In this document: positions 1 through 64,000 of the stretch, piece by piece
Layout: each line of letters opens with the position of its first letter
How positions within the stretch are numbered: position 1 is the first letter of the stretch
NCBI RefSeq assembly: GCF_037991315.1
Contig: NZ_CP150300.1
Span: 4,092,001 to 4,156,000 of the forward strand
Source of the DNA: Paenibacillus sp. FSL H8-0079
Lineage (GTDB): Bacteria > Bacillota > Bacilli > Paenibacillales > Paenibacillaceae
DNA: 64,000 bases
Direction of reading: 5' to 3'
The notes under the pieces: model-generated
The model's input: the letters and a program-made list of their open reading frames with translations, nothing else
Databases searched by the model: none
Told to the model about the DNA's origin: nothing
Program-made: the position numbers and the translations under genes

Positions 1-2341
1 TCTTGTATGAAGTAAACAGAACCATCATGCGCCCACGCGTGGCAATTGCGGTCTCTGCGAGTGATTGCACCAGCATATTGACAAAGTGCGCATCACCCAC
101 ACTGCCCTTCACACTCGGGAAATCACGTGGAATCACCAGAAGTGCCTGATCGCGATAGTTGAAAGGTGATGGCAGCATCGACGTTAATAGCCGATTATTC
201 TCGGCGGCTTCCTGCAAACCAAGCTGCTCGATCATGAACTGGAATGACTTATCCACAGAGAGCGTAGCCGATGTAAGCACAACACTTTTCTTTTTATCAA
301 AAAACAAATCCTTAAGTTGTGCACTGACATCTACAGGTACAGCATACAGCTGGAGAGATTTGCTGCGGAACTGGCCGCTGGCTTCCATCCAGTACACCGT
401 TTTGGCATCATCCATACGCATGAAGAAACGTAGATTCTCCTTCAACGTGGTCAGATCTTTCAGCAATCCTGTAATATCCGTGATCAGGCTATCCGATTGA
501 TAATCATCCTGATCTTCTTTTACCTCAAGCAGCAATTTGTCCCCTTTGCGAACCAAATCGCCCAATGTCACATGGATTTGGTTCTCCAAATCCTGCAACT
601 CCTGCCATTTGGCCGGTTTTTGAGATGCCTTCAGACGCAGGGAAAATTGTCCTGTTTCTCCCGGTGAAGCATCACTTCGTTCAGGCAACAGACCGAACAA
701 AGCTTCACTCATGCGATCCCATAGCTCCTTAACCTCAAGAGCGAGCGGGAACATCTGATCCACCATGGAGCCCCATTGCACCGAATTTTCATGTCCGGAT
801 AACTGCGAACGAAGCATAGGCAGCTGACCATTACGACTGTCTTTAAACAGACGGGTCAGTGTATGAACCAACGTGAAATATTTCATATGCATTCCTAGAT
901 GCTTACCAGCCACGTCCTCCAGATGATGTGCCTCATCGATCACAAGACTCTCATACGCTGGCAGTAGCTGATGCGCTGCTTTGACGTCCGTAAATAATTT
1001 GGAGTGATTCGTAATTACGATGTCAGACAACCCTGCCTCATGTTTGGCGCGATGGTAGAAACATTTGCGGAACCATGGACAGGATCTTCCCAGACAGGAC
1101 TCAGATTCGCTCTGTACCGTCTCCCAGAAGTCCCCACCGCGTCCGCTAAGGTTAAGTTCCTCATCATCTCCGGTTTCAGTCTGCGTAAGCCAGACGATCA
1201 TCTGAGCGGCTGTGAAATAATCCTCTTTCGGTGTGGCGAATTCACGTTTATTGATTTTGTGTTCAAATTTGCGCAGGCACAAGTAATGTCCACGTCCTTT
1301 GAATACAGCAGCCTTAAACGGAAACGGAACCACTTGGGTCAGCATCGGAATGTCCCGCTCTCTCAATTGTTCCTGCAGGTTGATCGTATGCGTGCTGACC
1401 ATGACTTTCTGTTCTTGCTTCACACTTTCGTAAATAGCAGGCAACAGATAACCCAGAGATTTCCCTGTGCCTGTTCCAGCCTCGATCAAGAGGTGTTTCT
1501 CTTCATCCAAAGCCTGCCTAACACTGCTGAACATCTGAGTCTGCGCTTCGCGCTCTTCATAATGATCCAGCGTATCCTTCAGGTTTTCCCGAACCTGATC
1601 CATAAACTGTTCGAAGCTTACACCGTCAAGGGGATTACCCTCCCGCTCATCACGTGGTGCACCAATATCGGTCCAATCACTCACATTAAGAGCAAGCTGA
1701 CGATAATAGGTATGTCCGTCCAGATCCTGAATCGGCTCTGCTTCCTTCTCACTGCGCATCCCGTCCAAGAACCAACCCAAATCACTGTCTTCTGGTGCAA
1801 ACAGGTCACTGAGGCGCTGAATCGTTATGAGCGGTAATTCCTTTAACTCATCCAGACATTTGAGCAGCACATAGGCTGTCGCGAGTGCATCACTGTCTGC
1901 CTGATGAGGGCGATCATGCTGAAAGCCAAATTCCGAAGACACATAACCAAGTTGATAAGAACCAAGTGATGGGAACGTAATCTTCAGAAAATCAATCGTG
2001 TCCAGAATACGGCCAGTGAACGGTAAATAACCGCAACGGTCCAGAGCATTCTGCAAAAAGTGAAAATCAAAAGCAACGTTGTGTCCAACAAGAACGACGT
2101 CGTTAAGTAGCGGAACCATCTCCATCATCATCTCTTCGAGTGAAGGAGCGTCCGCCACATCTTCATCGGTAATACCCGTTAACCCCGAAATAAACGGGGG
2201 AATCGGTACACCAGGGTTCACATAAGAACTATATATTTGAGTTATGCTGTAGTCATGATCTATGATGGCAAGTCCGGCCTGTATAATCTCACCGTCGGAC
2301 TGCGTGCCGGTTGTTTCGAAATCCAATACGGCAAATTTCAT
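1..2341 (-). CDS. dinG: DnaQ-type exonuclease / DinG-family helicase, 3' end cut by window edge
   Basis: The reading frame opens at the ATG at 2341 and runs without a stop off the left edge, giving the first 780 residues; roughly 150 are missing. Residues 1-170 are a DEDDh 3'-5' exonuclease domain (LDFETTG near the N-terminus). A superfamily 2 DinG helicase domain follows, with Walker A GTGTGKS, the DEAH box DEAHH, and late motif GRMMVLFTSY at the edge. Four cysteines in the helicase part (HYLC, then C-x4-C-x5-C in SCLGRSC...KC) match the iron-sulfur ligand spacing of Escherichia coli DinG. The family acts in DNA repair and removal of unusual DNA or RNA-DNA structures. It lies downstream of the TPR gene and panBCD, as dinG does in B. 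subtilis. Confidence 0.93.
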   Translation of the reverse strand, partial: MKFAVLDFETTGTQSDGEIIQAGLAIIDHDYSITQIYSSYVNPGVPIPPFISGLTGITDEDVADAPSLEEMMMEMVPLLNDVVLVGHNVAFDFHFLQNALDRCGYLPFTGRILDTIDFLKITFPSLGSYQLGYVSSEFGFQHDRPHQADSDALATAYVLLKCLDELKELPLITIQRLSDLFAPEDSDLGWFLDGMRSEKEAEPIQDLDGHTYYRQLALNVSDWTDIGAPRDEREGNPLDGVSFEQFMDQVRENLKDTLDHYEEREAQTQMFSSVRQALDEEKHLLIEAGTGTGKSLGYLLPAIYESVKQEQKVMVSTHTINLQEQLRERDIPMLTQVVPFPFKAAVFKGRGHYLCLRKFEHKINKREFATPKEDYFTAAQMIVWLTQTETGDDEELNLSGRGGDFWETVQSESESCLGRSCPWFRKCFYHRAKHEAGLSDIVITNHSKLFTDVKAAHQLLPAYESLVIDEAHHLEDVAGKHLGMHMKYFTLVHTLTRLFKDSRNGQLPMLRSQLSGHENSVQWGSMVDQMFPLALEVKELWDRMSEALFGLLPERSDASPGETGQFSLRLKASQKPAKWQELQDLENQIHVTLGDLVRKGDKLLLEVKEDQDDYQSDSLITDITGLLKDLTTLKENLRFFMRMDDAKTVYWMEASGQFRSKSLQLYAVPVDVSAQLKDLFFDKKKSVVLTSATLSVDKSFQFMIEQLGLQEAAENNRLLTSMLPSPFNYRDQALLVIPRDFPSVKGSVGDAHFVNMLVQSLAETAIATRGRMMVLFTSYK

Positions 2342-2415
2342 TGCAATGTACGGTCCCTTCCATTCCAGTCTATGTTACAGCATAGCAAAAAAAAGGGGAT
2401 TTGAAAATTAACTGA

Positions 2416-2467
2416 CAAAAAAGCGGTGTCCCCGCCGCTATGCCAGAGGAGGGAACACCGTTTTTTG
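2416..2467 (-). terminator. Intrinsic terminator between the TPR gene and dinG
   Basis: On the minus strand a CGGTGTTCCC / GGGGACACCG stem with a 17-nt loop is followed by a T run (A run at 2417-2422 on the plus strand). It lies just after the TPR gene and before dinG, so it probably ends the pan-TPR transcript. dinG would then need its own promoter or read-through. Confidence 0.8.
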
Positions 2468-2483
2468 GTCGCCGAATTCCCGC

Positions 2484-3131
2484 TTAATGAAGGGTCGTCA
2501 GCTGATTTGCATATTGCAATTTTCCCCTGTTCAACCTGCAAGCTTCCATGTTGTACAGTGGTTCGGTCAATGTCGGGTCATACTGAAGGGCCTGTGCAAA
2601 GAGTGAACATGCAGCTTCCGGATTCGCAAGCTTGGCTTGAATACAGCCCAGAGCGTTACATACAAGCCCCTTTAAGCGAGGTGAACCCTTAAGGTACATG
2701 ATCTGCTGCAAATGTGTCCCGGCTTCCGCCATTTGTTCCAGATTCAGATACGCGAGCGCCAGGTAAAAACGAGTCAATGCACTCTCCGGATGGTCGGTCA
2801 CAACCTGGGAGAACTGCATGATCGCCTGCGGATACATCTGTAATTTGAAATAACCCTGACCCCGACTGAAATATTCCAGATGGAGTTCAGGCAGAGCGGT
2901 AACAGCTTCCTGTTCCGGTTCAAGGGAAGCGGGCTTATCCATCTCCCGCTCCCGCACTTGGCTCATCTTTTCTTCAAACATCAGCCATTCATCCAGCATT
3001 CCGTCACTCATCCGCTTAAGCAAGTTCCACTTTTGCTGCAATTCCTGTTTGTTCAGGCCTTCAGCGGAAGGATAGCTCTTGATAATTTCGTCTAACATGT
3101 CGTTCATTTCTGCGAAAACATGCTGGAACAT
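2484..3131 (-). CDS. Tetratricopeptide repeat protein
   Basis: A 215-residue soluble protein. Residues 1-70 are helical and acidic and do not match a family I recognise. Residues about 80-210 carry TPR units, with repeating aromatic and alanine positions (for example YFSRGQGYFKLQMYPQAIMQF and the following YLNLEQMAEAGTHL-type helices). TPRs are protein-protein interaction scaffolds. It sits 93 bp downstream of panD and ahead of a terminator, so it is probably the last gene of the pan transcript, but no pantothenate function is known to me. No signal peptide or membrane segment is visible. Confidence 0.75.
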   Translation of the reverse strand: MFQHVFAEMNDMLDEIIKSYPSAEGLNKQELQQKWNLLKRMSDGMLDEWLMFEEKMSQVREREMDKPASLEPEQEAVTALPELHLEYFSRGQGYFKLQMYPQAIMQFSQVVTDHPESALTRFYLALAYLNLEQMAEAGTHLQQIMYLKGSPRLKGLVCNALGCIQAKLANPEAACSLFAQALQYDPTLTEPLYNMEACRLNRGKLQYANQLTTLH

Positions 3132-3224
3132 CGATGCATCCCCACCCTTGAAAAAATGGATTAGTGCAGTGACCTGTACTCATTTTTTGCTTCAAGGACC
3201 GATTTCATTCTCCTTACCAGTCGA

Positions 3225-3608
3225 TTACATAATCGTTGCGTGGACTTCCTGCTTCATCGTTTGTACAGGTTTATTCTGTCCATCTACAAAGACAACCGTT
3301 GGTTTGTGAGTATTTGCCTCTTCTTGAGACATCATGGCGTAAGAAATGATAATGACGTTATCTCCGGGCTGCACCAGACGTGCAGCTGCGCCGTTAAGGC
3401 AGATGACCCCGCTACCGCGCGGTCCTGGAATCACATAAGTTTCCAGACGTGCACCATTGTTATTGTTCACAATCTGCACTTTCTCATTTTCCATCAGATC
3501 GGATGTTTCCATTAGATCTTCATCTATGGTAATGCTACCCACATAGTTCAAGTTGGCTTCCGTTACCGTAGCCCGGTGAATTTTGGATTTCATGAGTGTT
3601 CTAAACAT
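3225..3608 (-). CDS. panD: Aspartate 1-decarboxylase
   Basis: A 127-residue protein, the usual length for PanD, converting L-aspartate to beta-alanine for pantothenate synthesis. The self-processing site is intact: Gly24-Ser25 in NYVGSITID, where cleavage generates the pyruvoyl cofactor. The conserved N-terminal [11 protein letters not shown] and the GAAARLV segment are also present. The ATG overlaps the end of panC by 8 bp, so translation is likely coupled. It is the third gene of panB-panC-panD, and its product is the second substrate of PanC. Confidence 0.97.
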
Positions 3609-4497
3609 GGGACAGCACCTCCGATTTTTGCAACCTTATATTGTCAATCAATCTTGTTTTTCCGAATTTCACCGCAAGTGCGATGAGCAGATCGTCACGT
3701 CCTTGAACTTCTTCCTGATCTGCGAGCGGCTCCAGACTTGGAAAAGCCTGAATCTCGGCGTAGTCGATAACTGCAAGCGGTGAGATCGTAATCTGCTCGC
3801 GCAAGCTACGACGAATATCTGCGGCAGTTATTACTATACCTGTATCCGCGGCTTCTTGAGCTACACGTAGCGCCTTCGACAGAACCAACGCCTGTGTACG
3901 CTGTTCAGCGCTGAGATAGACATTACGTGAACTAAGGGCCAGGCCATCCTCTTCGCGAACAATCGGACAAGGTACAATCTCTACAGGCATATTCAAATCA
4001 TTCACCATCTGTTGAATGACCGCAACCTGCTGAGCGTCTTTCATCCCAAAAAATGCACGCTGTGGCTGTACGATGTTAAACAGCTTGGAGACTACGGTCG
4101 TTACTCCGTCAAAATGGCCCGGACGGGAAGCGCCACATAAGCGCTCCGTCAGTTGTGAGACAGATACTGTCGTTTGCGTTGCCTGTGGATACATCTCTTC
4201 AACAGAGGGAATAAATACAATATCTACCCCTTGTGAGCGTGCTGTTTCCACATCCCTGGCTTCATCCCGTGGATAGCTGTCAAAATCTTCATTTGGTCCA
4301 AATTGAATCGGATTAACGAATATGCTCAAAACCACGATATCGCTTTGTTGTTTAGCTGCTTGCATCAAGCTTGCATGACCTTGATGAAGATAACCCATTG
4401 TCGGTACCAGACCTACAACGGACGCATCGGACCGAATCGCTTGACGCATCAAGCTTAGCTCCTGTCTTAACTCTGCGATTGTCCGTAATACTTTCAT
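3601..4497 (-). CDS. panC: Pantoate--beta-alanine ligase (pantothenate synthetase)
   Basis: A 298-residue cytoplasmic enzyme that condenses pantoate and beta-alanine with ATP. The nucleotidyltransferase HIGH-type motif is visible as [13 protein letters not shown] near residue 35, with KDAQQ around residue 150 and the KMSKS-like SSRNVYLS around residue 190. Length is slightly above the typical 280. The start overlaps the panB stop by 4 bp (ATGA) and the stop overlaps the panD start by 8 bp, so the three genes form one tightly coupled operon. Confidence 0.97.
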
Positions 4498-5372
4498 GAG
4501 TTACTTCCCACCTTTTCCTTGCGTTGTCCATACAGTTGATCCAGAACGCCAGCATCCGTAGCATTGAACACGTGCTCTTGGGCCGGGAAAGAACGATCTT
4601 TAACTTCCTTCACATAGGCTTCAATGCTGGTTCTGATTAATGCACCCACATCTCCATAGGTTTTGACAAAACGTTTGGGCGTATACGGAGAAGCATACTG
4701 AACCACATCGTGGAACACCAGTACCTGACCGTCACAGCCTCGTCCTGCTCCAATCCCGATGGTAGGGATAGACAGTTCCTCCGAGATCGCCCGCGCGACT
4801 TCTTCCGTAACCAGTTCAAGCACAATGCCGAACGCGCCTGCAGCTTCCAAGGCTTTGGCTTCGTCCATTAGACGTTTCGCATCTGCTGCATCCTTACCCT
4901 GGATACGGTAACCGCCAATTTGATTAACCGATTGAGGTGTCAGTCCGATATGTCCAAGAACAGGCACGCCTGCTTGTACGACTGCTCTGACGGTGTCTGC
5001 TATTTCGACTCCGCCTTCCATTTTAACCGCATGGGCATGCCCCTCTTGCATCAGTCTACGTACACCCTTAAGCGTCTCATCCACGCTGCCATGATACGTC
5101 ATAAAAGGCATGTCAGCCACAATAAATGTCTTCTCTGCCCCGCGCACTACGGAACGTGTATGGTACACCATGTCGTCGATAGTCACCGGAAGCGTCGAGT
5201 TATAACCGAGCACTACATTGCCAAGTGAATCGCCAACGAGAATTAGATCGATACCTGCTTCCTCTGCAAGAAGTGCTGTTGGATAATCGTAAGCCGTAAT
5301 CATACTGAGTGGCACGCCATCCTGCTTGTATTTTTTCATTTTCACAATATTCATCGGTTGTTTGTTCGCCAT
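4494..5372 (-). CDS. panB: 3-methyl-2-oxobutanoate hydroxymethyltransferase
   Basis: A 292-residue TIM-barrel enzyme that transfers a hydroxymethyl group from methylene-tetrahydrofolate to alpha-ketoisovalerate, the first committed step to pantothenate. Family blocks seen include SMITAYDYPTA, the metal-binding LVGDSLGNV, MEGG in the middle, and IGIGAGRGCDGQVLV in the C-terminal half. It is the first gene of panBCD. The ATG at 5372 follows an AAGGAG-type site. The 5' leader contains a terminator hairpin 41 bp upstream of the ATG (listed separately), suggesting control by attenuation. Confidence 0.97.
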   Translation of the reverse strand: MANKQPMNIVKMKKYKQDGVPLSMITAYDYPTALLAEEAGIDLILVGDSLGNVVLGYNSTLPVTIDDMVYHTRSVVRGAEKTFIVADMPFMTYHGSVDETLKGVRRLMQEGHAHAVKMEGGVEIADTVRAVVQAGVPVLGHIGLTPQSVNQIGGYRIQGKDAADAKRLMDEAKALEAAGAFGIVLELVTEEVARAISEELSIPTIGIGAGRGCDGQVLVFHDVVQYASPYTPKRFVKTYGDVGALIRTSIEAYVKEVKDRSFPAQEHVFNATDAGVLDQLYGQRKEKVGSNS

Positions 5373-5719
5373 TTTCTGTCATGGCTCCTTTCTTCTTTTC
5401 AAATAAACACAACAAAAAAACCTTTTAGTTTCCCACTAAAAAGTCCCGAAAAGTCAAAAAAGAGTCACTTGCGATCGTCCCTTCTGTCTCGGTCCTCTTC
5501 GGCTCAGAGCAGAATCCAACAACTCACTTTACTTGTTTCATACTTGTACTGCTGTCTGTCTGCCTGTGTAAAACACGTCAAAGCAGAACAAAGGTTACTT
5601 TTTCCGGAGTGCAATTCGGTCTGTATCAGCCGATATCGCCTCACGAACACAGTATACCAAAGTTCTGCTCAAACTTCACGTCTTATGTTCATTTCACCAG
5701 TGAAAATTCGACAAATTGT
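5373..5719 (-). promoter_or_regulatory. birA-panB intergenic leader of the pan operon
   Basis: About 350 bp without a gene. A minus-strand extended -10 (TGG-TATACT, -10 at 5651-5656) with only a weak -35 could start a leader of about 230 nt that ends in the terminator at 5413-5443. Bacillota panB leaders are known to carry the pan RNA motif (hairpins with bulged adenosines, often in tandem). I could not confirm its consensus by eye, so the identity is open. No T-box consensus is visible. Confidence 0.45.
5413..5443 (-). terminator. Terminator in the panB leader (candidate attenuator)
   Basis: Minus-strand stem CTTTTTAGT / ACTAAAAGG with a 5-nt loop, followed by seven T (A run 5414-5420 on plus). 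It ends about 40 bp before the panB ATG. No promoter fits between it and panB, so the pan transcript must pass through it. That arrangement fits conditional termination better than simple end-of-birA termination. Confidence 0.65.
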
Positions 5720-6697
5720 TTACGATTTCCAGGAAATCTCACCAGAGATGACTAGTGCACGCTCTCCATCGCGTTTCTCTACGATAAGTGCTCCCGAAGG
5801 GTCAAGACCGATTGCATTCCCTTCAATGACACCATGAGGATTCGTTACTGTAATCTCGCGATTCATCGATACGGACAGGGCCTCCCAAAGAGCTGAGATG
5901 ACACCGAATCCTTCTTTTTGATACAAAAAATACAACTGTTCCAGCTCTGTCAAAATGGCAGCCGCGAGCTTGGTACGATCAATAGGTTGCCCCGTCTCCA
6001 TCTTGAGCGAAGTAGCGATTGTAGTCAGATCTTCCGGATAGTCCTCGGGATCAAAGTTCACGTCCACGCCTATACCTGCAATGCAGTATCTGACTTCATG
6101 ATCTTCTACTGTGGATTCAAGTAATATGCCGCACACCTTGCGTCCATCAATCAACAGATCATTTGGCCATTTGATGCCTGCATCAGCTCCTGTGCAAGCT
6201 CGAACGGCACGACATACAGCCACACCTGCTAACAGGGTTAGCTGAGGCGTGTGCTGAAGTGGTACATCAGGGCGCAACAGAACACTCATCCAGATTCCTT
6301 TACCCGGAGGAGAGAACCACTTTCGACCGAAGCGTCCCCTTCCACCCGTTTGCTCTTCCGCAATGACTACAGCGCCTTCGGCCTGCCCCTGCTCAGCTAA
6401 CTTCAGAACATCCCCTTGGGTAGACAAGGTCGAGGTCAACAGAATCGCTTTACGGCCAAATATGGTTGTGTCCAACGCCAATTGAAGGGCAGTAGCGTCA
6501 ATGCTGTCCGGCTTCGTGACGAGACGATACCCTTTGCGAGAGACAGCTTCAAACTCATAACCCATGTCACGCAATTTGTTCACATGTTTCCACACAGCGG
6601 TTCGACTGATGGACAGATTACGGCTGATCTCTTCACCCGATACGAATCTTCCTTCTGCATTCAATAACATATGTAACAGATCTTCATGCTTGGTCAT
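5720..6697 (-). CDS. birA: Bifunctional biotin operon repressor / biotin--[acetyl-CoA-carboxylase] ligase
   Basis: A 325-residue protein. Residues 1-60 form a winged-helix DNA-binding domain (SGEEISRNLSISRTAVWKHV), so this is the repressor-type BirA. The ligase domain follows, with biotin/ATP-binding GGRGRFGRKW, KWPNDLLI and a C-terminal SH3-like cap (GEISW at the end). It activates biotin and attaches it to carboxyl carrier lysines, and represses biotin genes in the holo form. I chose the ATG at 6697; a TTG six bases upstream is possible. It overlaps the end of cca by 14 bp, as in the B. subtilis cca-birA order. Confidence 0.95.
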   Translation of the reverse strand: MTKHEDLLHMLLNAEGRFVSGEEISRNLSISRTAVWKHVNKLRDMGYEFEAVSRKGYRLVTKPDSIDATALQLALDTTIFGRKAILLTSTLSTQGDVLKLAEQGQAEGAVVIAEEQTGGRGRFGRKWFSPPGKGIWMSVLLRPDVPLQHTPQLTLLAGVAVCRAVRACTGADAGIKWPNDLLIDGRKVCGILLESTVEDHEVRYCIAGIGVDVNFDPEDYPEDLTTIATSLKMETGQPIDRTKLAAAILTELEQLYFLYQKEGFGVISALWEALSVSMNREITVTNPHGVIEGNAIGLDPSGALIVEKRDGERALVISGEISWKS

Positions 6698-7985
6698 CTG
6701 CAACCACCCGCTTCACTTCTGCACTTAGCGCTTCATACTGATTCGCTATCGTTCCAATCGCCGTCTCTTTTAACAAATGTTTCATCAGTTGACCCAGCCA
6801 AGGTCCGCCTTTGCGCTGCACCATCTGCAACACTTGTTCGCCTGTGATATCGAGCTCTTTCAAGTCATGCACAGGGATTGAGTGACTCCATTCGGATGCA
6901 AGTTCTTGCACCAAAACAACCTGCAATTCTGCCTGGTCAGGCTGATCCCGCCAGCCTGCTGGCAACAGCGACTGTATCCGAAGCCAATCATCCGCAGCCT
7001 GAACGCCACAAGCCAGAACTGTAACGATCCAATCGGAACGCAGGCTTAGCGTATCCTTCTGCTCCTGAACGGAAGTTTGAATCAACTGCTCTACCTGAAG
7101 CACCCCTGTTATACGGGAACGATGTTCATTGGAGAATGTCCACTGACGTAATAGAACGTCTGCTTCATCCTTGCTATAACCACCAGCGATCAGGATGAGT
7201 GACCACCTAAGCAATACATGCTCGTCTGACAATTGTTCCAGATTGGATAACAACGTCTTGTTGAATCGGCCCGAGCTAACCGGGGCTTTGACGTGCGCAA
7301 GCGCGTTACTTCTGTATAACAGCTCCAATCCTCTTAAGGGATGCGGTCCCGACATCATTTTTACCATCTCGGTCCGTACTCGTTCCATCGCTATATGTTG
7401 AAGCAGGTCTCTCTGTCTTACAAGACCCTTCCACGTATTATGAGCGATTTTGAAATCAAATACCGAAGCAAAGCGAACACAACGAAGCATCCGCAATGCA
7501 TCTTCACCAAATCGTTCCACCGCAGAGCCCACACATCTGACGCGCTCTTCCTTAATATCTGCCTGTCCACCGAACGGATCAACGATTGTCCCAGAGACGT
7601 CCATGGCAAGAGCGTTCATCGTGAAGTCACGCCGCTGCAAATCTTCCTTAATATCCTGAACAAATTGAACTGCAGCGGGTCTGCGGTTATCCTGATACTC
7701 GGATTCTGTTCGAAACGTGGTAACTTCAAAGTAATAACCACCTGAACGCACGGTAACCGTCCCGTGTTGCAAGCCTGTAGGGATACAGTCGTCGAACAGT
7801 TCCATCACTTGCTGAGGAGAAGCAGAGGTCGTGATATCCATATCGTCTACAACTCGTTCCAGCAATTCATCACGGACACAACCGCCCACCCAATATGCCT
7901 TGTAGCCATGTTCATTTAATCTTGTGAGTACATTCTCACTTTGAATTGCCATTTCACGATCTACTTGTGTCCATTGAACCACCAC
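6684..7985 (-). CDS. cca: CCA-adding tRNA nucleotidyltransferase
   Basis: A 433-residue class II nucleotidyltransferase that builds or repairs the 3' CCA end of tRNA. The head domain has the GGCVRDELL flexible loop and the metal-binding VDDMDI carboxylates. RRDFTMNALAMD and the template-like motif (EDALRMLRCVRFA) follow. The start is a GTG with an AGAGGTG site upstream; a second GTG three bases on is equally possible. The gene is between bshA and birA, as in B. subtilis. The C-terminal third is less conserved, as is usual for the tail domain. Confidence 0.95.
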   Translation of the reverse strand: MVVQWTQVDREMAIQSENVLTRLNEHGYKAYWVGGCVRDELLERVVDDMDITTSASPQQVMELFDDCIPTGLQHGTVTVRSGGYYFEVTTFRTESEYQDNRRPAAVQFVQDIKEDLQRRDFTMNALAMDVSGTIVDPFGGQADIKEERVRCVGSAVERFGEDALRMLRCVRFASVFDFKIAHNTWKGLVRQRDLLQHIAMERVRTEMVKMMSGPHPLRGLELLYRSNALAHVKAPVSSGRFNKTLLSNLEQLSDEHVLLRWSLILIAGGYSKDEADVLLRQWTFSNEHRSRITGVLQVEQLIQTSVQEQKDTLSLRSDWIVTVLACGVQAADDWLRIQSLLPAGWRDQPDQAELQVVLVQELASEWSHSIPVHDLKELDITGEQVLQMVQRKGGPWLGQLMKHLLKETAIGTIANQYEALSAEVKRVVADDQA

Positions 7986-8045
7986 ATATCACCTCTTCTC
8001 TTGCCTGTTGTGGTATGCACAGTATGATTTCGCCGAGCAAAACGG

Positions 8046-9206
8046 TTATCCGCAAACCGGATTCAGATTCGGAACTTCTCTTCCCAGCACCCGGTAATAT
8101 ATCTGTTCATATTCATGCCGAATGGCATCATTACAAAAATCATGATGTGCGCGCTGGAGACATGCTTCCCTGAACTCCGCAGCCAAACGATCGTCCGTCA
8201 ACAAACGGATCGTGTTCTCGGCCATGGATTGTGTATCCCCGATTGCGGATAAGAAACCTGTCTTACCATGCAGGACCAGTTCCGGAATTCCGCCGGCCTG
8301 TGAACCGATCGTAGGTACACCACAAGCCATTGCTTCGAGTGCCACAAGTCCGAAACTTTCCTTCTCTGATGGAAGCATCAACACGTCAGCCATAGAGATG
8401 ACCTGAGCAATGTCATCCTGTTTGCCAAGGAAATGAACTTTATCATTCAACCCGAGATCATTAATTTTCCATTGCATCTTCGGCAAATCAGGTCCTTCAC
8501 CAACAAATAGCAGTTTGGCTGGCACCTGCTCCTGTACCTGACGGAAGACCTCTACCACGTCCTGAGTTCTCTTCACCGGTCGGAAGTTGGAAATGTGCAT
8601 TAATATTTTTTCTTCTGGCGCAGCAAAGTCTCTTCGCAGACTGGCAGCATCCCGCGGATAATATATTCGTTTATCAATAAAATTATAGGTTAGATCGATT
8701 GGACGCTGAATATCCAGCAGTTCAACCGTTTCACGAATCAAATCTTGTGATACGGCCGTAACCGCGTCACTTTCATTAATGGCAAGACGGATCAGATCCT
8801 TCAGAGATTCATCCTGAGCCAGAACTGTAATATCCGTTCCATGTAACGTGGTAACCACTTTAAGGCCGTCCCCTACCATCTGTTTCGCCAGAAAGGCACA
8901 TACTGCGTGTGGCACGGCGTAGTGAACATGCAGCAGATCCAGCTGCTGTGACTTAGCCACCTGCGCCATCTTCGTTGCCAGTGACAGGTCATACGGAGGA
9001 TAACGGAAAACATAATAATCATTTACTTCAACTTCGTGATAAAAAATATTTTTCTGGAACGTACCCAGTCTGAACGGGATACTGTTGGCAATAAAATGAA
9101 CCTGATGTCCCTGTTCGGCAAGCAATTTGCCCAACTCCGTTGCGACAACGCCAGACCCGCCAAGGGACGGATAACAGGTGATGCCGATTTTTAGCTTTTT
9201 ATCCAT
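8046..9206 (-). CDS. bshA: N-acetyl-alpha-D-glucosaminyl L-malate synthase
   Basis: A 386-residue GT4-family glycosyltransferase (GT-B fold) joining UDP-GlcNAc and L-malate in the first step of bacillithiol synthesis. Seen are the N-terminal TCYPSLGGSGVVATELG loop, HVHYAVPHA, and the GT4 C-terminal signature PSEKESFGLVALEAMACG. I chose the ATG at 9206 because AAAGGAG precedes it and family members start at this point. The frame stays open upstream to 9383, but those 59 codons look non-coding. The second bacillithiol gene bshB1 lies 112 bp upstream. Confidence 0.95.
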   Translation of the reverse strand: MDKKLKIGITCYPSLGGSGVVATELGKLLAEQGHQVHFIANSIPFRLGTFQKNIFYHEVEVNDYYVFRYPPYDLSLATKMAQVAKSQQLDLLHVHYAVPHAVCAFLAKQMVGDGLKVVTTLHGTDITVLAQDESLKDLIRLAINESDAVTAVSQDLIRETVELLDIQRPIDLTYNFIDKRIYYPRDAASLRRDFAAPEEKILMHISNFRPVKRTQDVVEVFRQVQEQVPAKLLFVGEGPDLPKMQWKINDLGLNDKVHFLGKQDDIAQVISMADVLMLPSEKESFGLVALEAMACGVPTIGSQAGGIPELVLHGKTGFLSAIGDTQSMAENTIRLLTDDRLAAEFREACLQRAHHDFCNDAIRHEYEQIYYRVLGREVPNLNPVCG

Positions 9207-9318
9207 CCTGTGGACGCTCCTTTGATCTCCCGCTTCATGCAGGTTGATATAATGCAATGGAATAATGAAACCCTTCGTTTCATTAAACGTAAAAAAAACG
9301 TAAAAAATTTGAAATCGT

Positions 9319-10017
9319 TTATTGGGCACCCGAGCCAAATTGATGAACCACGAAAGGTGTAATTGTAGCAAAACCTTCTGCAAACGGGATGAGACTGCGT
9401 TGTCCGAGCAAGGAATCCCGGGCTCTTACACGTTCAATATACCCTTGATTCAATGGAGTCGAGACCACGCCCTCCCCGAGTTCGAATTGGGAACGATAAC
9501 AGCGTAAAGAAGTTTCTTTTTGCTCATAGTGTTCCGAAATATCCACAATCAAATCCGTAGGTCCAATGTCATTAATAAAGTAAAAATAAAGTTCCTTCAC
9601 TTGTACAGCAGGCATATCCGGCATGTAGTTCCGAAGCTTGGCGTTAAATACAGCTTCCTGCACCAGCTTACTGCAATTGACATGATCCGGATGACGATCT
9701 TCCCAATAGGGTGCAAACACCATCCGAGGAGCATGACGCCGTATCTCAGCCGTTACCGCCTGTACATGTTCAGGAGTAAGGTACAACCCGCGGTCAGGAA
9801 GACCCAGATTCGTTCGACACGAAAGACCGAGGACGCGGGAGGCTTGCTCCGCTTCCTCGGTTCTGCGCTCTACTGTTCCGTTGGAAGACATCTCAGCACG
9901 AGTCAGATCGCACACGCCTACTTTCAGGCCGGCAGCGGTATGTTTGGCGATCGTTCCAGCCATACCAATCTCCGCGTCGTCCGCATGTGCTCCAAAGATG
10001 AGAATATCCAGACTCAT
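9319..10017 (-). CDS. bshB1: N-acetyl-alpha-D-glucosaminyl L-malate deacetylase 1
   Basis: A 232-residue LmbE/PIG-L family zinc deacetylase that removes the acetyl group from GlcNAc-malate, the second bacillithiol step. The zinc-binding AHADDAEIG motif is near residue 10 and HPDH lies near residue 110; [16 protein letters not shown] is characteristic of BshB1. It overlaps mgsA by 4 bp (ATGA), indicating coupled translation in a dapB-mgsA-bshB1-bshA-cca-birA run like that of B. subtilis. Confidence 0.96.
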
Positions 10018-10454
10018 TCGGAATCACCTGAATTCAATCCAGCCTCCGGCTTGTATTTATGTACCAGCTCTCTCCAGGCAAAATCACCACGATCCAGAGC
10101 CTTAACCAGAATCTCAGCGGTTGCGATATTCGTGGCAAGTGGAATTCCCTGTACATCACAAAGACGCAGCAACGCATTAATATCCGGCTCGTGAGGTTGT
10201 GCCATCAGTGGATCGCGTAGAAAAATAATCAGATCCATCTCATTTTGCGCAACCAAAGCTCCGATCTGCTGATCTCCACCCAATGGCCCTGATTCGAATC
10301 GATGAATCTTGAGAGAAGTCCCTTCCATAATACGTAGCCCTGTTGTTCCGGTCGAGTACAATTGATGGTCCGTAAATACAGGCTCATATGCCGTCACAAA
10401 GTTAACCATCTCTTCTTTTTTGCGATCATGGGCGATAAATGCTATTTTCAACAT
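10014..10454 (-). CDS. mgsA: Methylglyoxal synthase
   Basis: A 146-residue enzyme converting dihydroxyacetone phosphate to methylglyoxal and phosphate. The family blocks [30 protein letters not shown] and [15 protein letters not shown] are all present, including the catalytic aspartates. Length is close to the usual 137-150. It lies 11 bp after dapB and overlaps bshB1. Bacillithiol is known to take part in methylglyoxal detoxification, so its genetic link with bshB1 and bshA is functionally sensible. Confidence 0.97.
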
Positions 10455-10465
10455 GACAATCTCCT

Positions 10466-11269
10466 TTAGTCGATAAAGTGATCAAATCCGTAGATGAGTC
10501 CTGTGTATTCCATAACCTTTTGTACGCCAATCTTAACACCAGGCATATAACCTGCGCGTTCATAGGAGTCATGCCGAATTTTAAGCGACTGTCCATAGTC
10601 TCCGAAAACAACTTCCTGCTGCGCGAATACGCCAGGCAACCGTACACTGTGAATTCGGAAGCCGTTGTAATAACCGCCGCGTGATCCTTCAATCGTTTCT
10701 TCCTCATTTGGATTACCTTGACGAAGTTCCTCCCGATTGGCAGCAATCAGTTCAGCTGTTTTGATCGCAGTTCCTGAAGGAGCGTCCAGCTTCTGATCTC
10801 CGTGATATTCGATGATCTCCACATTCGGCATATGCTTGGCAGCCTGTGCTGCGAATCGCATCATTAAAATGGCTCCGATCGAGAAGTTAGGGGCAATAAG
10901 CCCTCCAATTCCTTTATCCTGGCACTGCTTGTCCAACTGTTCGATCTGCTCCGGCGTGAAGCCAGTAACACCCATGACAGGTCTGACTCCATGACGGATC
11001 GCGATCTCGGTATGTGCAAACGCATATTGTGGCACTGTAAAATCAACCATAACCTGCGGTTTCGTTTCGGCAAAAGCCATTTCAATATCATCAGTTACCA
11101 GTACTCCACACGCTGGCAAACCAACAAGTGTTCCGGCATCCGTGCCCGCACCGGAGCGGTTAACTGCAGCTGCAAGCTCCAGTTCAGGGTCCTGAAGTAC
11201 CAATTTTACGACTTCACGGCCCATTCGACCAGCCGCTCCGATCACGGCAACTCTAATTACTTCACTCAT
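10466..11269 (-). CDS. dapB: 4-hydroxy-tetrahydrodipicolinate reductase
   Basis: A 267-residue enzyme of the lysine/diaminopimelate pathway that reduces hydroxytetrahydrodipicolinate with NAD(P)H. The Rossmann motif [13 protein letters not shown] is at the N-terminus. GVTGFTPEQ, the catalytic-region [15 protein letters not shown] and [16 protein letters not shown] follow. Diaminopimelate feeds both peptidoglycan and, through dipicolinate, spores. It lies downstream of the MazG-like and TPR genes and just upstream of mgsA. Confidence 0.97.
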
Positions 11270-11351
11270 CTTGACTGCATCTCCTCGCTATGTTGGATCG
11301 TATCGTTGAATCCATTTCAACTTAACTTGGCTCTCGTTGTGAAATGAATTC

Positions 11352-11876
11352 TTACTGTATGGATTTCATACGTTGCTTGATTTCCTGTAACATCTGATGC
11401 AGTTGCCCGTTCTGTGGGTCCAACAAAATGGCCTCACGTAACGCCTGAATTGCAGAATCAAATTCATTCAAGTCACTGTAAGCTAGTGCAAGCATGACAT
11501 GAGCTTCTACGGAAAGAGGATCAAGTCTGACCGCTTCTTTCAAAAGCGTAGACGCTTCCACATAACGCTCCTGTGTTGCAATACCCGCCTGTTCCAATAG
11601 CAACTTGGCTCTGGATGTCAATTGTTTTGCTTCCAAAGTGTGCAGGTGTAAAATATACTCCTCTGTTCCTGCCGACAACTCAACCGCCTTGCGCGCATAT
11701 TCAAGCGCCGGAACGAGATGCTTGCTGCGAGCGTGCGTAATGGAACAGCGATAATATAGCTCCGCATGTTGCGGATGAGCATGAATGGCGGATTCAAACC
11801 AACGAATGGCCTGCTCAAAATCATTTTGCAATATACAGCGATAAGCCTGCTGCATATATTCTTCCGGTTTCATCAT
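11352..11876 (-). CDS. Tetratricopeptide repeat protein
   Basis: A 174-residue protein made largely of TPR helices. Units are recognisable at CILQNDFEQAIRWFESAIH, SKHLVPALEYARKAVEL and DLNEFDSAIQALREAILLDP. I chose the ATG at 11876 (a second ATG follows directly) because GGGGAGGG precedes it; the frame extends upstream into the mazG-like gene without a better site. It lies between the MazG-like gene and dapB, a place where B. subtilis has no TPR gene. Partner and role are unknown. Confidence 0.8.
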   Translation of the reverse strand: MMKPEEYMQQAYRCILQNDFEQAIRWFESAIHAHPQHAELYYRCSITHARSKHLVPALEYARKAVELSAGTEEYILHLHTLEAKQLTSRAKLLLEQAGIATQERYVEASTLLKEAVRLDPLSVEAHVMLALAYSDLNEFDSAIQALREAILLDPQNGQLHQMLQEIKQRMKSIQ

Positions 11877-11926
11877 CAAGCTGACCCTCCCCGATCGGGT
11901 GATGGTACAGCATATGTAATCTACGC

Positions 11927-12256
11927 CTAATCGGTGTTTTTGGGAGTCCACCGATTGGCATCGCGGGTGTTAAATTTATGCATGACTTTATCGTGCGCCT
12001 CAGCCAGATCAATACCCAGCGAGTTCGCAAAACAAATCGTGATAAATAAAATATCTCCGAGCTCAAGTTCAATGGAATTGGCGGCTTCGGAAGACTTCTT
12101 GGGCTTCTCACCGAACTCGTGATTCACTTCCCTGGCAAGCTCCCCTACCTCTTCAGACATCCGGGCCAACATGGCCAGAGGACTGAAATACCCCTCCTTG
12201 AACTGGGAGATATACTGATCAACCTCACGCTGCATTTCTGCGATGCTTTTCTCCAT
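11927..12256 (-). CDS. ypjD: MazG-like nucleotide pyrophosphohydrolase (YpjD-like)
   Basis: A 109-residue all-alpha NTP pyrophosphohydrolase of the MazG superfamily. The metal-binding helices are visible as SEEVGELAREVN (ExxE type) and ELGDILF (the following E/D pair). This is the size and position of B. subtilis YpjD, which also precedes dapB. Such proteins hydrolyse nucleoside triphosphates, often as house-cleaning enzymes; the substrate here is not deducible. It begins the minus-strand run towards dapB, with a divergent YitT-family gene upstream. Confidence 0.88.
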   Translation of the reverse strand: MEKSIAEMQREVDQYISQFKEGYFSPLAMLARMSEEVGELAREVNHEFGEKPKKSSEAANSIELELGDILFITICFANSLGIDLAEAHDKVMHKFNTRDANRWTPKNTD

Positions 12257-12429
12257 GAGAACGGATTCTCCTTTTGAAATGATGTCGTATTTGTTCCTAA
12301 TAATATCAGTTATTTAGATTCACTTCCACCATCATCAGCGACAAATCATTTTTAAAGAATCAATAAACAGGTATACTAGGATGGGAATGATTGCTTCTTC
12401 ATTCTAATTTATCTACAGTGAGGGATCTT

Positions 12430-13299
12430 ATGAGCACTGCCAAAACCTGGATTCAAGTCAAACTGGTTCTGCCCATCCTTCTGGGTACAGCCTTATATGC
12501 CTTTGGGCTCCTCTATTTCATTATCCCCAATCAGCTTATGGAAGGTGGCCTTACCGGGGTTACGGTGCTGATCAATTACGCATTCGGCATCTCACCTTCA
12601 CTTACGACCCTCATTCTTAACGTTCCTCTCTTTCTGATCGGGCTCAAAATTTTGGGCGGCAGACAGATGATCTATACCGGTATCGGCATTGGGGCATTGA
12701 CCGTTTTTCTATGGTTATTCGAAAAGTTGATTCATCTGGGCTGGATTGAACCATTACATACCGAGAATGACCTCCTGCTAGCCGCCCTATATGCGGGTGT
12801 TACCCTTGGAGCCGGCCTCGGCATCGTATTCCGTTGGGGCGGAACAACGGGAGGGTCAGACATCATTGCTCGCATTCTCAACCGTAAGTATGGATGGAGC
12901 ATGGGACGAGTATTGCTGGGCATTGACTTCGTCATTATCGGACTCTCTCTCATCTACATCCCCAAAGAAAAAATTCTGTATACGCTCGTAGCGGTATTTA
13001 TCGCCTCCAAAGTCATCGACTTTATTCAGGAAGGTGCATATTCTGCCCGGGCATTTATGATCATCAGTGACCATGCGCCCGAGATTGCGGAACAGATCAC
13101 ACGGGATATGGATCGTGGTGTTACCCTTATTCCTGCTATTGGCGCGTACTCTAAACAAGCCAAGCACATGGCCTACTGTGTTATTTCCAGGCAAGAGTTC
13201 AGACGATTGCAGACGATTGTACGTTCTATTGACCCTAGAGCTTTTGTCATCATCAGCGATGTTCACGATGTACATGGAGAAGGTTTCAAAGAAAGTTGA
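12430..13299 (+). CDS. YitT/DUF2179-family membrane protein (YpjC-like)
   Basis: A 289-residue integral membrane protein with five or six hydrophobic segments in the first 190 residues (for example PILLGTALYAFGLLYFI) and a soluble C-terminal DUF2179 domain (SDHAPEIAEQI ... HDVHGEGFK). The conserved GGLTGV and WGGTTGGSDIIA motifs of the YitT family are present. I chose the ATG at 12430, preceded by GTGAGGG; an in-frame ATG at 12391 has no good site. The location next to ypjD, ypjB and ypjA matches B. subtilis ypjC. Transport function is unproven. It is one of only two plus-strand genes here. Confidence 0.88.
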   Translation: MSTAKTWIQVKLVLPILLGTALYAFGLLYFIIPNQLMEGGLTGVTVLINYAFGISPSLTTLILNVPLFLIGLKILGGRQMIYTGIGIGALTVFLWLFEKLIHLGWIEPLHTENDLLLAALYAGVTLGAGLGIVFRWGGTTGGSDIIARILNRKYGWSMGRVLLGIDFVIIGLSLIYIPKEKILYTLVAVFIASKVIDFIQEGAYSARAFMIISDHAPEIAEQITRDMDRGVTLIPAIGAYSKQAKHMAYCVISRQEFRRLQTIVRSIDPRAFVIISDVHDVHGEGFKES

Positions 13300-13325
13300 T
13301 GTAGGTATTCAGAAACTACAAGAAA

Positions 13326-13384
13326 ACCTCTTTTCACATGAAGAGCCGATAGCGTGGCTGTTTATGGGAAAAGAGGTCTTTTTT
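13326..13384 (+). terminator. Intrinsic terminator after the YitT-family gene
   Basis: Stem ACCTCTTTTC (13326-13335) pairs with GAAAAGAGGT (13368-13377), followed by CTTTTTTT. The loop is about 32 nt. It begins 27 bp after the plus-strand stop codon and lies between convergent genes. Confidence 0.8.
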
Positions 13385-13413
13385 TAATATACGATGATAA
13401 GGTTCATATGTGA

Positions 13414-14283
13414 TTAGCGCCGAAAAGGAAAAACACCCTGCTGCTGCGCACGATATTTACGGTATCCAGCATAACTAAGCGTTGCCACAATAACCGAACT
13501 GATGAGCAACCCGGCTGCCCTGCGATCAGGGCCCTGTACAAATGGTACGAAGGCACTCTCATCCTTCTCCCGACCAAATAACTGGTTCACCAGTTCCTCA
13601 CCATGGCCCACCATGCTTTTTAATTGAGCCAGATCTGGCTGCTTTGCAGTGGTAAGCCCCTTGGTATGAGATAACCAGGCGTCCATCTGAGCAATTTCAT
13701 ACGGTTCACGGCGAATCATCGCGGCAGGACGAATCGTCTCATAATGCTCCTCCAGAACGGCGTAGCGGTTTGCCAGTATGGCCGCAGTTTGACTCTGATT
13801 TGTAGCATCGGATAAAGCGTCCAGATCGTTTTTGACGATTTTATAATACTGCAGCCATAAAGGCTTGGTTGGATTCGCGAGACTGTCTGCTGCAAGTCTA
13901 AGTTTGGCAGAGGACTGCTGAAGAGAAGAATCATCATTTTTCACTTTCACGATAGCCTGTTTCACTTCAACTATAGTTTCGGACAAGGCGTGAATGCCCT
14001 CGACTGTCGTACGCCCCTCAAAGGAGATATGCTCCAGACTTTTACTGATGCGCAGAATGCTTCCTCGTACTTCTTCAATATTATTCTCGAGCGCCTGACG
14101 ATACAATACGGCTGCTTCTTCATTCAGTTGTGCAATTGAATTGCTTGTGGACACTTGCTGATCTGAATTCGAATTCAATCCTTCACTTTGCGCGGATACA
14201 CGATATGCTAAGTTCGTCCAAAGCAGCAGAGCCATGAACGATACCACCAATAAGCCAGTTTTGAACCTGAACGTTCTCTTCAT
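13414..14283 (-). CDS. ypjB: Sporulation protein YpjB
   Basis: A 289-residue protein with an N-terminal signal-type segment (about residues 8-30), a long helical extracytoplasmic region, and a C-terminal membrane span (GLLISSVIVATLSYAGY) followed by a basic tail. This matches the SpoYpjB family, membrane-anchored proteins of sporulating Bacillota with no known biochemical activity. I chose the ATG at 14283 because GGGAGGG sits 7-8 bases upstream; an ATG two codons earlier abuts that site. It follows ypjA by about 50 bp and probably shares its transcript. Confidence 0.88.
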   Translation of the reverse strand: MKRTFRFKTGLLVVSFMALLLWTNLAYRVSAQSEGLNSNSDQQVSTSNSIAQLNEEAAVLYRQALENNIEEVRGSILRISKSLEHISFEGRTTVEGIHALSETIVEVKQAIVKVKNDDSSLQQSSAKLRLAADSLANPTKPLWLQYYKIVKNDLDALSDATNQSQTAAILANRYAVLEEHYETIRPAAMIRREPYEIAQMDAWLSHTKGLTTAKQPDLAQLKSMVGHGEELVNQLFGREKDESAFVPFVQGPDRRAAGLLISSVIVATLSYAGYRKYRAQQQGVFPFRR

Positions 14284-14336
14284 GGACATCCCTCCCACCA
14301 TCAATGTATGGCGGAGCACAGTTCCTTAGAACAAGC

Positions 14337-14978
14337 TCAAGATCGGATATCAGGTTCTCGTTTCGCTTGTCTGAGCGCAAGCCATGCACACAGAATACTC
14401 ACCAGCGTCAGTCCGAATGTGAAATTACGCACACCATCGACATGATCGTAGAGGGAGGCGGGTAACCAAGGGTAAATATCATATGTATAATCCATCGTAT
14501 CGTTCAACAGCGTCCAGACACCTGCAACGACAAGAGCAGCCCAGCGGAAGCCGAAAAAGCGTACATATATAAGAGCTTCAATGGCCATCGCACTATGCGA
14601 AGCAATCAACATCCAATCTTGCCAGTGCTGTGTACCGCCCTGCATCCAGCCTGCGAAAATAATCGATACGGCCCACACGCCATATTTCACAGATGTGACC
14701 ACGGCAAGCGCCTGAATTACATGTCCGATCCGTTTAATGATGATAGACCGTGGTGGGTATAAGATCCATAGCAATGCTAAGGTGAAAAACAAACTCGCTG
14801 TTGGACTATCCGGCACAAATACGACCTGCCACACAGGCTGCTCAGCCAGCGTCATTTTCATTTGCTCTCCGTACCAGATGTATCCGTATACCGTCCCTAC
14901 TGCATTACACCAAAACAAAAGCCACAGAAAATAACGATTGGTCAGAAACTCCTTACTCCAGAAAAACGATAAAGCCAC
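14337..14978 (-). CDS. ypjA: DUF1405 membrane protein (YpjA-like)
   Basis: A 213-residue protein with about six hydrophobic segments, for example YFLWLLFWCNAVGTVYGY at the N-terminus and FTFGLTLVSILCAWLAL near the C-terminus. It has the composition and location of the DUF1405 family (YpjA) downstream of qcrABC. No catalytic motif is known. I chose the GTG at 14978 because AAGGAAGGGG precedes it at good spacing; an ATG/GTG pair at 14999/15002 lacks a site. A terminator separates it from qcrC, so it is probably expressed apart from the bc complex. Confidence 0.85.
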   Translation of the reverse strand: MALSFFWSKEFLTNRYFLWLLFWCNAVGTVYGYIWYGEQMKMTLAEQPVWQVVFVPDSPTASLFFTLALLWILYPPRSIIIKRIGHVIQALAVVTSVKYGVWAVSIIFAGWMQGGTQHWQDWMLIASHSAMAIEALIYVRFFGFRWAALVVAGVWTLLNDTMDYTYDIYPWLPASLYDHVDGVRNFTFGLTLVSILCAWLALRQAKREPDIRS

Positions 14979-15037
14979 GTTCCCTGCCCCTTCCTTCATC
15001 ACATGTTGTGCACGATAACGTGCTGCCCCAAAAACAC

Positions 15038-15072
15038 TTCAAAAAACCTGACCGCATAAACGATCAGGTTTC
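15038..15072 (-). terminator. Intrinsic terminator after qcrABC
   Basis: Minus-strand stem AAACCTGA / TCAGGTTT followed by TTT immediately after the qcrC stop, between qcrC and ypjA. It likely ends the qcrABC transcript. Confidence 0.75.
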
Positions 15073-15088
15073 ATTGGTTATTTCGATT

Positions 15089-15973
15089 TTACTGTTCTGC
15101 TTTCTGTTTCGCAAGCCATTCAGCCAGATGATTAATTTCTTCATCCGTGACCCCTTGAGCAATGGCATTATTGTATTGAGGAGGCATCTCATTGTAGCCT
15201 TCTTTGATAATGGTGAGAATCTCTTCCTGACTGTGCTTTTCACCCACACCTCGAAGTGAAGGTCCACTTGCGCCCTTCATATCAGCCGCATGGCAGCCAA
15301 TACAGCCGGCCTTCTTGTACGTTTCCATTGCAGGGTCATCCTGATCCACGATGGCCACTTCCTGTTGCTGTCCAGGTGCATTGGAAACTGGTGGAAGTCC
15401 CTGTTCATGCCTCTCCAGCGCTTCTTCCTCACGCTGAATGTGTTCAGGCTTCTGTCCACTCGCTTCCAACTCATGTTCGTAGTGTGTCCACGCTACATTC
15501 GTCAGGTAAAATACAGCAATGACCGACAAAATCATCAACGATGAAGCAATGGGGCGTTTATAGAAACGCCGCTCCTTGCCTGTGTCCAGGAATGGTGCCA
15601 GCAGTAAAGCTCCAAAAGCGACTCCGCTGACCCCCAGTACCCCGAGCAGAACGTAATCGCCCGATGCGTATGGATACTTCAAGTACTGATACAGAAAAAG
15701 GAAGTACCAGTCCGGCATAGGAATTACGGATGCGCTCGGATTGGCCGGATAGCCCAAAGGTGCAGGTTCTGAGATCGTGAGAACCAAAATCCCTACCAAT
15801 ACAACGACACCAACCATCCATTCTTTCAGCAGGAAGTTGGGAATAAAGGCTTCTGATTTGCCGGGATACGCCGTGTAATCAGGCGGGGTTATAAATCCCG
15901 CCCCTTTACGTACACGTGAATCACCAACAAAAATGACCTTTTTCTCATCATCCTTCTTATGTCCGTGAGCCAT
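15089..15973 (-). CDS. qcrC: Menaquinol-cytochrome c reductase cytochrome b/c subunit
   Basis: A 294-residue fusion of cytochrome b subunit IV and a c-type cytochrome. The N-terminal part has three membrane spans (including LVGILVLTISEP and the SVIPMPDWYFLFLYQYLKYP quinol-site region). The C-terminal domain carries one haem c motif, CIGCH, with downstream methionines available as axial ligand (MPPQYN). It forms the menaquinol oxidising complex with QcrB and QcrA in the cytoplasmic membrane. It is the last gene of qcrA-qcrB-qcrC. Confidence 0.96.
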   Translation of the reverse strand: MAHGHKKDDEKKVIFVGDSRVRKGAGFITPPDYTAYPGKSEAFIPNFLLKEWMVGVVVLVGILVLTISEPAPLGYPANPSASVIPMPDWYFLFLYQYLKYPYASGDYVLLGVLGVSGVAFGALLLAPFLDTGKERRFYKRPIASSLMILSVIAVFYLTNVAWTHYEHELEASGQKPEHIQREEEALERHEQGLPPVSNAPGQQQEVAIVDQDDPAMETYKKAGCIGCHAADMKGASGPSLRGVGEKHSQEEILTIIKEGYNEMPPQYNNAIAQGVTDEEINHLAEWLAKQKAEQ

Positions 15974-15994
15974 TGCGATTCCTCCCTTCTCAGT

Positions 15995-16666
15995 TTATAG
16001 TGGTCCCGAAATGCCCTGTCTGCGGATCATGATAAAGTGTCCGACCAGAAGCACCAGAAGCACTGCGGGGAGGAAGAATACGTGCAGGGCAAAGAATCGG
16101 GTTAATGTCTGTGCACCGACAATCGTACCGCCTTGCAAGAATTCTTTAATGATTGGTCCCAGCCAAGGAACCGTATTGGCAATCTCCAGTGTTACTTTTG
16201 TTGCAAAATAGGCTTTGTTATCCCATGGTAGCAAGTACCCTGTGAGCCCCAGGCCCAACATGACGAAAAAGATCAGCATGCCGACAACCCAGTTCATTTC
16301 TCGCGGTGCCTTGTAAGAGCCTGTAAAGAACACACGCATCGTATGTAAGAACATCATTACGATAACCAGACTGGCTCCCCAGTGGTGCATGCCGCGAACA
16401 ATTTGGCCGAAGGCTACTTTGGTTTGCAGGTACTCCACACTTGCGTAGGCATTGATAATATCAGGTACGTAATACATGGTCAGGAACATGCCTGACAGAA
16501 TCTGAATAACAGTAATAAAGAACGTCAATCCACCAAAGCAGTACACGAATGCGGAAAAGTGATGAGCCGGATTTACATGCTCTGGAACTTCATGATCCGC
16601 AACGTCCCGCCAGATTGGCGTGATGTCAAGACGCTCGTCAATCCAGTCATAGACATTTTTAAACAT
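15995..16666 (-). CDS. qcrB: Menaquinol-cytochrome c reductase cytochrome b6 subunit
   Basis: A 223-residue membrane protein equal in length to B. subtilis QcrB. Four transmembrane helices carry the paired histidines of the two b haems: the helix containing GMHHWGASLVIVMMFLHTMRV, and FFALHVFFLPAVLLVLLVGHF. A cysteine for the covalent haem ci of b6-type proteins (VYCFGGLTFF) is present. It starts 15 bp after qcrA and belongs to the same operon. Confidence 0.97.
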   Translation of the reverse strand: MFKNVYDWIDERLDITPIWRDVADHEVPEHVNPAHHFSAFVYCFGGLTFFITVIQILSGMFLTMYYVPDIINAYASVEYLQTKVAFGQIVRGMHHWGASLVIVMMFLHTMRVFFTGSYKAPREMNWVVGMLIFFVMLGLGLTGYLLPWDNKAYFATKVTLEIANTVPWLGPIIKEFLQGGTIVGAQTLTRFFALHVFFLPAVLLVLLVGHFIMIRRQGISGPL

Positions 16667-16681
16667 CTGCGTTCACGCCTC

Positions 16682-17224
16682 CTAATTCACTCGGGTGTTC
16701 GGAACAATGTCGCCCAGATATACCCAACCCTGCTCTTCCTTGACTACGTACTCATCCAGCGGTTTGGGGGCTACGGCAAGATTCTTCCCTTCCTTGTCAT
16801 AGTGCGCGCCATGGCAGGGGCAATGATACTCGTCAGGATAACTTTTGTCACTATTCCAGCCTACTGTACATCCCAGATGTTTACAGATAGGTGAGAGCGC
16901 ATAAATTTTACCCTGCTCGTCTTTGCGAATCCACGCAACTAACGATGCATTACTCAGATACCAACCATCTTGTTGTTGAAGTTCAAAGGTGAATTCTTGA
17001 GGCTCATTCGTAATTTTGCTGATTTCAGCTACTTTGACAGAGGTACCTTCTCCCTTATGCTGCAAAATCGGGTCCACCGCAAAACGGACCATGGGAAGGA
17101 TTGCACCGGCGGCCATGTAGGCTGTAGCTCCACCAAGCGTGTACGTCAAAAACTGCCTGCGTGACATCTCCATGCGGCTTGGCAATTTCAATGAAGCTTC
17201 GTGCTGGTCATGCTCACTGCTCAT
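16682..17224 (-). CDS. qcrA: Menaquinol-cytochrome c reductase Rieske iron-sulfur subunit
   Basis: A 180-residue Rieske protein. An N-terminal Tat-like segment (SRRQFLTYTLGGATAYMAAG) anchors it. The 2Fe-2S ligands are CKHLGC and CPCHGAHYD, and the two disulfide cysteines are within these boxes. It transfers electrons from menaquinol to cytochrome c. The ATG has GGAG five bases upstream. A consensus sigma-A promoter and a possible cre box lie in the 190 bp upstream (listed separately). First gene of qcrABC. Confidence 0.97.
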   Translation of the reverse strand: MSSEHDQHEASLKLPSRMEMSRRQFLTYTLGGATAYMAAGAILPMVRFAVDPILQHKGEGTSVKVAEISKITNEPQEFTFELQQQDGWYLSNASLVAWIRKDEQGKIYALSPICKHLGCTVGWNSDKSYPDEYHCPCHGAHYDKEGKNLAVAPKPLDEYVVKEEQGWVYLGDIVPNTRVN

Positions 17225-17256
17225 ACTGTCTCCAACCCCCTTTTTCAGCCAACTCT

Positions 17257-17270
17257 CTCAAACGTTTTCA
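17257..17270 (-). promoter_or_regulatory. Possible CcpA (cre) box in the qcrA leader
   Basis: TGAAAACGTTTGAG on the minus strand resembles the cre consensus TGAAARCGYTTTCA with mismatches only at its right end. It lies downstream of the predicted start site, a position where CcpA usually represses. B. subtilis qcrABC is known to be under carbon control. Assignment is by pattern only. Confidence 0.4.
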
Positions 17271-17306
17271 TTTTCAGAAATTCCACGACTTACTAGAACA
17301 TACATA

Positions 17307-17335
17307 ATCATATAGTAGCCCTAGAACACCGTCAA
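17307..17335 (-). promoter_or_regulatory. Sigma-A promoter of qcrABC
   Basis: On the minus strand TTGACG (17330-17335), 17-bp spacer, TATGAT (17307-17312). Transcription would start near 17300, about 75 nt before qcrA. AT-rich sequence with repeated TGTGACAA-like words lies just upstream and could bind a respiratory regulator. Confidence 0.7.
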
Positions 17336-17417
17336 GAATTTGTCACACATTTTTAAGGTTCAATTGTAAGCGTTATTAAAAAAGTGTTGTAAAATTGTCA
17401 CATTTGTCGCATGAAAC

Positions 17418-17840
17418 TCATTTTTTCCACAATTCTCGTATTTTCTCCCCGACAAATCTCGCAATCCCCTCGTCTCCAACCTCACGTGTCAACGCTGACC
17501 GACTCAAAACTAGATCAGCAGATGCAATTTCCACCCCATCAAACTGACCATCTGATGACATAATAACCACATATTTGAATCCTGAAGATTTAAGCTGCGT
17601 AGACAAGGAATTTAATGTCATTGACATTTCGGAATTAGCATAATGAAAGGCTGGATACGTCATAATTCTCCCTTTGAAAGGGATTTCGACCATATCCAGA
17701 AAATCTCTCAGCCGTTCCAGTGCTTCGGTAGCTTCAACTGGCGACTGCTCACCGCTAAGAGCCGTGTATGGAATAAGGCATGTATCCAGATAGAGTTGCA
17801 GTTCAGCCCAGCTGTCTTGAGTCATCTCACTGAATTTCAA
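17418..17840 (-). CDS. ypiF: DUF2487-family protein (YpiF-like)
   Basis: A protein of about 140 residues located directly upstream of qcrA, as ypiF is in B. subtilis. The family (DUF2487) has no known function. It begins MKFSEMTQDSW and contains a conserved core around LIPYTALSGEQ and PAFHYA. I chose a TTG start at 17840 since AAAGGGG lies 10 bases upstream and family members begin here; the frame extends upstream to 17891 with two ATGs lacking sites. No membrane segment. Confidence 0.8.
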   Translation of the reverse strand: MKFSEMTQDSWAELQLYLDTCLIPYTALSGEQSPVEATEALERLRDFLDMVEIPFKGRIMTYPAFHYANSEMSMTLNSLSTQLKSSGFKYVVIMSSDGQFDGVEIASADLVLSRSALTREVGDEGIARFVGEKIRELWKK

Positions 17841-17929
17841 TTCCCTATATCCCCTTTCTATCCATTTTATTCCCATATTATATATGAGCATATCTTATAA
17901 ATCCAGACATTCATTTTGGAATTACACAT

Positions 17930-17966
17930 ATCAAAAAAGGAAACACGCATCTGCGCATTCCCTTTT
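17930..17966 (-). terminator. Terminator after the IDEAL-domain gene
   Basis: Minus-strand imperfect stem AAAGGGAA...TTTCCTTT with an inner GCGCA/TGCG(T) pairing, followed by a T run, about 30 bp past the stop of the IDEAL-domain gene. Confidence 0.65.
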
Positions 17967-17994
17967 ATATCAGAAAAGATGTATTGTGCCCATA

Positions 17995-18174
17995 TCAGTT
18001 TATGGTCCTCAGTTCATCCGTCAGACTCCGGAAAGCTACTTCGTCTCCGGTAGCTAACGCTTTATCGATTTCCAAATAGAGCTTCTCGCTGCGCTGTTTG
18101 CGAAGCGCTTCGTCCCACACCATCTCAGCTGCTAGCCCCAACATGACTTCATACGTAACTTTCATTTTATCCAA
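17995..18174 (-). CDS. Stand-alone IDEAL-domain protein at the ypiB/reoY position
   Basis: A 59-residue protein read from a TTG at 18174 with GGAGGTG eight bases upstream. Residues about 30-55 (KLYLEIDKALATGDEVAF, then RSLTDEL) match the IDEAL domain, a short helical motif named after its IDEAL core. In B. subtilis the gene between ypiA and ypiF is ypiB (reoY), whose product has an N-terminal UPF0302 domain and a C-terminal IDEAL domain and helps ClpCP degrade MurAA. Here only the second domain is present at the same location. Whether it is a shortened ReoY or an independent protein is open. Confidence 0.82.
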   Translation of the reverse strand: MDKMKVTYEVMLGLAAEMVWDEALRKQRSEKLYLEIDKALATGDEVAFRSLTDELRTIN

Positions 18175-18197
18175 TAGGATGCACCTCCAAAACGGAT

Positions 18198-18704
18198 TTA
18201 AGAGCTCCTATATTCTTTTCCTTTGGTAACATAACCCAGTGAAGTTCTGGACATTCGCTCCAGATCGGCGTCAGTCAGCTCACGTATCACTTTGGCAGGT
18301 GTCCCCAAGGCCAGAGTATAGGGCGGAATTTTACTATTCTCAGTAACAACTGAACCGGCCCCAATCAGCGTATATTCGCCAATGTCGGCTCCATTCAACA
18401 GAATGGCTCCCATGCCGATTAATGATCCTGTTCCAATACGACAACCATGAATGATCGCTGAATGTCCTACCGAAACATCGTCTCCCAAAATCAAAGGTTG
18501 ATCTGTGTTGACATGCCCTACAGCATTATCTTGAATATTACAGCGCTTTCCAATGATTATGGGAGCCAAATCAGCCCGCAGGACTGCATTGAACCACACG
18601 GAAGATTCTTCTCCCATTCTCAAATCACCGATCAGCTTTGCACCTTCAGCCATATATACTGAAGGGTGTAACTGAGGTTGTAGACCTTTGTATGGAATTA
18701 TCAT
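18198..18704 (-). CDS. Gamma-class carbonic anhydrase family protein
   Basis: A 168-residue left-handed beta-helix protein with hexapeptide repeats throughout (LIGDLRMGEESSVWFNAVLR, then IGTGSLIGMGA). The three zinc-ligand histidines of the YrdA/PaaY-like gamma carbonic anhydrase group are at GHVN, GHSAIIHGC. Substrate and activity remain uncertain for this subgroup. I chose the ATG at 18704, eight bases after AAGGAG; a GTG nine bases earlier abuts that site. The gene is 44 bp after the 372-residue unknown gene and 23 bp before the IDEAL gene, suggesting one operon. Confidence 0.9.
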   Translation of the reverse strand: MIIPYKGLQPQLHPSVYMAEGAKLIGDLRMGEESSVWFNAVLRADLAPIIIGKRCNIQDNAVGHVNTDQPLILGDDVSVGHSAIIHGCRIGTGSLIGMGAILLNGADIGEYTLIGAGSVVTENSKIPPYTLALGTPAKVIRELTDADLERMSRTSLGYVTKGKEYRSS

Positions 18705-18748
18705 CGATATCACTCCTTAATTTGGGAGTGATTTTAGCAACTTGTCCT

Positions 18749-19867
18749 TCACTTGTCAAACATAATAGGGGTAACGTCTCCGGAGATGGAGCGACAGGAT
18801 GCAGCAAGACGTGTGCCCCAGGCTGTCATTTGTATAGTCCGGCCTTCCTCATCTTCCCCGATGCGGATCATGCCAAGATGCAACATCATTTTAACAATTC
18901 TGTTATCATAGATGGCCTCGGCCGTATCATAATAGAACGGCTGGATGAATGGACCGATCTGACGAAACAGCGACTCGGCAGTTGACCATTCCGAGGCACA
19001 TTCTCCTGTCCAATACACAATAGAGGACAGATTGGGAATAGCACCTTTATACAATCTTAACCAAAACCTAAATAGCTGTATCATTTCGGCTGTTTTCTCA
19101 GCCCCCAGCTTGTCTTCTCCAGCTGGTGATAACCTCAGCGTACCTTGCTCCTCGCGAACCAGCCGATGGTGAAATGCATAGTCGTAGATAAGAGCGAAAC
19201 GATCCGGGTAATCCTTAAACGAACGACCATATCCGAATCTCCAACCGGCTTTGCCCACCAATTCCTCACTGATGTGCAGATGCTCCATAATCTGCTGTTG
19301 GGAGCGACGGTACATCATGCCTTCAGCGTTAAGGGCAATTTCATGCTGCTGAACGAACTGTAGGAACAACTTGAGATCATCCGCTAAGAGATGATACTCA
19401 TCCCGATACATGGGCGGTTCCGTCGTTTCTGTAATCCCTGCTCGCAAATGTGTAGATAACACATCCCTGAACCTTAATTTCAGATCCTGAGGTACCTGAT
19501 ACAGATATCTGGTCTGCTGCGTCGTCCCATTGAACAACCATCCGCTCTTATTGAAGCGAACGATGAGGTCACGTGGACTGGCTCCAGCCTCACTCTCCTT
19601 TTTGTCCATCGATTGACGGGCTATGGCGACGAGTTCTTCCATACCATAGTACTGGCGAGGATCAAACAACAAGTTGTTCAAAAAGCGCTGATCTGCTTGA
19701 TTCAGTTGACGTACCTGCTGCTCAAAAAAAGGTCTGCTGCCCAATGTAGTGAGAATACTCTGGATGAGTTCATGTTTGGAGTTGGGCTTGCATTCACATT
19801 GGTAATAGTCTGCTATTCGATTAAGCTGGCCAATATCGGCAAAAGTAAGCATATCCGCTAGATTCAT
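18749..19867 (-). CDS. Unrecognised 372-residue protein
   Basis: A soluble protein I do not recognise. The N-terminus (MNLADMLTFADIGQLNRIAD, then a CECKPNSKHELIQSIL helix pair) looks like the SAP-type helical element seen at the start of some helicase-associated proteins. The remainder is alpha-rich with many aromatic residues and possible winged-helix units near the C-terminus (RIVKMMLHLGMIRIGEDEEGRTIQMT). No catalytic motif, signal peptide or membrane span is seen. The start at 19867 follows GCGAGG; the open frame extends upstream to 19960. It probably heads an operon with the gamma carbonic anhydrase and the IDEAL protein. Confidence 0.8.
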   Translation of the reverse strand: MNLADMLTFADIGQLNRIADYYQCECKPNSKHELIQSILTTLGSRPFFEQQVRQLNQADQRFLNNLLFDPRQYYGMEELVAIARQSMDKKESEAGASPRDLIVRFNKSGWLFNGTTQQTRYLYQVPQDLKLRFRDVLSTHLRAGITETTEPPMYRDEYHLLADDLKLFLQFVQQHEIALNAEGMMYRRSQQQIMEHLHISEELVGKAGWRFGYGRSFKDYPDRFALIYDYAFHHRLVREEQGTLRLSPAGEDKLGAEKTAEMIQLFRFWLRLYKGAIPNLSSIVYWTGECASEWSTAESLFRQIGPFIQPFYYDTAEAIYDNRIVKMMLHLGMIRIGEDEEGRTIQMTAWGTRLAASCRSISGDVTPIMFDK

Positions 19868-20127
19868 GGGTCCATCGCCTCGCCCGTTAACTACTTCGAC
19901 TGCTGATTCGGAGCCTGAAATAGTTTGGTTTTGTAAACATCGTTGACGGAATTCCCACAATCTAAACCTCTTTTTGGAAATCTTTTATGTTTGAATCCAT
20001 TTCATAATATCTTTAGTGAACTATGAAATTAATTCGTTAATCATACTATGCCTCAAGTTGGTCAATCAGAAGAAAAATGAGAGCTTTGAAATCATATAGA
20101 GTCTTTTTTTCCCCATAAAACGCAAAA

Positions 20128-20157
20128 AAAAACAACCCAAGTTGGATTACTCAGGTT
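20128..20157 (-). terminator. Terminator overlapping the phosphatase stop
   Basis: Minus-strand stem AACAACC / GGTTGTT with a loop of about 15 nt, followed by a run of nine or more T. The 5' arm lies in the last codons and stop of the histidine phosphatase gene. Confidence 0.75.
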
Positions 20158-20746
20158 GTTTCGCTGTGTCCAAAGACAGATGTCGTGTGCAATTATATAA
20201 CAGCGGACTCCAGTCATCACGTTCCTTTTCCAGGATCGTCAGTGACAGGTTTCCAATCCGTTCCGTATACCGATCTTTAAACAAGGCTGTTAACAGGTTG
20301 GCCAGAAAAGCTCCATGAGTGACAATGAGTACGTTCTGGTCCGGATAGGCAGACCATAGATCTTCCAGAAACGCCAGTGCACGAATCTGGATATCCGCTA
20401 TCTGCTCCTGTCCCAGATCGAGCGTCTCCCAGGCTTGGCCCCAGCGGGCAACCCGCTCCTCTGAAGTCAGACCTTCAATCTGACCAAAAGCCCTTTCTTT
20501 CAACCGTGCGTCCGGTTCAAGCAAAGGTACATTCAACAGTTTAGAGATAATCTCCCCTGTTTCCTGTGCCCGTGATAATCCACTTGTGATGATATAGTCC
20601 CATTGGTATTCTTCCGTCAGCAGACGTCTTCCCAGGCGTTCTGCCTGTTCACGACCTTCTCCATTCAAAGGTATATCAGTCTGCCCCTGGATACGACCCG
20701 CCGCATTCCAGTCTGTAAGACCGTGACGAATAAGCCCGATTCGCAC
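20147..20746 (-). CDS. Histidine phosphatase family protein (phosphoglycerate mutase-like)
   Basis: A 199-residue enzyme of the histidine phosphatase superfamily. The catalytic RHG motif is at residues 8-10 (GLIRHGLTDWN), with the second arginine in the SGLSRAQETGE segment, a catalytic glutamate (RAFGQIEGLT), and the second histidine in VTHGAFLANLL. The composition suits the CobC/GpmB-like branch; the actual substrate cannot be told. It follows the anti-sigma gene by 43 bp and may be part of the ECF operon. Confidence 0.9.
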   Translation of the reverse strand: MRIGLIRHGLTDWNAAGRIQGQTDIPLNGEGREQAERLGRRLLTEEYQWDYIITSGLSRAQETGEIISKLLNVPLLEPDARLKERAFGQIEGLTSEERVARWGQAWETLDLGQEQIADIQIRALAFLEDLWSAYPDQNVLIVTHGAFLANLLTALFKDRYTERIGNLSLTILEKERDDWSPLLYNCTRHLSLDTAKQPE

Positions 20747-20789
20747 TTACATCCCTCATTTCTCCACACGGCGAACGAAAGGTTATTAC

Positions 20790-21428
20790 CTATGCACGCG
20801 CACCTTGTTGTTTACGTTTATTCGTTGTTCGATGCATACGTCCAAGAGAAAATAAAGCCATCCCTATTGCTAGTAAAGACAGGGCCATCCAATACTGAGG
20901 ATAAGCAGGTCCCATGCTCACAACAAAAGGTTCAATGATGCTTCCTCTGTCCGCTCCAGTCATGTTGTACTGATACAATCCAGAAGACGATGGTCCGCTT
21001 CCGGCAACCCCTGTCTCCAGAATCCCCGTAGCAACAACCTTGGTTTGCTCAGCTTCTGATACGTTTGGCTTGAACAATGCCATGTACAGAAAGCTGCATA
21101 AAAAAATAGCCAGGAACGCGGCAATCCACAAAGACATATGTTTGCGGATCGCAGCAGAGAAACGATTAACCTTTGCCTCTTCCGGCAATAACCATGGAGA
21201 CTCCGCATAGATCCGGTCCATAACGTTACGGTTCACTCTCTCTGCCTGTTGTTCTGTCACTGGAACCGGGATGCTGTGCAGCAAGATCTGGGCTTCTTCC
21301 CAAACCTCAAACTGCTCGGAGCACTCTTCACAACCAGCAAGATGAGCATGAAATGCAATCCGCTGAGGATGAGCTTCCGGCAAGTCCCAGACCAGTGCAA
21401 ACAGTTCCTGGGCATCATTGCAATTCAT
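20790..21428 (-). CDS. Zinc-finger anti-sigma factor
   Basis: A 212-residue protein with an N-terminal zf-HC2 (ZAS) domain, shown by HAHLAGCEEC (H-x3-C-x2-C pattern with an N-terminal Cys/His), followed by two membrane segments (about residues 97-117 and 178-197) and an extracytoplasmic part between them. Such proteins bind and hold their partner ECF sigma factor at the membrane. The start overlaps the sigma gene by 4 bp (ATGA), the classic coupled arrangement. The inducing signal is unknown. Confidence 0.88.
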   Translation of the reverse strand: MNCNDAQELFALVWDLPEAHPQRIAFHAHLAGCEECSEQFEVWEEAQILLHSIPVPVTEQQAERVNRNVMDRIYAESPWLLPEEAKVNRFSAAIRKHMSLWIAAFLAIFLCSFLYMALFKPNVSEAEQTKVVATGILETGVAGSGPSSSGLYQYNMTGADRGSIIEPFVVSMGPAYPQYWMALSLLAIGMALFSLGRMHRTTNKRKQQGARA

Positions 21429-22018
21429 CGGTTCTTCATCCCTTCATATGGCTCGTACACCGGTTCGAAGAAATAAGGTTCCAATTGAGTTTTTACGCTT
21501 GATCTTGCTCTGAATAATAACGATTTCACAGAACTGACGCTCTGCCCAAGAATATTCGCAATCTCTTGGTAGTCTAGTTGATCATACTCGCGGAGTATAA
21601 TCGCAGAACGCTGCTTCTCCGGCAAATTGTTAATCGCATCTCTAACCAGCATCACCCGCTCGCTGCGTAGAACAGCATACTCCGGTGCATTCTCCGAAGG
21701 AGCCACGGGAACGATCCCGCTCTCTTCAAGTGGAACATTTCCACTGCGCTGTTTGCGAAGCTCACTCAGTACCGTATTTCTCGCAATGGTATATAACCAG
21801 GTTGAGAATGAGGCATCCACCTCACGGAAAGAGTGCAGACTGCGGAACGCCTTATAGAAAGTCTCAGAACAGAGATCTTCCGCAAGCAGCTCCATATTGG
21901 AACTTTTCAACATATGATATACGAAAGCCAGTATTTTACGCTGATAACGACTCATCAGCTCGGAATATAACTCCAGGTTACCTTCCTTGATCTCTCGAAT
22001 CAACTGGGAATCCGTCAT
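21425..22018 (-). CDS. ECF RNA polymerase sigma factor
   Basis: A 197-residue extracytoplasmic-function sigma factor. Region 2 spans about residues 20-90 (LYSELMSRYQRKILAFVYHM ... SFSTWLYTIARNTVL). Region 4 spans about 130-180 (LPEKQRSAIILREYDQLDYQ, EIANILGQSVSSVKSLLFRA). I chose the ATG at 22018, preceded by GAGGAGGGG; the frame extends upstream to 22075 without conservation. It pairs with the membrane anti-sigma factor downstream. An upstream promoter of SigX type (TGTAAC-N17-CGTC) suggests autoregulation. Confidence 0.92.
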   Translation of the reverse strand: MTDSQLIREIKEGNLELYSELMSRYQRKILAFVYHMLKSSNMELLAEDLCSETFYKAFRSLHSFREVDASFSTWLYTIARNTVLSELRKQRSGNVPLEESGIVPVAPSENAPEYAVLRSERVMLVRDAINNLPEKQRSAIILREYDQLDYQEIANILGQSVSSVKSLLFRARSSVKTQLEPYFFEPVYEPYEGMKNR

Positions 22019-22101
22019 TTGAGTGCGACCCCTCCTCGCCCATCCATGTGCTTCTCCCCGTTCGACTCTATCCATGTATTACCGAACAGGCACAAAAAAG
22101 T

Positions 22102-22117
22102 TGCGGTTCTCACCGCA
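22102..22117 (-). promoter_or_regulatory. GNRA-loop hairpin in the ECF sigma leader
   Basis: On the minus strand TGCGGT-GAGA-ACCGCA, six base pairs with a GAGA tetraloop, followed by ACTTTTTTG. It lies about 85 bp upstream of the sigma factor start, inside a leader of about 310 nt. It could be a weak attenuator or a stability element. Confidence 0.4.
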
Positions 22118-22338
22118 TATAAAAAGCGTTCAGCGCCATAACTGGCCTTCCCGCCAAATTCCCCTATGTAATGGCAATTTCCCCAACGTTTCTACATTAA
22201 CAGTATTTATTGTACAACGGTCTGCATCATCCTGGCAAATCCATTGCTATCCACAAAAACCCGACCTGTCATTCATATGCAGTGTTTTTCACGTTCATGA
22301 CTTCATTTTGAGCCTTTTTGGTAAGCCTTGTTTATATA

Positions 22339-22365
22339 GACGAACGAAATTCTGAAAAGGTTACA
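22339..22365 (-). promoter_or_regulatory. ECF-type promoter of the sigma/anti-sigma operon
   Basis: Minus strand TGTAAC (22360-22365), 17-bp spacer, CGTC (22339-22342). This matches the -35/-10 pattern of B. subtilis SigX-type promoters (TGTAAC-N17-CGAC). It lies about 315 bp upstream of the sigma gene, on the same strand, so the sigma factor may activate itself. The 22019-22338 interval contains no convincing gene. Confidence 0.6.
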
Positions 22366-22488
22366 AAAATGTGATATTTTTTTGATCTAAGGTATCCTAA
22401 CAGATTAAGGAGGGTAATGTAAATAGAGGATGTAATAAGAAGTGTAAATCTTAACATACCGGTAAAGGACCAATAACTTTTTAAAGAC

Positions 22489-22573
22489 AAAAAAAAGACC
22501 GCTTACATAAGCGGCCATTGCTCACGTGGAGCAATACAGTTATTGGATAGGAGTGGAGAGAAACCATACTGTA
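22489..22573 (-). ncRNA. Candidate small RNA (about 85 nt)
   Basis: A self-contained minus-strand transcription unit between tyrA and the ECF sigma gene. A consensus sigma-A promoter (next entry) would start transcription at about 22572. The RNA folds by eye into three hairpins: TACAGT-A-TGG pairing with CCA-ATA-ACTGTA around a loop TTTCTCTCCACTCCTAT; TTGCTC-CACGT-GAGCAA; and the terminator GGCCGCTT-ATGT-AAGCGGTC followed by eight T. The first loop is pyrimidine-rich with two CTCC words, complementary to Shine-Dalgarno sequences, as in several trans-acting Gram-positive small RNAs. No open reading frame with a ribosome site fits. I cannot assign a known RNA family. Confidence 0.65.
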
Positions 22574-22578
22574 CCCTT

Positions 22579-22607
22579 ATTATATGTATACGTTTTCATT
22601 TTGTCAA
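22579..22607 (-). promoter_or_regulatory. Consensus sigma-A promoter of the candidate small RNA
   Basis: Minus strand TTGACA (22602-22607), 17-bp spacer, TATAAT (22579-22584): a perfect match in both hexamers and spacing, the best vegetative promoter in the window. The only thing between it and the terminator at 22489-22516 is the 85-nt candidate RNA. Confidence 0.75.
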
Positions 22608-22713
22608 CACCTTAAGTAAAATTGTTTAAGTTAATTACATCTTTCGGTAATTCAGGATAATACATCCTTTTTTTCCTGAGTGAGAATCAAATGAAAAACT
22701 CCATTATAAGTTC

Positions 22714-22740
22714 AAAAAAAAGAGGGCTTGCGCCCTCTTT
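22714..22740 (-). terminator. Intrinsic terminator after tyrA
   Basis: Minus-strand stem AAGAGGGC-GCAA-GCCCTCTT followed by a T run, seven bases past the tyrA stop. It likely ends the trp-hisC-tyrA transcript. Confidence 0.88.
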
Positions 22741-22746
22741 CTCATC

Positions 22747-23841
22747 TTATATCCACACCTGATAGCCTAAGGAATCCAATAACGTCTTGGCTCGTTCCAT
22801 ATCTTCTTCCTGACGGAAGGACAGACGCATAATGCCTGGCACATCCACCCGGTTCTCGATAATCTCCAAGTTGCTCAAGTTGATGTCATTGGCCCCAAGC
22901 TCAGTTGCGATCTTACCAATCATACCGGGCGCATCCTGGACATCGGTATACAGATCAAATAACGGCGAAATCATGCCTTTGCGTCGTTCTGGCAATACAC
23001 TGCGGAACTCGCGGGCCTGACGGAATGCTTCCTCAATGCCTTCACCATTCTTATGCTCCAGCATATCCGTGAAGGCCGTCATTTGGCTATTCCAGTCCTT
23101 AAGCAAGCCCAGCAGTACATCACGGTTGCTAAGCAAGATATCTCTCCAGACTATGGCGTCACTGGATGCAATCCGGGTGATATCCCGGAAACCACCTGCA
23201 GCCAGCATTTTATACAGTGGATTCGACTCATTATATTCACGCACCTGATTTACCAACGCAACAGCAATAACATGTGGCAGATGACTAATCGCCCCCACAA
23301 TGTCATCGTGCAGCAAAGGCTCCACACGTACGATCTGTGCACGCGTATATGCAAGCAGCTCAGACAACCTGCTGTACGCTTCCTCAGGCACATGTTCTGA
23401 AGGGGTTAAGACGTAGTATGCATTCTCAAACAACACGGCTGAGGCCGCGTCTACGCCTGCACGCTCCGATCCTGCCATAGGATGACCACCGATGAAGTAA
23501 GCGTCGGTCAACCGCACATGCTCGGCACAAGCGGCAATGGAAGCCTTAGTGCTTCCTACGTCCGTGATAATACATCCTTTTTTCAATGGCAGCTTGGAGA
23601 GCTGCTCGAAATAGGATTCAAGCAAACCTACGGGAACGCACAAAAAAATAAAGTCGGCATCCTCTACCGCTTCTTCCAGAGAGAGCGTAGCATCATCCAC
23701 TACACCACTCGCTATGTACTTGTCCTTCAGTTCATCCAAGTGGGCGTAGCCCATCACGGTTACACCTGGCTTGCCTTTGAAGCAGAGCGCAAGTGAACCG
23801 CCGATGAGTCCTACACCGATCATTGCAATTTTTAGTTTCAT
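22747..23841 (-). CDS. tyrA: Prephenate dehydrogenase
   Basis: A 364-residue enzyme oxidising prephenate to 4-hydroxyphenylpyruvate with NAD. The Rossmann motif IGVGLIGGSLAL is at the N-terminus, GGHPMAGSERAG near residue 120 marks the prephenate site, and residues about 290-364 form an ACT domain (DAPGMIGKIATELGANDINL), suggesting allosteric control by an aromatic amino acid. It follows hisC by 26 bp and precedes a strong terminator, closing the aromatic supra-operon. Confidence 0.95.
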   Translation of the reverse strand: MKLKIAMIGVGLIGGSLALCFKGKPGVTVMGYAHLDELKDKYIASGVVDDATLSLEEAVEDADFIFLCVPVGLLESYFEQLSKLPLKKGCIITDVGSTKASIAACAEHVRLTDAYFIGGHPMAGSERAGVDAASAVLFENAYYVLTPSEHVPEEAYSRLSELLAYTRAQIVRVEPLLHDDIVGAISHLPHVIAVALVNQVREYNESNPLYKMLAAGGFRDITRIASSDAIVWRDILLSNRDVLLGLLKDWNSQMTAFTDMLEHKNGEGIEEAFRQAREFRSVLPERRKGMISPLFDLYTDVQDAPGMIGKIATELGANDINLSNLEIIENRVDVPGIMRLSFRQEEDMERAKTLLDSLGYQVWI

Positions 23842-23867
23842 GGGTCCTCACTCTTTCATCGCCAGAA

Positions 23868-24968
23868 TTAAGGGCGTGCTACCGCCTTCTCAGCCAGCGT
23901 GTTCTCCAGTGCCGTGACAAATGCACGGTTCTGTTCTGATGTTCCGACGGACACACGAATGTAAGTTGGGTATACGTGGAATCCTGAGCGAACGATAATG
24001 CCTTGTTTGAGCAAGGATTGGAACGCATTTGCCGAAGGCATATTCAGGTCAACCATAATGAAATTACCCTGTGAAGGGAAATACGACAATCCGAGGCGTG
24101 CAAATTCATTTTGCAGGTAATCCCGATCCGTTGCATTCCGCTTCGAGCACTCTTGAACAAAATCCTGATCCAGTAGTGCAGCTTTTGCCGCAACCTGTCC
24201 AAAACGGGAGGTGTTAAACGGTTCACGTACACGGTTAATCAAATCAATAATTTCGGGACGTGCAATACCATACCCGATCCGGAGCGAAGCCAAACCGTAA
24301 ATTTTGGAGAATGTCCGCAGGATGACCAAGTTCGGATACCGTTCGATCAATGGTATACTTTGCGGGTATGCTTCATCGGTTACGAATTCATAATAAGCTT
24401 CGTCCAGTATGACCATCACATGCGCAGGCACACGGTCCATAAAGGCTGTAAGTTCCTGCTCGGAGATAATCGTACCTGTCGGATTATTTGGATTACACAC
24501 CCATACTGCTTTGGTTTTGTCGTTAATTTGCGCGAGCATCGCGCTCAGATCATGCGTGCCACCTTTCAGAGGCACTTCGATGGACACGGCACCCTCAATA
24601 TCTGCATTGCTTTTATATACAGAAAATGTTTGATCTGCCATGATGGTCTCGTCACCCGGCAAGAAGAAAGCTCTCGTGATCAAAGCAATAATCTCATCGG
24701 AACCACAACCAAATATTAAGTTGTTCCGTTCAACGCCAAGATGCTTGGCAAGAACTCCCGTCAGCTCAACCGAGCTACCGTCTGGGTATATGCTTATATT
24801 AGTCATTTCTCTCGTAATGGCTTCCAGAGCGGCAGGAGAACTGCCGTACGGGTTTTCGTTGGAGGCCAGCTTGATGACTTGTTCAAGCCCCAGTTCACGT
24901 TTCACTTCTTCAATCGGTTTGCCCGGCTGGTACACAGGCAGATTGACAATCTGGGATTTCGGTTTCAA
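23868..24968 (-). CDS. hisC: Histidinol-phosphate aminotransferase
   Basis: A 366-residue PLP-dependent class I/II aminotransferase. Seen are the NENPYG substrate loop, GCGSDEIIALI, NPNNPTG, and the PLP lysine in RTFSKIYGLASLRIGYG. In B. subtilis HisC serves both histidine synthesis and the transamination of phenylpyruvate and 4-hydroxyphenylpyruvate, which explains its place between trpA and tyrA. The same dual role is inferred here. It lies 86 bp after trpA. Confidence 0.95.
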   Translation of the reverse strand: MKPKSQIVNLPVYQPGKPIEEVKRELGLEQVIKLASNENPYGSSPAALEAITREMTNISIYPDGSSVELTGVLAKHLGVERNNLIFGCGSDEIIALITRAFFLPGDETIMADQTFSVYKSNADIEGAVSIEVPLKGGTHDLSAMLAQINDKTKAVWVCNPNNPTGTIISEQELTAFMDRVPAHVMVILDEAYYEFVTDEAYPQSIPLIERYPNLVILRTFSKIYGLASLRIGYGIARPEIIDLINRVREPFNTSRFGQVAAKAALLDQDFVQECSKRNATDRDYLQNEFARLGLSYFPSQGNFIMVDLNMPSANAFQSLLKQGIIVRSGFHVYPTYIRVSVGTSEQNRAFVTALENTLAEKAVARP

Positions 24969-25054
24969 CCCAACCGCCTCCTGTTATTGAAATATTGTTG
25001 GACACGAATCAGCATGTACCTCACGTGTCCAAAGGATGTACTTTCAGGACATCC

Positions 25055-25861
25055 CTATCCTTTTAATTGTGCCACAAAGTTGCGAATTTGCAACAGTCCC
25101 GCTGCACGAGTATCCGGATTTTCAAGCAGAGGAATCGCATCTTCCACCTGACGAACGATGGCACTACCTACAACAACGCCATCGCAGATGCGGGAGAAGT
25201 GAGCAACCTGCTCATGACTGGAGATACCGAAACCTACCGCTACAGGGAGGTCTGTCAGACTTTTCACCGTCTCAATGAAGCTTTCTACCCCATCAAAGAA
25301 AGAAGCTCTCTCTCCGGTTACCCCAAGGGATGATACACAATAGATAAAGCCGCTCGCTCCCGTCACAATCCGCTCAATCCGTGCATTAGACGTAGGTGCA
25401 ACAAGCGGCACCAGATGCACACCGGCATGATTTGCACGTTGTCGCATCTCTTCCGCTTCCTCAATCGGCAGGTCCGGAATGATCATGCCACTGATATCGT
25501 GTTTGACCAATTCCTCAAAGAACACATCCAGTCCTGTCTGCAACACCGGATTATAATAGGTGAACAGCACAAACGGCATTTTCACACCTGCCTTACGAGC
25601 TTTTGCAGCGGTTTCCATAACGGTACGAATCGTAATCTGGCTTTTCAGCGCACGTTCGGAAGCACGTTGAATGACTGGTCCATCCGCAAGCGGATCGGAA
25701 TAGGGAACACCCAGTTCCAGAATATCCGCTCCGGCCTGTTCAAGCTCCTTGATGATCTCGATCGTTGTCTCCACATCCGGGTCACCAACGGTTAAGAATG
25801 GAATAAGTGCCGTGCGATTCTGTTCCTTCAATTGTTGGAAGGTCTGGTCCATCAGATTCAT
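25055..25861 (-). CDS. trpA: Tryptophan synthase alpha chain
   Basis: A 268-residue TIM-barrel subunit that cleaves indole-3-glycerol phosphate. The catalytic glutamate is in [15 protein letters not shown], and the aspartate and phosphate-binding loops are at [10 protein letters not shown] and [13 protein letters not shown]. The ATG overlaps the trpB stop by 4 bp. The product, indole, passes through the channel to TrpB. Confidence 0.97.
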
Positions 25862-27057
25862 GCCAAGTCGCCTCCCGTGTATTTCATGATGGATTCAACA
25901 TCCTTGTCTCCACGTCCCGACAGACAGATGACCACAATATCATCTTCTGTGAGTTCAGGCGCCAGTTTGACAACTTGGGCGACCGCATGTGCAGACTCCA
26001 GAGCAGGAATGATTCCTTCTGTCCGGCATAACAATTGCAGGGCATCGAGTGCTTCCTGATCCGTGATTGGTACATATTTTGCCCGTTCAATATCCTTGAG
26101 ATAGGAATGCTCCGGACCAACACCCGGATAATCAAGTCCGGCCGAGATGGAATGCGCCGGCTGAACCTGTCCATACTCATCCTGTAACAGGTAACTCATA
26201 GATCCCTGGAATACACCATGCGTACCTTTGGTCATCGTCGCCGCATGATACTCGGTTTCGACCCCTTTGCCTGCGGCTTCAACACCAACAAGCTTCACAT
26301 CCTGATCACTGATAAATGGATAGAACATACCAATCGCATTACTTCCGCCACCGACAGCGGCTACAATCACATCCGGCAAACGTCCTTCGATCTCCTGAAT
26401 CTGACGACGGGTCTCATCACCGATCACACGTTGGAAATTCCGCACCATCATCGGGTATGGATGAGGACCAACCACTGATCCGAGCACATAGAACGTATCC
26501 TCCACATTGCTGACCCAGTAGCGAAGCGCTTCATTACCAGCATCCTTCAGTGTCCGTGTTCCAGACGTCACCGGAATCACTTCTGCTCCGAGCAGCTTCA
26601 TCCGGAATACGTTTAACTGCTGACGCTCTGTATCTTCTTCGCCCATAAATACTTTGCATTCCAGTCCTAGCAATGCGGCCACAGTTGCCGTTGCAACACC
26701 ATGTTGACCTGCACCCGTTTCGGCAATGACTTTCTTTTTACCCATCCGTTTGGCAAGCAAGCCTTGTCCAATGGCGTTATTAATTTTGTGAGCACCTGTA
26801 TGGTTGAGATCCTCACGTTTCAAATAAATTTTCGGTCCGCCCAATCGGCGTGATAATTGCTCTGCATGATACAGTGGCGTTTCACGTCCAGAATACTCGC
26901 TCAGCAGATAGTTCAGTTCCTTGTTGAATTCCTCGTCTTCAGAGAAGTGGCTATATGCCTCCTCCAGTTCAATGAGTGCGTTCATTAGTGTCTCAGGTAC
27001 AAAGCGGCCTCCGAAGTGACCGAAACGCCCGTGTTGATCCGGCAATTGATGTGTCAT
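25858..27057 (-). CDS. trpB: Tryptophan synthase beta chain
   Basis: A 399-residue PLP enzyme joining indole and serine. The PLP lysine is in [15 protein letters not shown], the phosphate-binding loop is [10 protein letters not shown], and [15 protein letters not shown] is conserved. The N-terminus [16 protein letters not shown] identifies it as the TrpB1 type that works with TrpA. It overlaps trpF and trpA by 4 bp each. Confidence 0.98.
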
Positions 27058-27794
27058 GCCTGCTTCACCCTTTCTACGAATGCTGTAATTTTGGCAATAT
27101 CCTTCACACCTTCAGTCTCCACGCCGCTGGATACATCGACGCCGAAAGGTGTATATGTCTGTATCAGTTGTTGTACATTGTCTGGCTGCAAACCTCCTGC
27201 AACGAACAGAGAAATTCCGCGACTGTTCGCCCATTCAGCATAGGCAGGAATACGCTCCCAGGCAAATGTTTTCCCGGAGCCCCCTCCATATAGAGGATCA
27301 TAGGTATCAAGCAATATCGCATCCACGAATTTTTCGTAGGCATCAAGAGCCCTTATGGCTGCATCATCAGCTTCCGGACCCGTTTCATCTTTGGGAAAAG
27401 AAAAAGCCTTAAATACTTCGGCATTCCACCGCTGCTTCACCTGCCGGCAAAATTCCGCAGTCTCCTGTCCATGCAGTTGAATAACATCCAGGTGAGCAAC
27501 CTCCATAATGTGTTCCAGCTCTTCGAACGAAGGATTAACAAATACACCCGCAAGCTTCGGCCGATCATAGGCCGACCATTCGAATAGTACTGTTCTTAAT
27601 GCAGCAGCCTGCTCGGGTTCGATTCGACGGCGTGATTTGGCAAAAACAACACCAATGTAATCCACAGGCAAGTTTATCATAGATTTTAGCACTTCAACGT
27701 CCTGAAGTCCACATATTTTTACGGCCGCTGGCAGCGGGTTTCTCAGTTCTGACGTACTGTCGCCTGTGCCATCGTGTATGGAAGTATTCATCAT
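27054..27794 (-). CDS. trpF: Phosphoribosylanthranilate isomerase
   Basis: A 246-residue TIM-barrel isomerase. [15 protein letters not shown] carries the catalytic cysteine, and the aspartate and phosphate loops are at [17 protein letters not shown] and [15 protein letters not shown]. It carries about 25 residues before the first strand, slightly longer than average. Starts overlap trpC (ATGATGA) and its end overlaps trpB, so translation through trpC-F-B-A is coupled. Confidence 0.95.
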
Positions 27795-28579
27795 TTGGGT
27801 CCCATCAGATCATATACAGCTGCTTCGACATCATCCTTGCGCATGAGATGCTCACCTACGAGAATACCGTGTACACCTGCTTGGATCAAAGGTACTGTTG
27901 ATTCTGGACCGTCAATACCACTTTCGCTGATCAAGGTGACGCCACTTGGAATCAATTCCATCAAATCCAGTGTCGTATTCAGACTCGTTTCGAATGTTTT
28001 CAAATTACGATTGTTGATACCCACAAGGGTTGCCTGCGGAATTCCCAATACCTGCTCCAGCTCTGTCCGATCGTGGACTTCAATCAAGGCGTCCAGCCCC
28101 AAACTTTTGGCGAATTCCAGATATTGACGAATTTGTTCTGGAGTCAGAATGCTGGCAATCAGCAGTACCGCGTCCGCACCCAGCAATCTTGCCTCGGCAA
28201 TCTGTCGTTCATCTATAATAAAATCCTTACGCAATAGCGGAATGTTCACAGACTGATGAATAGCCTGCAAGTACTCGTTGCTCCCTTGAAAATACGATAC
28301 ATCCGTTAATACGGAGATGCAGTCTGCACCCGCTCGTTCATAAGCAGCAGCAATCTCTACCGGATGAAAATCCGGACGGATCAATCCTTTGGATGGCGAA
28401 GCCTTCTTCACTTCAGCAATAAGACCGAGTTTGCGATTGCGTCTGCTCGATAATGCTTGTTCAAACCCTCGTGTTGCGGGTAATTGTTCGATTTTTTGGA
28501 TAGCCTCATCCATGCGAAATGTTTGTGCCAGAAGTTCAACTTCTTTATGTTTGGTTGCAACGATTCGATCAAGATACAT
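27791..28579 (-). CDS. trpC: Indole-3-glycerol phosphate synthase
   Basis: A 262-residue TIM-barrel enzyme that closes the indole ring. Diagnostic segments are LIAEVKKASPSKGLI with the catalytic lysine, LRKDFIIDERQI, and GINNRNLKTFE, SESGI. The ATG lies inside the end of trpD (11-bp overlap). Confidence 0.97.
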   Translation of the reverse strand: MYLDRIVATKHKEVELLAQTFRMDEAIQKIEQLPATRGFEQALSSRRNRKLGLIAEVKKASPSKGLIRPDFHPVEIAAAYERAGADCISVLTDVSYFQGSNEYLQAIHQSVNIPLLRKDFIIDERQIAEARLLGADAVLLIASILTPEQIRQYLEFAKSLGLDALIEVHDRTELEQVLGIPQATLVGINNRNLKTFETSLNTTLDLMELIPSGVTLISESGIDGPESTVPLIQAGVHGILVGEHLMRKDDVEAAVYDLMGPK

Positions 28580-29660
28580 GACTGTACGCCTCCGTTGTAT
28601 GAATTAACTGTTCAAGCTTCCCGGCAGCTTTACCCGAATCTACCGCTTCTGCGGCAAGTTTCACCCCTTCAGCAATGCTATCTGCAAGACCGGATACATA
28701 GATGCACGCTCCGGCGTTCAACAGAACGACATCACGGTAGGCACTCTGCTCACCTTGGAAGATCCTTTTAATAATTTCGGCATTCTGTGCCGCATCTCCT
28801 CCAAGTACCGCTTCGAGTGGATGCAGAGACAAGCCCATATCACGTGGATCAATATCATAGGTGTGCACTTGACCATTGCGAAGTTCAGATACCTGAGTCG
28901 GCGCCGAGATACTGATTTCATCCAGACCATCATGGCTGGCCACGACCAACGCTCTTTTGAGACCAAGACGATTCAGCACTTCAGCAATCATTGGCGTCCG
29001 GGAGCGATCATACAGGCCAAGCAATTGGCGATCCGCTCCGGCAGGATTCGTTAAAGGTCCGAGCATGTTGAAAATGGTACGAACACCCAGCTCTTTTCTT
29101 GGTCCTGCCGCATGTCGCATGGAAGGGTGATATACCTGGGCAAAACAGAAGCAGATTCCAATGTCATCCAGACATTGTCTGGCCTGCTCGCCGTTCAGAT
29201 GGATATTTACACCGAGTGCCTCTAATACATCCGCACTTCCCGCTTTGCCTGAAGCTGAACGGTTGCCATGTTTGGCGACCCGAACCGACACGGCCGAAGC
29301 TATGATGGCGGATGCTGTGGAAATGTTGAATTTGTGAATACCCGATCCGCCTGTTCCACACGTGTCCAGCAAACCGCTGCCATCCGTAAGAATTCGTCCG
29401 CCCTGACCACGCATGGCTTCGGCAAAACCGGTGATCTCATCCACCGTTTCACCCTTCATCCGCAGCGCCATCAACAAACCTCCGATTTGAGCCGGCGTTG
29501 CCTCACCTCTCATAATCGAGTACATCAAATCTCGTGCTTCGGCTTGCTCCAGATGACTGCCCTCCAAAATCTTCGCCAGGCCATTCTTCATGCCTTCCTC
29601 ACGAGTAATCTCAGCAATAGGGGTTACGGTGTTCTCATTCATTATAGGGTTTATGTTCAT
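28569..29660 (-). CDS. trpD: Anthranilate phosphoribosyltransferase
   Basis: A 363-residue enzyme transferring the phosphoribosyl group of PRPP to anthranilate. The PRPP/pyrophosphate loop GTGGSGIHKFNIST, KHGNRSASGKAGSADVLEALG and the metal-binding HDGLDEIS are present. Its N-terminus has about 20 residues more than typical members. Good GAGGAGAG site before the ATG. Confidence 0.97.
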   Translation of the reverse strand: MNINPIMNENTVTPIAEITREEGMKNGLAKILEGSHLEQAEARDLMYSIMRGEATPAQIGGLLMALRMKGETVDEITGFAEAMRGQGGRILTDGSGLLDTCGTGGSGIHKFNISTASAIIASAVSVRVAKHGNRSASGKAGSADVLEALGVNIHLNGEQARQCLDDIGICFCFAQVYHPSMRHAAGPRKELGVRTIFNMLGPLTNPAGADRQLLGLYDRSRTPMIAEVLNRLGLKRALVVASHDGLDEISISAPTQVSELRNGQVHTYDIDPRDMGLSLHPLEAVLGGDAAQNAEIIKRIFQGEQSAYRDVVLLNAGACIYVSGLADSIAEGVKLAAEAVDSGKAAGKLEQLIHTTEAYSHVS

Positions 29661-29677
29661 CTCCGGTCTCTCCTCTC

Positions 29678-31246
29678 TCAGTTCTTAGCGGCCGCTGGTG
29701 TGACAAAGTAGTCTGCATTCGCCAGTCTCAACGTGTTGTCTTTGGCTTTGGCAGGAAACATTGCTTCTGCTGTTCGAATCGCCTTAAGCAACGCTTTGGC
29801 TTTATTAACCGTTTCTTCATATTCATTCTCAGGCACAGAATCCCATACGATTCCCGCTCCGGCCTGTACATATGCTTTTCCTTTTTTGAAAATAATCGTA
29901 CGAATCGTAATACAGGAGTCCATGTTACCCGAGAACCCGAGGTATCCGATTGCTCCTGCATAGGCACCACGAGCCTCTTTCTCCAGTTCCGCGATAATTT
30001 CCATTGCACGCAGTTTCGGTGCACCGGATACGGTTCCTGCTGGCAAGCATGAGAGGAATGCATCAAAGAAATCCTTGTCTTCTCTTAGCTCACCCGTAAC
30101 GTTGGACACCATATGCATGACGTGAGAATACCGTTCAATCTCCATGAACATGTCACACTTCACACTGCCAAAGCTGGATACCCGGCCCAGATCGTTACGA
30201 CCCAGATCAACCAGCATCAGATGCTCCGCACGTTCCTTCTCATCCTGGAGCAAATCAGCAGCGAGTGCACGATCTTCCGCTTCTGTCGCCCCTCTTGGAC
30301 GTGTGCCTGCAATTGGTCGTGTCTCCACACGATTTCCGTCCACCTTGACCAGAGCTTCTGGCGAAGTGCCAACGATAATCTCATCATCCATTTTGAGGTA
30401 GTACATGTAAGGAGATGGATTTAGCGTCCGAAGCACACGATATACGTGAAGTGGAGAAACTTCCGTATCAATGTGGAAACGCTGGGATAGTACCACTTGA
30501 AAAATATCACCTGCGCGAATGTATTCTTTGGCTTGCTCCACATTGCCGATAAACTGCTCCTTCGTGAGATTGGAGCGGATATCCCCCAGCTCCACGTCTC
30601 CCGGAATGGAACGCGGATTCAGGTTCTCCCCTGGTCCTTGCTGCTGCAAACGTTCTGCGGCCTGCTCCAGCTTCTCCGAAGTCACTGCATACGCTTGGCG
30701 TATCTCATCATCCGTTGCACCGTCCTTGACATGTACATTACCGACGAGCAGCATCTGCTGCTTCACATGGTCAAACACGATAATTTGGTCACAGAACATA
30801 AAGCGAATGTCATCCATGTTCAGGTCATCTAGCGCGTGAGCTGGAAGCTTCTCATAATAGGACAGCAGATCATATCCGAAGAACCCAATTGCCCCACCTG
30901 TGAATGGTGGCAGTTCATCATCTTTTGGGCTGCGGTACTTACGCAGCAATGCTTTCAGTTCTTCAATGGGTTTTCCTGGCAATTCACGGGTTTTCCCTGC
31001 TTCTTCTACAACGATCCGGCCTTTCTTCGCCGAAATCATTAGGAACGGATCTGTACCGATGAACGAGTATCTCGCCCATTGAATACCACCCTCTACACTT
31101 TCCAGCAGGAATGCCCGGTCGTTGTCAGCATAACGGCGGAATATTCGAATCGGAGTCTCCATATCTGCCAGAATCCGTTTGACTACCGGAATCAGATTAT
31201 ACTCATTCGACATTTTCAGTACTTGATTAACGTTTGGCGTTATCAT
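29678..31246 (-). CDS. trpE: Anthranilate synthase component I
   Basis: A 522-residue chorismate-utilising enzyme. The tryptophan-feedback ExSxEGG-type motif is LLESVEGG near the N-terminus. Catalytic blocks are YYLKMDDEIIVGTSPE, RPIAGTRPRGA, LVDLGRNDLGRV and PAGTVSGAPKLRAMEII. No trpG gene is adjacent; as in B. subtilis a shared glutaminase (PabA) elsewhere probably supplies ammonia. The 690-bp leader upstream carries a TRAP site, a terminator and an inserted element. Confidence 0.97.
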   Translation of the reverse strand: MITPNVNQVLKMSNEYNLIPVVKRILADMETPIRIFRRYADNDRAFLLESVEGGIQWARYSFIGTDPFLMISAKKGRIVVEEAGKTRELPGKPIEELKALLRKYRSPKDDELPPFTGGAIGFFGYDLLSYYEKLPAHALDDLNMDDIRFMFCDQIIVFDHVKQQMLLVGNVHVKDGATDDEIRQAYAVTSEKLEQAAERLQQQGPGENLNPRSIPGDVELGDIRSNLTKEQFIGNVEQAKEYIRAGDIFQVVLSQRFHIDTEVSPLHVYRVLRTLNPSPYMYYLKMDDEIIVGTSPEALVKVDGNRVETRPIAGTRPRGATEAEDRALAADLLQDEKERAEHLMLVDLGRNDLGRVSSFGSVKCDMFMEIERYSHVMHMVSNVTGELREDKDFFDAFLSCLPAGTVSGAPKLRAMEIIAELEKEARGAYAGAIGYLGFSGNMDSCITIRTIIFKKGKAYVQAGAGIVWDSVPENEYEETVNKAKALLKAIRTAEAMFPAKAKDNTLRLANADYFVTPAAAKN

Positions 31247-31271
31247 CAGATCACGTCCTTTCAGATTTAGG

Positions 31272-31455
31272 TAAGTTCAACTAAAGATTGTTTACACTGA
31301 GCACTTCGATGACCGAACAACCTTCCGATCACTGTTATCCCCAGATTTTTTTGATTCCCTTTCAAAAGGTAAAATCCGGTGATAAATGTGAACGCTCCGC
31401 TTCTTCAGGTTATTTCTGTCCTCTCCGTTTTTGTGTAAAAGTTTAGTTGAACTTA
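31272..31455. mobile_element. MITE-like element in the trpE leader
   Basis: A 184-bp segment bounded by perfect 14-bp inverted repeats (TAAGTTCAACTAAA at 31272-31285, TTTAGTTGAACTTA at 31442-31455). A nested inverted pair follows (TTTACAC 31291-31297, GTGTAAA 31433-31439). Immediately outside each end is the same 4-bp word TAGG (31268-31271 and 31456-31459), as expected for a target-site duplication. It has no coding capacity. It separates the leader terminator from trpE. The alternative is a purely regulatory long-range RNA stem. Confidence 0.6.
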
Positions 31456-31483
31456 TAGGGGTAGAAGAAGCAATTCAATATAC

Positions 31484-31514
31484 GAAAAAAACCTCTACCA
31501 TCAGGTAGAGGTTT
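31484..31514 (-). terminator. Intrinsic terminator in the trp leader (candidate attenuator)
   Basis: Minus-strand stem AAACCTCTACC-TGAT-GGTAGAGGTTT (11 bp) followed by a T run. It lies about 240 bp upstream of trpE and 380 nt downstream of the predicted trp start site. The 5' arm word CTCTAC is complementary to the GTAGAG repeated in the TRAP-binding triplets, so an antiterminator pairing is possible. Confidence 0.75.
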
Positions 31515-31833
31515 GGTTATAAGCTGTATTTAACAGGGTGATGCTTCATAAATAACAAGTCCCTATACTTCGCTGTCGGATTATTCACAGGTCGCTGAAA
31601 CGATGCATCTCACATCATTCAATTAGGAAAATAAATCAGTTTAACACTTCAACTACTCATTCCAAATTTTCATCAAATATGGGAGAGTACATTGATCGTG
31701 TTATACCAAAATATATCAAAACAAAGATGTCCTATGACACGTTTGTTTTCCCTGTTCCTGTTACCTATTCCGTAGCACGACGTACCGTGAATCAGTTGAC
31801 CGGTTTCTGTTGCCCCGGTTACCACCCACTGGA
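31515..31833 (-). other. Untranslated trp leader between the TRAP site and the terminator
   Basis: About 320 bp with no supported gene. An AT-rich hairpin (AAAACAAA ... TTTGTTTT with inner TGTC/GACA, about 31719-31750) is followed on the minus strand by T-rich sequence. CAGTTGA at the transcript 5' end can pair with TCAACTG at 31793-31799, enclosing the TRAP site. No T-box or other riboswitch consensus was recognised. Confidence 0.4.
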
Positions 31834-31888
31834 CTCTGCTATATACTCCACTAGCTCAGCTGCTCTCAGCTCAATCTCTACTCTACTC
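31834..31888 (-). promoter_or_regulatory. TRAP (MtrB) RNA-binding site, eleven NAG triplets
   Basis: On the minus strand eleven triplets follow one another: eight GAG, two TAG and one CAG, with spacers 2, 2, 3, 2, 2, 2, 1, 2, 4, 2 nt. Eleven (G/U)AG repeats with 2-3-nt spacers is the known TRAP target, matching one triplet per subunit of the 11-mer ring. The site begins within about 5 nt of the predicted trp start site. The TRAP gene itself is at 41347-41568 in this window. Confidence 0.85.
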
Positions 31889-31899
31889 AACTGGTTCTC

Positions 31900-31928
31900 A
31901 CTATACATCATTATGATCGGTTTGACAA
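31900..31928 (-). promoter_or_regulatory. Sigma-A promoter of the trp operon
   Basis: Minus strand TTGTCA (31923-31928), 17-bp spacer, TATAGT (31900-31905), ten bases after the aroH stop. Transcription would begin near 31893, directly before the TRAP triplets. The position between aroH and trpE matches the internal trp promoter of the B. subtilis aromatic supra-operon. Confidence 0.8.
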
Positions 31929-31937
31929 CCCACTTGC

Positions 31938-32315
31938 TTAAGAGCCAGAAGGTGCTGCCAGATCCGGACGTAATGCCTGTGCACCATTCAGGTACACATG
32001 GTTGATTTCATTCTGACTTTTGTTCGTATTCACATGTACCATGAAACGGATGCACTGTGCCAAGGCACCTTTAACTGGAACTTCAAGTGCACACATCAGT
32101 GGTACAAGCTCCCAGCCGTCCAGTTGGCGAATAGCTTTTGCCGGGAAAGCAGCATCCAGATCCCCAGTTAACGTAATCCACACACTGCAGATATCTTCCG
32201 GTTGGATCTCATTGCGATCCACGATCTCCTGCAACAATACAGCCGTTTCCTTCAAAATCTGTTCTTCGTTGTTCTGCGTGACTGTTGTAGCCCCGCGAAT
32301 TCCCCGTGTGACCAT
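31938..32315 (-). CDS. aroH: Chorismate mutase (AroH type)
   Basis: A 125-residue monofunctional chorismate mutase of the trimeric AroH fold, converting chorismate to prephenate. The family blocks VTRGIRGATTV with the active-site arginine, DICSVWITLTGDLDAAFPA and the C-terminal VYLNGAQALRPDL are clear. It lies 5 bp after aroB. Its product is the substrate of TyrA encoded downstream. Confidence 0.97.
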   Translation of the reverse strand: MVTRGIRGATTVTQNNEEQILKETAVLLQEIVDRNEIQPEDICSVWITLTGDLDAAFPAKAIRQLDGWELVPLMCALEVPVKGALAQCIRFMVHVNTNKSQNEINHVYLNGAQALRPDLAAPSGS

Positions 32316-32320
32316 TGCTG

Positions 32321-33415
32321 TTATTCTCCCTTCCTGAGCATTTCAATGACGTCCCGAACTGCCGACACAGGTACGTCCTTCACAATTCTTGCAGCCCCAA
32401 TCCGATCAGGAATGATAAACACCATATGACCTTCACGGAACTTTTTGTCATGCATCATTGCTTCCATTAATGCATCCGTGTCGAGATGCGCAGGCATTGT
32501 TGTCGGCAGGCGAAGTGAACGCAGCATGCGAACCGTATCTTCATAGAGCCCTGCTGGCGCACCAAGCTTCTCACCAAGCAGTGCTGATCCAGCCATACCG
32601 ATGGAGATCGCTTCACCGTGCAGGAACTCTCCGTAGCCGGCAATCGCTTCAATGGCATGACCAATCGTATGTCCCAGGTTCAAGAGCGCACGTTCTCCAT
32701 TTTCACGTTCGTCTCTGGATACAATCTCTGCCTTAATACCACATCCACGCTCCAAACCGTATCCCAGTGCTTCCGGATTAAGCGCAAGCAACTCCTCTGC
32801 ATGCTCCTCACACCAATGTGCAAAAGCCTCATCACGGATCAGTCCGTGCTTCAGCATCTCTGACAAACCAGCCGAAACATCTCGTGGCGGCAAGGATTGA
32901 AGTGTATCCACATCGTAGAGTACAAGTTCGGGCTGGTGGAACGCACCGATCATATTTTTGGCCAGCGGATGATTGACAGCTACCTTGCCGCCAACACTAC
33001 TGTCATGCGCCAAAATCGTTGTAGGTACTTGAACAAACTTGATTCCACGCATATATGTAGCAGCAACAAAGCCAGCCAGATCACCTACGACACCCCCACC
33101 TAGTGCCAGAATCGCAGAACTCCGATCCAGTTTGCCTTCGATAGCGACAGTCATCATATCCTGATATACCGAAATGGATTTCGATGTTTCACCAGAGGGC
33201 ACAACCGCCGATACGACTGTATAACCAGCCGTACGCAGCGTTTGCTCCAAACCTGACAAGTATTTGGGAGACACATTTTCGTCTGTAATGATAAGTAATG
33301 GGCTTTTCTTGGTCAAGCCATATTGTTCAAAATATTGAGGGGCTTGCGCCAATAGGCCGCTACCAATCAGAATCGGATATGAGCGTTCCTCCAACTGTAC
33401 CGTCAGCTGACGCAT
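32321..33415 (-). CDS. aroB: 3-dehydroquinate synthase
   Basis: A 364-residue NAD- and metal-dependent enzyme of the shikimate pathway. Seen are GGGVVGDLAGFVAATYMRG, PTTILAHDSSVGGKVAVNH and the metal ligands in GHTIGHAIEA and LHGEAISIGM. I chose the ATG at 33415, one base after the aroC stop; the frame is open 96 bp upstream inside aroC but those codons are not conserved. Second gene of the aroC-aroB-aroH unit. Confidence 0.97.
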   Translation of the reverse strand: MRQLTVQLEERSYPILIGSGLLAQAPQYFEQYGLTKKSPLLIITDENVSPKYLSGLEQTLRTAGYTVVSAVVPSGETSKSISVYQDMMTVAIEGKLDRSSAILALGGGVVGDLAGFVAATYMRGIKFVQVPTTILAHDSSVGGKVAVNHPLAKNMIGAFHQPELVLYDVDTLQSLPPRDVSAGLSEMLKHGLIRDEAFAHWCEEHAEELLALNPEALGYGLERGCGIKAEIVSRDERENGERALLNLGHTIGHAIEAIAGYGEFLHGEAISIGMAGSALLGEKLGAPAGLYEDTVRMLRSLRLPTTMPAHLDTDALMEAMMHDKKFREGHMVFIIPDRIGAARIVKDVPVSAVRDVIEMLRKGE

Positions 33416-33416
33416 A

Positions 33417-34586
33417 TTAGTAATTCTCCAGTTGAGCGTTATAGCTGGCAACGTTCGCACGGATCTCTTCCATGGAATCCCCGCCGAATTTCTCCAGGAA
33501 TGCTTTGGCAATTTCCCATGCTACGACATGCTCCATAACCACACTCGCTGCGGGTACAGCACAAGCGTCTGAGCGCTCAACCTGAGCCGTGAATGCTTCT
33601 TTCGTATCAATATCGACACTTTGCAGTGGCTTATACAACGTTGGGATCGGCTTCATCACACCACGTACAACCACTGGCATACCGTTCGTCATCCCACCTT
33701 CGAATCCACCCAGACGGTTGGTTGCCCGGTGGTAGCCGCGCTCATCCGTATGCATGATTTCATCATGTACCTGTGATCCACGAATGACTCCGGCTTCGAA
33801 TCCGATACCAATCTCTACACCTTTGAATGCATTAATGGACATTACGCCTTGAGCAATTCGTGCGTCAAGCTTACGATCGTATTGAACATAACTTCCCAAA
33901 CCAACAGGCACACCTTCAACGATACATTCCACTATTCCTCCGATGGAATCGCCTTCCTGTTTAATCTGGTCAATGTAGGCTTCCATCTTCTTCTCTGTCT
34001 CAGCATCCGTGACACGTACAGAGGAAGCTTCTGTCACTGCAATCAGTTCATCAATCGGAAGGTCCTGATAAGGAGCTTCGATCTCTCCAATCCGAAGTAC
34101 ACGTCCAGCTACCTTGATTCCGAATTCAGCTAGGAACTGACGTGCAATGGCGCCACATGCCACGCGTACCGTTGTCTCACGCGCACTGGAGCGCTCCAGT
34201 ACGTTACGCAAGTCTTTGAGATTATACTTGAGTCCCCCGTTCAGATCGGCGTGTCCGGGACGCGGACGATGAACGCGACGTTTCTCTTCGTCACTGCCTT
34301 CAATTGGCTCAATATTCATAATGTTCTGCCAATGTTTCCAGTCGTTATTTTGAACAATCAGGGCTACTGGAGCACCTGTTGTATATCCGTGACGGATACC
34401 ACCAACGAAATTGGCCTGATCCTTCTCGATCTGCATCCGGCGTCCACGGCCATATCCCTTTTGGCGGCGGTGAAGCTGGAAATTCAGTTCTTCAAAGTTA
34501 ATCGTCAAATTACTTGGCAATCCTTCAATAATAGCGGTCAATTGGGGTCCGTGCGTCTCCCCTGCGGTTAAATAGCGTAAACTCAT
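33417..34586 (-). CDS. aroC: Chorismate synthase
   Basis: A 389-residue FMN-dependent enzyme (called aroF in B. subtilis) making chorismate from EPSP. Signature segments are [43 protein letters not shown] and a C-terminal [11 protein letters not shown] block. I chose the ATG at 34586 after AGGGGG. First gene of the aro operon, with its own consensus promoter and an overlapping palindrome upstream. Confidence 0.97.
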
Positions 34587-34648
34587 AATACGTTCCCCCT
34601 TTAAACTGTTAAACTTCACATTGCTAAAATCCCATAATTTCTTTGCTT

Positions 34649-34677
34649 ATTATAGTATAGCTGACCGGCTTTGACAA
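34649..34677 (-). promoter_or_regulatory. Sigma-A promoter of the aroC-aroB-aroH operon
   Basis: Minus strand TTGTCA (34672-34677), 17-bp spacer, TATAAT (34649-34654). Transcription would start near 34642, about 56 nt before aroC. The terminator after cheR lies just upstream. Confidence 0.8.
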
Positions 34678-34697
34678 GAAAGTCGGCTCTTTCTTGT
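34674..34697. promoter_or_regulatory. 9-6-9 palindrome overlapping the aro promoter -35 box
   Basis: ACAAGAAAG and CTTTCTTGT form a perfect 9-bp inverted repeat with a 6-bp centre. Its left arm overlaps the -35 hexamer of the aro promoter (34672-34677). It has no T tail, so an operator for a dimeric repressor is more likely than a terminator. The regulator is unknown. Confidence 0.5.
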
Positions 34698-34702
34698 ACT
34701 TG

Positions 34703-34749
34703 ATATACAAATAACCGCCTGAACACATGTAACATGTGCTTCAGACGGC
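34703..34749 (-). terminator. Terminator between cheR and aroC
   Basis: Minus-strand long stem CCGTCTGA...CACATGT / ACATGTG...TCAGGCGG with one or two mismatches, followed by TTATTTGTAT. It lies right after the cheR stop and separates it from the aro operon. Confidence 0.75.
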
Positions 34750-34765
34750 TCAACAACCAATATGA

Positions 34766-35560
34766 TTATTTCTTCCGATAGAAGAATGTCTCTGCTGTCT
34801 CTAGACCATATTGTCCCGGGGAGAAGATCTGCTCCGTGCTGCCCACAAACAATACACCGCCTGGACGCAAACTTGCTGCAAATTTGTGATACAACAGGTT
34901 TTTGGCTTCCTCGGTAAAATAGATCATGACATTCCGGCACACAATCAGATCGTACCCATCGTCAAAACGGTCCACCAGCAAATTTTGTTTCATGAACTTG
35001 ATCGAATTTTTGAGTTGCTCATCAATACGATATACCAAGCCATCCTGCTTGAAGTAACGGTTCGCCGTTTCCTTTGGCACATCCTTAAGTGAGCGTTCCA
35101 TATAACGCCCTTCCTTAGCTTTAGCCAATGCACCTTCATCCAGATCACTTGCCGTAATGGAGCTGTCCTTCAAAATTCCCATCGTATCCAGAATCATGGC
35201 GAGTGTATAAGGTTCTTCACCTGTTGAACAAGCTGCACTCCAGACTTTGACACGTCGCTTGGAGCCCAGCAGCTCAGGCAGAATCTCGTCCCGCAGTACT
35301 TCCCAACGATTGGGATTACGCCAGAATTCAGAAACGTTAATCGTCATACGATCAAGGAACTCGTAGAACAATGATTTATCTTTCTGCATAGCATCAAAAA
35401 AGTTAGAAAATGTATGAAACCCGTTTTTGTTGCGAAGTGTGGTCAGCCTTCTTTTCATCTGGCCTTCCTTGTATTGAGCAAGATCAATGCCTGTGCTCTC
35501 TTTGATTTTACGAATGAATCCGGTGTAATCCGGGTCTAGTAGTTGTTCTTGCTCCAGCAT
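34766..35560 (-). CDS. cheR: Chemotaxis protein glutamate methyltransferase
   Basis: A 264-residue SAM-dependent methyltransferase acting on chemoreceptor glutamates. The N-terminal helical domain (about residues 10-75) precedes the Rossmann-like domain with [26 protein letters not shown] and the later CRNVMIYF motif are typical of CheR. It sits between ndk and aroC, exactly as cheR does in B. subtilis, away from the main chemotaxis operon. Confidence 0.95.
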
Positions 35561-35585
35561 CGTGTATCACCCTTTTGGCTAATAA

Positions 35586-36029
35586 TTACAACCAGGCTGC
35601 GATGCTCTTGTCGTATACCACCAGTTCATCTGAAGCAAAGAAATTTGCTGCTTCACGGGTAGCACTTTCCGGTGAATCTGCCCCATGAATCAGATTATGT
35701 GGTGTGTGGCTGGCGAAGTCTCCACGAATGGTGCCCGGAGCGGCTTCCTTCACATTGGTTTTTCCGATGACAATGCGCGCAAGCGTCACAATATCGTCCC
35801 CTTCCCACACCATGGCAAATACAGGCCCAGATGTGATAAAACGAACTAAATCATCGAAAAAAGGTTTGCCTTCATGTTCAGCATAATGGCGTTTTGCCTG
35901 ATCCTCAGACATCTGCACCAATTTGCCTGCCACCAACTTAAATCCTTTGTCTTCCAGACGGCTAATAATTCGACCGATCAATCCACGCTGCACACCATCC
36001 GGCTTCACCATCAAAAATGTACGATCCAT
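35586..36029 (-). CDS. ndk: Nucleoside diphosphate kinase
   Basis: A 147-residue enzyme moving the gamma phosphate between nucleotides. The phosphohistidine is in NLIHGADS, and [16 protein letters not shown] and APGTIRGDF are conserved. I chose the ATG at 36029 after GAGGAGTGAG; a codon start 15 bases earlier has no spacing. Located 25 bp upstream of cheR. Confidence 0.97.
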
Positions 36030-36222
36030 CAGCTCACTCCTCACTCACGGTTCAAAGTTAATCACTATGTAAACGCAATCCCTCTGATTGTAACATACAT
36101 GTCCAAATCCTCCCAATGAGGAATTTCACACGTCTATCCATCTTCAGGTGTGAGTACCTGTGTCAGACCCGATCAACTATGCGTTGTCCAGTCCAACATG
36201 TGAGTCGAAGGTCATACAAAGT

Positions 36223-37197
36223 TTAATGTGTACGTTTAACCACAAAATGAGCGATATCACGCAGGTTTTTGGTCGTCTTGATGTTAGGTAGCTGATCGAG
36301 AGCATCGAGCGCTTTCTTCATATATCGGTCAGCAAGGGCTTCTGCTTTAGCAATTCCTTGACTTTGGCGAATCATTCCAATTGCATCCGATGCACTTGCC
36401 CGTCCTTCTTCATGTTGGACACGGGAAATCTCCTTCAACAGAGGTTCACGCAGATCGGACTCTTGCAGCGCATACAGCACAGGAAGAGTGATATTTCCCT
36501 GCTTCATGTCACTGCCAGGTGGCTTGCCAAGTTGTTTCTCGGTACCTACCAGATCAAGTACATCATCTTGAATCTGGAAAGCCATACCCACATTGTATCC
36601 GTACGTATACAGCAGGGAAGATACATGCTCAGGCGCACGTGTGGCCAAAGCCCCCAACTGACAGCTAACCGCAATCAGAAGTGCTGTTTTACGACGAATC
36701 CGCAGCAGATAATTACGAACACTTTGTCCCGTATTGAAAAAGTCTCGAATTTGCTCCATTTCACCGATGGACATCTGTACCATAGCTTTGGCAAGTATAC
36801 GATGAATCGCTGGATCGGATAATCCGGCAGTCATTTCAAGTGCCTTACCGTAGATATAGTCTCCAGTGTACATGGCAATCCGATTATCCCACTTTGACTT
36901 CACCGTGGGTTTGCCTCGGCGTGTCTCCGCATTATCAATAACATCATCATGAACGAGAGATGCGGAATGAATGAGTTCCAGCGGAACTGCAACCAGCTTC
37001 AGACGTTCAATGTCATATGTACCAAATTTCCCGCCAAGTAATACAAAAACGGGCCGCAACCGTTTTCCTCCTGCTTTGAGCAAATGAAGCGACGTTTCAC
37101 TCAGCAGCTTCTGTTCTCCTCGAACACTGCGATACAACTCTTTCTCAATGTAATCCATGTCCTTTTTTAACAACCCGAAAATATCCAATAGTTTCAT
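36223..37197 (-). CDS. hepT: Heptaprenyl diphosphate synthase component II
   Basis: A 324-residue trans-prenyltransferase, the catalytic subunit that makes the C35 side chain of menaquinone-7 together with HepS. The two aspartate-rich motifs are HDDVIDNAETRRG and QDDVLDLVGTEKQLGKP; GGKRLRP is near the N-terminus. The ATG overlaps the stop of a 14-codon leader frame with a strong ribosome site (separate entry), and hepT itself has only a weak site. Confidence 0.95.
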   Translation of the reverse strand: MKLLDIFGLLKKDMDYIEKELYRSVRGEQKLLSETSLHLLKAGGKRLRPVFVLLGGKFGTYDIERLKLVAVPLELIHSASLVHDDVIDNAETRRGKPTVKSKWDNRIAMYTGDYIYGKALEMTAGLSDPAIHRILAKAMVQMSIGEMEQIRDFFNTGQSVRNYLLRIRRKTALLIAVSCQLGALATRAPEHVSSLLYTYGYNVGMAFQIQDDVLDLVGTEKQLGKPPGSDMKQGNITLPVLYALQESDLREPLLKEISRVQHEEGRASASDAIGMIRQSQGIAKAEALADRYMKKALDALDQLPNIKTTKNLRDIAHFVVKRTH

Positions 37198-37238
37198 TCG
37201 TTCACCCGTATCAGCGTATTGTCAGTCCATAAATCCAT
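37194..37238 (-). CDS. 14-codon leader frame coupled to hepT
   Basis: ATG at 37238 preceded nine bases upstream by GGAGGGG; it encodes MDLWTDNTLIRVNE and stops at a TGA that overlaps the hepT ATG (ATGA). hepT lacks a comparable ribosome site of its own, so this short frame may load ribosomes for it. A possible promoter TTGACC-N17-TGTATT lies about 100 bp upstream. The peptide itself probably has no function. Confidence 0.5.
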   Translation of the reverse strand: MDLWTDNTLIRVNE

Positions 37239-37484
37239 GCTTACCTTCCCCTCCAGCAAGTCGGGCCTGCAGGCATTACGAAAACCCGGCTTACCGTTCT
37301 TGCTTGTGTTTTCTATAAACTCTGCGACTTGTTCTGAAACAAAATACAGAAGTTGCCGGAGCATGGGTCAAGACTGTGGTTCATGAAGACTTACCATCAG
37401 CACTCACCAATACCCCGGGATTCGGGGGACAAATAAACCGAGCAACACTTTGGCAAAAAAACTGCCTTGTATCGGACTCAGTTG

Positions 37485-38105
37485 TTATCCCCGTTCATCC
37501 GGTTCTCCCCATCTTGTAAACAGTTGATGTGGGATGCGCAAGCTATCTAGCACTTTACCCACCAAAAACATAATCAACTCATCCATAGTCTGAGGTTTGT
37601 AATAAAAAGCAGGCATAGCCGGTATCATTCGTACACCAAGACGGGAGAGCTTCAGCATGTTCTCCAGATGGATTGCATGAAGAGGCGTCTCACGTGGGAC
37701 GAGGATCAATGTTCTTCCCTCTTTCATCATGACATCGGCTGCGCGGGACATCAGATTATCCGACGATCCCTGCGCGATGGATGAAAGAGTTCCCATAGAA
37801 CATGGCATGATAATCATGCCATCGGCCAGATAAGAACCACTTGCAATAGAGGCCCCTATATCACTCACAGGATGATAGATCAGAGAACCGGCACGGTTGC
37901 CGAATTTTTCTTCCAACACCGCGTCCCGATTCGTCACATCCCAGTCCATTTCTTCTTTCAGTACACGCCACCCTGCATTGGATATGACCAGATGAACGGT
38001 ATATTCCAGATCAAGCAGCGTTTCAATTAATCGAATGCCATATATGCTGCCACTCGCTCCGGTAATTCCGACAACCAGTCGTTTATTGTCCGGCTGCTGT
38101 ACCAT
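37485..38105 (-). CDS. UbiX-family flavin prenyltransferase
   Basis: A 206-residue flavoprotein of the UbiX/Pad1 family that makes prenylated FMN, the cofactor of UbiD-type decarboxylases. The N-terminal VVGITGASGSIYGIRL FMN-binding motif, PCSMGTLSSIAQGSSDNL and LVPRETPLHAIHLENML are diagnostic. It directly follows the UbiA-like gene (adjacent stop and start). In menaquinone clusters this pair is a mark of the futalosine route, where prenylation and UbiD-type decarboxylation occur; that assignment is inferred. Confidence 0.93.
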   Translation of the reverse strand: MVQQPDNKRLVVGITGASGSIYGIRLIETLLDLEYTVHLVISNAGWRVLKEEMDWDVTNRDAVLEEKFGNRAGSLIYHPVSDIGASIASGSYLADGMIIMPCSMGTLSSIAQGSSDNLMSRAADVMMKEGRTLILVPRETPLHAIHLENMLKLSRLGVRMIPAMPAFYYKPQTMDELIMFLVGKVLDSLRIPHQLFTRWGEPDERG

Positions 38106-38972
38106 TTATTTCACCGCCAGATCAATCAGAGTGAAGGTAAATACGATTAAACTAAGCAAACTGTTCATAGTAAAGAATGCCGTTTGAACACGACTCATAT
38201 CATTAGGCGATACAATATAGTGTTGATAGAAAAGAATACCATACGTTACCAACATGCCTGCGCCATACCACCAGCTCAGATCTGTCATCAACAATAACGC
38301 AAGAAAACCAATTGCAGTAATCACATGGAAGAACTTGGCGATCTGCAATGATTTAACCAAGCCAAAACGGGAAGGTATGGAATGAAGGCCTTCTCCCTGA
38401 TCAAATTCAAGATCCTGACATGCATAGATAATATCAAAACCAGCTGTCCAGAACACAATCGTAACGTACAGGACAATCGCTGTCCAATCCATCGTACCTG
38501 TTACAGCTACCCAGCCACCAAGTGGCGCCAAACCAATCGTCATTCCGAGAACGACGTGACATAACCATGTGAATCGTTTGGTGTACGAATACAGTACCAA
38601 CATAAACACAGCAATAGGTAACAGCTGCATCGATAATACATTAAGATTGGATGAGGCCCAGAATAACAATATAAATGAGATAATGACAAATATAACAACT
38701 TCCCCATTTTTCAACAGTCCTGCCGGGATGGCTCTCATCGCGGTACGCGGGTTTTTGCTATCAATCGCTTGGTCAATAATTCGGTTCAAACCAAAAGCCG
38801 CACTACGTGCGCCGACCATCGCAAGCAATACCCACATGATCTGCATCCAGCTTGGGAAGGTATCATTCACTACCATGGAGCCGAGGATCGCCCCCATAAA
38901 TGCAAAAGGTAAAGCAAAAAGCGTGTGTTCAATCTTGATCATTTCTAAAAAGATGCGAATTTTCCTAAACAT
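38106..38972 (-). CDS. UbiA-family prenyltransferase (MqnP-like)
   Basis: A 288-residue membrane protein with about eight spans. The first aspartate-rich prenyl-diphosphate motif is NRIIDQAIDSKNPRT; the second is YACQDLEFDQGEG. The N-terminus EMIKIEHTLFALPFAFMGA resembles the 4-hydroxybenzoate-type branch, including MqnP of the futalosine menaquinone pathway, rather than MenA. I chose the ATG at 38972 after AAGGAG. It overlaps menG by 8 bp and abuts ubiX. Confidence 0.9.
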   Translation of the reverse strand: MFRKIRIFLEMIKIEHTLFALPFAFMGAILGSMVVNDTFPSWMQIMWVLLAMVGARSAAFGLNRIIDQAIDSKNPRTAMRAIPAGLLKNGEVVIFVIISFILLFWASSNLNVLSMQLLPIAVFMLVLYSYTKRFTWLCHVVLGMTIGLAPLGGWVAVTGTMDWTAIVLYVTIVFWTAGFDIIYACQDLEFDQGEGLHSIPSRFGLVKSLQIAKFFHVITAIGFLALLLMTDLSWWYGAGMLVTYGILFYQHYIVSPNDMSRVQTAFFTMNSLLSLIVFTFTLIDLAVK

Positions 38973-39693
38973 GCTGATTCTCCTTGGTTCCAATATGCAG
39001 TGCCGCGATACCTCCGGTCAGAGGGTAGGCCTGCACTTGTTGTAATCCAGTTTCTGCAAAAATGTCTGCCAGTTCCTGCCTTCCCGGGAAAATGGCCAGT
39101 GAGTCCGGCAGCCATTTGTACTGCTCAAAACTTTTAGCAAACACTTTGGCAAGATTCGGTAAAACCTTCTCAAAATAAAAATAATAAATGCCTTTGAACG
39201 GCTGCCATGTTGGCTTGGACAATTCCAGGCATACAACCATACCGCCCGGTTTGACCACACGTTTCATTTCAGACAACACTTGTCTGAGATCAGGTACATT
39301 ACGCAACCCAAACCCGATCGTCACATAATCAAACGAATTGTCTTCAAAAGGAAGTGACATGGCATTTCCCTGTGTCAGGGTAATCTGTTTTTGACGTTGC
39401 ACCGCATTGATCTTTGTCTGGCCGACCTCCAGCATGTTGCTACTGAAATCAAGTCCGTGCATGTGCCCCGTTTCACTTGCCTCTGCCATAGCAAGCGTCC
39501 AGTCACATGTGCCGCAACACAAATCAAGACCGGTATCGCCTTTGGACATATTCATCTTTTTCATGGTGAATTTACGCCAAGCCTTATGCCTGCGGAAACT
39601 TAAAATATCATTCATGACATCATATTTTCCGGCTATACTCTGAAAAACCGAATGGACATATTCTTCTTTCGGTTTGGTCTCTCCGCTCCCCAT
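38965..39693 (-). CDS. menG: Demethylmenaquinone methyltransferase
   Basis: A 242-residue class I SAM methyltransferase of the UbiE/MenG family, performing the last step of menaquinone synthesis. The N-terminal VFQSIAGKYDVMNDILSF, glycine-rich DLCCGTCDWTLAM and the GLRNVPD motif are characteristic. Lies between hepS and the prenyltransferase gene, matching hepS-menG-hepT of B. subtilis except for the inserted ubiA/ubiX pair. Confidence 0.96.
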   Translation of the reverse strand: MGSGETKPKEEYVHSVFQSIAGKYDVMNDILSFRRHKAWRKFTMKKMNMSKGDTGLDLCCGTCDWTLAMAEASETGHMHGLDFSSNMLEVGQTKINAVQRQKQITLTQGNAMSLPFEDNSFDYVTIGFGLRNVPDLRQVLSEMKRVVKPGGMVVCLELSKPTWQPFKGIYYFYFEKVLPNLAKVFAKSFEQYKWLPDSLAIFPGRQELADIFAETGLQQVQAYPLTGGIAALHIGTKENQHV

Positions 39694-39708
39694 TCGTCTG
39701 TCTCCCCC

Positions 39709-40572
39709 TCAATCTTCCCTTACTGCCGCATGTGAAGGCTGCAAATATGCCAAGTAAGGCTCTAGAATTGCATGTATCTCCTGCAAGCCCATCCGCCCTT
39801 CCTCGTCTTGCAACAACAGTTGAATGCGGTGTGTACACTCGCGAAGCTTGTCCAGCAAAACCTCGCCAACCCTATGCTTCAGCACCATAGTGTTCCATGC
39901 ACGTGCATCCGGTTCAGACTGACGCAACACATTGCGCTCATCGTCATTACCATGCTCGTATATGTGCCAGTATGCATAGCTGTGAAGATATTGTTTTGCG
40001 TCATTCATCCGTTTCAGTTCTTCCACGATCGTTTCGCAGGAGCTGAATTCGGTCAACAGGCTGTTCCATAAAGACTCTTCGTTATGTTGAATCATGCCTG
40101 TAAATGAAAGAAACAGCTGCATTCTCAGCTGTACCGTTTCACGCAAGTATTCGTCAGCCGAAACGAGAAGCTTCTTCATCCGTTCATACAGCGTCATCTT
40201 GCGTGCGTTCACTCCGGATACAGCACCACTGAGTTTGCCAATCATTTCAATTCTGCCCGCTTGGGCAAGCAATTGATAAAAACGGCTACTTAAATAATCC
40301 CCGGCGAGTACATTCAACTGACGTGAACGCATCTCCTGCTCTTTCCGCTCACCGGAAATGGTATCGATTCGATCATGCGTATCCATGGCCAACTGAACGA
40401 GCGAAGTTGCAAGAGCATATAACTCTTGATGCACCTTTTCGTCTGTGCGGCCCACAAATACCTGCAACAGACGTGCTCGGCTATCCGGAAATGATGGGAT
40501 TTCCGTATGTTGTCGAATCATGTCGTAATCCGTATATTTCTTTGCTAGTTGGGGTACGCGATATGAATTCAT
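39709..40572 (-). CDS. hepS: Heptaprenyl diphosphate synthase component I
   Basis: A 287-residue all-helical protein of the HepS (GerCA) family, the non-catalytic partner of HepT that sets chain length. The core LNVLAGDYLSSRFYQLLAQ is the most conserved HepS segment. I chose the ATG at 40572 with GGAGG six bases upstream; the open frame reaches 40656 without a site. It heads the menaquinone cluster. Confidence 0.9.
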   Translation of the reverse strand: MNSYRVPQLAKKYTDYDMIRQHTEIPSFPDSRARLLQVFVGRTDEKVHQELYALATSLVQLAMDTHDRIDTISGERKEQEMRSRQLNVLAGDYLSSRFYQLLAQAGRIEMIGKLSGAVSGVNARKMTLYERMKKLLVSADEYLRETVQLRMQLFLSFTGMIQHNEESLWNSLLTEFSSCETIVEELKRMNDAKQYLHSYAYWHIYEHGNDDERNVLRQSEPDARAWNTMVLKHRVGEVLLDKLRECTHRIQLLLQDEEGRMGLQEIHAILEPYLAYLQPSHAAVRED

Positions 40573-40673
40573 TCTCAGCCTCCGAGCCTTAACATTGTTA
40601 AACCTTTTCTGCACTACAATCTTATATATTATAGCATATGTTGAACGGGCACGCACTGAATCCTGCTATTCTA

Positions 40674-41225
40674 TTACCCCTGACTTGTCATTTCGAATTG
40701 CTTCTTCCAGAGTTCGGTCTCCATCAAATGAAACCAGTCCTTCAATTCATCTGAAAAGGCCGCACTTTTCCAGTTCCGTAATGTTTCAATCGCATACAGA
40801 GGCCACTCTCCACGCCGAATATCAGCAGCAAGTAACAGATGTCGTTTATGCATCCATTCATCTTCTGCCATCACACGCAACAGCACCTGATCCACGTTAT
40901 CCAGACTCCGAAAGCCAAGATCCGCCACAGCTGCCATGTTCTCATAGATTTCAGTGTAACTTGTACCCGTTCCTTTAACTTTGAGGTCCAGTCTCAAAAT
41001 GGACTGCTTCCATTCCACTCTTGCAATGGGAGTTGATAGTTGCATGGAGCTTAGCACATCAACCAGATTGTCATTCGTTAGCTGAACTGGATGATGTGAT
41101 GCAGAGGCAGGCTGTACGTTGTCCCCGCCCCATGTACGCATATGTAAGGTTTGTATCGCAACAAGCAGAAAGACCGCCGCAACCGTTGCCAGCATTGAAG
41201 CAGTAACAATCATCCGCGGTTTCAT
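40674..41225 (-). CDS. Membrane-anchored protein of unknown function
   Basis: A 183-residue protein I do not recognise. A hydrophobic N-terminal segment (about residues 7-27) suggests a membrane anchor or signal, followed by a mixed soluble domain rich in Trp and Leu (SSMQLSTPIARVEW ... LDLKVKGTGTSYTEIY). No lipobox or catalytic motif. It lies between mtrB and hepS, where B. subtilis has no gene, behind a terminator after mtrB. Confidence 0.75.
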   Translation of the reverse strand: MKPRMIVTASMLATVAAVFLLVAIQTLHMRTWGGDNVQPASASHHPVQLTNDNLVDVLSSMQLSTPIARVEWKQSILRLDLKVKGTGTSYTEIYENMAAVADLGFRSLDNVDQVLLRVMAEDEWMHKRHLLLAADIRRGEWPLYAIETLRNWKSAAFSDELKDWFHLMETELWKKQFEMTSQG

Positions 41226-41293
41226 ATACGCCTCCCTGCCTTTACCTGTTAGTGTAGTCTGTCCGGTAAAGGCTCATACCTCATTGTACAATG

Positions 41294-41315
41294 AAAAAAA
41301 GCAGGCTATGCCTGC
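41294..41315 (-). terminator. Intrinsic terminator after mtrB
   Basis: Minus-strand stem GCAGGC-ATA-GCCTGC followed by seven T, 31 bp past the mtrB stop. Confidence 0.8.
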
Positions 41316-41346
41316 AATCTTCATTTGAATGTATTCACTCTGTCCA

Positions 41347-41568
41347 TTACTCCGATTCAATCTGTCCATGCTTGGTAATCAGCGTGGCTTTGCCCCGGAT
41401 TTTAATAGCTGAAGTATGGGTGGTGAATTGGGCAAACATCACTTCACCCTTGTCCAATTTCTCGGTGTGGTGAAAACGTGTATCCTGACCTCGGGTTAAT
41501 CCGATCACCTGGACACCATTTTCCTCTGCCTTAATTACAATATAATCATTGCCGGTTGGATGATCCAT
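41347..41568 (-). CDS. mtrB: Trp RNA-binding attenuation protein (TRAP)
   Basis: A 73-residue protein nearly identical in layout to B. subtilis TRAP. Residues contacting RNA are at the same numbers (Lys37 in [11 protein letters not shown], Lys56 and Arg58 in SAIKIRG), and Thr25 and Thr30 of the tryptophan pocket in [10 protein letters not shown] are kept. TRAP forms an 11-subunit ring that, with tryptophan bound, wraps RNA carrying eleven (G/U)AG repeats and prevents antitermination. Its likely target is 31834-31888. It follows hbs; the folE gene that sits between them in B. subtilis is absent. Confidence 0.97.
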
Positions 41569-41685
41569 CACGCATGTCCCCTTCTTTAGTTCGATAGCGT
41601 TAATGATGATTAAGATTGTTTCATTTGTCAACCAGCGCCTTATACGAATGAACCGCAAGAATCAACGTTAAAGGGCAAAAGAAAA

Positions 41686-41706
41686 GGCCGTGAACAAGTC
41701 ACGGTC
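41686..41706 (-). terminator. Terminator after hbs
   Basis: Minus-strand stem GACCGTGA / TCACGGCC with a 5-nt loop followed by TTTTCTTTT, about 30 bp past the hbs stop. Confidence 0.7.
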
Positions 41707-41737
41707 TTTTTGTCGACATATGGAATATGTAGAAATC

Positions 41738-42010
41738 TTATTTAATTCCGTCTTTGAGCGCTTTACCTGGTTTGAATGCAGGAATTTTGCTCGCAGGAAT
41801 TTCGATTTCTTCACCTGTTTGCGGGTTGCGTCCTTTACGTGCAGAGCGCTCGCGAACTTCGAAGTTCCCAAAACCAACCAATTGTACTTTATCTCCGCTT
41901 TGAAGAGCCTCAGAGATTGCTTCGAATACGGCATCAACCGCTTTCGTTACATCTTTCTTGGACAATTCAGTCGCTTCGGATACGTGTGTAATCAAGTCTG
42001 ATTTGTTCAT
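41738..42010 (-). CDS. hbs: HU-family DNA-binding protein
   Basis: A 90-residue nucleoid protein. It begins [10 protein letters not shown], and the arm region [31 protein letters not shown] has the DNA-intercalating proline. The ATG at 42010 is preceded by AGGAGGTG. A terminator follows, so hbs is probably an abundant monocistronic message. It sits near spoIVA, as in B. subtilis, although here a sugar transporter separates them. Confidence 0.98.
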
Positions 42011-42061
42011 TTGTTTTTCACCTCCTGTATCAATGTCCTGAATGTTATACTGTGTTTCCGT

Positions 42062-42090
42062 TTTATAGCGAAATATACGTTCATACGCAA
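42062..42090 (-). promoter_or_regulatory. Sigma-A promoter of hbs
   Basis: Minus strand TTGCGT (42085-42090), 17-bp spacer, TATAAA (42062-42067), giving a leader of about 45 nt. A second weaker promoter could lie nearer to 42200. Confidence 0.55.
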
Positions 42091-42227
42091 AAAATCTACG
42101 TACATCTTGAGCGATGAACACAAATCTCCGCCTGCGGTCAACAGTCATTTTCGGCAGAATGTCGCCTGAAAACACGGGGATTTCAGACGCCGAACAAATT
42201 TCATACTAATACAGACAGCCCACAATT

Positions 42228-43214
42228 TCAAGTCCGGTTGCGGTTTAAGACGTAAAACGTAACCGCCAGGGCGAGCACAAGAACCCCACCTTTTACAATA
42301 TCATGTGTGAAATACTGTACGTTCATCATCGTCAAACCGTTGACAAGTACACCAATCAGAACCGAACCAATGAAGGTTCCGATGACATTCGGTTTACCCG
42401 CGCCAAACACAGAGAAACCGACAAATACCGCAGCAACGGATTCCATTAACAACGGTGACCCGGCATCAATCTGTCCAGATCCTACTTTTGAAGCATAGAT
42501 GATCCCACCGATTGCGGCAAATACTCCAGCGGCTACATAGGCGAGAGTACGCACCTTTTTCACCTTGATTCCGGATAGACGCGCTGCTTCCTCATTACCG
42601 CCTGTGATATACATCTGGCGCCCATATTTCGTATAAGTTAAAAAGATATGCACACCGATGACCGCAATAAGCAGCAGGATGACTGATATCGGCATACCTA
42701 GCCATTTACCCTGCCCTATCAGCAGGAATGTCGGGTCCATCTCTCCCGCAGCTTTGCTTCCATCAGGGAACTGCATGTGATTGTAAATGGTATATCCTTG
42801 TGCATATGTTTTATGAATGCCCCCGATGATGTACATCGTGGCAAGAGTTGCCAGCAGATCCGGAATACGCAATTTTACGATCAGTAAAGCGTTCAGCAAA
42901 CCAATAACAGCCCCGATAATCAGCGGCACGATAATGACGATCGCTAGTGGCTGTTGATACCAAATCATTAACGAAGCAGTAACGACAGTGGTCAATGAGA
43001 CGGTCGCCCCCACCGAGAGATCAAATCCATCAACAATGAGAGATAACGTAACACCAATCGCGACAAAGGTAACGATAGAGATCGAGCCCAAAATATCGGT
43101 CAAGTTACTGTACGTAAAGAAATAAGGCAATTTAATGCCGAAAAATGCGATAACACCTATGATGACAATAATCGCCCCGTAACGGAACGCAAAATCCAGT
43201 GATTTATCCTTCAT
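42228..43214 (-). CDS. Sugar-type ABC transporter permease (RbsC family)
   Basis: A 328-residue integral membrane protein with 8-10 spans. The permease signature of the carbohydrate uptake CUT2 class is visible in VDGFDLSVGATVSL and AARLSGIKVKKVR (the cytoplasmic EAA-like loop). It overlaps the ATPase gene by 4 bp. The substrate cannot be told; no sugar-metabolic gene adjoins. It is the last gene of the three-gene operon. Confidence 0.92.
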   Translation of the reverse strand: MKDKSLDFAFRYGAIIVIIGVIAFFGIKLPYFFTYSNLTDILGSISIVTFVAIGVTLSLIVDGFDLSVGATVSLTTVVTASLMIWYQQPLAIVIIVPLIIGAVIGLLNALLIVKLRIPDLLATLATMYIIGGIHKTYAQGYTIYNHMQFPDGSKAAGEMDPTFLLIGQGKWLGMPISVILLLIAVIGVHIFLTYTKYGRQMYITGGNEEAARLSGIKVKKVRTLAYVAAGVFAAIGGIIYASKVGSGQIDAGSPLLMESVAAVFVGFSVFGAGKPNVIGTFIGSVLIGVLVNGLTMMNVQYFTHDIVKGGVLVLALAVTFYVLNRNRT

Positions 43215-44728
43215 GATTGCACCTCTTGTCCACCGCTTGCATAGTATAGCAGCTGTTCTTGGTTAGTCTCGCCCCGTTTGAACTCTTTAACAATAACACC
43301 TTCGCACATGACAGCAATCCGGTCACCAATCCCCATTCCCTCATCCAGTTCACAGGTGAAATAGATTACGCCCTTGCCCGCCAAAGCCAGTTCATTGATG
43401 ATGCGGAAAATGTCACTTTTCGCCCCAATATCCACTCCCTTGGTTGGTTCATCAAATATAAATACATCCGCATCCGCATTAAGCCATTTACCAATGGCTA
43501 CCTTCTGCTGGTTACCACCACTTAGATATTTTACTTCCTGTTTCACGGACGATGTCTTGATTCCAAGCTGTTTCACCAATGACTCCGCATTCTGACGCTC
43601 CCGCTTGCGGCTTACGAAACCTAATGTACTAAGGCGACTAAGCAAAGGCAGGCTTAAATTCCGTTCCACGTTCTCCTGAATCAGAATTCCCTGTTTGCGG
43701 CGTTCCTCCGGTACAGAAACAATCCCCAGAGCCGCCGCATCTGCAGGCTGAGACAGGCGGAGGCTACGGTTGTTAAGCCGAATCTCACCACCCTCCAGTC
43801 GATCTGCGCCAATCAGCAAACGAGAGCTTTCCGTTTTACCAGCGCCTACCAGACCCACGACAGCGAGGACTTCACCTCGGCGTACTGAGAGATCAACACC
43901 TTTGACCTTCACTCCACGACGTAGCCCACGTGCTTCTAGTAACAGCTCTCCCACAGGTGCTTCCGTCTTCGGAAACTCTTCCTCAAATGGCTTGCCCAAC
44001 ATCTGTGTGACCAAGTCGTTGATTGTCAGCCCTTTCGCTTCACCCGTAAATACATGTTGCCCATCTCTCATGACCGTAACGCGATCACAATGACCCGTCA
44101 CTTCAGCAAGGCGATGGGTAATGAAAATACAAGCTACACCCCGCTCCTTCAGGAGATGAACGATTCGGAAAAATGCATCCGTTTCTTCCTGACTCAGCGG
44201 TGCAGTCGGTTCGTCAAAAATGATGACCTTGGCATCCTGAATCAAAATCCGTGCCAGCAATATCATCTGTTTCTCTGCAAGCGTCAGATCGGCCACTTTT
44301 TGGTGAACGGAAATGTCTGCTCCTAATTGCTTCAACGCTTCTACCGCACGATGTTGCAGCTTCCGCGGACTTTTCCACCAACCACCAGCAGATGAAGCCA
44401 ACTGATCCATCATAATGTTCTCCGCAGCCGTCAGCTGTGGCACCAGTGCTGCATCCACTTCTTGATAGACACAGTGAATCCCACTTGCCTTCGCGTCTCC
44501 CGGAGAACTCAAGTGAAGTGCTTGTCCACTCAGCTGAATCGTACCCTGATCCAATTGATAGGCACCAGACAGAATTTTCATTAACGTGCTCTTACCGGCA
44601 CCATTGGCACCGAGTAGCGCGTGAATCTCCCCGCCTTTCACAGAGAAATCTACATCCTTCAGTGCAGGAATGCCTGAAAACTGCTTGTGGATATGTTCCA
44701 TTTGAAGCAGAATCGGTGCAGTGCTCAT
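43211..44728 (-). CDS. Sugar-type ABC transporter ATPase with two nucleotide-binding domains
   Basis: A 505-residue RbsA/MglA-type protein with two fused ABC domains. The first has Walker A GANGAGKST, Walker B IIFDEPTAPL; the second has the altered Walker A GLVGAGKTESS, signature LSGGNQQK and Walker B FIFDEPTKGVD, the usual asymmetric pattern of the CUT2 class. I chose the ATG at 44728; the frame is open to 44779. A GC-rich stem-loop sits between it and the binding protein gene. Confidence 0.95.
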   Translation of the reverse strand: MSTAPILLQMEHIHKQFSGIPALKDVDFSVKGGEIHALLGANGAGKSTLMKILSGAYQLDQGTIQLSGQALHLSSPGDAKASGIHCVYQEVDAALVPQLTAAENIMMDQLASSAGGWWKSPRKLQHRAVEALKQLGADISVHQKVADLTLAEKQMILLARILIQDAKVIIFDEPTAPLSQEETDAFFRIVHLLKERGVACIFITHRLAEVTGHCDRVTVMRDGQHVFTGEAKGLTINDLVTQMLGKPFEEEFPKTEAPVGELLLEARGLRRGVKVKGVDLSVRRGEVLAVVGLVGAGKTESSRLLIGADRLEGGEIRLNNRSLRLSQPADAAALGIVSVPEERRKQGILIQENVERNLSLPLLSRLSTLGFVSRKRERQNAESLVKQLGIKTSSVKQEVKYLSGGNQQKVAIGKWLNADADVFIFDEPTKGVDIGAKSDIFRIINELALAGKGVIYFTCELDEGMGIGDRIAVMCEGVIVKEFKRGETNQEQLLYYASGGQEVQS

Positions 44729-44804
44729 GATGTTAACCTCCAATCGTTCCCATCCGGGAGTCTCCCTTTTCTCATCCATATCTCGCGCGTCTTCATTATG
44801 GTTG

Positions 44805-44830
44805 GAAAAAGCGCGCCTTGCGGCGCGCTT
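44805..44830 (-). terminator. GC-rich stem-loop between the binding-protein and ATPase genes
   Basis: Minus-strand stem AAGCGCGCC-GCAA-GGCGCGCTT followed by TTTCC. It lies 13 bases past the binding-protein stop. In such operons a partial terminator or 3'-end stabiliser here gives more binding protein than membrane components. Confidence 0.65.
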
Positions 44831-44842
44831 CCCTTACGCTGC

Positions 44843-45940
44843 TTATTTAGCAGTAATTCCGTATTCGCTCATCCAATCCTTGATTCCTTGTGTACTGCCT
44901 CCCCAACCTTCAACGAACTCTGACAGCTCTGAAGTGGAGATTTGTTTATCTGGCAAAGCTTCACGTTGAACATAGACCGGGTTAAGCACAACTGCATCTT
45001 CCGTCTCGTCCCCGTTCAGTTTCTGATAAGCATAACGTACTTGTACGCGACCGATGTCTGTAGGATCAACCGCTGCAGAAGCTACCCAAGGGTTTTTTGG
45101 GTCCTGAATCATTTGCAGGTCCTCGTCACTCATATCAATACCATACACTTTAATCTCGTCACGTCCGGCTTGTTGAATGGCACGTGCTGCACCTTTGGCG
45201 AACTCATCCCATGCAGCCCATACAGCTGTAATCTCACCTTTTGGATATTGTTTGAGAATAGCCTCCATTTTGGCTTGAGTATCCAGCGCCGGGTTCTGTG
45301 CAGAACCAAATGTAGCTATTTCTTTGATGTCCGGATTTGCTTTCAGGAATTCACCGTATGCGATCTGACGGCGTTCCATCGGCGCGAAACCAGCTACCCA
45401 TACTTTTACGATGTTGCCTTGTCCATTAATATCTTTTTTCATTTGCTCCAGCGTCAGCTCAGCCATCTTCTGATCATCCTGCGACAGGACTGTTGCTCCC
45501 GGAACACTAATAGCTGCATCGAACACAACCACTGGAATGTTCTGTTCTACTGCCTTCTTCACACCTGGCTCTAACAGGGAATCCCCGTGATCCGTGAGAA
45601 TGGCATCGAATTTCTGATTAATTGCGCTATCTAGCAAGGATACCATCTTCGCTTTATCATTATCGGCAACAAACGTAGTCAGTTCTCCACCGAATTTTTC
45701 GATTTCTTCTTTGACACCTTGTACATATTGCTGCGAGAAAGTACCTGTATTGAATTCCATAATAAGTGCGATCCGTTTGCCACTTAGAGGGCCTGTGACT
45801 GCTTCCGTTTTCGGTGTATCATCGGATGCACCCGAAGCCGGAGTAGATGCCGGTTCTTTTTTGATTCCGCAAGCAGATAACGCCAATGTGAATACTAATA
45901 ACACACTCAACCATACCCATTTTGTCTCTTTTCTTTTCAT
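44843..45940 (-). CDS. Sugar-type ABC transporter substrate-binding lipoprotein
   Basis: A 365-residue periplasmic-binding-protein-like lipoprotein. The signal peptide ends in the lipobox LSAC (LALSACGIKK). The mature part has the two-lobed type I fold of RbsB/XylF proteins (ALIMEFNTGTFSQQYVQG near the start; VYGIDMSDEDLQMIQ later). I chose the ATG at 45940 after AGGGGG. First gene of the transporter operon; a CRP-like palindrome lies between it and the promoter. Confidence 0.92.
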   Translation of the reverse strand: MKRKETKWVWLSVLLVFTLALSACGIKKEPASTPASGASDDTPKTEAVTGPLSGKRIALIMEFNTGTFSQQYVQGVKEEIEKFGGELTTFVADNDKAKMVSLLDSAINQKFDAILTDHGDSLLEPGVKKAVEQNIPVVVFDAAISVPGATVLSQDDQKMAELTLEQMKKDINGQGNIVKVWVAGFAPMERRQIAYGEFLKANPDIKEIATFGSAQNPALDTQAKMEAILKQYPKGEITAVWAAWDEFAKGAARAIQQAGRDEIKVYGIDMSDEDLQMIQDPKNPWVASAAVDPTDIGRVQVRYAYQKLNGDETEDAVVLNPVYVQREALPDKQISTSELSEFVEGWGGSTQGIKDWMSEYGITAK

Positions 45941-45964
45941 CTCTGTTTCCCCCTGTTCACTCTC

Positions 45965-45980
45965 TGTGATCTCGATCACA
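45965..45980. promoter_or_regulatory. CRP/FNR-like palindrome at the transporter promoter
   Basis: TGTGATCTCGATCACA is a 16-bp palindrome of two TGTGATC half-sites, fitting the E. coli CRP pattern TGTGA-N6-TCACA exactly. It lies about +7 to +22 relative to the predicted start and 25 bp before the ATG, a position where binding would block transcription. The cognate Crp/Fnr-family regulator is not in the window. Confidence 0.6.
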
Positions 45981-45993
45981 ATAGTTGAATATT

Positions 45994-46022
45994 AATATAA
46001 CGGCTAATCCCTAGTATGTAAA
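45994..46022 (-). promoter_or_regulatory. Sigma-A promoter of the sugar transporter operon
   Basis: Minus strand TTTACA (46017-46022), 17-bp spacer, TATATT (45994-45999). Start near 45987, about 47 nt before the lipoprotein ATG. Confidence 0.65.
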
Positions 46023-46113
46023 TGGGTTTTAGTAATTTAAAGCTAAAAATCGCTAAGTTTTTTCGAAAGAATCATTCTTCCTATCCATTTCATCCAAAAT
46101 TAAGAAATCACAC

Positions 46114-46152
46114 TAAAAAAGACCGCGAGGGGATGCCCCCTTACGGTCTTTT
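46114..46152 (-). terminator. Intrinsic terminator after spoIVA
   Basis: Minus-strand stem AAAAGACCGT...AGGGG / CCCCT...CGGTCTTTTTT, seven bases past the spoIVA stop. It also isolates the transporter operon from spoIVA. Confidence 0.85.
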
Positions 46153-46158
46153 GATGTC

Positions 46159-47637
46159 TTACAGAATGATAGCGATCAAGCCACCTGAACCTTCGTTAAT
46201 GATTCTTCCCAGCGTCTCTTGCAATTTGTATCTTGCATTATCCGGCATCATGGCAATCTTGCCCTGAATACCTTCTCTCACGATGGAGTGCAGCGAACGA
46301 CCAAACATGTCTGAATCCCATACCTTGATCGGATCGTTCTCGAAGTCCTGCATCAGGTATCTCACCAGTTCCTCACTCTGTTTCTCCGTGCCAATGATTG
46401 GAGCGAACTCCGATTCCACATCGACCCGGATCATGTGAATGGACGGTGCCGTTGCTTTCAGGCGTACGCCAAATTTGGTGCCCTGACGAATGAGCTCAGG
46501 TTCATCCAGAGCCATCTCGGCAAGAGATGGAGCAGCAATACCATATCCGGTCGTTTTGACCATCTCCAGCGCTTCTGCGAAGCGGTCATATTCTCTCTTC
46601 GCATGCGAGAATTCCTGCATCAATTGCAGCAGATGATCCTTGCCCCGAATTTCAATTCCGACCACTTCCACGAGAATCTGATCATACAGTTCATCTGGCG
46701 CATACAGGTCAATTTCGGCTACACCCTGACCCATATTCATGCCACTCAGGCCTGCGCGATCAATGAATTCATATTCCATGAACTGAGCAACAACCCGATC
46801 CACGTCACGAAGTCTGCGAATATCCTTAACGGTATCCCGTACGGAATTTTCGTAGTTGCTGCGCAACCAGTGAGTCTCGTTCAGCACCATAACCCAGCTA
46901 GGCAAGTTTACATTCACTTCATGTACAGGGAACTCATAGAGCACTTCACGAAGTACACCCGTCACATCATCTTCCGTCATGGTCGCTGCACTGAGTGTCA
47001 TCACCGGAATGTCGTATTTGGCAGCAAGCTCACTACGTAATTGCAGGGCTTCTTCACTGCGAGGACGAGTGGAGTTGATGACCAGTACAAACGGTTTGCC
47101 CACTTCTTTTAATTCCGCAATAACCCGTTCTTCGGATTCCACATAGGAACTGCGGGCAATTTCGGCGATTGTGCCGTCTGTTGTTACCACAACACCCAGT
47201 GTGGAATGCTCCTGAATGACTTTGCGAGTACCAATCTCTGCGGCTTCCTGGAATGGAATTGGCTCCTCGAACCAAGGCGTGGAGATCATGCGCGGACCAT
47301 TCTCATCCTCGTATCCCTTGGCTCCTTCCACCGCGTAACCTACACAATCCACAAGACGCACATTGACATCGAGTCCTTCGGCCACCTTGATTTGGACTGC
47401 GTTATTCGGTACGAATTTCGGTTCCGTGGTCATGATGGTCTTACCCGCTGCACTCTGTGGAAGTTCATCCACCGCCCGACCACGATCTGCCTCGTTTGTG
47501 ATGTTTGGCAATACAATGGTTTCCATGAATCGTTTGATAAATGTTGATTTTCCCGTCCGGACTGCGCCGACAACCCCGAGATAAATATCCCCTCCGGTCC
47601 GCTCAGCTATGTCCTTAAAAATATCCACTTTCTCCAA
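46159..47637 (-). CDS. spoIVA: Stage IV sporulation protein A (coat-anchoring ATPase)
   Basis: A 492-residue protein, the length of B. subtilis SpoIVA, that polymerises by ATP hydrolysis on the forespore surface and forms the basement of the coat. Walker A is GAVRTGKSTFIKRF; EADRGRAVDELPQSAAGKTIMTT matches the family. The start is a TTG at 47637 after GGGAGGGG. A candidate sigma-E promoter lies 200 bp upstream. Confidence 0.98.
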   Translation of the reverse strand: MEKVDIFKDIAERTGGDIYLGVVGAVRTGKSTFIKRFMETIVLPNITNEADRGRAVDELPQSAAGKTIMTTEPKFVPNNAVQIKVAEGLDVNVRLVDCVGYAVEGAKGYEDENGPRMISTPWFEEPIPFQEAAEIGTRKVIQEHSTLGVVVTTDGTIAEIARSSYVESEERVIAELKEVGKPFVLVINSTRPRSEEALQLRSELAAKYDIPVMTLSAATMTEDDVTGVLREVLYEFPVHEVNVNLPSWVMVLNETHWLRSNYENSVRDTVKDIRRLRDVDRVVAQFMEYEFIDRAGLSGMNMGQGVAEIDLYAPDELYDQILVEVVGIEIRGKDHLLQLMQEFSHAKREYDRFAEALEMVKTTGYGIAAPSLAEMALDEPELIRQGTKFGVRLKATAPSIHMIRVDVESEFAPIIGTEKQSEELVRYLMQDFENDPIKVWDSDMFGRSLHSIVREGIQGKIAMMPDNARYKLQETLGRIINEGSGGLIAIIL

Positions 47638-47834
47638 TGAAATCCCCTCCCTAAATTACTCCGAAGGAAAAATGCTAAAGAGCATCCGCTTCGTTTTTTC
47701 AATCAGAAGACTGAAATCCCTGCAACGGTAGAGCCGCCTTTGTGAGTGCCCGGAAGTCGTCCGCCGCCGAACGTTGCATTCTGATGAAACCGGCGAGAGC
47801 GGCGTTAACTCGTACATGCAATTGGACTAGTATC

Positions 47835-47864
47835 ATCTTATGTATCCGTATGCGGCAATATGAC
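47835..47864 (-). promoter_or_regulatory. Candidate sigma-E promoter of spoIVA
   Basis: Minus strand GTCATATT (47857-47864), 14-bp spacer, CATAAGAT (47835-47842), close to the mother-cell sigma-E pattern (ATATT-N14-CATACANT). The leader would be about 190 nt. The remaining sequence from 47865 to about 48000 holds no gene that I can support. Confidence 0.5.
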
Positions 47865-48002
47865 GCGTATTTTTGTTTTTTTATCTTATGGTGATGACAT
47901 TAGGAGAATCCCCCGATCTCGGACTGCGCGTCTTTATTTCAATCTACTTTATGTGATCCATGAAGCTTTTATGACGGTTACTGCTCATCATTTCAGAATA
48001 AT

Positions 48003-48036
48003 AAAAGAGATATCCCTTGTTTGGAATATCTCTTCT
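48003..48036 (-). terminator. Intrinsic terminator after the YphF-like gene
   Basis: Minus-strand stem AAGAGATATTCC / GGGATATCTCTT with a 6-nt loop followed by TTATT, about 55 bp past the stop. Confidence 0.7.
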
Positions 48037-48092
48037 TAAACCATGGGTGCCACGGTTGTCATACAGTTAGTTCATTTAAATTGCAATCATGC

Positions 48093-48872
48093 TTATTTTA
48101 TTGGCTGTGCAACTGGTGCATTATTTTGCCAAGCATAGGGAACCGATTTTACAGGTACGAAGTAGGAGTGTTCCAATAGAAAATCCCGCACATCTTCACT
48201 CTCGAATGGAGACACATCAGACTTTTCCACCGCCTGCATAATGTCAAAAGCATAATCCACATAGACCTTGCCTTCGTCATCCATCATAAAAGGTAACGCC
48301 TGACCTGAATATACACTATTCAGCGTAATGGAAGGAGTACCTGCCTGGGCCGCCTGCTCCATATCCACAGCGTATAACCCCGGATACAGTTCTTCCCCGC
48401 TTGGCAGCTTATTGTTATGTACGGACTTATATTGATTAACCATTCGTTGCACATCGTTTACTTTCTGTACGGTCAGTAGATCCATCACTTTCACGTTGGG
48501 ATTCACTTCTTCGTCCTGAATAAGGAAGTAAGCGCTACCACCACTTTCAAAAGCAGTTCCCGGTATTTCATCCAGATACCCCAGTTGTTTCAACTTGGGC
48601 AGATCCACTCTGAACTTTTCATATTTTGGTGTAGAGATATCTGCATTGATGATTGGCAAAATCCCCTCATCCTGCTGGAATGTCTCTACCGCACTCTGAA
48701 TACGACTCACACTTTCCCGATAGGCTATCTTAGGGTCCGAATTGCTCTGGGATGGATACATACAACCACTTGCTGTAAAAGCAAACAACAGGAATAACAG
48801 CAGACCGCCCATCTGATGCATCGGACGCTGCGGTTCGCTTCCTTTAACACAGTTTGGCTTGTTCCTAATCAT
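48093..48872 (-). CDS. Lipoprotein of unknown function (YphF-like)
   Basis: A 259-residue predicted lipoprotein: N-terminal signal with the lipobox TASGC (FAFTASGCMYPSQ), then a helical extracytoplasmic domain starting YRESVSRIQSAVETF. Location directly upstream of spoIVA and near gpsA matches B. subtilis yphF; the resemblance is mainly positional. I chose the ATG at 48872, preceded by AAGGAGG. Function unknown; a sporulation link is possible from context. Confidence 0.75.
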   Translation of the reverse strand: MIRNKPNCVKGSEPQRPMHQMGGLLLFLLFAFTASGCMYPSQSNSDPKIAYRESVSRIQSAVETFQQDEGILPIINADISTPKYEKFRVDLPKLKQLGYLDEIPGTAFESGGSAYFLIQDEEVNPNVKVMDLLTVQKVNDVQRMVNQYKSVHNNKLPSGEELYPGLYAVDMEQAAQAGTPSITLNSVYSGQALPFMMDDEGKVYVDYAFDIMQAVEKSDVSPFESEDVRDFLLEHSYFVPVKSVPYAWQNNAPVAQPIK

Positions 48873-48918
48873 CCGTATCCTCCTTAAATAACTCATTAGA
48901 GAATCAATTTCATAATGC

Positions 48919-49272
48919 TCAGAACCAGTCGTCTTCCTGTTGCTGACGTTCCAGTTGTTTCCGGATGGCTGCCTTCAGCGGGTCCTCAGGAACATGAACC
49001 GATAGAGATCCACAGACCTTGGCCTGACAGGACAGTCGTGTACCTGATTCCAACAGTGAACCCAGCTTACGCTTTTCTGCGTCTGTTGGTGGATACAGTT
49101 CCGTCCGATGTTCTTCGTCCACGTTCACTTTGCACATCAGGCAAGCCGCTTTACCATCACATCGGGTCGTAATCTTGACTCCGGCACGTCGTGCTGCATG
49201 CAGAAGTGTTGCCCCTGGTTTGAGCGCTATCGATTTGTTCATGGGTAAAAAAGTAACTTTATAGTCCATCAT
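48919..49272 (-). CDS. 2Fe-2S ferredoxin-type protein
   Basis: A 117-residue protein with a plant/adrenodoxin-type ferredoxin fold. Ligand cysteines are in RCDGKAACLMCKV (C-x5-C-x2-C) with the fourth in RLSCQAKV, spacing closer to adrenodoxin-like members than to plant ferredoxin. The C-terminal 25 residues are a charged helix (AAIRKQLERQQQEDDW). No reductase or partner is adjacent. Not present at this point in B. subtilis. Confidence 0.88.
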   Translation of the reverse strand: MMDYKVTFLPMNKSIALKPGATLLHAARRAGVKITTRCDGKAACLMCKVNVDEEHRTELYPPTDAEKRKLGSLLESGTRLSCQAKVCGSLSVHVPEDPLKAAIRKQLERQQQEDDWF

Positions 49273-49289
49273 TTTCCTCCCTCAACCAA

Positions 49290-49904
49290 CTATATCCATG
49301 CAAAGCCAACAAGTTCTTCCACTTCTGCTCTGAAGCGGCTTGTCCATACATTCTGTTGACTTAACCTTGTCATTATAGGTTGATGTACAAGTGGTTGCTG
49401 ACGCATCTTTGTCGCAATGGGTACATAACGATCTTCACGACCTCGCAGCAGATTAAACAACAGCTCATGCGCAAGAGGCATCAGTCGCAGGGTATGCGAA
49501 CCCACTTGTGCTACTGGTGCATGCGGAGCAAGTACATGTTCAATCTCAATACGGTACCAACTTTTGCGAGCCCATATTTCGAAACCACCAACCAGTTCCA
49601 GCGCACATGCACCAACCTGATAGTGGCTTAGCAGCGAAGCATAAGGTCCAGTCTTATCCACTGTAGGCTCGTCGAGCATTTCCCCCGGAGCGATTCGGTG
49701 AAGTTCCTTAGCAGCAGCGACATCCGCATAGATATCAATATCTCTGGGAGCCTGTTGCAACTCCACCCCCTGAAGCAGCAACCCACAGCTTCCTCCAAGC
49801 AACCATGTCTGTGGCTGTGTGTTCCAGGCTTTGGCCGTTTCCAGCAAAGCCGCGTGTAATTCCGGATAACACTCTGTCCGACCCTCCGTATCATGCGGCC
49901 CCAT
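49290..49904 (-). CDS. Nucleotidyltransferase-fold protein
   Basis: A 204-residue protein with the minimal nucleotidyltransferase hallmarks: LLGGSCGLLLQG near residue 37 followed by PRDIDIY (two metal-binding aspartates) near residue 60. The remainder (LELVGGFEIWARK, HELLFNLLRGREDRY) resembles proteins of the MNT/AbiEii-like group that act on small substrates. No toxin or antitoxin partner is visible beside it, so it is probably a stand-alone enzyme of unknown substrate. Confidence 0.7.
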   Translation of the reverse strand: MGPHDTEGRTECYPELHAALLETAKAWNTQPQTWLLGGSCGLLLQGVELQQAPRDIDIYADVAAAKELHRIAPGEMLDEPTVDKTGPYASLLSHYQVGACALELVGGFEIWARKSWYRIEIEHVLAPHAPVAQVGSHTLRLMPLAHELLFNLLRGREDRYVPIATKMRQQPLVHQPIMTRLSQQNVWTSRFRAEVEELVGFAWI

Positions 49905-49987
49905 AGGCTCACACTCCCCTCATCCGTGTTCATTGTGTCAGTTCTTATGATGTGCTTATGCGGATGTTATCCTTCAGGCATAGGAAA

Positions 49988-50167
49988 TCAGGTCAGAGAA
50001 GCGATTCCACCAAAAAAGCCAATCAGCATAATCAAAAATGCAATTAAGGAAAGAATCCCCCGTACAATGCCTTTTGTTTTGGCACGAGCAAACGTAATCA
50101 GGAATACAGATAGTCCCATAATGAGGATGGCGACCAATGACAGCCACATCTTGTCCATTGCGCTCAT
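49988..50167 (-). CDS. Small membrane protein, DUF2768 family (YphE-like)
   Basis: A 59-residue protein with two hydrophobic segments (WLSLVAILIMGLSVFLITFA and ILSLIAFLIMLIGFFGGIA) separated by a short basic loop ARAKTKGIVRG. Size, topology and position between yphF and gpsA agree with B. subtilis YphE (DUF2768), whose function is unknown. The ATG at 50167 has AAGGGGAG upstream. The Arg/Lys loop places both ends outside or both inside. Confidence 0.8.
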   Translation of the reverse strand: MSAMDKMWLSLVAILIMGLSVFLITFARAKTKGIVRGILSLIAFLIMLIGFFGGIASLT

Positions 50168-50259
50168 AATCCAGCAGTCTCCCCTTCAGTCCGATATTCA
50201 TCACTGACACTGTGACAATTGCAACCATTATAACACGAAATTCAGCTCAACTTTCCAAA

Positions 50260-50312
50260 AAAAAGACAAAAAAGCAAGCCGGCAGGAGCCGACTCGTCTT
50301 TTTGTCTTACTG
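50260..50312 (-). terminator. Intrinsic terminator after spoVIF
   Basis: Minus-strand long imperfect stem beginning AAGACAAAAAG and closing CTTTTTTGTCTT, with inner CGGC/GCCG pairing, then a run of T. It lies 29 bp past the spoVIF stop. Confidence 0.75.
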
Positions 50313-50340
50313 GATCACCTGCACAAGCAGGCGTGATCTA

Positions 50341-50616
50341 TTATTTTTTCATCATCATTTTCATTAACGATTCCATACTGCTCGGATTCAATCCGCTTTT
50401 CTTGACCGCACTCACAATATCCTTAACCGTATCCTCAGATACCGGAACTTTCGCCATGGCGGATACTTGTTTGATCAATTGGCGCAACTGAGCTTCATTC
50501 TGAATCGTCGTTGGTTTCACCGTGCTTGCCAATTTCTTGACTGCACCTTCTGTTATCGTTTTACCCGTTTTCTTGTTGATTGCATTCAGCGCATCTTTAG
50601 AAATGTTGTTACCCAT
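50341..50616 (-). CDS. spoVIF: Stage VI sporulation protein F
   Basis: A 91-residue helical protein with the SpoVIF-family layout: ALNAINKKTGKTITEGAVKK at the start, a central LIKQVSAMAKVPVSEDTVKD and a C-terminal MKMMMKK tail. In B. subtilis SpoVIF is a late mother-cell protein needed for coat assembly. The ATG at 50616 follows GGAGGAGGGG. A good sigma-K promoter sits 30 bp upstream, supporting the assignment. Confidence 0.82.
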   Translation of the reverse strand: MGNNISKDALNAINKKTGKTITEGAVKKLASTVKPTTIQNEAQLRQLIKQVSAMAKVPVSEDTVKDIVSAVKKSGLNPSSMESLMKMMMKK

Positions 50617-50647
50617 TCGTCTCCCCTCCTCCGGCAATACTCATGTG

Positions 50648-50676
50648 TATAGTATGAGTCCGCCACAGAAAAGGTG
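50648..50676 (-). promoter_or_regulatory. Candidate sigma-K promoter of spoVIF
   Basis: Minus strand CACC (50673-50676), 16-bp spacer, CATACTATA (50648-50656), matching the sigma-K pattern AC-N16/17-CATANNNTA. Predicted start about 25 nt before the spoVIF ATG. Confidence 0.6.
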
Positions 50677-50718
50677 AATAAGCTTCTTATTTCACAAGGT
50701 ACGTTTAGGTAATTACAA

Positions 50719-51759
50719 TCAGGAATGCCATTGCTCCCAGGTTTCAAGCTTCATGACTTCCATTTCAGTCTTCGGGTCACGTCCCATCAAGGCTTCAACC
50801 GCATCACGCGGCTGTCTCTCCTGAAATAAAACGTGATACAACTGATCTGCAATCGGCATTTGCACACCGTATTTTTGCGAGATGAAATAGGCAGCTTGTG
50901 TGGTTCGAATGCCCTCCACCACCATGCCCATGGACTTCAGGACATCATCCAGCTTCTGTCCTTGGCCCAACATGGAACCCGCTCTCCAGTTCCGGCTGTG
51001 CTGACTTGTAGCTGTTACAACCAGATCCCCGATTCCGGCAAGTCCCGAAAACGTTAACGGATTTGCGCCCATCTCTACACCAATACGTGTAATCTCTGCC
51101 AGACCGCGAGTTAACAACGCTGCTTTGGCATTATCACCGAATTGAAGACCATCGGACATACCTGCACCAAGAGCAATGATGTTTTTGAATGCGCCTGCCA
51201 GTTCAACACCAAGCATGTCCCGATTCGTATAAACACGGAAATAGGCATTCATAAACAAAGCTTGGGCCGCCTCGGCAGATGCCTTATCCAATGAGGCCAC
51301 AACAACTGTCGTTGGGCAACGCTTCACCACTTCTTCCGCATGGCTTGGGCCAGAAAGCACAACAACACGTCCTTCTTCACATTCCAGCTCTTCTGAGATG
51401 ACTGTGGACATCCGTTTCAGGCTTTCTGTCTCAAAACCTTTGGTGGCATGAATGATTAACATCTCAGGCTTATAATAAGCCTTAAGCTGATTCGTAACTG
51501 CACGCATGGCTGAAGAAGGCGCAACAATTAACACAGCTATCGCGCCTTCCACTGCAGCTTCCATATCATTGGTTGCCTGAATCCGTGGTGAAAGTTCTGC
51601 ATCCGGAAGATAGCGAGTATTGGTGTGCTTGTTATTGATTTCTGTAGCTTGGTCTTCACCACGCGTCCACATCATCACGTCCAACTGATTGGCGGCAAGT
51701 ACACTGGCCAGAGCCGTTCCCCAGCTCCCAGCGACCAGAACAGCAACTTTTTTAGACAA
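50719..51759 (-). CDS. gpsA: NAD(P)-dependent glycerol-3-phosphate dehydrogenase
   Basis: A 346-residue enzyme reducing dihydroxyacetone phosphate to sn-glycerol-3-phosphate for phospholipids. KGFETESLKRM, GPSHAEEVVKR, ELAGAFKNIIALGAG and TCS-like ATSQHSRN segments are typical. The dinucleotide loop reads VLVAGSWGTAL, with valine where most members have the first glycine. I chose a TTG start at 51759, eight bases after GGAGGGGG. It overlaps plsY by 8 bp; both act in successive steps of phosphatidate synthesis. Confidence 0.96.
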   Translation of the reverse strand: MSKKVAVLVAGSWGTALASVLAANQLDVMMWTRGEDQATEINNKHTNTRYLPDAELSPRIQATNDMEAAVEGAIAVLIVAPSSAMRAVTNQLKAYYKPEMLIIHATKGFETESLKRMSTVISEELECEEGRVVVLSGPSHAEEVVKRCPTTVVVASLDKASAEAAQALFMNAYFRVYTNRDMLGVELAGAFKNIIALGAGMSDGLQFGDNAKAALLTRGLAEITRIGVEMGANPLTFSGLAGIGDLVVTATSQHSRNWRAGSMLGQGQKLDDVLKSMGMVVEGIRTTQAAYFISQKYGVQMPIADQLYHVLFQERQPRDAVEALMGRDPKTEMEVMKLETWEQWHS

Positions 51760-52375
51760 CTCGTTTACCCCCTCCAGGGTTTTTCGATCCCAATTTATTT
51801 TCCTGTCCTTTGGCGAGCTTCGCAATATTGGTACGATGTCTCCAGAACGCAAACAGACAAATAATCAGACTCCCCCAGAAGATATTCATTGAATATCCGG
51901 GTAATACCAAAATAAAGATGGGTGTAAATGCTACAAAAATTAGAGACCCCAATGAAACATATCGTGTCAATACAATAGACAGAATGGCGATCACCCCAGC
52001 ACATAACGCAGGCAGGAAAGCAAGGCTTACCAGAACACCAATGGCAGTCGCGATCCCTTTTCCTCCACGAAAATGGAAGTAAAGCGGCCAGTTATGTCCT
52101 GCAATGGCTGCTATACCACTGAGTGCAGGAATCCAGGCAGAACCATCGCCCAGCCAGATTCCAATCCATACAGCTGCAACACCCTTAAGTACATCAAGCA
52201 GCAGAACAGCAATTGCTGGTCCTTTACCCAAAATACGCAACGTATTGGTAGCTCCTGCATTTCCGCTTCCGTGCTGACGAATATCGATCCCCCGTATCGC
52301 TTTTGCAAGGAGGACACTAAAGCTGATTGAACCGAGCAGATAACTCAGTACAATCGCTGCGATTTGTAAAATCAC
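51752..52375 (-). CDS. plsY: Glycerol-3-phosphate acyltransferase
   Basis: A 207-residue membrane enzyme that acylates glycerol-3-phosphate from acyl phosphate. Five or more spans are visible. The PlsY motifs are LLGSISFSVLLAK, the GSGNAGATNTLR substrate loop, and HFRGGKGIATAIG. The start is a GTG with GGGGAGAAG upstream. It directly precedes and overlaps gpsA, whose product is its substrate. Confidence 0.96.
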   Translation of the reverse strand: MILQIAAIVLSYLLGSISFSVLLAKAIRGIDIRQHGSGNAGATNTLRILGKGPAIAVLLLDVLKGVAAVWIGIWLGDGSAWIPALSGIAAIAGHNWPLYFHFRGGKGIATAIGVLVSLAFLPALCAGVIAILSIVLTRYVSLGSLIFVAFTPIFILVLPGYSMNIFWGSLIICLFAFWRHRTNIAKLAKGQENKLGSKNPGGGKRVV

Positions 52376-52386
52376 ACACTTCTCCC

Positions 52387-53709
52387 CTAACTTTCGTCGG
52401 ACTTCCTCCGAGTAAATATGCGAATTGGTGTTCCTTCGAAATCAAACGCTGCACGGATTTTATTCTCCAGATAGCGCTCATATGAGAAGTGCATCAATTC
52501 CGGATCGTTCACAAAAACAACCATGGTCGGAGGCTTAACGGCAACCTGAGTCACATAGTTAATTCTCATTCTCCGTCCTTTATCCGTTGGCGGAGGGTTA
52601 ATAGCTACTGCATCCGATACAACATCGTTAAGCAGATGCGTTTGTACACGTAACGAGTGTTGGTCCGCTACACGTTTTACAACCGGCAACAGTTTTTGTA
52701 AGCGTTGTTTTGTGAGGGCTGACAAAAATACGACCGGAGCATAAGTCATAAACAGGAAGTGATCCCGAATTTTCTTCTCAAACTCTTTCATCGTTTTGTC
52801 ATGCTTCTCTACCACGTCCCATTTGTTTACGACAAACAAAGACGCTTTACCCGCTTCGAATGCATAACCTGCAATATGCTTGTCCTGTTCAATAATGCCT
52901 TCTTCACCATTAATGACAATCAGAACAACATCTGCACGCTCAATCGCACGCATGGCACGCATTACACTGTATTTCTCGGTTGTTTCATATACTTTACCAC
53001 GCTTACGCATACCTGCTGTATCAATCAGCACGTAACGTTGGCCGTCTTTTTCAAAAGGTGTATCAATCGCATCCCGGGTCGTTCCAGCCACGTCACTTAC
53101 AATAACACGCTCTTCACCCAGAATCGCGTTAACCAGTGAAGATTTACCCACATTAGGACGTCCGATCAGAGCTACACGAATGACATCCTCATCGTAAACC
53201 TCTTCCTCAAGTTCAGGCAACTTCTCCACAATCGCATCAAGCAAATCACCTACACCTGTACCGTGACTTCCGGATACGCCGATAGGCTCACCGAAACCGA
53301 ACCCATAAAACTCATAAATGAGCTCACTTCGTCCGATATTATCCACTTTGTTAACGGCTACAACAATAGGCTTGCCTGAGCGGTACAACATCTCTGCGAC
53401 CTCTTCATCCGATTGCGTGATTCCTGCTTTTGCATCACACATGAATACAATAACATCCGCTTCTTCAATAGCGAGCTCTGCTTGCATCCGGATTGATTTT
53501 AAGATGACATCCTCACCATCAATTTCGATACCACCTGTATCAATAATACTGAATGGTTTACCGTTCCATTCGCCGATTCCGTAGATTCGGTCACGGGTAA
53601 TGCCCGGCTTGTCTTCCACAATGGCCAGTCTGTCGCCGATGATCCGATTGAAAATGGTGGATTTACCCACGTTCGGTCGTCCGACAATTGCCACAACGGG
53701 TCTTGCCAT
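52387..53709 (-). CDS. der: Ribosome biogenesis GTPase Der (EngA)
   Basis: A 440-residue protein with two tandem GTPase domains (P-loops [10 protein letters not shown] near residue 10 and [10 protein letters not shown] near residue 185) and a C-terminal KH-like domain ending in [11 protein letters not shown]3 motifs DTGG and DTAG and G4 motifs NKVD and NKWD are intact. It is essential for 50S subunit maturation. I chose the ATG at 53709. It is followed by plsY after 11 bp. Confidence 0.98.
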
Positions 53710-53796
53710 ACATTCCACTCCTCCTGTCCATACTTACGATACTCATCATAGCAAAAAAGATATGTCTTGGCTAACGTTTCATGCCAAAATACTCGC

Positions 53797-53840
53797 AATA
53801 AAAACAATCGGCGAACCCGCCTGGGGCTCGCCGATCTTGC
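53797..53840 (-). terminator. Intrinsic terminator after the S1-domain gene
   Basis: Minus-strand stem AAGATCGGCGAGCCC / GGGTTCGCCGATTGTTTTTA with a short loop, about 55 bp past the stop of the S1-domain gene. Confidence 0.85.
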
Positions 53841-53894
53841 TTTTATTATTCAGCAAAATATGCAGTATATAACTAAGAACCATGCATTGTTAAC

Positions 53895-55109
53895 TTATTT
53901 GAATTTGCTGAGTTTGTCACCAAACAGTTCGCCGAGCGTAGTGCTCATACCTTGATTGTTCAAGGAAACGTTTGGATTGTTGATTTCTTCACGTGGAGCG
54001 TTGTTTCTTGCAGGTCTTTCTGATTTTTGTGGTTGAGCTGGAGCTTCTTCTGTTTCTTTGATGCTCAAGCTTACACGTTGCTCAGAAGGGTTCATGTCCA
54101 AGATTTTAACTTGAACTTCTTGTCCTTCTTTCAGCACTTCATGAGGAGTGCCGATGTGTTTGTGGGAGATTTGCGAGATATGCACAAGTCCCTCAACACC
54201 AGGAGCGATTTCAACAAATGCACCGAAGTCTACCAGACGTTTTACAACACCTGTTACGATATCGCTGGAATTGAATTTTTCGCTAGCTGTTTCCCAAGGA
54301 CCTGGTTGAACAGCTTTCATGCTCAGGCTGATTTTGCCTTTTTCAGGGTCAACTTTCAGCACTTTCACACTAACTTTATCACCTTCAGACAGAACGTCGG
54401 ATGGTTTTTCAACGTGAGTCCAAGCCAGCTCGGATACGTGAACCAAACCGTCAACTCCGCCCACATCAACGAATGCGCCGAATTGAGTCAAACGTTGTAC
54501 TGTACCTTCGATGACTTGACCTTCTTGCAAACCAGCCATAACAGTCGCTTTGTTTGCTTCGAATTCTTGCTCCAGTACGTCTTTTTGGGAAAGGATCACT
54601 TTGTTGTTCTCACGGTCGATCTCTTTCACTTTAACACGCAGTGTGCGTCCTTTGTAGTCGCTGAAGTCTTCAACGAAATGGCGTTCAACCATGGAAGCCG
54701 GGATAAATCCACGTACGCCCACGTCTGCTACCAGACCGCCTTTAACAACGTCACCTACAACAACTTCGAATACGTCTTGGTCTTCAAAATGCTTTTGCAA
54801 TTGATCCCATGCGTTTTCGCTGTCGATTGCACGTTTGGACAGAACGAGTTTTTCTTTCTCGTCGTCGATGCTAAGAACTTTAGCTTCAACTTCTTGTCCA
54901 ACTTCTACTGCATCAGACGCGCTGTCAACATGCAATGAAGACAGTTCACGAATTGGAATGACACCGTCATATTTATATCCAATGCTCACATAGGCTTGGT
55001 TATCTTCCAATTTGACGATGGTTCCTTTTACGGTATCTCCTTTTTTCAAGGAAACGAATTGATCCAACTCATCTTGGGTTGCTTCTTGATTTTTCATTTC
55101 TTCCGACAT
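53895..55109 (-). CDS. rpsA: S1 RNA-binding domain protein (30S ribosomal protein S1 homologue, YpfD-like)
   Basis: A 404-residue protein with four S1 (OB-fold) repeats at about residues 20-90, 105-175, 190-260 and 275-345; typical cores are GAFVDVGGVDGLVHVSELAW and GAFVEIAPGVEGLVHISQIS. A low-complexity tail follows. It is shorter than the six-repeat S1 of Gram-negatives but the usual length in Bacillota, where its role in translation is weaker. The ATG at 55109 follows GAGGAGGG. Confidence 0.94.
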   Translation of the reverse strand: MSEEMKNQEATQDELDQFVSLKKGDTVKGTIVKLEDNQAYVSIGYKYDGVIPIRELSSLHVDSASDAVEVGQEVEAKVLSIDDEKEKLVLSKRAIDSENAWDQLQKHFEDQDVFEVVVGDVVKGGLVADVGVRGFIPASMVERHFVEDFSDYKGRTLRVKVKEIDRENNKVILSQKDVLEQEFEANKATVMAGLQEGQVIEGTVQRLTQFGAFVDVGGVDGLVHVSELAWTHVEKPSDVLSEGDKVSVKVLKVDPEKGKISLSMKAVQPGPWETASEKFNSSDIVTGVVKRLVDFGAFVEIAPGVEGLVHISQISHKHIGTPHEVLKEGQEVQVKILDMNPSEQRVSLSIKETEEAPAQPQKSERPARNNAPREEINNPNVSLNNQGMSTTLGELFGDKLSKFK

Positions 55110-55250
55110 GTCAAATACCCTCCTCAATTCAAAAACCCCATTATATTCAAACCTGCCTGTAGCAGAGTTCAAAACACTTTCATCACTGAGTACTACAACT
55201 TAGTCTCCCTCAAAAATATGGAAACATGCACTCAGCTACTGACGAAGCCA

Positions 55251-55838
55251 TTACTTGCTTGGCACGCCCGTTTGCACCATTTCGTTAATCTTGGACATAA
55301 TCTTCTCAGTCGCTTTCTCCAGAGCTTCTCCGGATGGGTCTTCCTTGAACTCGTCCAAACTTACCGGTGCTCCGTATACAACTTTCATCTTACGAAAAAC
55401 CTTGTAGTTACCGATAATAGCAGTAGGAATAACTGTAGCGCCACTGCGGAGAGCAAAACTCGCTGCTCCTTTTTTGCCGATACCTCCATCATTATGACGG
55501 CTTCCCGAGGGGAAGATTCCGAGCACTTCACCATCACGCAAAATATTGAGTGAGGTCTTGATGGATTCCTTGCTGACACCTCCACGTTTAACGGGGAAAG
55601 CGCCCACGGCTTTAATAATTCGGCCGAGTACCGGAATTTCAAACAATTCGCTTTTGGCCATGAAGCGCACCTGACGGCGAATTTTGATACCAACAGTTGG
55701 AGGATCGAAGTTACTTATATGATTGGAACATAAAAGTACGCCGCCTTCTTTCGGAATATTCTCCCGTCCAACGGCCTCCAAGCGGAAAAGAATGGTGTAA
55801 ATGATCCGCAGTAATGTGCTGCAAAATGTGTAAATCAT
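55251..55838 (-). CDS. plsC: 1-acyl-sn-glycerol-3-phosphate acyltransferase
   Basis: A 195-residue PlsC-family acyltransferase that makes phosphatidic acid from lysophosphatidic acid. The catalytic HX4D motif is NHISNFDP; the third motif is FPSGSRHNDG instead of the common FPEGTRS. One N-terminal hydrophobic segment. The ATG at 55838, after GAGGAGAG, overlaps the cmk stop by 4 bp. With gpsA and plsY nearby this forms a local phospholipid cluster. Confidence 0.92.
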   Translation of the reverse strand: MIYTFCSTLLRIIYTILFRLEAVGRENIPKEGGVLLCSNHISNFDPPTVGIKIRRQVRFMAKSELFEIPVLGRIIKAVGAFPVKRGGVSKESIKTSLNILRDGEVLGIFPSGSRHNDGGIGKKGAASFALRSGATVIPTAIIGNYKVFRKMKVVYGAPVSLDEFKEDPSGEALEKATEKIMSKINEMVQTGVPSK

Positions 55839-56539
55839 AGACCGATCTCTCCTCTGACCATTGTGCAATAAGATACGATTTTGTCAACCACTTCATGGAT
55901 GTTCATCTCAGTTGTATCAAGAACGATAGCATCCTCAGCACAACGAAGCGGGGAAATTTCCCGATTCTCATCCAATTTATCACGGGTGGCAATGTCTCGC
56001 TCCAGTTGTTGCAACGTCAGTCCTTCAGAGGGGTCCAGTTCTTTGAAGCGGCGAAGCGCACGCTCTTCCACACTGGCAGTCATGAAGATTTTCACTTCCG
56101 CATCGGGCAGTACTGTCGTTCCGATATCGCGTCCATCCATGACGACGCCCTTGCGCAAAGCCATTTGCCGCTGAGTATCCACTAATTGCGTACGCAGCCC
56201 CTCGATTTGCGCATATCGGGACACGATTCCCGTCACTTCACGGGAGCGGATTTCCGAGGTTACTTCTTCCCCATTACAGAACACTTTCTGTCCGTCGGGA
56301 TCCGGTTGTAAATCAATGACCAGCTTTTGGGCTTCCTGAAGTACCTGTGTCACATCTTCCGGTGTAATACCTTTCCGAAGCATATGCAAGGTTACCGCAC
56401 GGTACATTGCGCCTGTGTCGACGTAGACATACGCGAGCGCCTCTGCAACCAATCGGGCCACCGTGCTTTTCCCGGCACCGGCAGGTCCGTCAATTGCAAC
56501 GTTCATTTTCCCGTTCTCTGATGTGTTCTGGCTTGCCAA
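55835..56539 (-). CDS. cmk: Cytidylate kinase
   Basis: A 234-residue CMP/dCMP kinase. The P-loop is AIDGPAGAGKSTVARLVA and DTGAMYRAVT, VMDGRDIGTTVLPDA are diagnostic. I chose the TTG at 56539 because GAGGAGGA lies eight bases upstream; the ATG eleven codons on (56506) has a poor site but would give the family-typical N-terminus. Precedes plsC and the S1 gene, as in B. subtilis. Confidence 0.96.
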   Translation of the reverse strand: MASQNTSENGKMNVAIDGPAGAGKSTVARLVAEALAYVYVDTGAMYRAVTLHMLRKGITPEDVTQVLQEAQKLVIDLQPDPDGQKVFCNGEEVTSEIRSREVTGIVSRYAQIEGLRTQLVDTQRQMALRKGVVMDGRDIGTTVLPDAEVKIFMTASVEERALRRFKELDPSEGLTLQQLERDIATRDKLDENREISPLRCAEDAIVLDTTEMNIHEVVDKIVSYCTMVRGEIGL

Positions 56540-56572
56540 CGGGGCATTCCTCCTCAAACGATAAACCTCAAT

Positions 56573-56592
56573 AAAAAAACAGGCATTGCCTG
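56573..56592 (-). terminator. Terminator after the YpfB-like gene
   Basis: Minus-strand stem CAGGC-AAT-GCCTG followed by seven T, between the YpfB-like gene and cmk. Confidence 0.7.
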
Positions 56593-56642
56593 CATCGTGA
56601 AAATTATACCACACTCTACACATGGATGCAAAAACAGACAAA

Positions 56643-56867
56643 TCAACGACGTTCGGGATCATTCATCGTTTGCACTTGAATTGGCGTTCCTTCCAGGCGA
56701 TCAATAGTGGTCATATTCTTTTTGAAGCCAGGTACTAACAACAGCAATTGATACACCACAAGCAGGATTAGAAGGGCTGTAATCAGAATCATAACCCTCC
56801 GTTCCATTCGCCTGGAGAAAACATAGTAGAGCCGTTCATATCTGCGGGTTGCATGACGATGATTCAT
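56643..56867 (-). CDS. Small single-span membrane protein (YpfB-like)
   Basis: A 74-residue protein: an arginine-rich N-terminus (MNHRHATRRYERLYYVFSRR), one strong transmembrane segment (MILITALLILLVVYQLLLLV) and a short polar C-terminus. This is the topology and place of B. subtilis YpfB (DUF5359 type), between the PilZ gene and cmk. The ribosome site ACGGAGGA before the ATG is good. Function unknown. Confidence 0.75.
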   Translation of the reverse strand: MNHRHATRRYERLYYVFSRRMERRVMILITALLILLVVYQLLLLVPGFKKNMTTIDRLEGTPIQVQTMNDPERR

Positions 56868-56930
56868 GACAGATCCTCCGTTTTTTTCATTACGGTACCC
56901 GCAGATTCCTCTTTTTATGCTACAACATTC

Positions 56931-57599
56931 CTATTTCGTACGGTAGTCCAATTGTCGTTCAAAACAAAATTTGATGATCTTCTGGCGTTCCGAATCTGAA
57001 ATCTGCACAAATTTCAGCATGCACAGCAATCTACCGGTTTCCAGTGTTTTGATCCGTACGACTTCAGCCTCAAAGTTCACATGCTCAATTGTTGAATTGC
57101 GATATGGAACAAGTAACCAGCATTTCAGCTTTTGACTTTCGGCTATCGAAAATCCTGCTTCGCCATAGATGGACAATCCACCGCCACCAATATCTTCAGT
57201 CAATCCCACGGCACGGGTCAGATCCTCACTCTGAATGGCCATTTCAAGGTTTGCATGAACACGAAGAAAGCTGCGGCGTTGAATTTTGGATATCTCGTTT
57301 GGAAGCGGCTTTCGGATACGGACAAGACGGACCACATCCTCTTCAAATCCGGTGACATAGGTATTAAAATAATGCCGGACTCCATCCTCTGTAACATATG
57401 AAATGGACAATTCCTCGCCAAAAAAGAGCCTTTTCAGACGACTGCTTCCCTGTTGCATCGGGACCTCAATCAGAAAACTACTGTCATCCATGTCTGCAAT
57501 GCGTGATTTGTACTCTTTGTTTTCCTCTTTTTCATCTGCCGAAGCAATCTGGATGTATAAAATTTCATTTATATTAGGAAACAATTGGTTCACCGCCAC
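56931..57599 (-). CDS. PilZ-domain cyclic di-GMP receptor (YpfA/MotI-like)
   Basis: A 222-residue protein with an N-terminal YcgR-N-like domain (about residues 1-95) and a C-terminal PilZ domain (about 100-215). The c-di-GMP-binding elements are QRRSFLR (RxxxR) and DIGGGGLS (D/NxSxxG type). B. subtilis YpfA (MotI/DgrA), in the same neighbourhood, binds c-di-GMP and slows the flagellar motor; the same role is likely. Start GTG at 57599, a second GTG two codons later is possible. Confidence 0.9.
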   Translation of the reverse strand: MAVNQLFPNINEILYIQIASADEKEENKEYKSRIADMDDSSFLIEVPMQQGSSRLKRLFFGEELSISYVTEDGVRHYFNTYVTGFEEDVVRLVRIRKPLPNEISKIQRRSFLRVHANLEMAIQSEDLTRAVGLTEDIGGGGLSIYGEAGFSIAESQKLKCWLLVPYRNSTIEHVNFEAEVVRIKTLETGRLLCMLKFVQISDSERQKIIKFCFERQLDYRTK

Positions 57600-57663
57600 T
57601 TTATGTATTTATCTTCGTATGTACAAGGACTATTATACCATGACCTTTCTCACATTGAACAAG

Positions 57664-57689
57664 AAAAAAACAGACCACATCGTGGTCTG
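57664..57689 (-). terminator. Intrinsic terminator after ypeB
   Basis: Minus-strand stem CAGACCAC-GAT-GTGGTCTG followed by seven T, about 45 bp past the ypeB stop. Confidence 0.85.
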
Positions 57690-57732
57690 CCGTAATTTTT
57701 TGTGCGATTGAAGTTCAGAGAACGCCAGCTGT

Positions 57733-59079
57733 TTATGAGGTTGCGTTGACCGGTTTGATCTCCTCCACCGCTTCTTCAATACCTGTATTCGCATTAATGT
57801 ATATCCGGTAACGAGAACCGTTTATTTTCCCGCCGAATTCATAACACAGTACCTCTTTGCTATAATCATTTTCAATCAGAGATTTGCGAACATAATTTTC
57901 TTTGAATTCCGAATTAAGCTTCTGACGCGCCTGTTGCTCCGTAAGAGTTGCTTTCGGAACTTTGCGCTTGTCATTATGTTCGTAGACAAAGTCACTTGCT
58001 TGGAAGCCGGTTACTTCGCCTGTATCCAACCCAACACGAACTGACATTTTTTCAGGATAAATCAACGTGTCCCCTTGCTTGTGCACATAAGTAAGGTTAC
58101 CCAGATTACCGTATTCATCGTAGTTTACAGCTTTCATATCCTTATAGCCTTTATTCGTTAAAAATTGATCTGCTTTAGCCATGGCGTCCTGACGAGATAC
58201 TTTTTTGGTTCCAATTGGACGTGTATCACTATAAGAGATGAGCATTCCGCCATTGCGGGTGAAATCCATCATCAGTTTTCCATTCTTAGCATGATCAATC
58301 GTCGCCGTGTAGGATTCCCAGTCTGTCCCTTTGCCGTTCTCCTGCACTTGGATTTTGCTACTATCCGCTTCAGAGAATTTCGCAGCCTTGCTCTGAATCT
58401 GTTCTTTGGTCAGCGGCAAACCATCCAGTTTCTTCACCGTGCGTTTGGCATAAATACTGGATACGGAAGGGCCCCAATCAAGCTCCGGGTACTCCTGTAC
58501 CTTTTTGTTTACGGTACGAAAACCATCGACGATCGTGTTGTCCATCGTTTGCTCTTGCGTTGCCATGGCAGTCTCCGCATCCATCCAGCGTAAACGGTCC
58601 GTGAGAACTTTCTGCTGTACATCCTGCAGATTCTTGGTAATCTCGGATGAATTCTGATACAGCTTTTTCAGGTTGCCCATTTCCTTCTCACTTAGCGGTT
58701 CGTTCGTCAAGTCACGCATCGATGCCCGATAAGCAAAGTTGGAAATACGGGAGAGAAACTCCTCTGTCTCGTTAAAGGGCAGCATGGTGAGTGGCAGTTG
58801 GTTGATCTCATTCTGCGCTTCACTGGTGAGTCGCCATACATTCATCAAACCTTTGCGATGCATCCCCTGTGATGTGGAGTGAACCGCCAAGGTGTTACCA
58901 ATCTCCGAATGTAATTTGTCCATATGAAAAGATAAATCGTGAAAGGCACGCTGATATTGATTCTCTGCCTTGATCAGTATTGCATTCTTCTCCTGATTCT
59001 CCTGATAGCCCCATACGAGCGCACCGACCAGCAGGACCGCAAATATCGGAAACATAACTGAACTTAATCGTTTATACAT
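57733..59079 (-). CDS. ypeB: Germination protein YpeB
   Basis: A 448-residue protein with an N-terminal membrane anchor (MFPIFAVLLVGALVWGY) and an extracytoplasmic region containing two or three PepSY domains in the C-terminal half (for example RQDAMAKADQFLTNKGYKDM). YpeB is required for stability or localisation of the cortex-lytic enzyme SleB in the spore. Unlike in B. subtilis, sleB is not directly upstream: the neighbouring position holds a small zinc-ribbon gene and prsW. Confidence 0.94.
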   Translation of the reverse strand: MYKRLSSVMFPIFAVLLVGALVWGYQENQEKNAILIKAENQYQRAFHDLSFHMDKLHSEIGNTLAVHSTSQGMHRKGLMNVWRLTSEAQNEINQLPLTMLPFNETEEFLSRISNFAYRASMRDLTNEPLSEKEMGNLKKLYQNSSEITKNLQDVQQKVLTDRLRWMDAETAMATQEQTMDNTIVDGFRTVNKKVQEYPELDWGPSVSSIYAKRTVKKLDGLPLTKEQIQSKAAKFSEADSSKIQVQENGKGTDWESYTATIDHAKNGKLMMDFTRNGGMLISYSDTRPIGTKKVSRQDAMAKADQFLTNKGYKDMKAVNYDEYGNLGNLTYVHKQGDTLIYPEKMSVRVGLDTGEVTGFQASDFVYEHNDKRKVPKATLTEQQARQKLNSEFKENYVRKSLIENDYSKEVLCYEFGGKINGSRYRIYINANTGIEEAVEEIKPVNATS

Positions 59080-59113
59080 CGGTAGAGTCTCCTTTCTTCT
59101 AAACCACTACCTC

Positions 59114-59144
59114 TATTGTGGATCGAAGAAAGATCTCTTATGCA
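59114..59144 (-). promoter_or_regulatory. Possible sigma-G promoter of ypeB
   Basis: Minus strand TGCATA (59139-59144), 18-bp spacer, CACAATA (59114-59120), loosely matching forespore sigma-G promoters (TGAATA-N17/18-CATACTA). It lies about 35 bp upstream of the ypeB start. Weak evidence. Confidence 0.3.
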
Positions 59145-59200
59145 TGCGATTTCCAGTCCTTACACAAGCAGGCTGCTAAAGCACCGTTTGGGTCCTTCTT

Positions 59201-59371
59201 TTAATTCAACTGAACCCCGGTTGCCATGCCTTCCTCTTCGATTTCGAATTGGTCCCTGTTATCACAGAGGCACTGCTTGAATCCTGTCTCAATCCGGCCA
59301 CGTTCTTTCTTGCCTCGTAATGTAAAACGTTCACCACATTGTTTGCATCTGATTTTAATTTTGATTCTCAT
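59201..59371 (-). CDS. Small zinc-ribbon-like protein
   Basis: A 56-residue basic-to-acidic protein beginning MRIKIKIRCKQCGERFTL with C-x2-C near residue 10 and C-x-C near residue 35 (KQCLCDN), a four-cysteine set that could bind zinc. The ATG at 59371 has GGGGATC about 9 bases upstream. It lies between prsW and ypeB, in the place where sleB might be expected. I do not recognise the family. Confidence 0.55.
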   Translation of the reverse strand: MRIKIKIRCKQCGERFTLRGKKERGRIETGFKQCLCDNRDQFEIEEEGMATGVQLN

Positions 59372-59416
59372 CACAACGATCCCCGTTTCTGTTGGTCATT
59401 CCCCGGGAGTTTTATC

Positions 59417-59478
59417 GCAAAAAAATAAAAACACACCAGGGCCGCAGGCGCAATATGCGCTTTATGTCCACCAGTGTG
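59417..59478 (-). terminator. Terminator after prsW
   Basis: Minus-strand outer stem ACACAC...GG / CC...GTGTGT enclosing an inner GCGC-ATATT-GCGC hairpin, followed by a long T-rich run. It begins about 10 bp past the prsW stop. Confidence 0.7.
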
Positions 59479-59487
59479 TCCGTATTT

Positions 59488-60183
59488 TTATAATTTAACC
59501 TCTTCCTCCCGCTTCACAAAACGAAAAGGAGAACGGTTATTGGCGCGTGTGATTTTGCCCATTGCCCCATACCACAGGCCCGCCATTAGTGGCGCTATAA
59601 ACCACAACCAATGATTAACCATAGTGTTCATGATGACATCGTACAGTGCATGCCAGAAAAAAGGTAACACGAGAGAAAGAACCAGGTACCACCGCTTTTT
59701 CTTGCCACCGATAAACTTGGCCTTGCCCATGTAATACCCCATGATTACCGCAAACATGGCATGCCCTGAAACAGGGAGCAGTGCCCGGAGGAACATGGCT
59801 GAGACGGATGCATTCCCCGCAAAGGCGTACAACACATTCTCAACTGTCGCAAATCCAAGTGAAACAGCAACTGCATATAAGATCCCGTCATACGGCTCAT
59901 CAAATTCGGTGTGATTATAGATGATATGATAAAGCACGAACCATTTGACGAATTCTTCCACACCACCTGAGATCAAAATGGCCTCAAGATAAGGATTATC
60001 CCCGAGCCACATCATCATGCCACGCTGAATAATCATCACAGGCAGTACCATCAGAATTCCCATGAGGAAAACTCGCAATACCATATGAAGTGGCTCATAA
60101 TCATAACGGTCTTTCAGGTAAAAGTATGTTAACAAGGCGAGACCCGGGGCAACTGCTGCCGCTAAGACCGAAAACAAAAGCAC
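59488..60183 (-). CDS. prsW: PrsW-family intramembrane metalloprotease
   Basis: A 231-residue membrane protein with seven or eight spans. Conserved PrsW motifs are GGVEEFVKWF (EExxK), GFATVEN, PVSGHAMFAVIMGYYMG and FFWHALYDV, containing the putative zinc-binding Glu and His residues. B. subtilis PrsW performs site-1 cleavage of the anti-sigma factor RsiW. The start is a GTG after GAGGAGGG. Whether it acts on the anti-sigma factor at 20790-21428 is unknown. Confidence 0.92.
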   Translation of the reverse strand: MLLFSVLAAAVAPGLALLTYFYLKDRYDYEPLHMVLRVFLMGILMVLPVMIIQRGMMMWLGDNPYLEAILISGGVEEFVKWFVLYHIIYNHTEFDEPYDGILYAVAVSLGFATVENVLYAFAGNASVSAMFLRALLPVSGHAMFAVIMGYYMGKAKFIGGKKKRWYLVLSLVLPFFWHALYDVIMNTMVNHWLWFIAPLMAGLWYGAMGKITRANNRSPFRFVKREEEVKL

Positions 60184-60226
60184 CGAAATTCCCTCCTCTG
60201 ACTAAAGACGCGATTACAACTAGAGA

Positions 60227-60841
60227 TTAATCCTGGCGTTTGAAGTGGGTGCAGATAACATCAATCGCTTGCTCAGAAATAATAACCTTACCATACTCTT
60301 CCATAACTGCTGGAGTAACCGAAGAACCTTCACCAAATTCAGCAAGCAAGGCAATCAATGCTGCATGTTTGGTGGAATCCACCTCATCTGGTTCCAAATG
60401 CAGGAACCACTTGTCTTTATAAGAATAAAGTCTCCCAGCATCCGTAACATGCTGACGCAACATATGTGCAGCTTCAATGAGCACTTCAAAGTCCTTGAAC
60501 GCATAAACGATGGAATCGCTTTGCTCGAGTGTAACTTCCATTTCATATACTTCTTCAGGAAGATCATCTTCATGACCTGAACCATATTGTTGCGGATCAT
60601 ATTTTCCACGGGTGACAATGACAACCATCCCTTGAGCGGGAAGTGCGAATACTTCGACAGCAAGTGGACCAGTGGCATCAAATCCAAGTTCGGAATAGGC
60701 CTGATCCATCATTTCAGTGAACAGTTCATGAACCTTAGGTATTTCCTGCCACATATCTTCTTTTTGTATTCCGCGCTCGCTCAGATCGTCAAAGGTCAGG
60801 AAAATCCGTATCTTATCGTGACTTAGTCGTTCTATTTTCAT
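60227..60841 (-). CDS. mecA: Adaptor protein MecA
   Basis: A 204-residue adaptor that delivers proteins to ClpC/ClpP. The N-terminal substrate-binding part starts MKIERLSHDKIRIFLTFDDL and includes the ERGI-KEDMW segment. An acidic linker follows, then the C-terminal ClpC-binding domain (DSIVYAFKDFEVLIEAAHML ... YSYKDKWFLHLEP). The ATG at 60841 follows GGGGAG. Position corresponds to ypbH, the mecA paralogue of B. subtilis. Confidence 0.93.
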   Translation of the reverse strand: MKIERLSHDKIRIFLTFDDLSERGIQKEDMWQEIPKVHELFTEMMDQAYSELGFDATGPLAVEVFALPAQGMVVIVTRGKYDPQQYGSGHEDDLPEEVYEMEVTLEQSDSIVYAFKDFEVLIEAAHMLRQHVTDAGRLYSYKDKWFLHLEPDEVDSTKHAALIALLAEFGEGSSVTPAVMEEYGKVIISEQAIDVICTHFKRQD

Positions 60842-60967
60842 ACAGGATCTCCCCTTTATAAGCAAGTCTTATAACAGATTATGAAGCACAAAACAATATG
60901 TGCTGAAAATAAATCTATGTAGTTATGTTATCATTTTATACCTCTAAATGCACGAAGTAAAATCGAC

Positions 60968-61012
60968 AAAAAAAGAATCATTCCACAGCAAATCAATACT
61001 GTGGATGATTCT
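60968..61012 (-). terminator. Strong intrinsic terminator
   Basis: Minus-strand stem AGAATCATCCACAG / CTGTGGAATGATTCT (one bulge) followed by seven T, after the gene at 61029-61382. Confidence 0.88.
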
Positions 61013-61028
61013 AATTGGAGGTTTTGGT

Positions 61029-61382
61029 TTATAAACCCGGTACTGTTGTGTTTGTTTGAGTTAAAATCTGCTCAACTTCATGCTTCACATCCGGATTGGT
61101 GCGAATAAAATCTTTGAGCATGCTCATATTCGCTTCTTTTTCCTGCGGAGTGATTGTGCTTACGTTTTTTGCTGCTGGGCTTTTGTGTGATTCGCCATGT
61201 TGATTTTGCTTGCTGGTGAACCCATCCATACCCGGGAAAGTCATCTCCATCATCTTATGTTTTGCCTGATCCATCATGTTTCGTGATGAACCCGAAGACA
61301 GCATGGGCAACTTGCCTTTAGACAGCCACGAGCTGGCTGCTACGCCAATTACAATGCCCCAAAAAAAGGATGACGCCTTCAT
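61029..61382 (-). CDS. Membrane-anchored protein of unknown function
   Basis: A 117-residue protein with an N-terminal hydrophobic segment (SSFFWGIVIGVAASSWL), a low-complexity linker rich in Ser, Lys, His and Met (about residues 30-75) and a short helical C-terminus (EANMSMLKDFIRTNPDVKHE). It resembles YtxH-like small envelope proteins only in topology. It has its own strong terminator and a divergent deacetylase gene upstream. Function unknown. Confidence 0.7.
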   Translation of the reverse strand: MKASSFFWGIVIGVAASSWLSKGKLPMLSSGSSRNMMDQAKHKMMEMTFPGMDGFTSKQNQHGESHKSPAAKNVSTITPQEKEANMSMLKDFIRTNPDVKHEVEQILTQTNTTVPGL

Positions 61383-61476
61383 TACACCAACCTCCTTTAA
61401 GTGTTAAAATCACATGTAGTGTTTGCGGGAGCGAGCGATCTCATTCCGTATAAATACAGGAAAGCGAGTTGAAATC

Positions 61477-62373
61477 ATGTTCAGACATACCGCCGCATTG
61501 ATTATAGCTGCAAGTTTGCTGCTATCAGCCTGTGGGGCAGCGGAAGAAAAAACATCAGAAAATTCGGCACCAGCGAGCGAACCCACTACCACAATTCAAG
61601 AAGAGCAACGTGATTCTAACCCAACTGAAACAGGAGAACCCGGAACTGGCGTGACCCAGCCTTCAACGGGCGAATCAACTGCGCCAGAAGAAGAACCTGA
61701 ACCTGCGGAGCAGGGTTCTGCAGAAGAGAAAGTGGAACAGACGTATCATATGAATGAAAATTATTATATTAAACCGAATGATGAGACGAGCCCAAGCAAA
61801 GTGGTCTTGTTAACTTTCGATGATGGACCCAAAGAAGAAAAAATGATTACTTCACTAATCGACACTTTAGATAAACATAACGCTAAAGCGATATTTTTCG
61901 TCAATGGATATCGGGTGAAAAGCCATCCGGAATTGCTCAAACTCATCCATGAACGGGGTCAGATTGTAGGCAATCATGCCTGGGATCATGAGGATCTCAA
62001 AAAAATGTCTATCGCTGAGGCGGCAAAACAGGTTACAGATGTCCAAAAAATAGTGAAGGACACCATCGGTGAGGAACCGCAATTCTTCCGCCCCCCTTTT
62101 GGATCGGGTAATGATGCACTAAAGACTACTGTGAAAAAAAATGGCATGTTATACATGACGTGGTCTAATGGTTCGCTTGATTGGGATAAAAGCACCAAAA
62201 ACAAACCAGAAAAAGTTATTCAAAATGTACTGGACCAGTTAAATCCCGGTAGCAATATTTTGATGCACGAGTTGCCATGGACGGTTGAAGCATTGGATGA
62301 GTTGCTAACCAAGCTCGAAAAGAAAGGCTATTCCTTTGTCGATCCGCGTGCAATTGAATTGGAAGCTCGTTAA
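61477..62373 (+). CDS. Polysaccharide deacetylase lipoprotein (NodB domain)
   Basis: A 298-residue predicted lipoprotein: signal peptide with lipobox LLSAC (residues about 8-17), a Glu/Pro/Thr-rich linker to about residue 95, then a NodB domain. Catalytic motifs are LTFDDGP (metal aspartates), NHAWDHE (H-x3-H), FRPPFGSG and ILMHE. It likely deacetylates N-acetylglucosamine of cell-wall polymers outside the membrane. I chose the ATG at 61477; the frame opens at 61423 but the lipobox position favours the later start. The ribosome site is weak. Confidence 0.9.
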   Translation: MFRHTAALIIAASLLLSACGAAEEKTSENSAPASEPTTTIQEEQRDSNPTETGEPGTGVTQPSTGESTAPEEEPEPAEQGSAEEKVEQTYHMNENYYIKPNDETSPSKVVLLTFDDGPKEEKMITSLIDTLDKHNAKAIFFVNGYRVKSHPELLKLIHERGQIVGNHAWDHEDLKKMSIAEAAKQVTDVQKIVKDTIGEEPQFFRPPFGSGNDALKTTVKKNGMLYMTWSNGSLDWDKSTKNKPEKVIQNVLDQLNPGSNILMHELPWTVEALDELLTKLEKKGYSFVDPRAIELEAR

Positions 62374-62396
62374 TTCTTAATTTTGCGCATCAAAAT

Positions 62397-62432
62397 GAAA
62401 CAGCCTTGATCCAATGGATCAAGGCTGTTTTT
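62397..62432. terminator. Bidirectional terminator between convergent genes
   Basis: A near-perfect 14-bp stem, AACAGCCTTGATCC-AAT-GGATCAAGGCTGTT, with T runs on both strands. It serves the deacetylase (plus) and lies across the end of the phosphoesterase gene (minus). Confidence 0.85.
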
Positions 62433-63246
62433 CTATGAGTGCTTTTTTCGCAGGCACTCTTAACGTAATGATGTGCATCTCCGCAGGACAACCTAGTCGG
62501 AGAGGAAGATGATTGGTCCCGTATCCTCTGCTAACAAGCATTTTGCCTTCTTGATGAACGTCATCCGGACTACGCTTAAGGGAATACCACCCATTCGATA
62601 TGGGACGATACGCTCTGCTCAGGAACACAGGTCCGAAAAAAGGTAATACCAATTGTCCGCCATGTGTATGGCCGCTCAAGATTAGATCTGCATTTTGCTC
62701 CAAGCGAAGAGCCTGCAAAGGATCATGCACGATGGCAATTTTGCAAAAACGGTCGCCGACCTGCTCTAGTAATACATCTCCCTGTTTGGAACGATAGTCT
62801 ATACCGATCAAGCTCACTCTGTCTTTGCCCCTCCGCAAATATACGATGGTATCCTGCAAGAGCTGAACACCAGATTCCCGAAGGATTCGAGCAAGTTGAG
62901 CGGTACCCGCCCTCTTGTCATGGTTGCCATACACCGTAAACGAAGGAGCAATGTTCGATAAGAGTTTCATATTATGTCTAACTATGGACCATGAGATTCC
63001 TTTTTCCGCAACGTCCCCACCGATCAGAAGCCAGTCCACCTTGTTTTTAAAGTTTTCCAAATTCTTCTGCTTCAGCTTACGTTTGTGCGTGTCGGATACA
63101 TACAAAATCATAGCCCCGTCAAAGGATGGTGGCAGATGAGGAACTTCAACCTCTTCTTCAATCATTTGATGAACATGGGCTTCACGCCACATATGAAAGA
63201 GTAGTACAACTCCCATCAAAATGATTAAACCTGCGATGAATAGCAT
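62419..63246 (-). CDS. Membrane-anchored metallophosphoesterase (YpbG-like)
   Basis: A 275-residue calcineurin-like phosphoesterase. One N-terminal membrane segment (FIAGLIILMGVVLLFHM) precedes the catalytic domain with YVSDTHKRK, GGDVAEKG, YGNHD, and GHTHGGQ, all metal ligands intact. The ATG at 63246 overlaps the upstream stop (TAATG). Same location relative to mecA and a CPBP protease as B. subtilis ypbG. Substrate unknown; relatives include UDP-diacylglucosamine hydrolase-like and nucleotide phosphatases. Confidence 0.9.
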   Translation of the reverse strand: MLFIAGLIILMGVVLLFHMWREAHVHQMIEEEVEVPHLPPSFDGAMILYVSDTHKRKLKQKNLENFKNKVDWLLIGGDVAEKGISWSIVRHNMKLLSNIAPSFTVYGNHDKRAGTAQLARILRESGVQLLQDTIVYLRRGKDRVSLIGIDYRSKQGDVLLEQVGDRFCKIAIVHDPLQALRLEQNADLILSGHTHGGQLVLPFFGPVFLSRAYRPISNGWYSLKRSPDDVHQEGKMLVSRGYGTNHLPLRLGCPAEMHIITLRVPAKKALIEKQP

Positions 63247-63698
63247 TACCACGGCAAGGGAAGGAACGTATTCAGAGCAGGTGCCCCTTTTACCCCCCAC
63301 CAAACTAGACTAATCGTTAACATGACAAAAATAAAAATGAGTGAATTGACAAACCTCTTGCTCAATTTTAGTCGACGTGAAGGATGTAATTCTGTCCGCG
63401 TAGGAAGCGAACCCGCTTCGGGGATCGATTCTTCCGTTGATGTTGGCGTTTTTTTGTAGCGTGATGGTGCTCTTTGTGGTAGTACTGGACTTTCCAGCTT
63501 TTCTGTATAGGGCTTGCGCTGTGATCTAGGTATGGAAACGGAAGTTATTGGTGTGATAACTCCAACTTCAGCAGCGGCTGACGTTTCAGCAACCAGGCTT
63601 ACTTGAGAAGCCACCTTACGCTCGGATGTCTCTTTTTTATCCGATTGACGATGGCGCTGACTGCCATATGTCTTCATTCTGCTTAATGGCTGATTCAT
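63246..63698 (-). CDS. Single-span membrane protein with disordered cytoplasmic tail
   Basis: A 150-residue protein I do not recognise. Residues 1-110 are polar, basic and low in hydrophobics (probably disordered), followed by one transmembrane span near residues 117-137 (SLIFIFVMLTISLVWWG) and a short outer tail. Start and stop overlap both neighbours (ATGA with the CPBP gene, TAATG with the phosphoesterase), so it is in a three-gene operon. Confidence 0.75.
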   Translation of the reverse strand: MNQPLSRMKTYGSQRHRQSDKKETSERKVASQVSLVAETSAAAEVGVITPITSVSIPRSQRKPYTEKLESPVLPQRAPSRYKKTPTSTEESIPEAGSLPTRTELHPSRRLKLSKRFVNSLIFIFVMLTISLVWWGVKGAPALNTFLPLPW

Positions 63699-64000
63699 GA
63701 TCCCCTCCGAAAACGTATCGCTAATCCGGACACCAAATCAATTATAAAGTGACATAATATAGGCGCCCATAATGTGCCGGATTGCATGTAAATCCAACCC
63801 AATCCATAACTTGAGACAAACACCCATCCTGTTGGAATCCAGTGCCGCAAATAACGAATGTGGATAACTGCAAATAAAATACTTGTCCAGTAAGGACCGA
63901 TGGCATGTTGAATGGCTCCACGGAATAATAATTCCTCACACACAGCAACAATGGCTGCTATACATACAATGTGCCAGATCGGACGCCCACGAAACAACAT
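63695..64000 (-). CDS. CPBP-family intramembrane metalloprotease, 5' end beyond window
   Basis: The last 101 or more residues of a multi-span protein that runs off the right edge, so the true start is not seen. The CPBP (CAAX protease and bacteriocin-processing) motif EELLFRGAIQ is present, with the second motif histidine in FAVIHIRYL and the third in HFIIDLVSG. B. subtilis has the CPBP gene ypbD in this neighbourhood. Members cleave membrane proteins or modify signalling peptides; the substrate here is unknown. Confidence 0.88.
   Translation of the reverse strand: MLFRGRPIWHIVCIAAIVAVCEELLFRGAIQHAIGPYWTSILFAVIHIRYLRHWIPTGWVFVSSYGLGWIYMQSGTLWAPILCHFIIDLVSGLAIRFRRGS

Follow-up and report, generated by a model that had tools for sequence, protein, structure and literature searches.

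RsaI (RsaOG) of Staphylococcus aureus is a stand-alone small RNA (sRNA) that is repressed by glucose and CcpA and that has a C-rich region and pairs with the Shine-Dalgarno (SD) sequences of glcU_2 and fn3K, according to excerpts of PMC9266662 and PMC8216469. CcpA also binds the terminator of RsaI (excerpt of PMC9130240). RsaI is further described as having G-rich regions for other sRNAs and as conserved in Staphylococcus, not in Bacilli (excerpts of PMC8216469). RosA of Bacillus subtilis is another stand-alone, CcpA-repressed sRNA, with a predicted CcpA site from -1 to +12 (same excerpts), and SR1 of the same species has homologues in Bacillales (excerpts of PMC8464778). By 2021, just five trans-encoded sRNAs of B. 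subtilis had identified targets, as stated in the excerpts of PMC8464778. In Paenibacillus riograndensis SBR5, RNA-seq yielded 27 small RNAs, all but 3 of them without assigned function (excerpt of PMC5670726); the transcript of the RNA described below may already be among them, nameless.

This RNA would be encoded on the minus strand of a 64-kb window, that is, the whole stretch of DNA that was analysed (Table 1). It is flanked by genes that we take to be tyrA (22747-23841) and an ECF sigma gene (21425-22075), all three being here on the minus strand; these names, like that of aroA below, were given by sequence alone, and aroA is a presumptive assignment. The preliminary description of the locus had proposed a minus-strand TTGACA-N17-TATAAT promoter, a short RNA and a terminator between 22607 and 22489, and its coordinates are exact: the announced RNA of about 85 nt measures about 84 nt from the inferred start to the end of the terminator, and the two announced CTCC words are present in CTCTCCACTCC. 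The promoter is the only one of the window, both strands included, that matches 12/12 consensus positions with a spacer of 16-18. Three overlapping sets of loci were compared, from the order Paenibacillales (59 loci), from other families of the class (37) and from named genomes (80). A loose promoter pattern precedes the CU-rich core in 59/59, 35/37 and 78/80 of them, and a run of at least five T follows within 130 nt in 59/59, 37/37 and 79/80, respectively. On the same strand 3' of tyrA, at 22714-22740, AAAGAGGGCGCAAGCCCTCTTT and more T form a terminator-like hairpin ahead of the sRNA promoter, which is absent from the pattern-scan list. In two outgroup loci, the promoter spacer carries just before the -10 box a near complement of part of their own core (GGAGTGGAGAGG in L143, CAGTGGAGAGG in L175). 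With its own promoter and terminator, a conserved structure and moves that are separate from those of its neighbours, the minus-strand unit is, by the computational tests made, a real and independent RNA gene.

Table 1. Features of the sRNA locus (positions in the window).
Feature	Positions	Strand	Remarks
Sigma-A type promoter	22579..22607	-	TTGACA 22607-22602, 17-nt spacer, TATAAT 22584-22579; 12/12 consensus
Cre-like putative CcpA operator TGAAAACGTATACA	22585..22598	-	In promoter spacer; 10/11 scored positions of TGWAANCGNTNWCA
Small RNA, ~84 nt	22489..22572	-	Start (~22572) deduced from -10 box position; terminator taken as end
CU-rich core, 20 nt, GGUUUCUCUCCACUCCUAUC	22546..22565	-	Mostly unpaired (predicted); complementary to SD words AGGAG, GGAGAG
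Hairpin 2	22517..22535	-	5/5 counted pairs changed on both sides; 87.6% of cells paired (structure-fitted alignment)
Hairpin 3, intrinsic terminator stem	22497..22516	-	7/7 counted pairs changed on both sides; 93.2% of cells paired (structure-fitted alignment)
Terminator U tract, eight T	22489..22496	-	Sequence
Block inverted in some close relatives	22400..22685, approximate	.	BLAST L001 vs L002, L004, L008, L011, others; junction sequences

The Rfam library includes the RsaE/RoxS and RsaI/RsaOG families. No gathering match was found in the 64-kb window, and the nine matches obtained up to E 10 in 22300-22750 all lie far below gathering scores and were judged to be due to chance. Neither RsaE/RoxS nor RsaI/RsaOG was matched in the window, at the locus up to E 10 or in 12 outgroup loci, which agrees with the earlier statement that no family was known for the RNA and goes against the RsaE/RoxS or FsrA type that had been suggested along with it. 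What survives of that interpretation is the independent sRNA gene; the fold in three hairpins, the orphan status and, by Rfam, membership of RsaE/RoxS or FsrA do not. The core sequence does not occur in the literature text searched, and the titles and abstract openings retrieved on CcpA, Paenibacillus and Bacillales sRNAs hold nothing tied to this RNA. Within these Rfam and literature searches, the unit would represent an undescribed sRNA family.

This family is large, the reverse of an orphan. A DNA search detected the unit in 59/59 genomes of the order (own genome included) belonging to 17 genera, far above chance; the promoter, most of its spacer and the first 27-28 nt of the RNA are constant throughout the order and the remainder varies in sequence. 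A search of relatives with a covariance model had been proposed and was fruitful: the model R2, which includes two helices and was built from 38 of the 39 distinct RNAs of the order (alignment A1, see below), matches 244 of 246 order genomes; of the two misses, one has a size of 1.4 Mb and the other is 81% complete. It also matches 152 of 299 class genomes, 27 of which belong to the own family, leaving 125/272. At the level of the phylum, 10/398 genomes are matched, 7 from the own family and 3 weakly; these three and two loci inside the class (L150, L151) do not carry the core and were attributed to chance. The exact 16-mer TTTCTCTCCACTCCTA is found in 143/299 class genomes and 61/118 genera, and the same letters reversed are found in none of the class matches listed. 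A lack of conservation of the loop sequence had been named beforehand as a refuting observation; the core is exact in 57/59 order loci, 33/37 class loci and 79/80 named loci, the last set having been retrieved with an 18-mer inside the core (80 of at least 118 stretches examined, L163-L242).

Among the matches listed, the 18-mer is carried by Paenibacillus, Cohnella, Brevibacillus, Aneurinibacillus, Ammoniphilus, Shouchella, Halalkalibacter and Alkalihalobacillus, as well as by Pseudalkalibacillus, Fictibacillus, Marinococcus, Alteribacillus, Geomicrobium, Caldalkalibacillus, Melghirimyces, Thermoactinomyces and others. One record of a Thermoplasmata archaeon (L222) has the 18-mer, a best cre score of 8 and no T run in 110 nt; it was judged a chance match and stays inside the counts of the 80 named loci. 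The rows of these counts are not independent, since the 59 order loci contain near-identical genomes and the sets share loci (e.g. L240/G008, L206/G028 and L180/G525). The class set results from 40 loci, 3 of which lack the core by the search pattern (L148, L150 and L151; L148 has a shorter core). The aroA loci of 22 class genomes devoid of any match were inspected; the 21 that include DNA 3' of aroA (all but L512) show no remnant of the unit there, and the best candidate (L519, E 0.011) is a chance match, as its core-like part lies inside the aroA frame. A family of sRNAs present in 244/246 order genomes and in numerous further Bacilli, whose 20-nt core barely changes, would be a core regulator, perhaps overlooked because the best-studied species may lack it.

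The RNA has a predicted fold energy of -24.4 kcal/mol versus -13.05 +/- 2.51 for shuffled sequences (z -4.5; 0/200 as low). The three back-to-back hairpins proposed earlier are only partly retained. The two 3' hairpins are conserved and covary, whereas the first one shows no compensatory change (0/6 pairs) and its stem ACAGU/ACUGU is complete in only part of the genus. The CU-rich stretch with its CTCC words exists as described but not as a loop, as no conserved stem closes it and it is mostly unpaired: in the predicted structures of 66 RNAs, the median of the mean unpaired probability of the core is 0.87, the lowest value is 0.63, and 44 RNAs reach at least 0.8. Two alignments were used to evaluate the 3' helices. 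A1, which is not fitted to the structure, comprises 38/39 distinct order RNAs (L023, nearly equal to L022, was left out) and places part of the genus in another register. In A1, both helices exceed the control (80.0% vs 73.5% paired; 36 vs 17.7 cells changed on both sides), with a covariation score of 0.304 versus 0.217 after shuffling and at most 0.164 with the partners slid; two of the five measures are not above shuffles, namely the number of pairs changed on both sides (5 vs 5.3) and the further pair types (17 vs 19.3). A2 comprises 66 loci chosen for carrying the core and was aligned by the model, so that it leans towards its structure. In this fitted alignment, the covariation score reaches 0.766 (0.202 shuffled, at most 0.136 slid), 52 further pair types are found (reached by 0/500 shuffles) and 12/12 pairs are changed on both sides, although 72/500 shuffles equal that last measure. 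The compensatory changes whose lack had been set beforehand as a refuting observation are therefore found in the two 3' hairpins. Some outgroup RNAs seem to have the terminator hairpin alone. According to these models, the RNA is made of a mostly unpaired CU-rich 5' part, usually one hairpin, and a terminator.

The preliminary description overlooked a cre-like sequence, TGAAAACGTATACA, in the promoter spacer. Scoring relied on TGWAANCGNTNWCA as the cre consensus and retained the best site from -60 to +100 of the core with a cut-off of at least 10/11. In the excerpt of PMC9130240, the consensus is given as WTGNNARCGNWWWCAW. Sites reaching the cut-off are found in 56/59 order, 20/37 class and 61/80 named loci (overlapping sets), versus 1.3% (n=1337), 1.1% and 0.9% of the respective flank windows and 1.2%, 1.2% and 0.7% of single-base shuffles. 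The site lies in the promoter spacer in most Paenibacillales loci and overlaps the -35 region in some loci. For Brevibacillus, Halalkalibacter okhensis, Alkalihalobacterium, Fictibacillus and others, its position counted from the first nucleotide of the core is about +33 to +60, which by eye falls within the terminator hairpin. Such an operator-like sequence within the terminator hairpin is seen in L154-L156, L158, L161, L162, L183, L189-L192, L203, L214, L227 and others, and a single stretch may there combine the role of a CcpA operator with that of the stem or loop of the terminator. No site reaches 10/11 in 17/37 class and 19/80 named loci, and among the named ones the best score is just 7 or 8 in Thermoactinomyces, Melghirimyces, both Aneurinibacillus and two Pseudalkalibacillus; CcpA control would therefore not be universal. 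The cre-like site keeps its identity while changing place, which is good evidence that the sRNA gene is likely under CcpA control.

The core is complementary to the SD words AGGAG and GGAGAG, as had been claimed for the CU-rich stretch, and pairing with ribosome binding sites is therefore the natural guess. In predicted structures, this RNA has what is expected from an anti-SD sRNA, namely an unpaired pyrimidine-rich stretch with CUCC words. Among the sites read outside the sRNA, the complement of a 12-nt part of the core did not reveal any gene recurring across families; a single mRNA target carrying this complement was rejected, the sites being in unrelated genes and mostly inside coding sequence. 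The 17-nt complementary site of the own genome also lies inside a frame. Complements of 9 nt at SD spacing are present in each of 12 genomes, mostly in different genes. For AGGAGTGGA-N-ATG, 110 of 157 matches in these 12 genomes were examined, and 90 of them have a frame of at least 40 aa. Their clusters, presumably accB, carA, amt, Asp23-like, glycosyltransferases and response regulators (named from the sequences), cover two genomes each among these 110 of 157 matches; in the same sample, aldehyde dehydrogenase paralogues alone span three genomes at E 1e-5 and two at E 1e-8. For GGAGAGAAA-N-ATG, 69 of 192 matches were examined (genome label inferred for 4/69 loci) and 40 have a frame; these frames add to a response-regulator cluster that spans two genomes and to a pair of HAD phosphatases. 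Apart from the aldehyde dehydrogenase paralogues at the loose cut, no orthologue is found in three families among the 110 of 157 and 69 of 192 matches. Pairing with rRNA was rejected, 24/40 shuffled cores pairing as well with one stretch of the own operon. An anti-SD action of the RNA is plausible; the scattering of the SD-like sites over different genes in different families and the near invariance of 20 nt, which exceeds what a short SD seed should need, speak against it. The family lends itself directly to testing what keeps a core constant with no conserved mRNA target seen.

Could the unit depend on its neighbours? It is extremely unlikely that the unit acts in cis, as leader or attenuator of the ECF sigma gene, or that it is a 3' end processed from tyrA, even if tyrA, the unit and the sigma gene share a strand in the window and the neighbourhood is stable, the four nearest frames including tyrA or putative aroA in 25/37 loci of other families. 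The unit has a promoter and a terminator to itself, some 410 nt separate it from the sigma gene, and the genes on its 3' side differ from family to family. Moreover, of the 102 Paenibacillales loci (out of 109) that gave both TyrA and the core, 27 carry the unit the other way round with respect to tyrA. On a TyrA tree of 91 rows (97 before length filter and duplicate removal), 7 changes of orientation are needed, 6 if only well-supported branches are counted, and two rows with identical TyrA carry the unit in opposite orientations. The reversed block, about 280 bp of the interval from tyrA to the ECF sigma gene, takes promoter and terminator along; no clear inverted repeats were seen by eye at its junctions. 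It may be a hot spot of recombination or a segment subject to phase variation. Second, unlinked copies with the same core and a terminator occur in single genomes (L137, L139, L159 and L160), with neither tyrA nor aroA among the nearest frames. The changing orientation and these second copies fit an RNA acting in trans and argue strongly against a leader, so that the cis-acting and tyrA 3' end readings are largely refuted. Production of a peptide from a short frame (AUG GUU UCU CUC CAC UCC UAU ...) is scarcely credible. The ATG does precede the core in 58/59 order, 25/37 class and 79/80 named loci, and 27/39 distinct order RNAs have its frame open as far as the T run, but the two other frames are open in 22/39 and 18/39 and the ATG is absent in 12/37 class loci while the core stays. 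The inferred leader would measure just 5 nt, with AAAAG and no SD before the ATG in most relatives, and the earlier statement that no reading frame fits can be maintained.

A DNA-level role of the core, which would be the operator of some regulator just past the start site with the RNA as a by-product, is very unlikely. The position of the core (about +8 to +27) would suit it, and the promoters of L143 and L175 hold a word, AGTGGAGAGG, that is nearly complementary to part of the core. However, the core is not palindromic, an operator needs neither the T run found within 130 nt in 59/59 order and 37/37 class loci nor the covarying hairpins that precede it in the aligned loci. A further reading, unlikely too but much less so, is that the core binds a single invariant partner, either an RNA-binding protein or one other RNA, and that the sRNA titrates or guides this partner in place of pairing with many mRNAs. 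The SD-complementary words that make up the core speak against such a partner, as does a pairing with one stretch of the own rRNA operon no better than that of shuffled cores; we know of no candidate protein partner. Conversely, it would explain 20 nt almost constant across the class with no conserved mRNA target, a CcpA-controlled sponge RNA exists (RosA; excerpts of PMC8216469), and CcpA crosslinks to RNA near terminators, that of RsaI included (excerpt of PMC9130240), the cre-like site being here often within the terminator of the sRNA. On that reading, also improbable as a whole, an ancient class-wide RNA would have its 20-nt core held by one invariant partner, and its gene would have been kept in the CcpA circuit while the operator moved among promoter spacer, -35 region and terminator hairpin. 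Where the cre is in the terminator, the point of action of CcpA could be the DNA of the terminator or its RNA form, hence a double control.

Taken as a whole, the computed features, i.e. the unit, its conservation, its mostly unpaired core, its covarying hairpins, the cre enrichment and the independence from neighbours, probably reflect a CcpA-repressed, trans-acting sRNA with an anti-SD tail, conserved across much of the class Bacilli, that would lower the translation of its targets. Its functioning can be proposed as follows. In the presence of a preferred sugar, CcpA would bind the cre site, located in the promoter spacer here and elsewhere close to the -35 box or within the hairpin of the terminator, and would keep the sRNA gene off. 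Once the sugar is exhausted, the strong promoter would yield an RNA of some 60 to 100 nt that begins with the unpaired CU-rich part, in most cases continues with a hairpin that stabilises it, and ends with the terminator. The CU-rich 20-mer would then pair with the SD regions of target mRNAs and decrease their translation. If this scheme is true, the RNA would be a post-transcriptional arm of carbon catabolite control in Paenibacillus, Brevibacillus and alkaliphilic bacilli.

Comparison with the known sRNAs sets this RNA apart from each of them while pointing to one relative in behaviour. SR1 differs by its description, being 205 nt long and encoding a 39-aa peptide (excerpts of PMC8464778), whereas about 84 nt without a supported frame are found here. 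RoxS/RsaE and FsrA also have C-rich regions that pair with mRNA targets, but RoxS answers to ResDE and Rex and FsrA to Fur (excerpts of PMC8216469 and PMC8464778), unlike this cre-bearing unit; in addition, the present core has no run of four C and gives no Rfam match. Like RosA, the unit is stand-alone and probably linked to CcpA, here through a cre-like sequence. RosA is however described in the excerpts as an RNA of about 229 nt, G-rich and without C-rich region, that acts as a sponge of RoxS and FsrA; in place of G-rich single-stranded regions, the unpaired part is here CU-rich. RsaI differs by its description and by Rfam (no match up to E 10). By analogy, it would nevertheless be the nearest in behaviour: a cre-like site is found at the gene in most order loci and in 20/37 class loci of other families (counts above), and the binding of CcpA to the RsaI terminator, as reported in the excerpt of PMC9130240, recalls the cre-like sites located in the terminator hairpins of the family described here.
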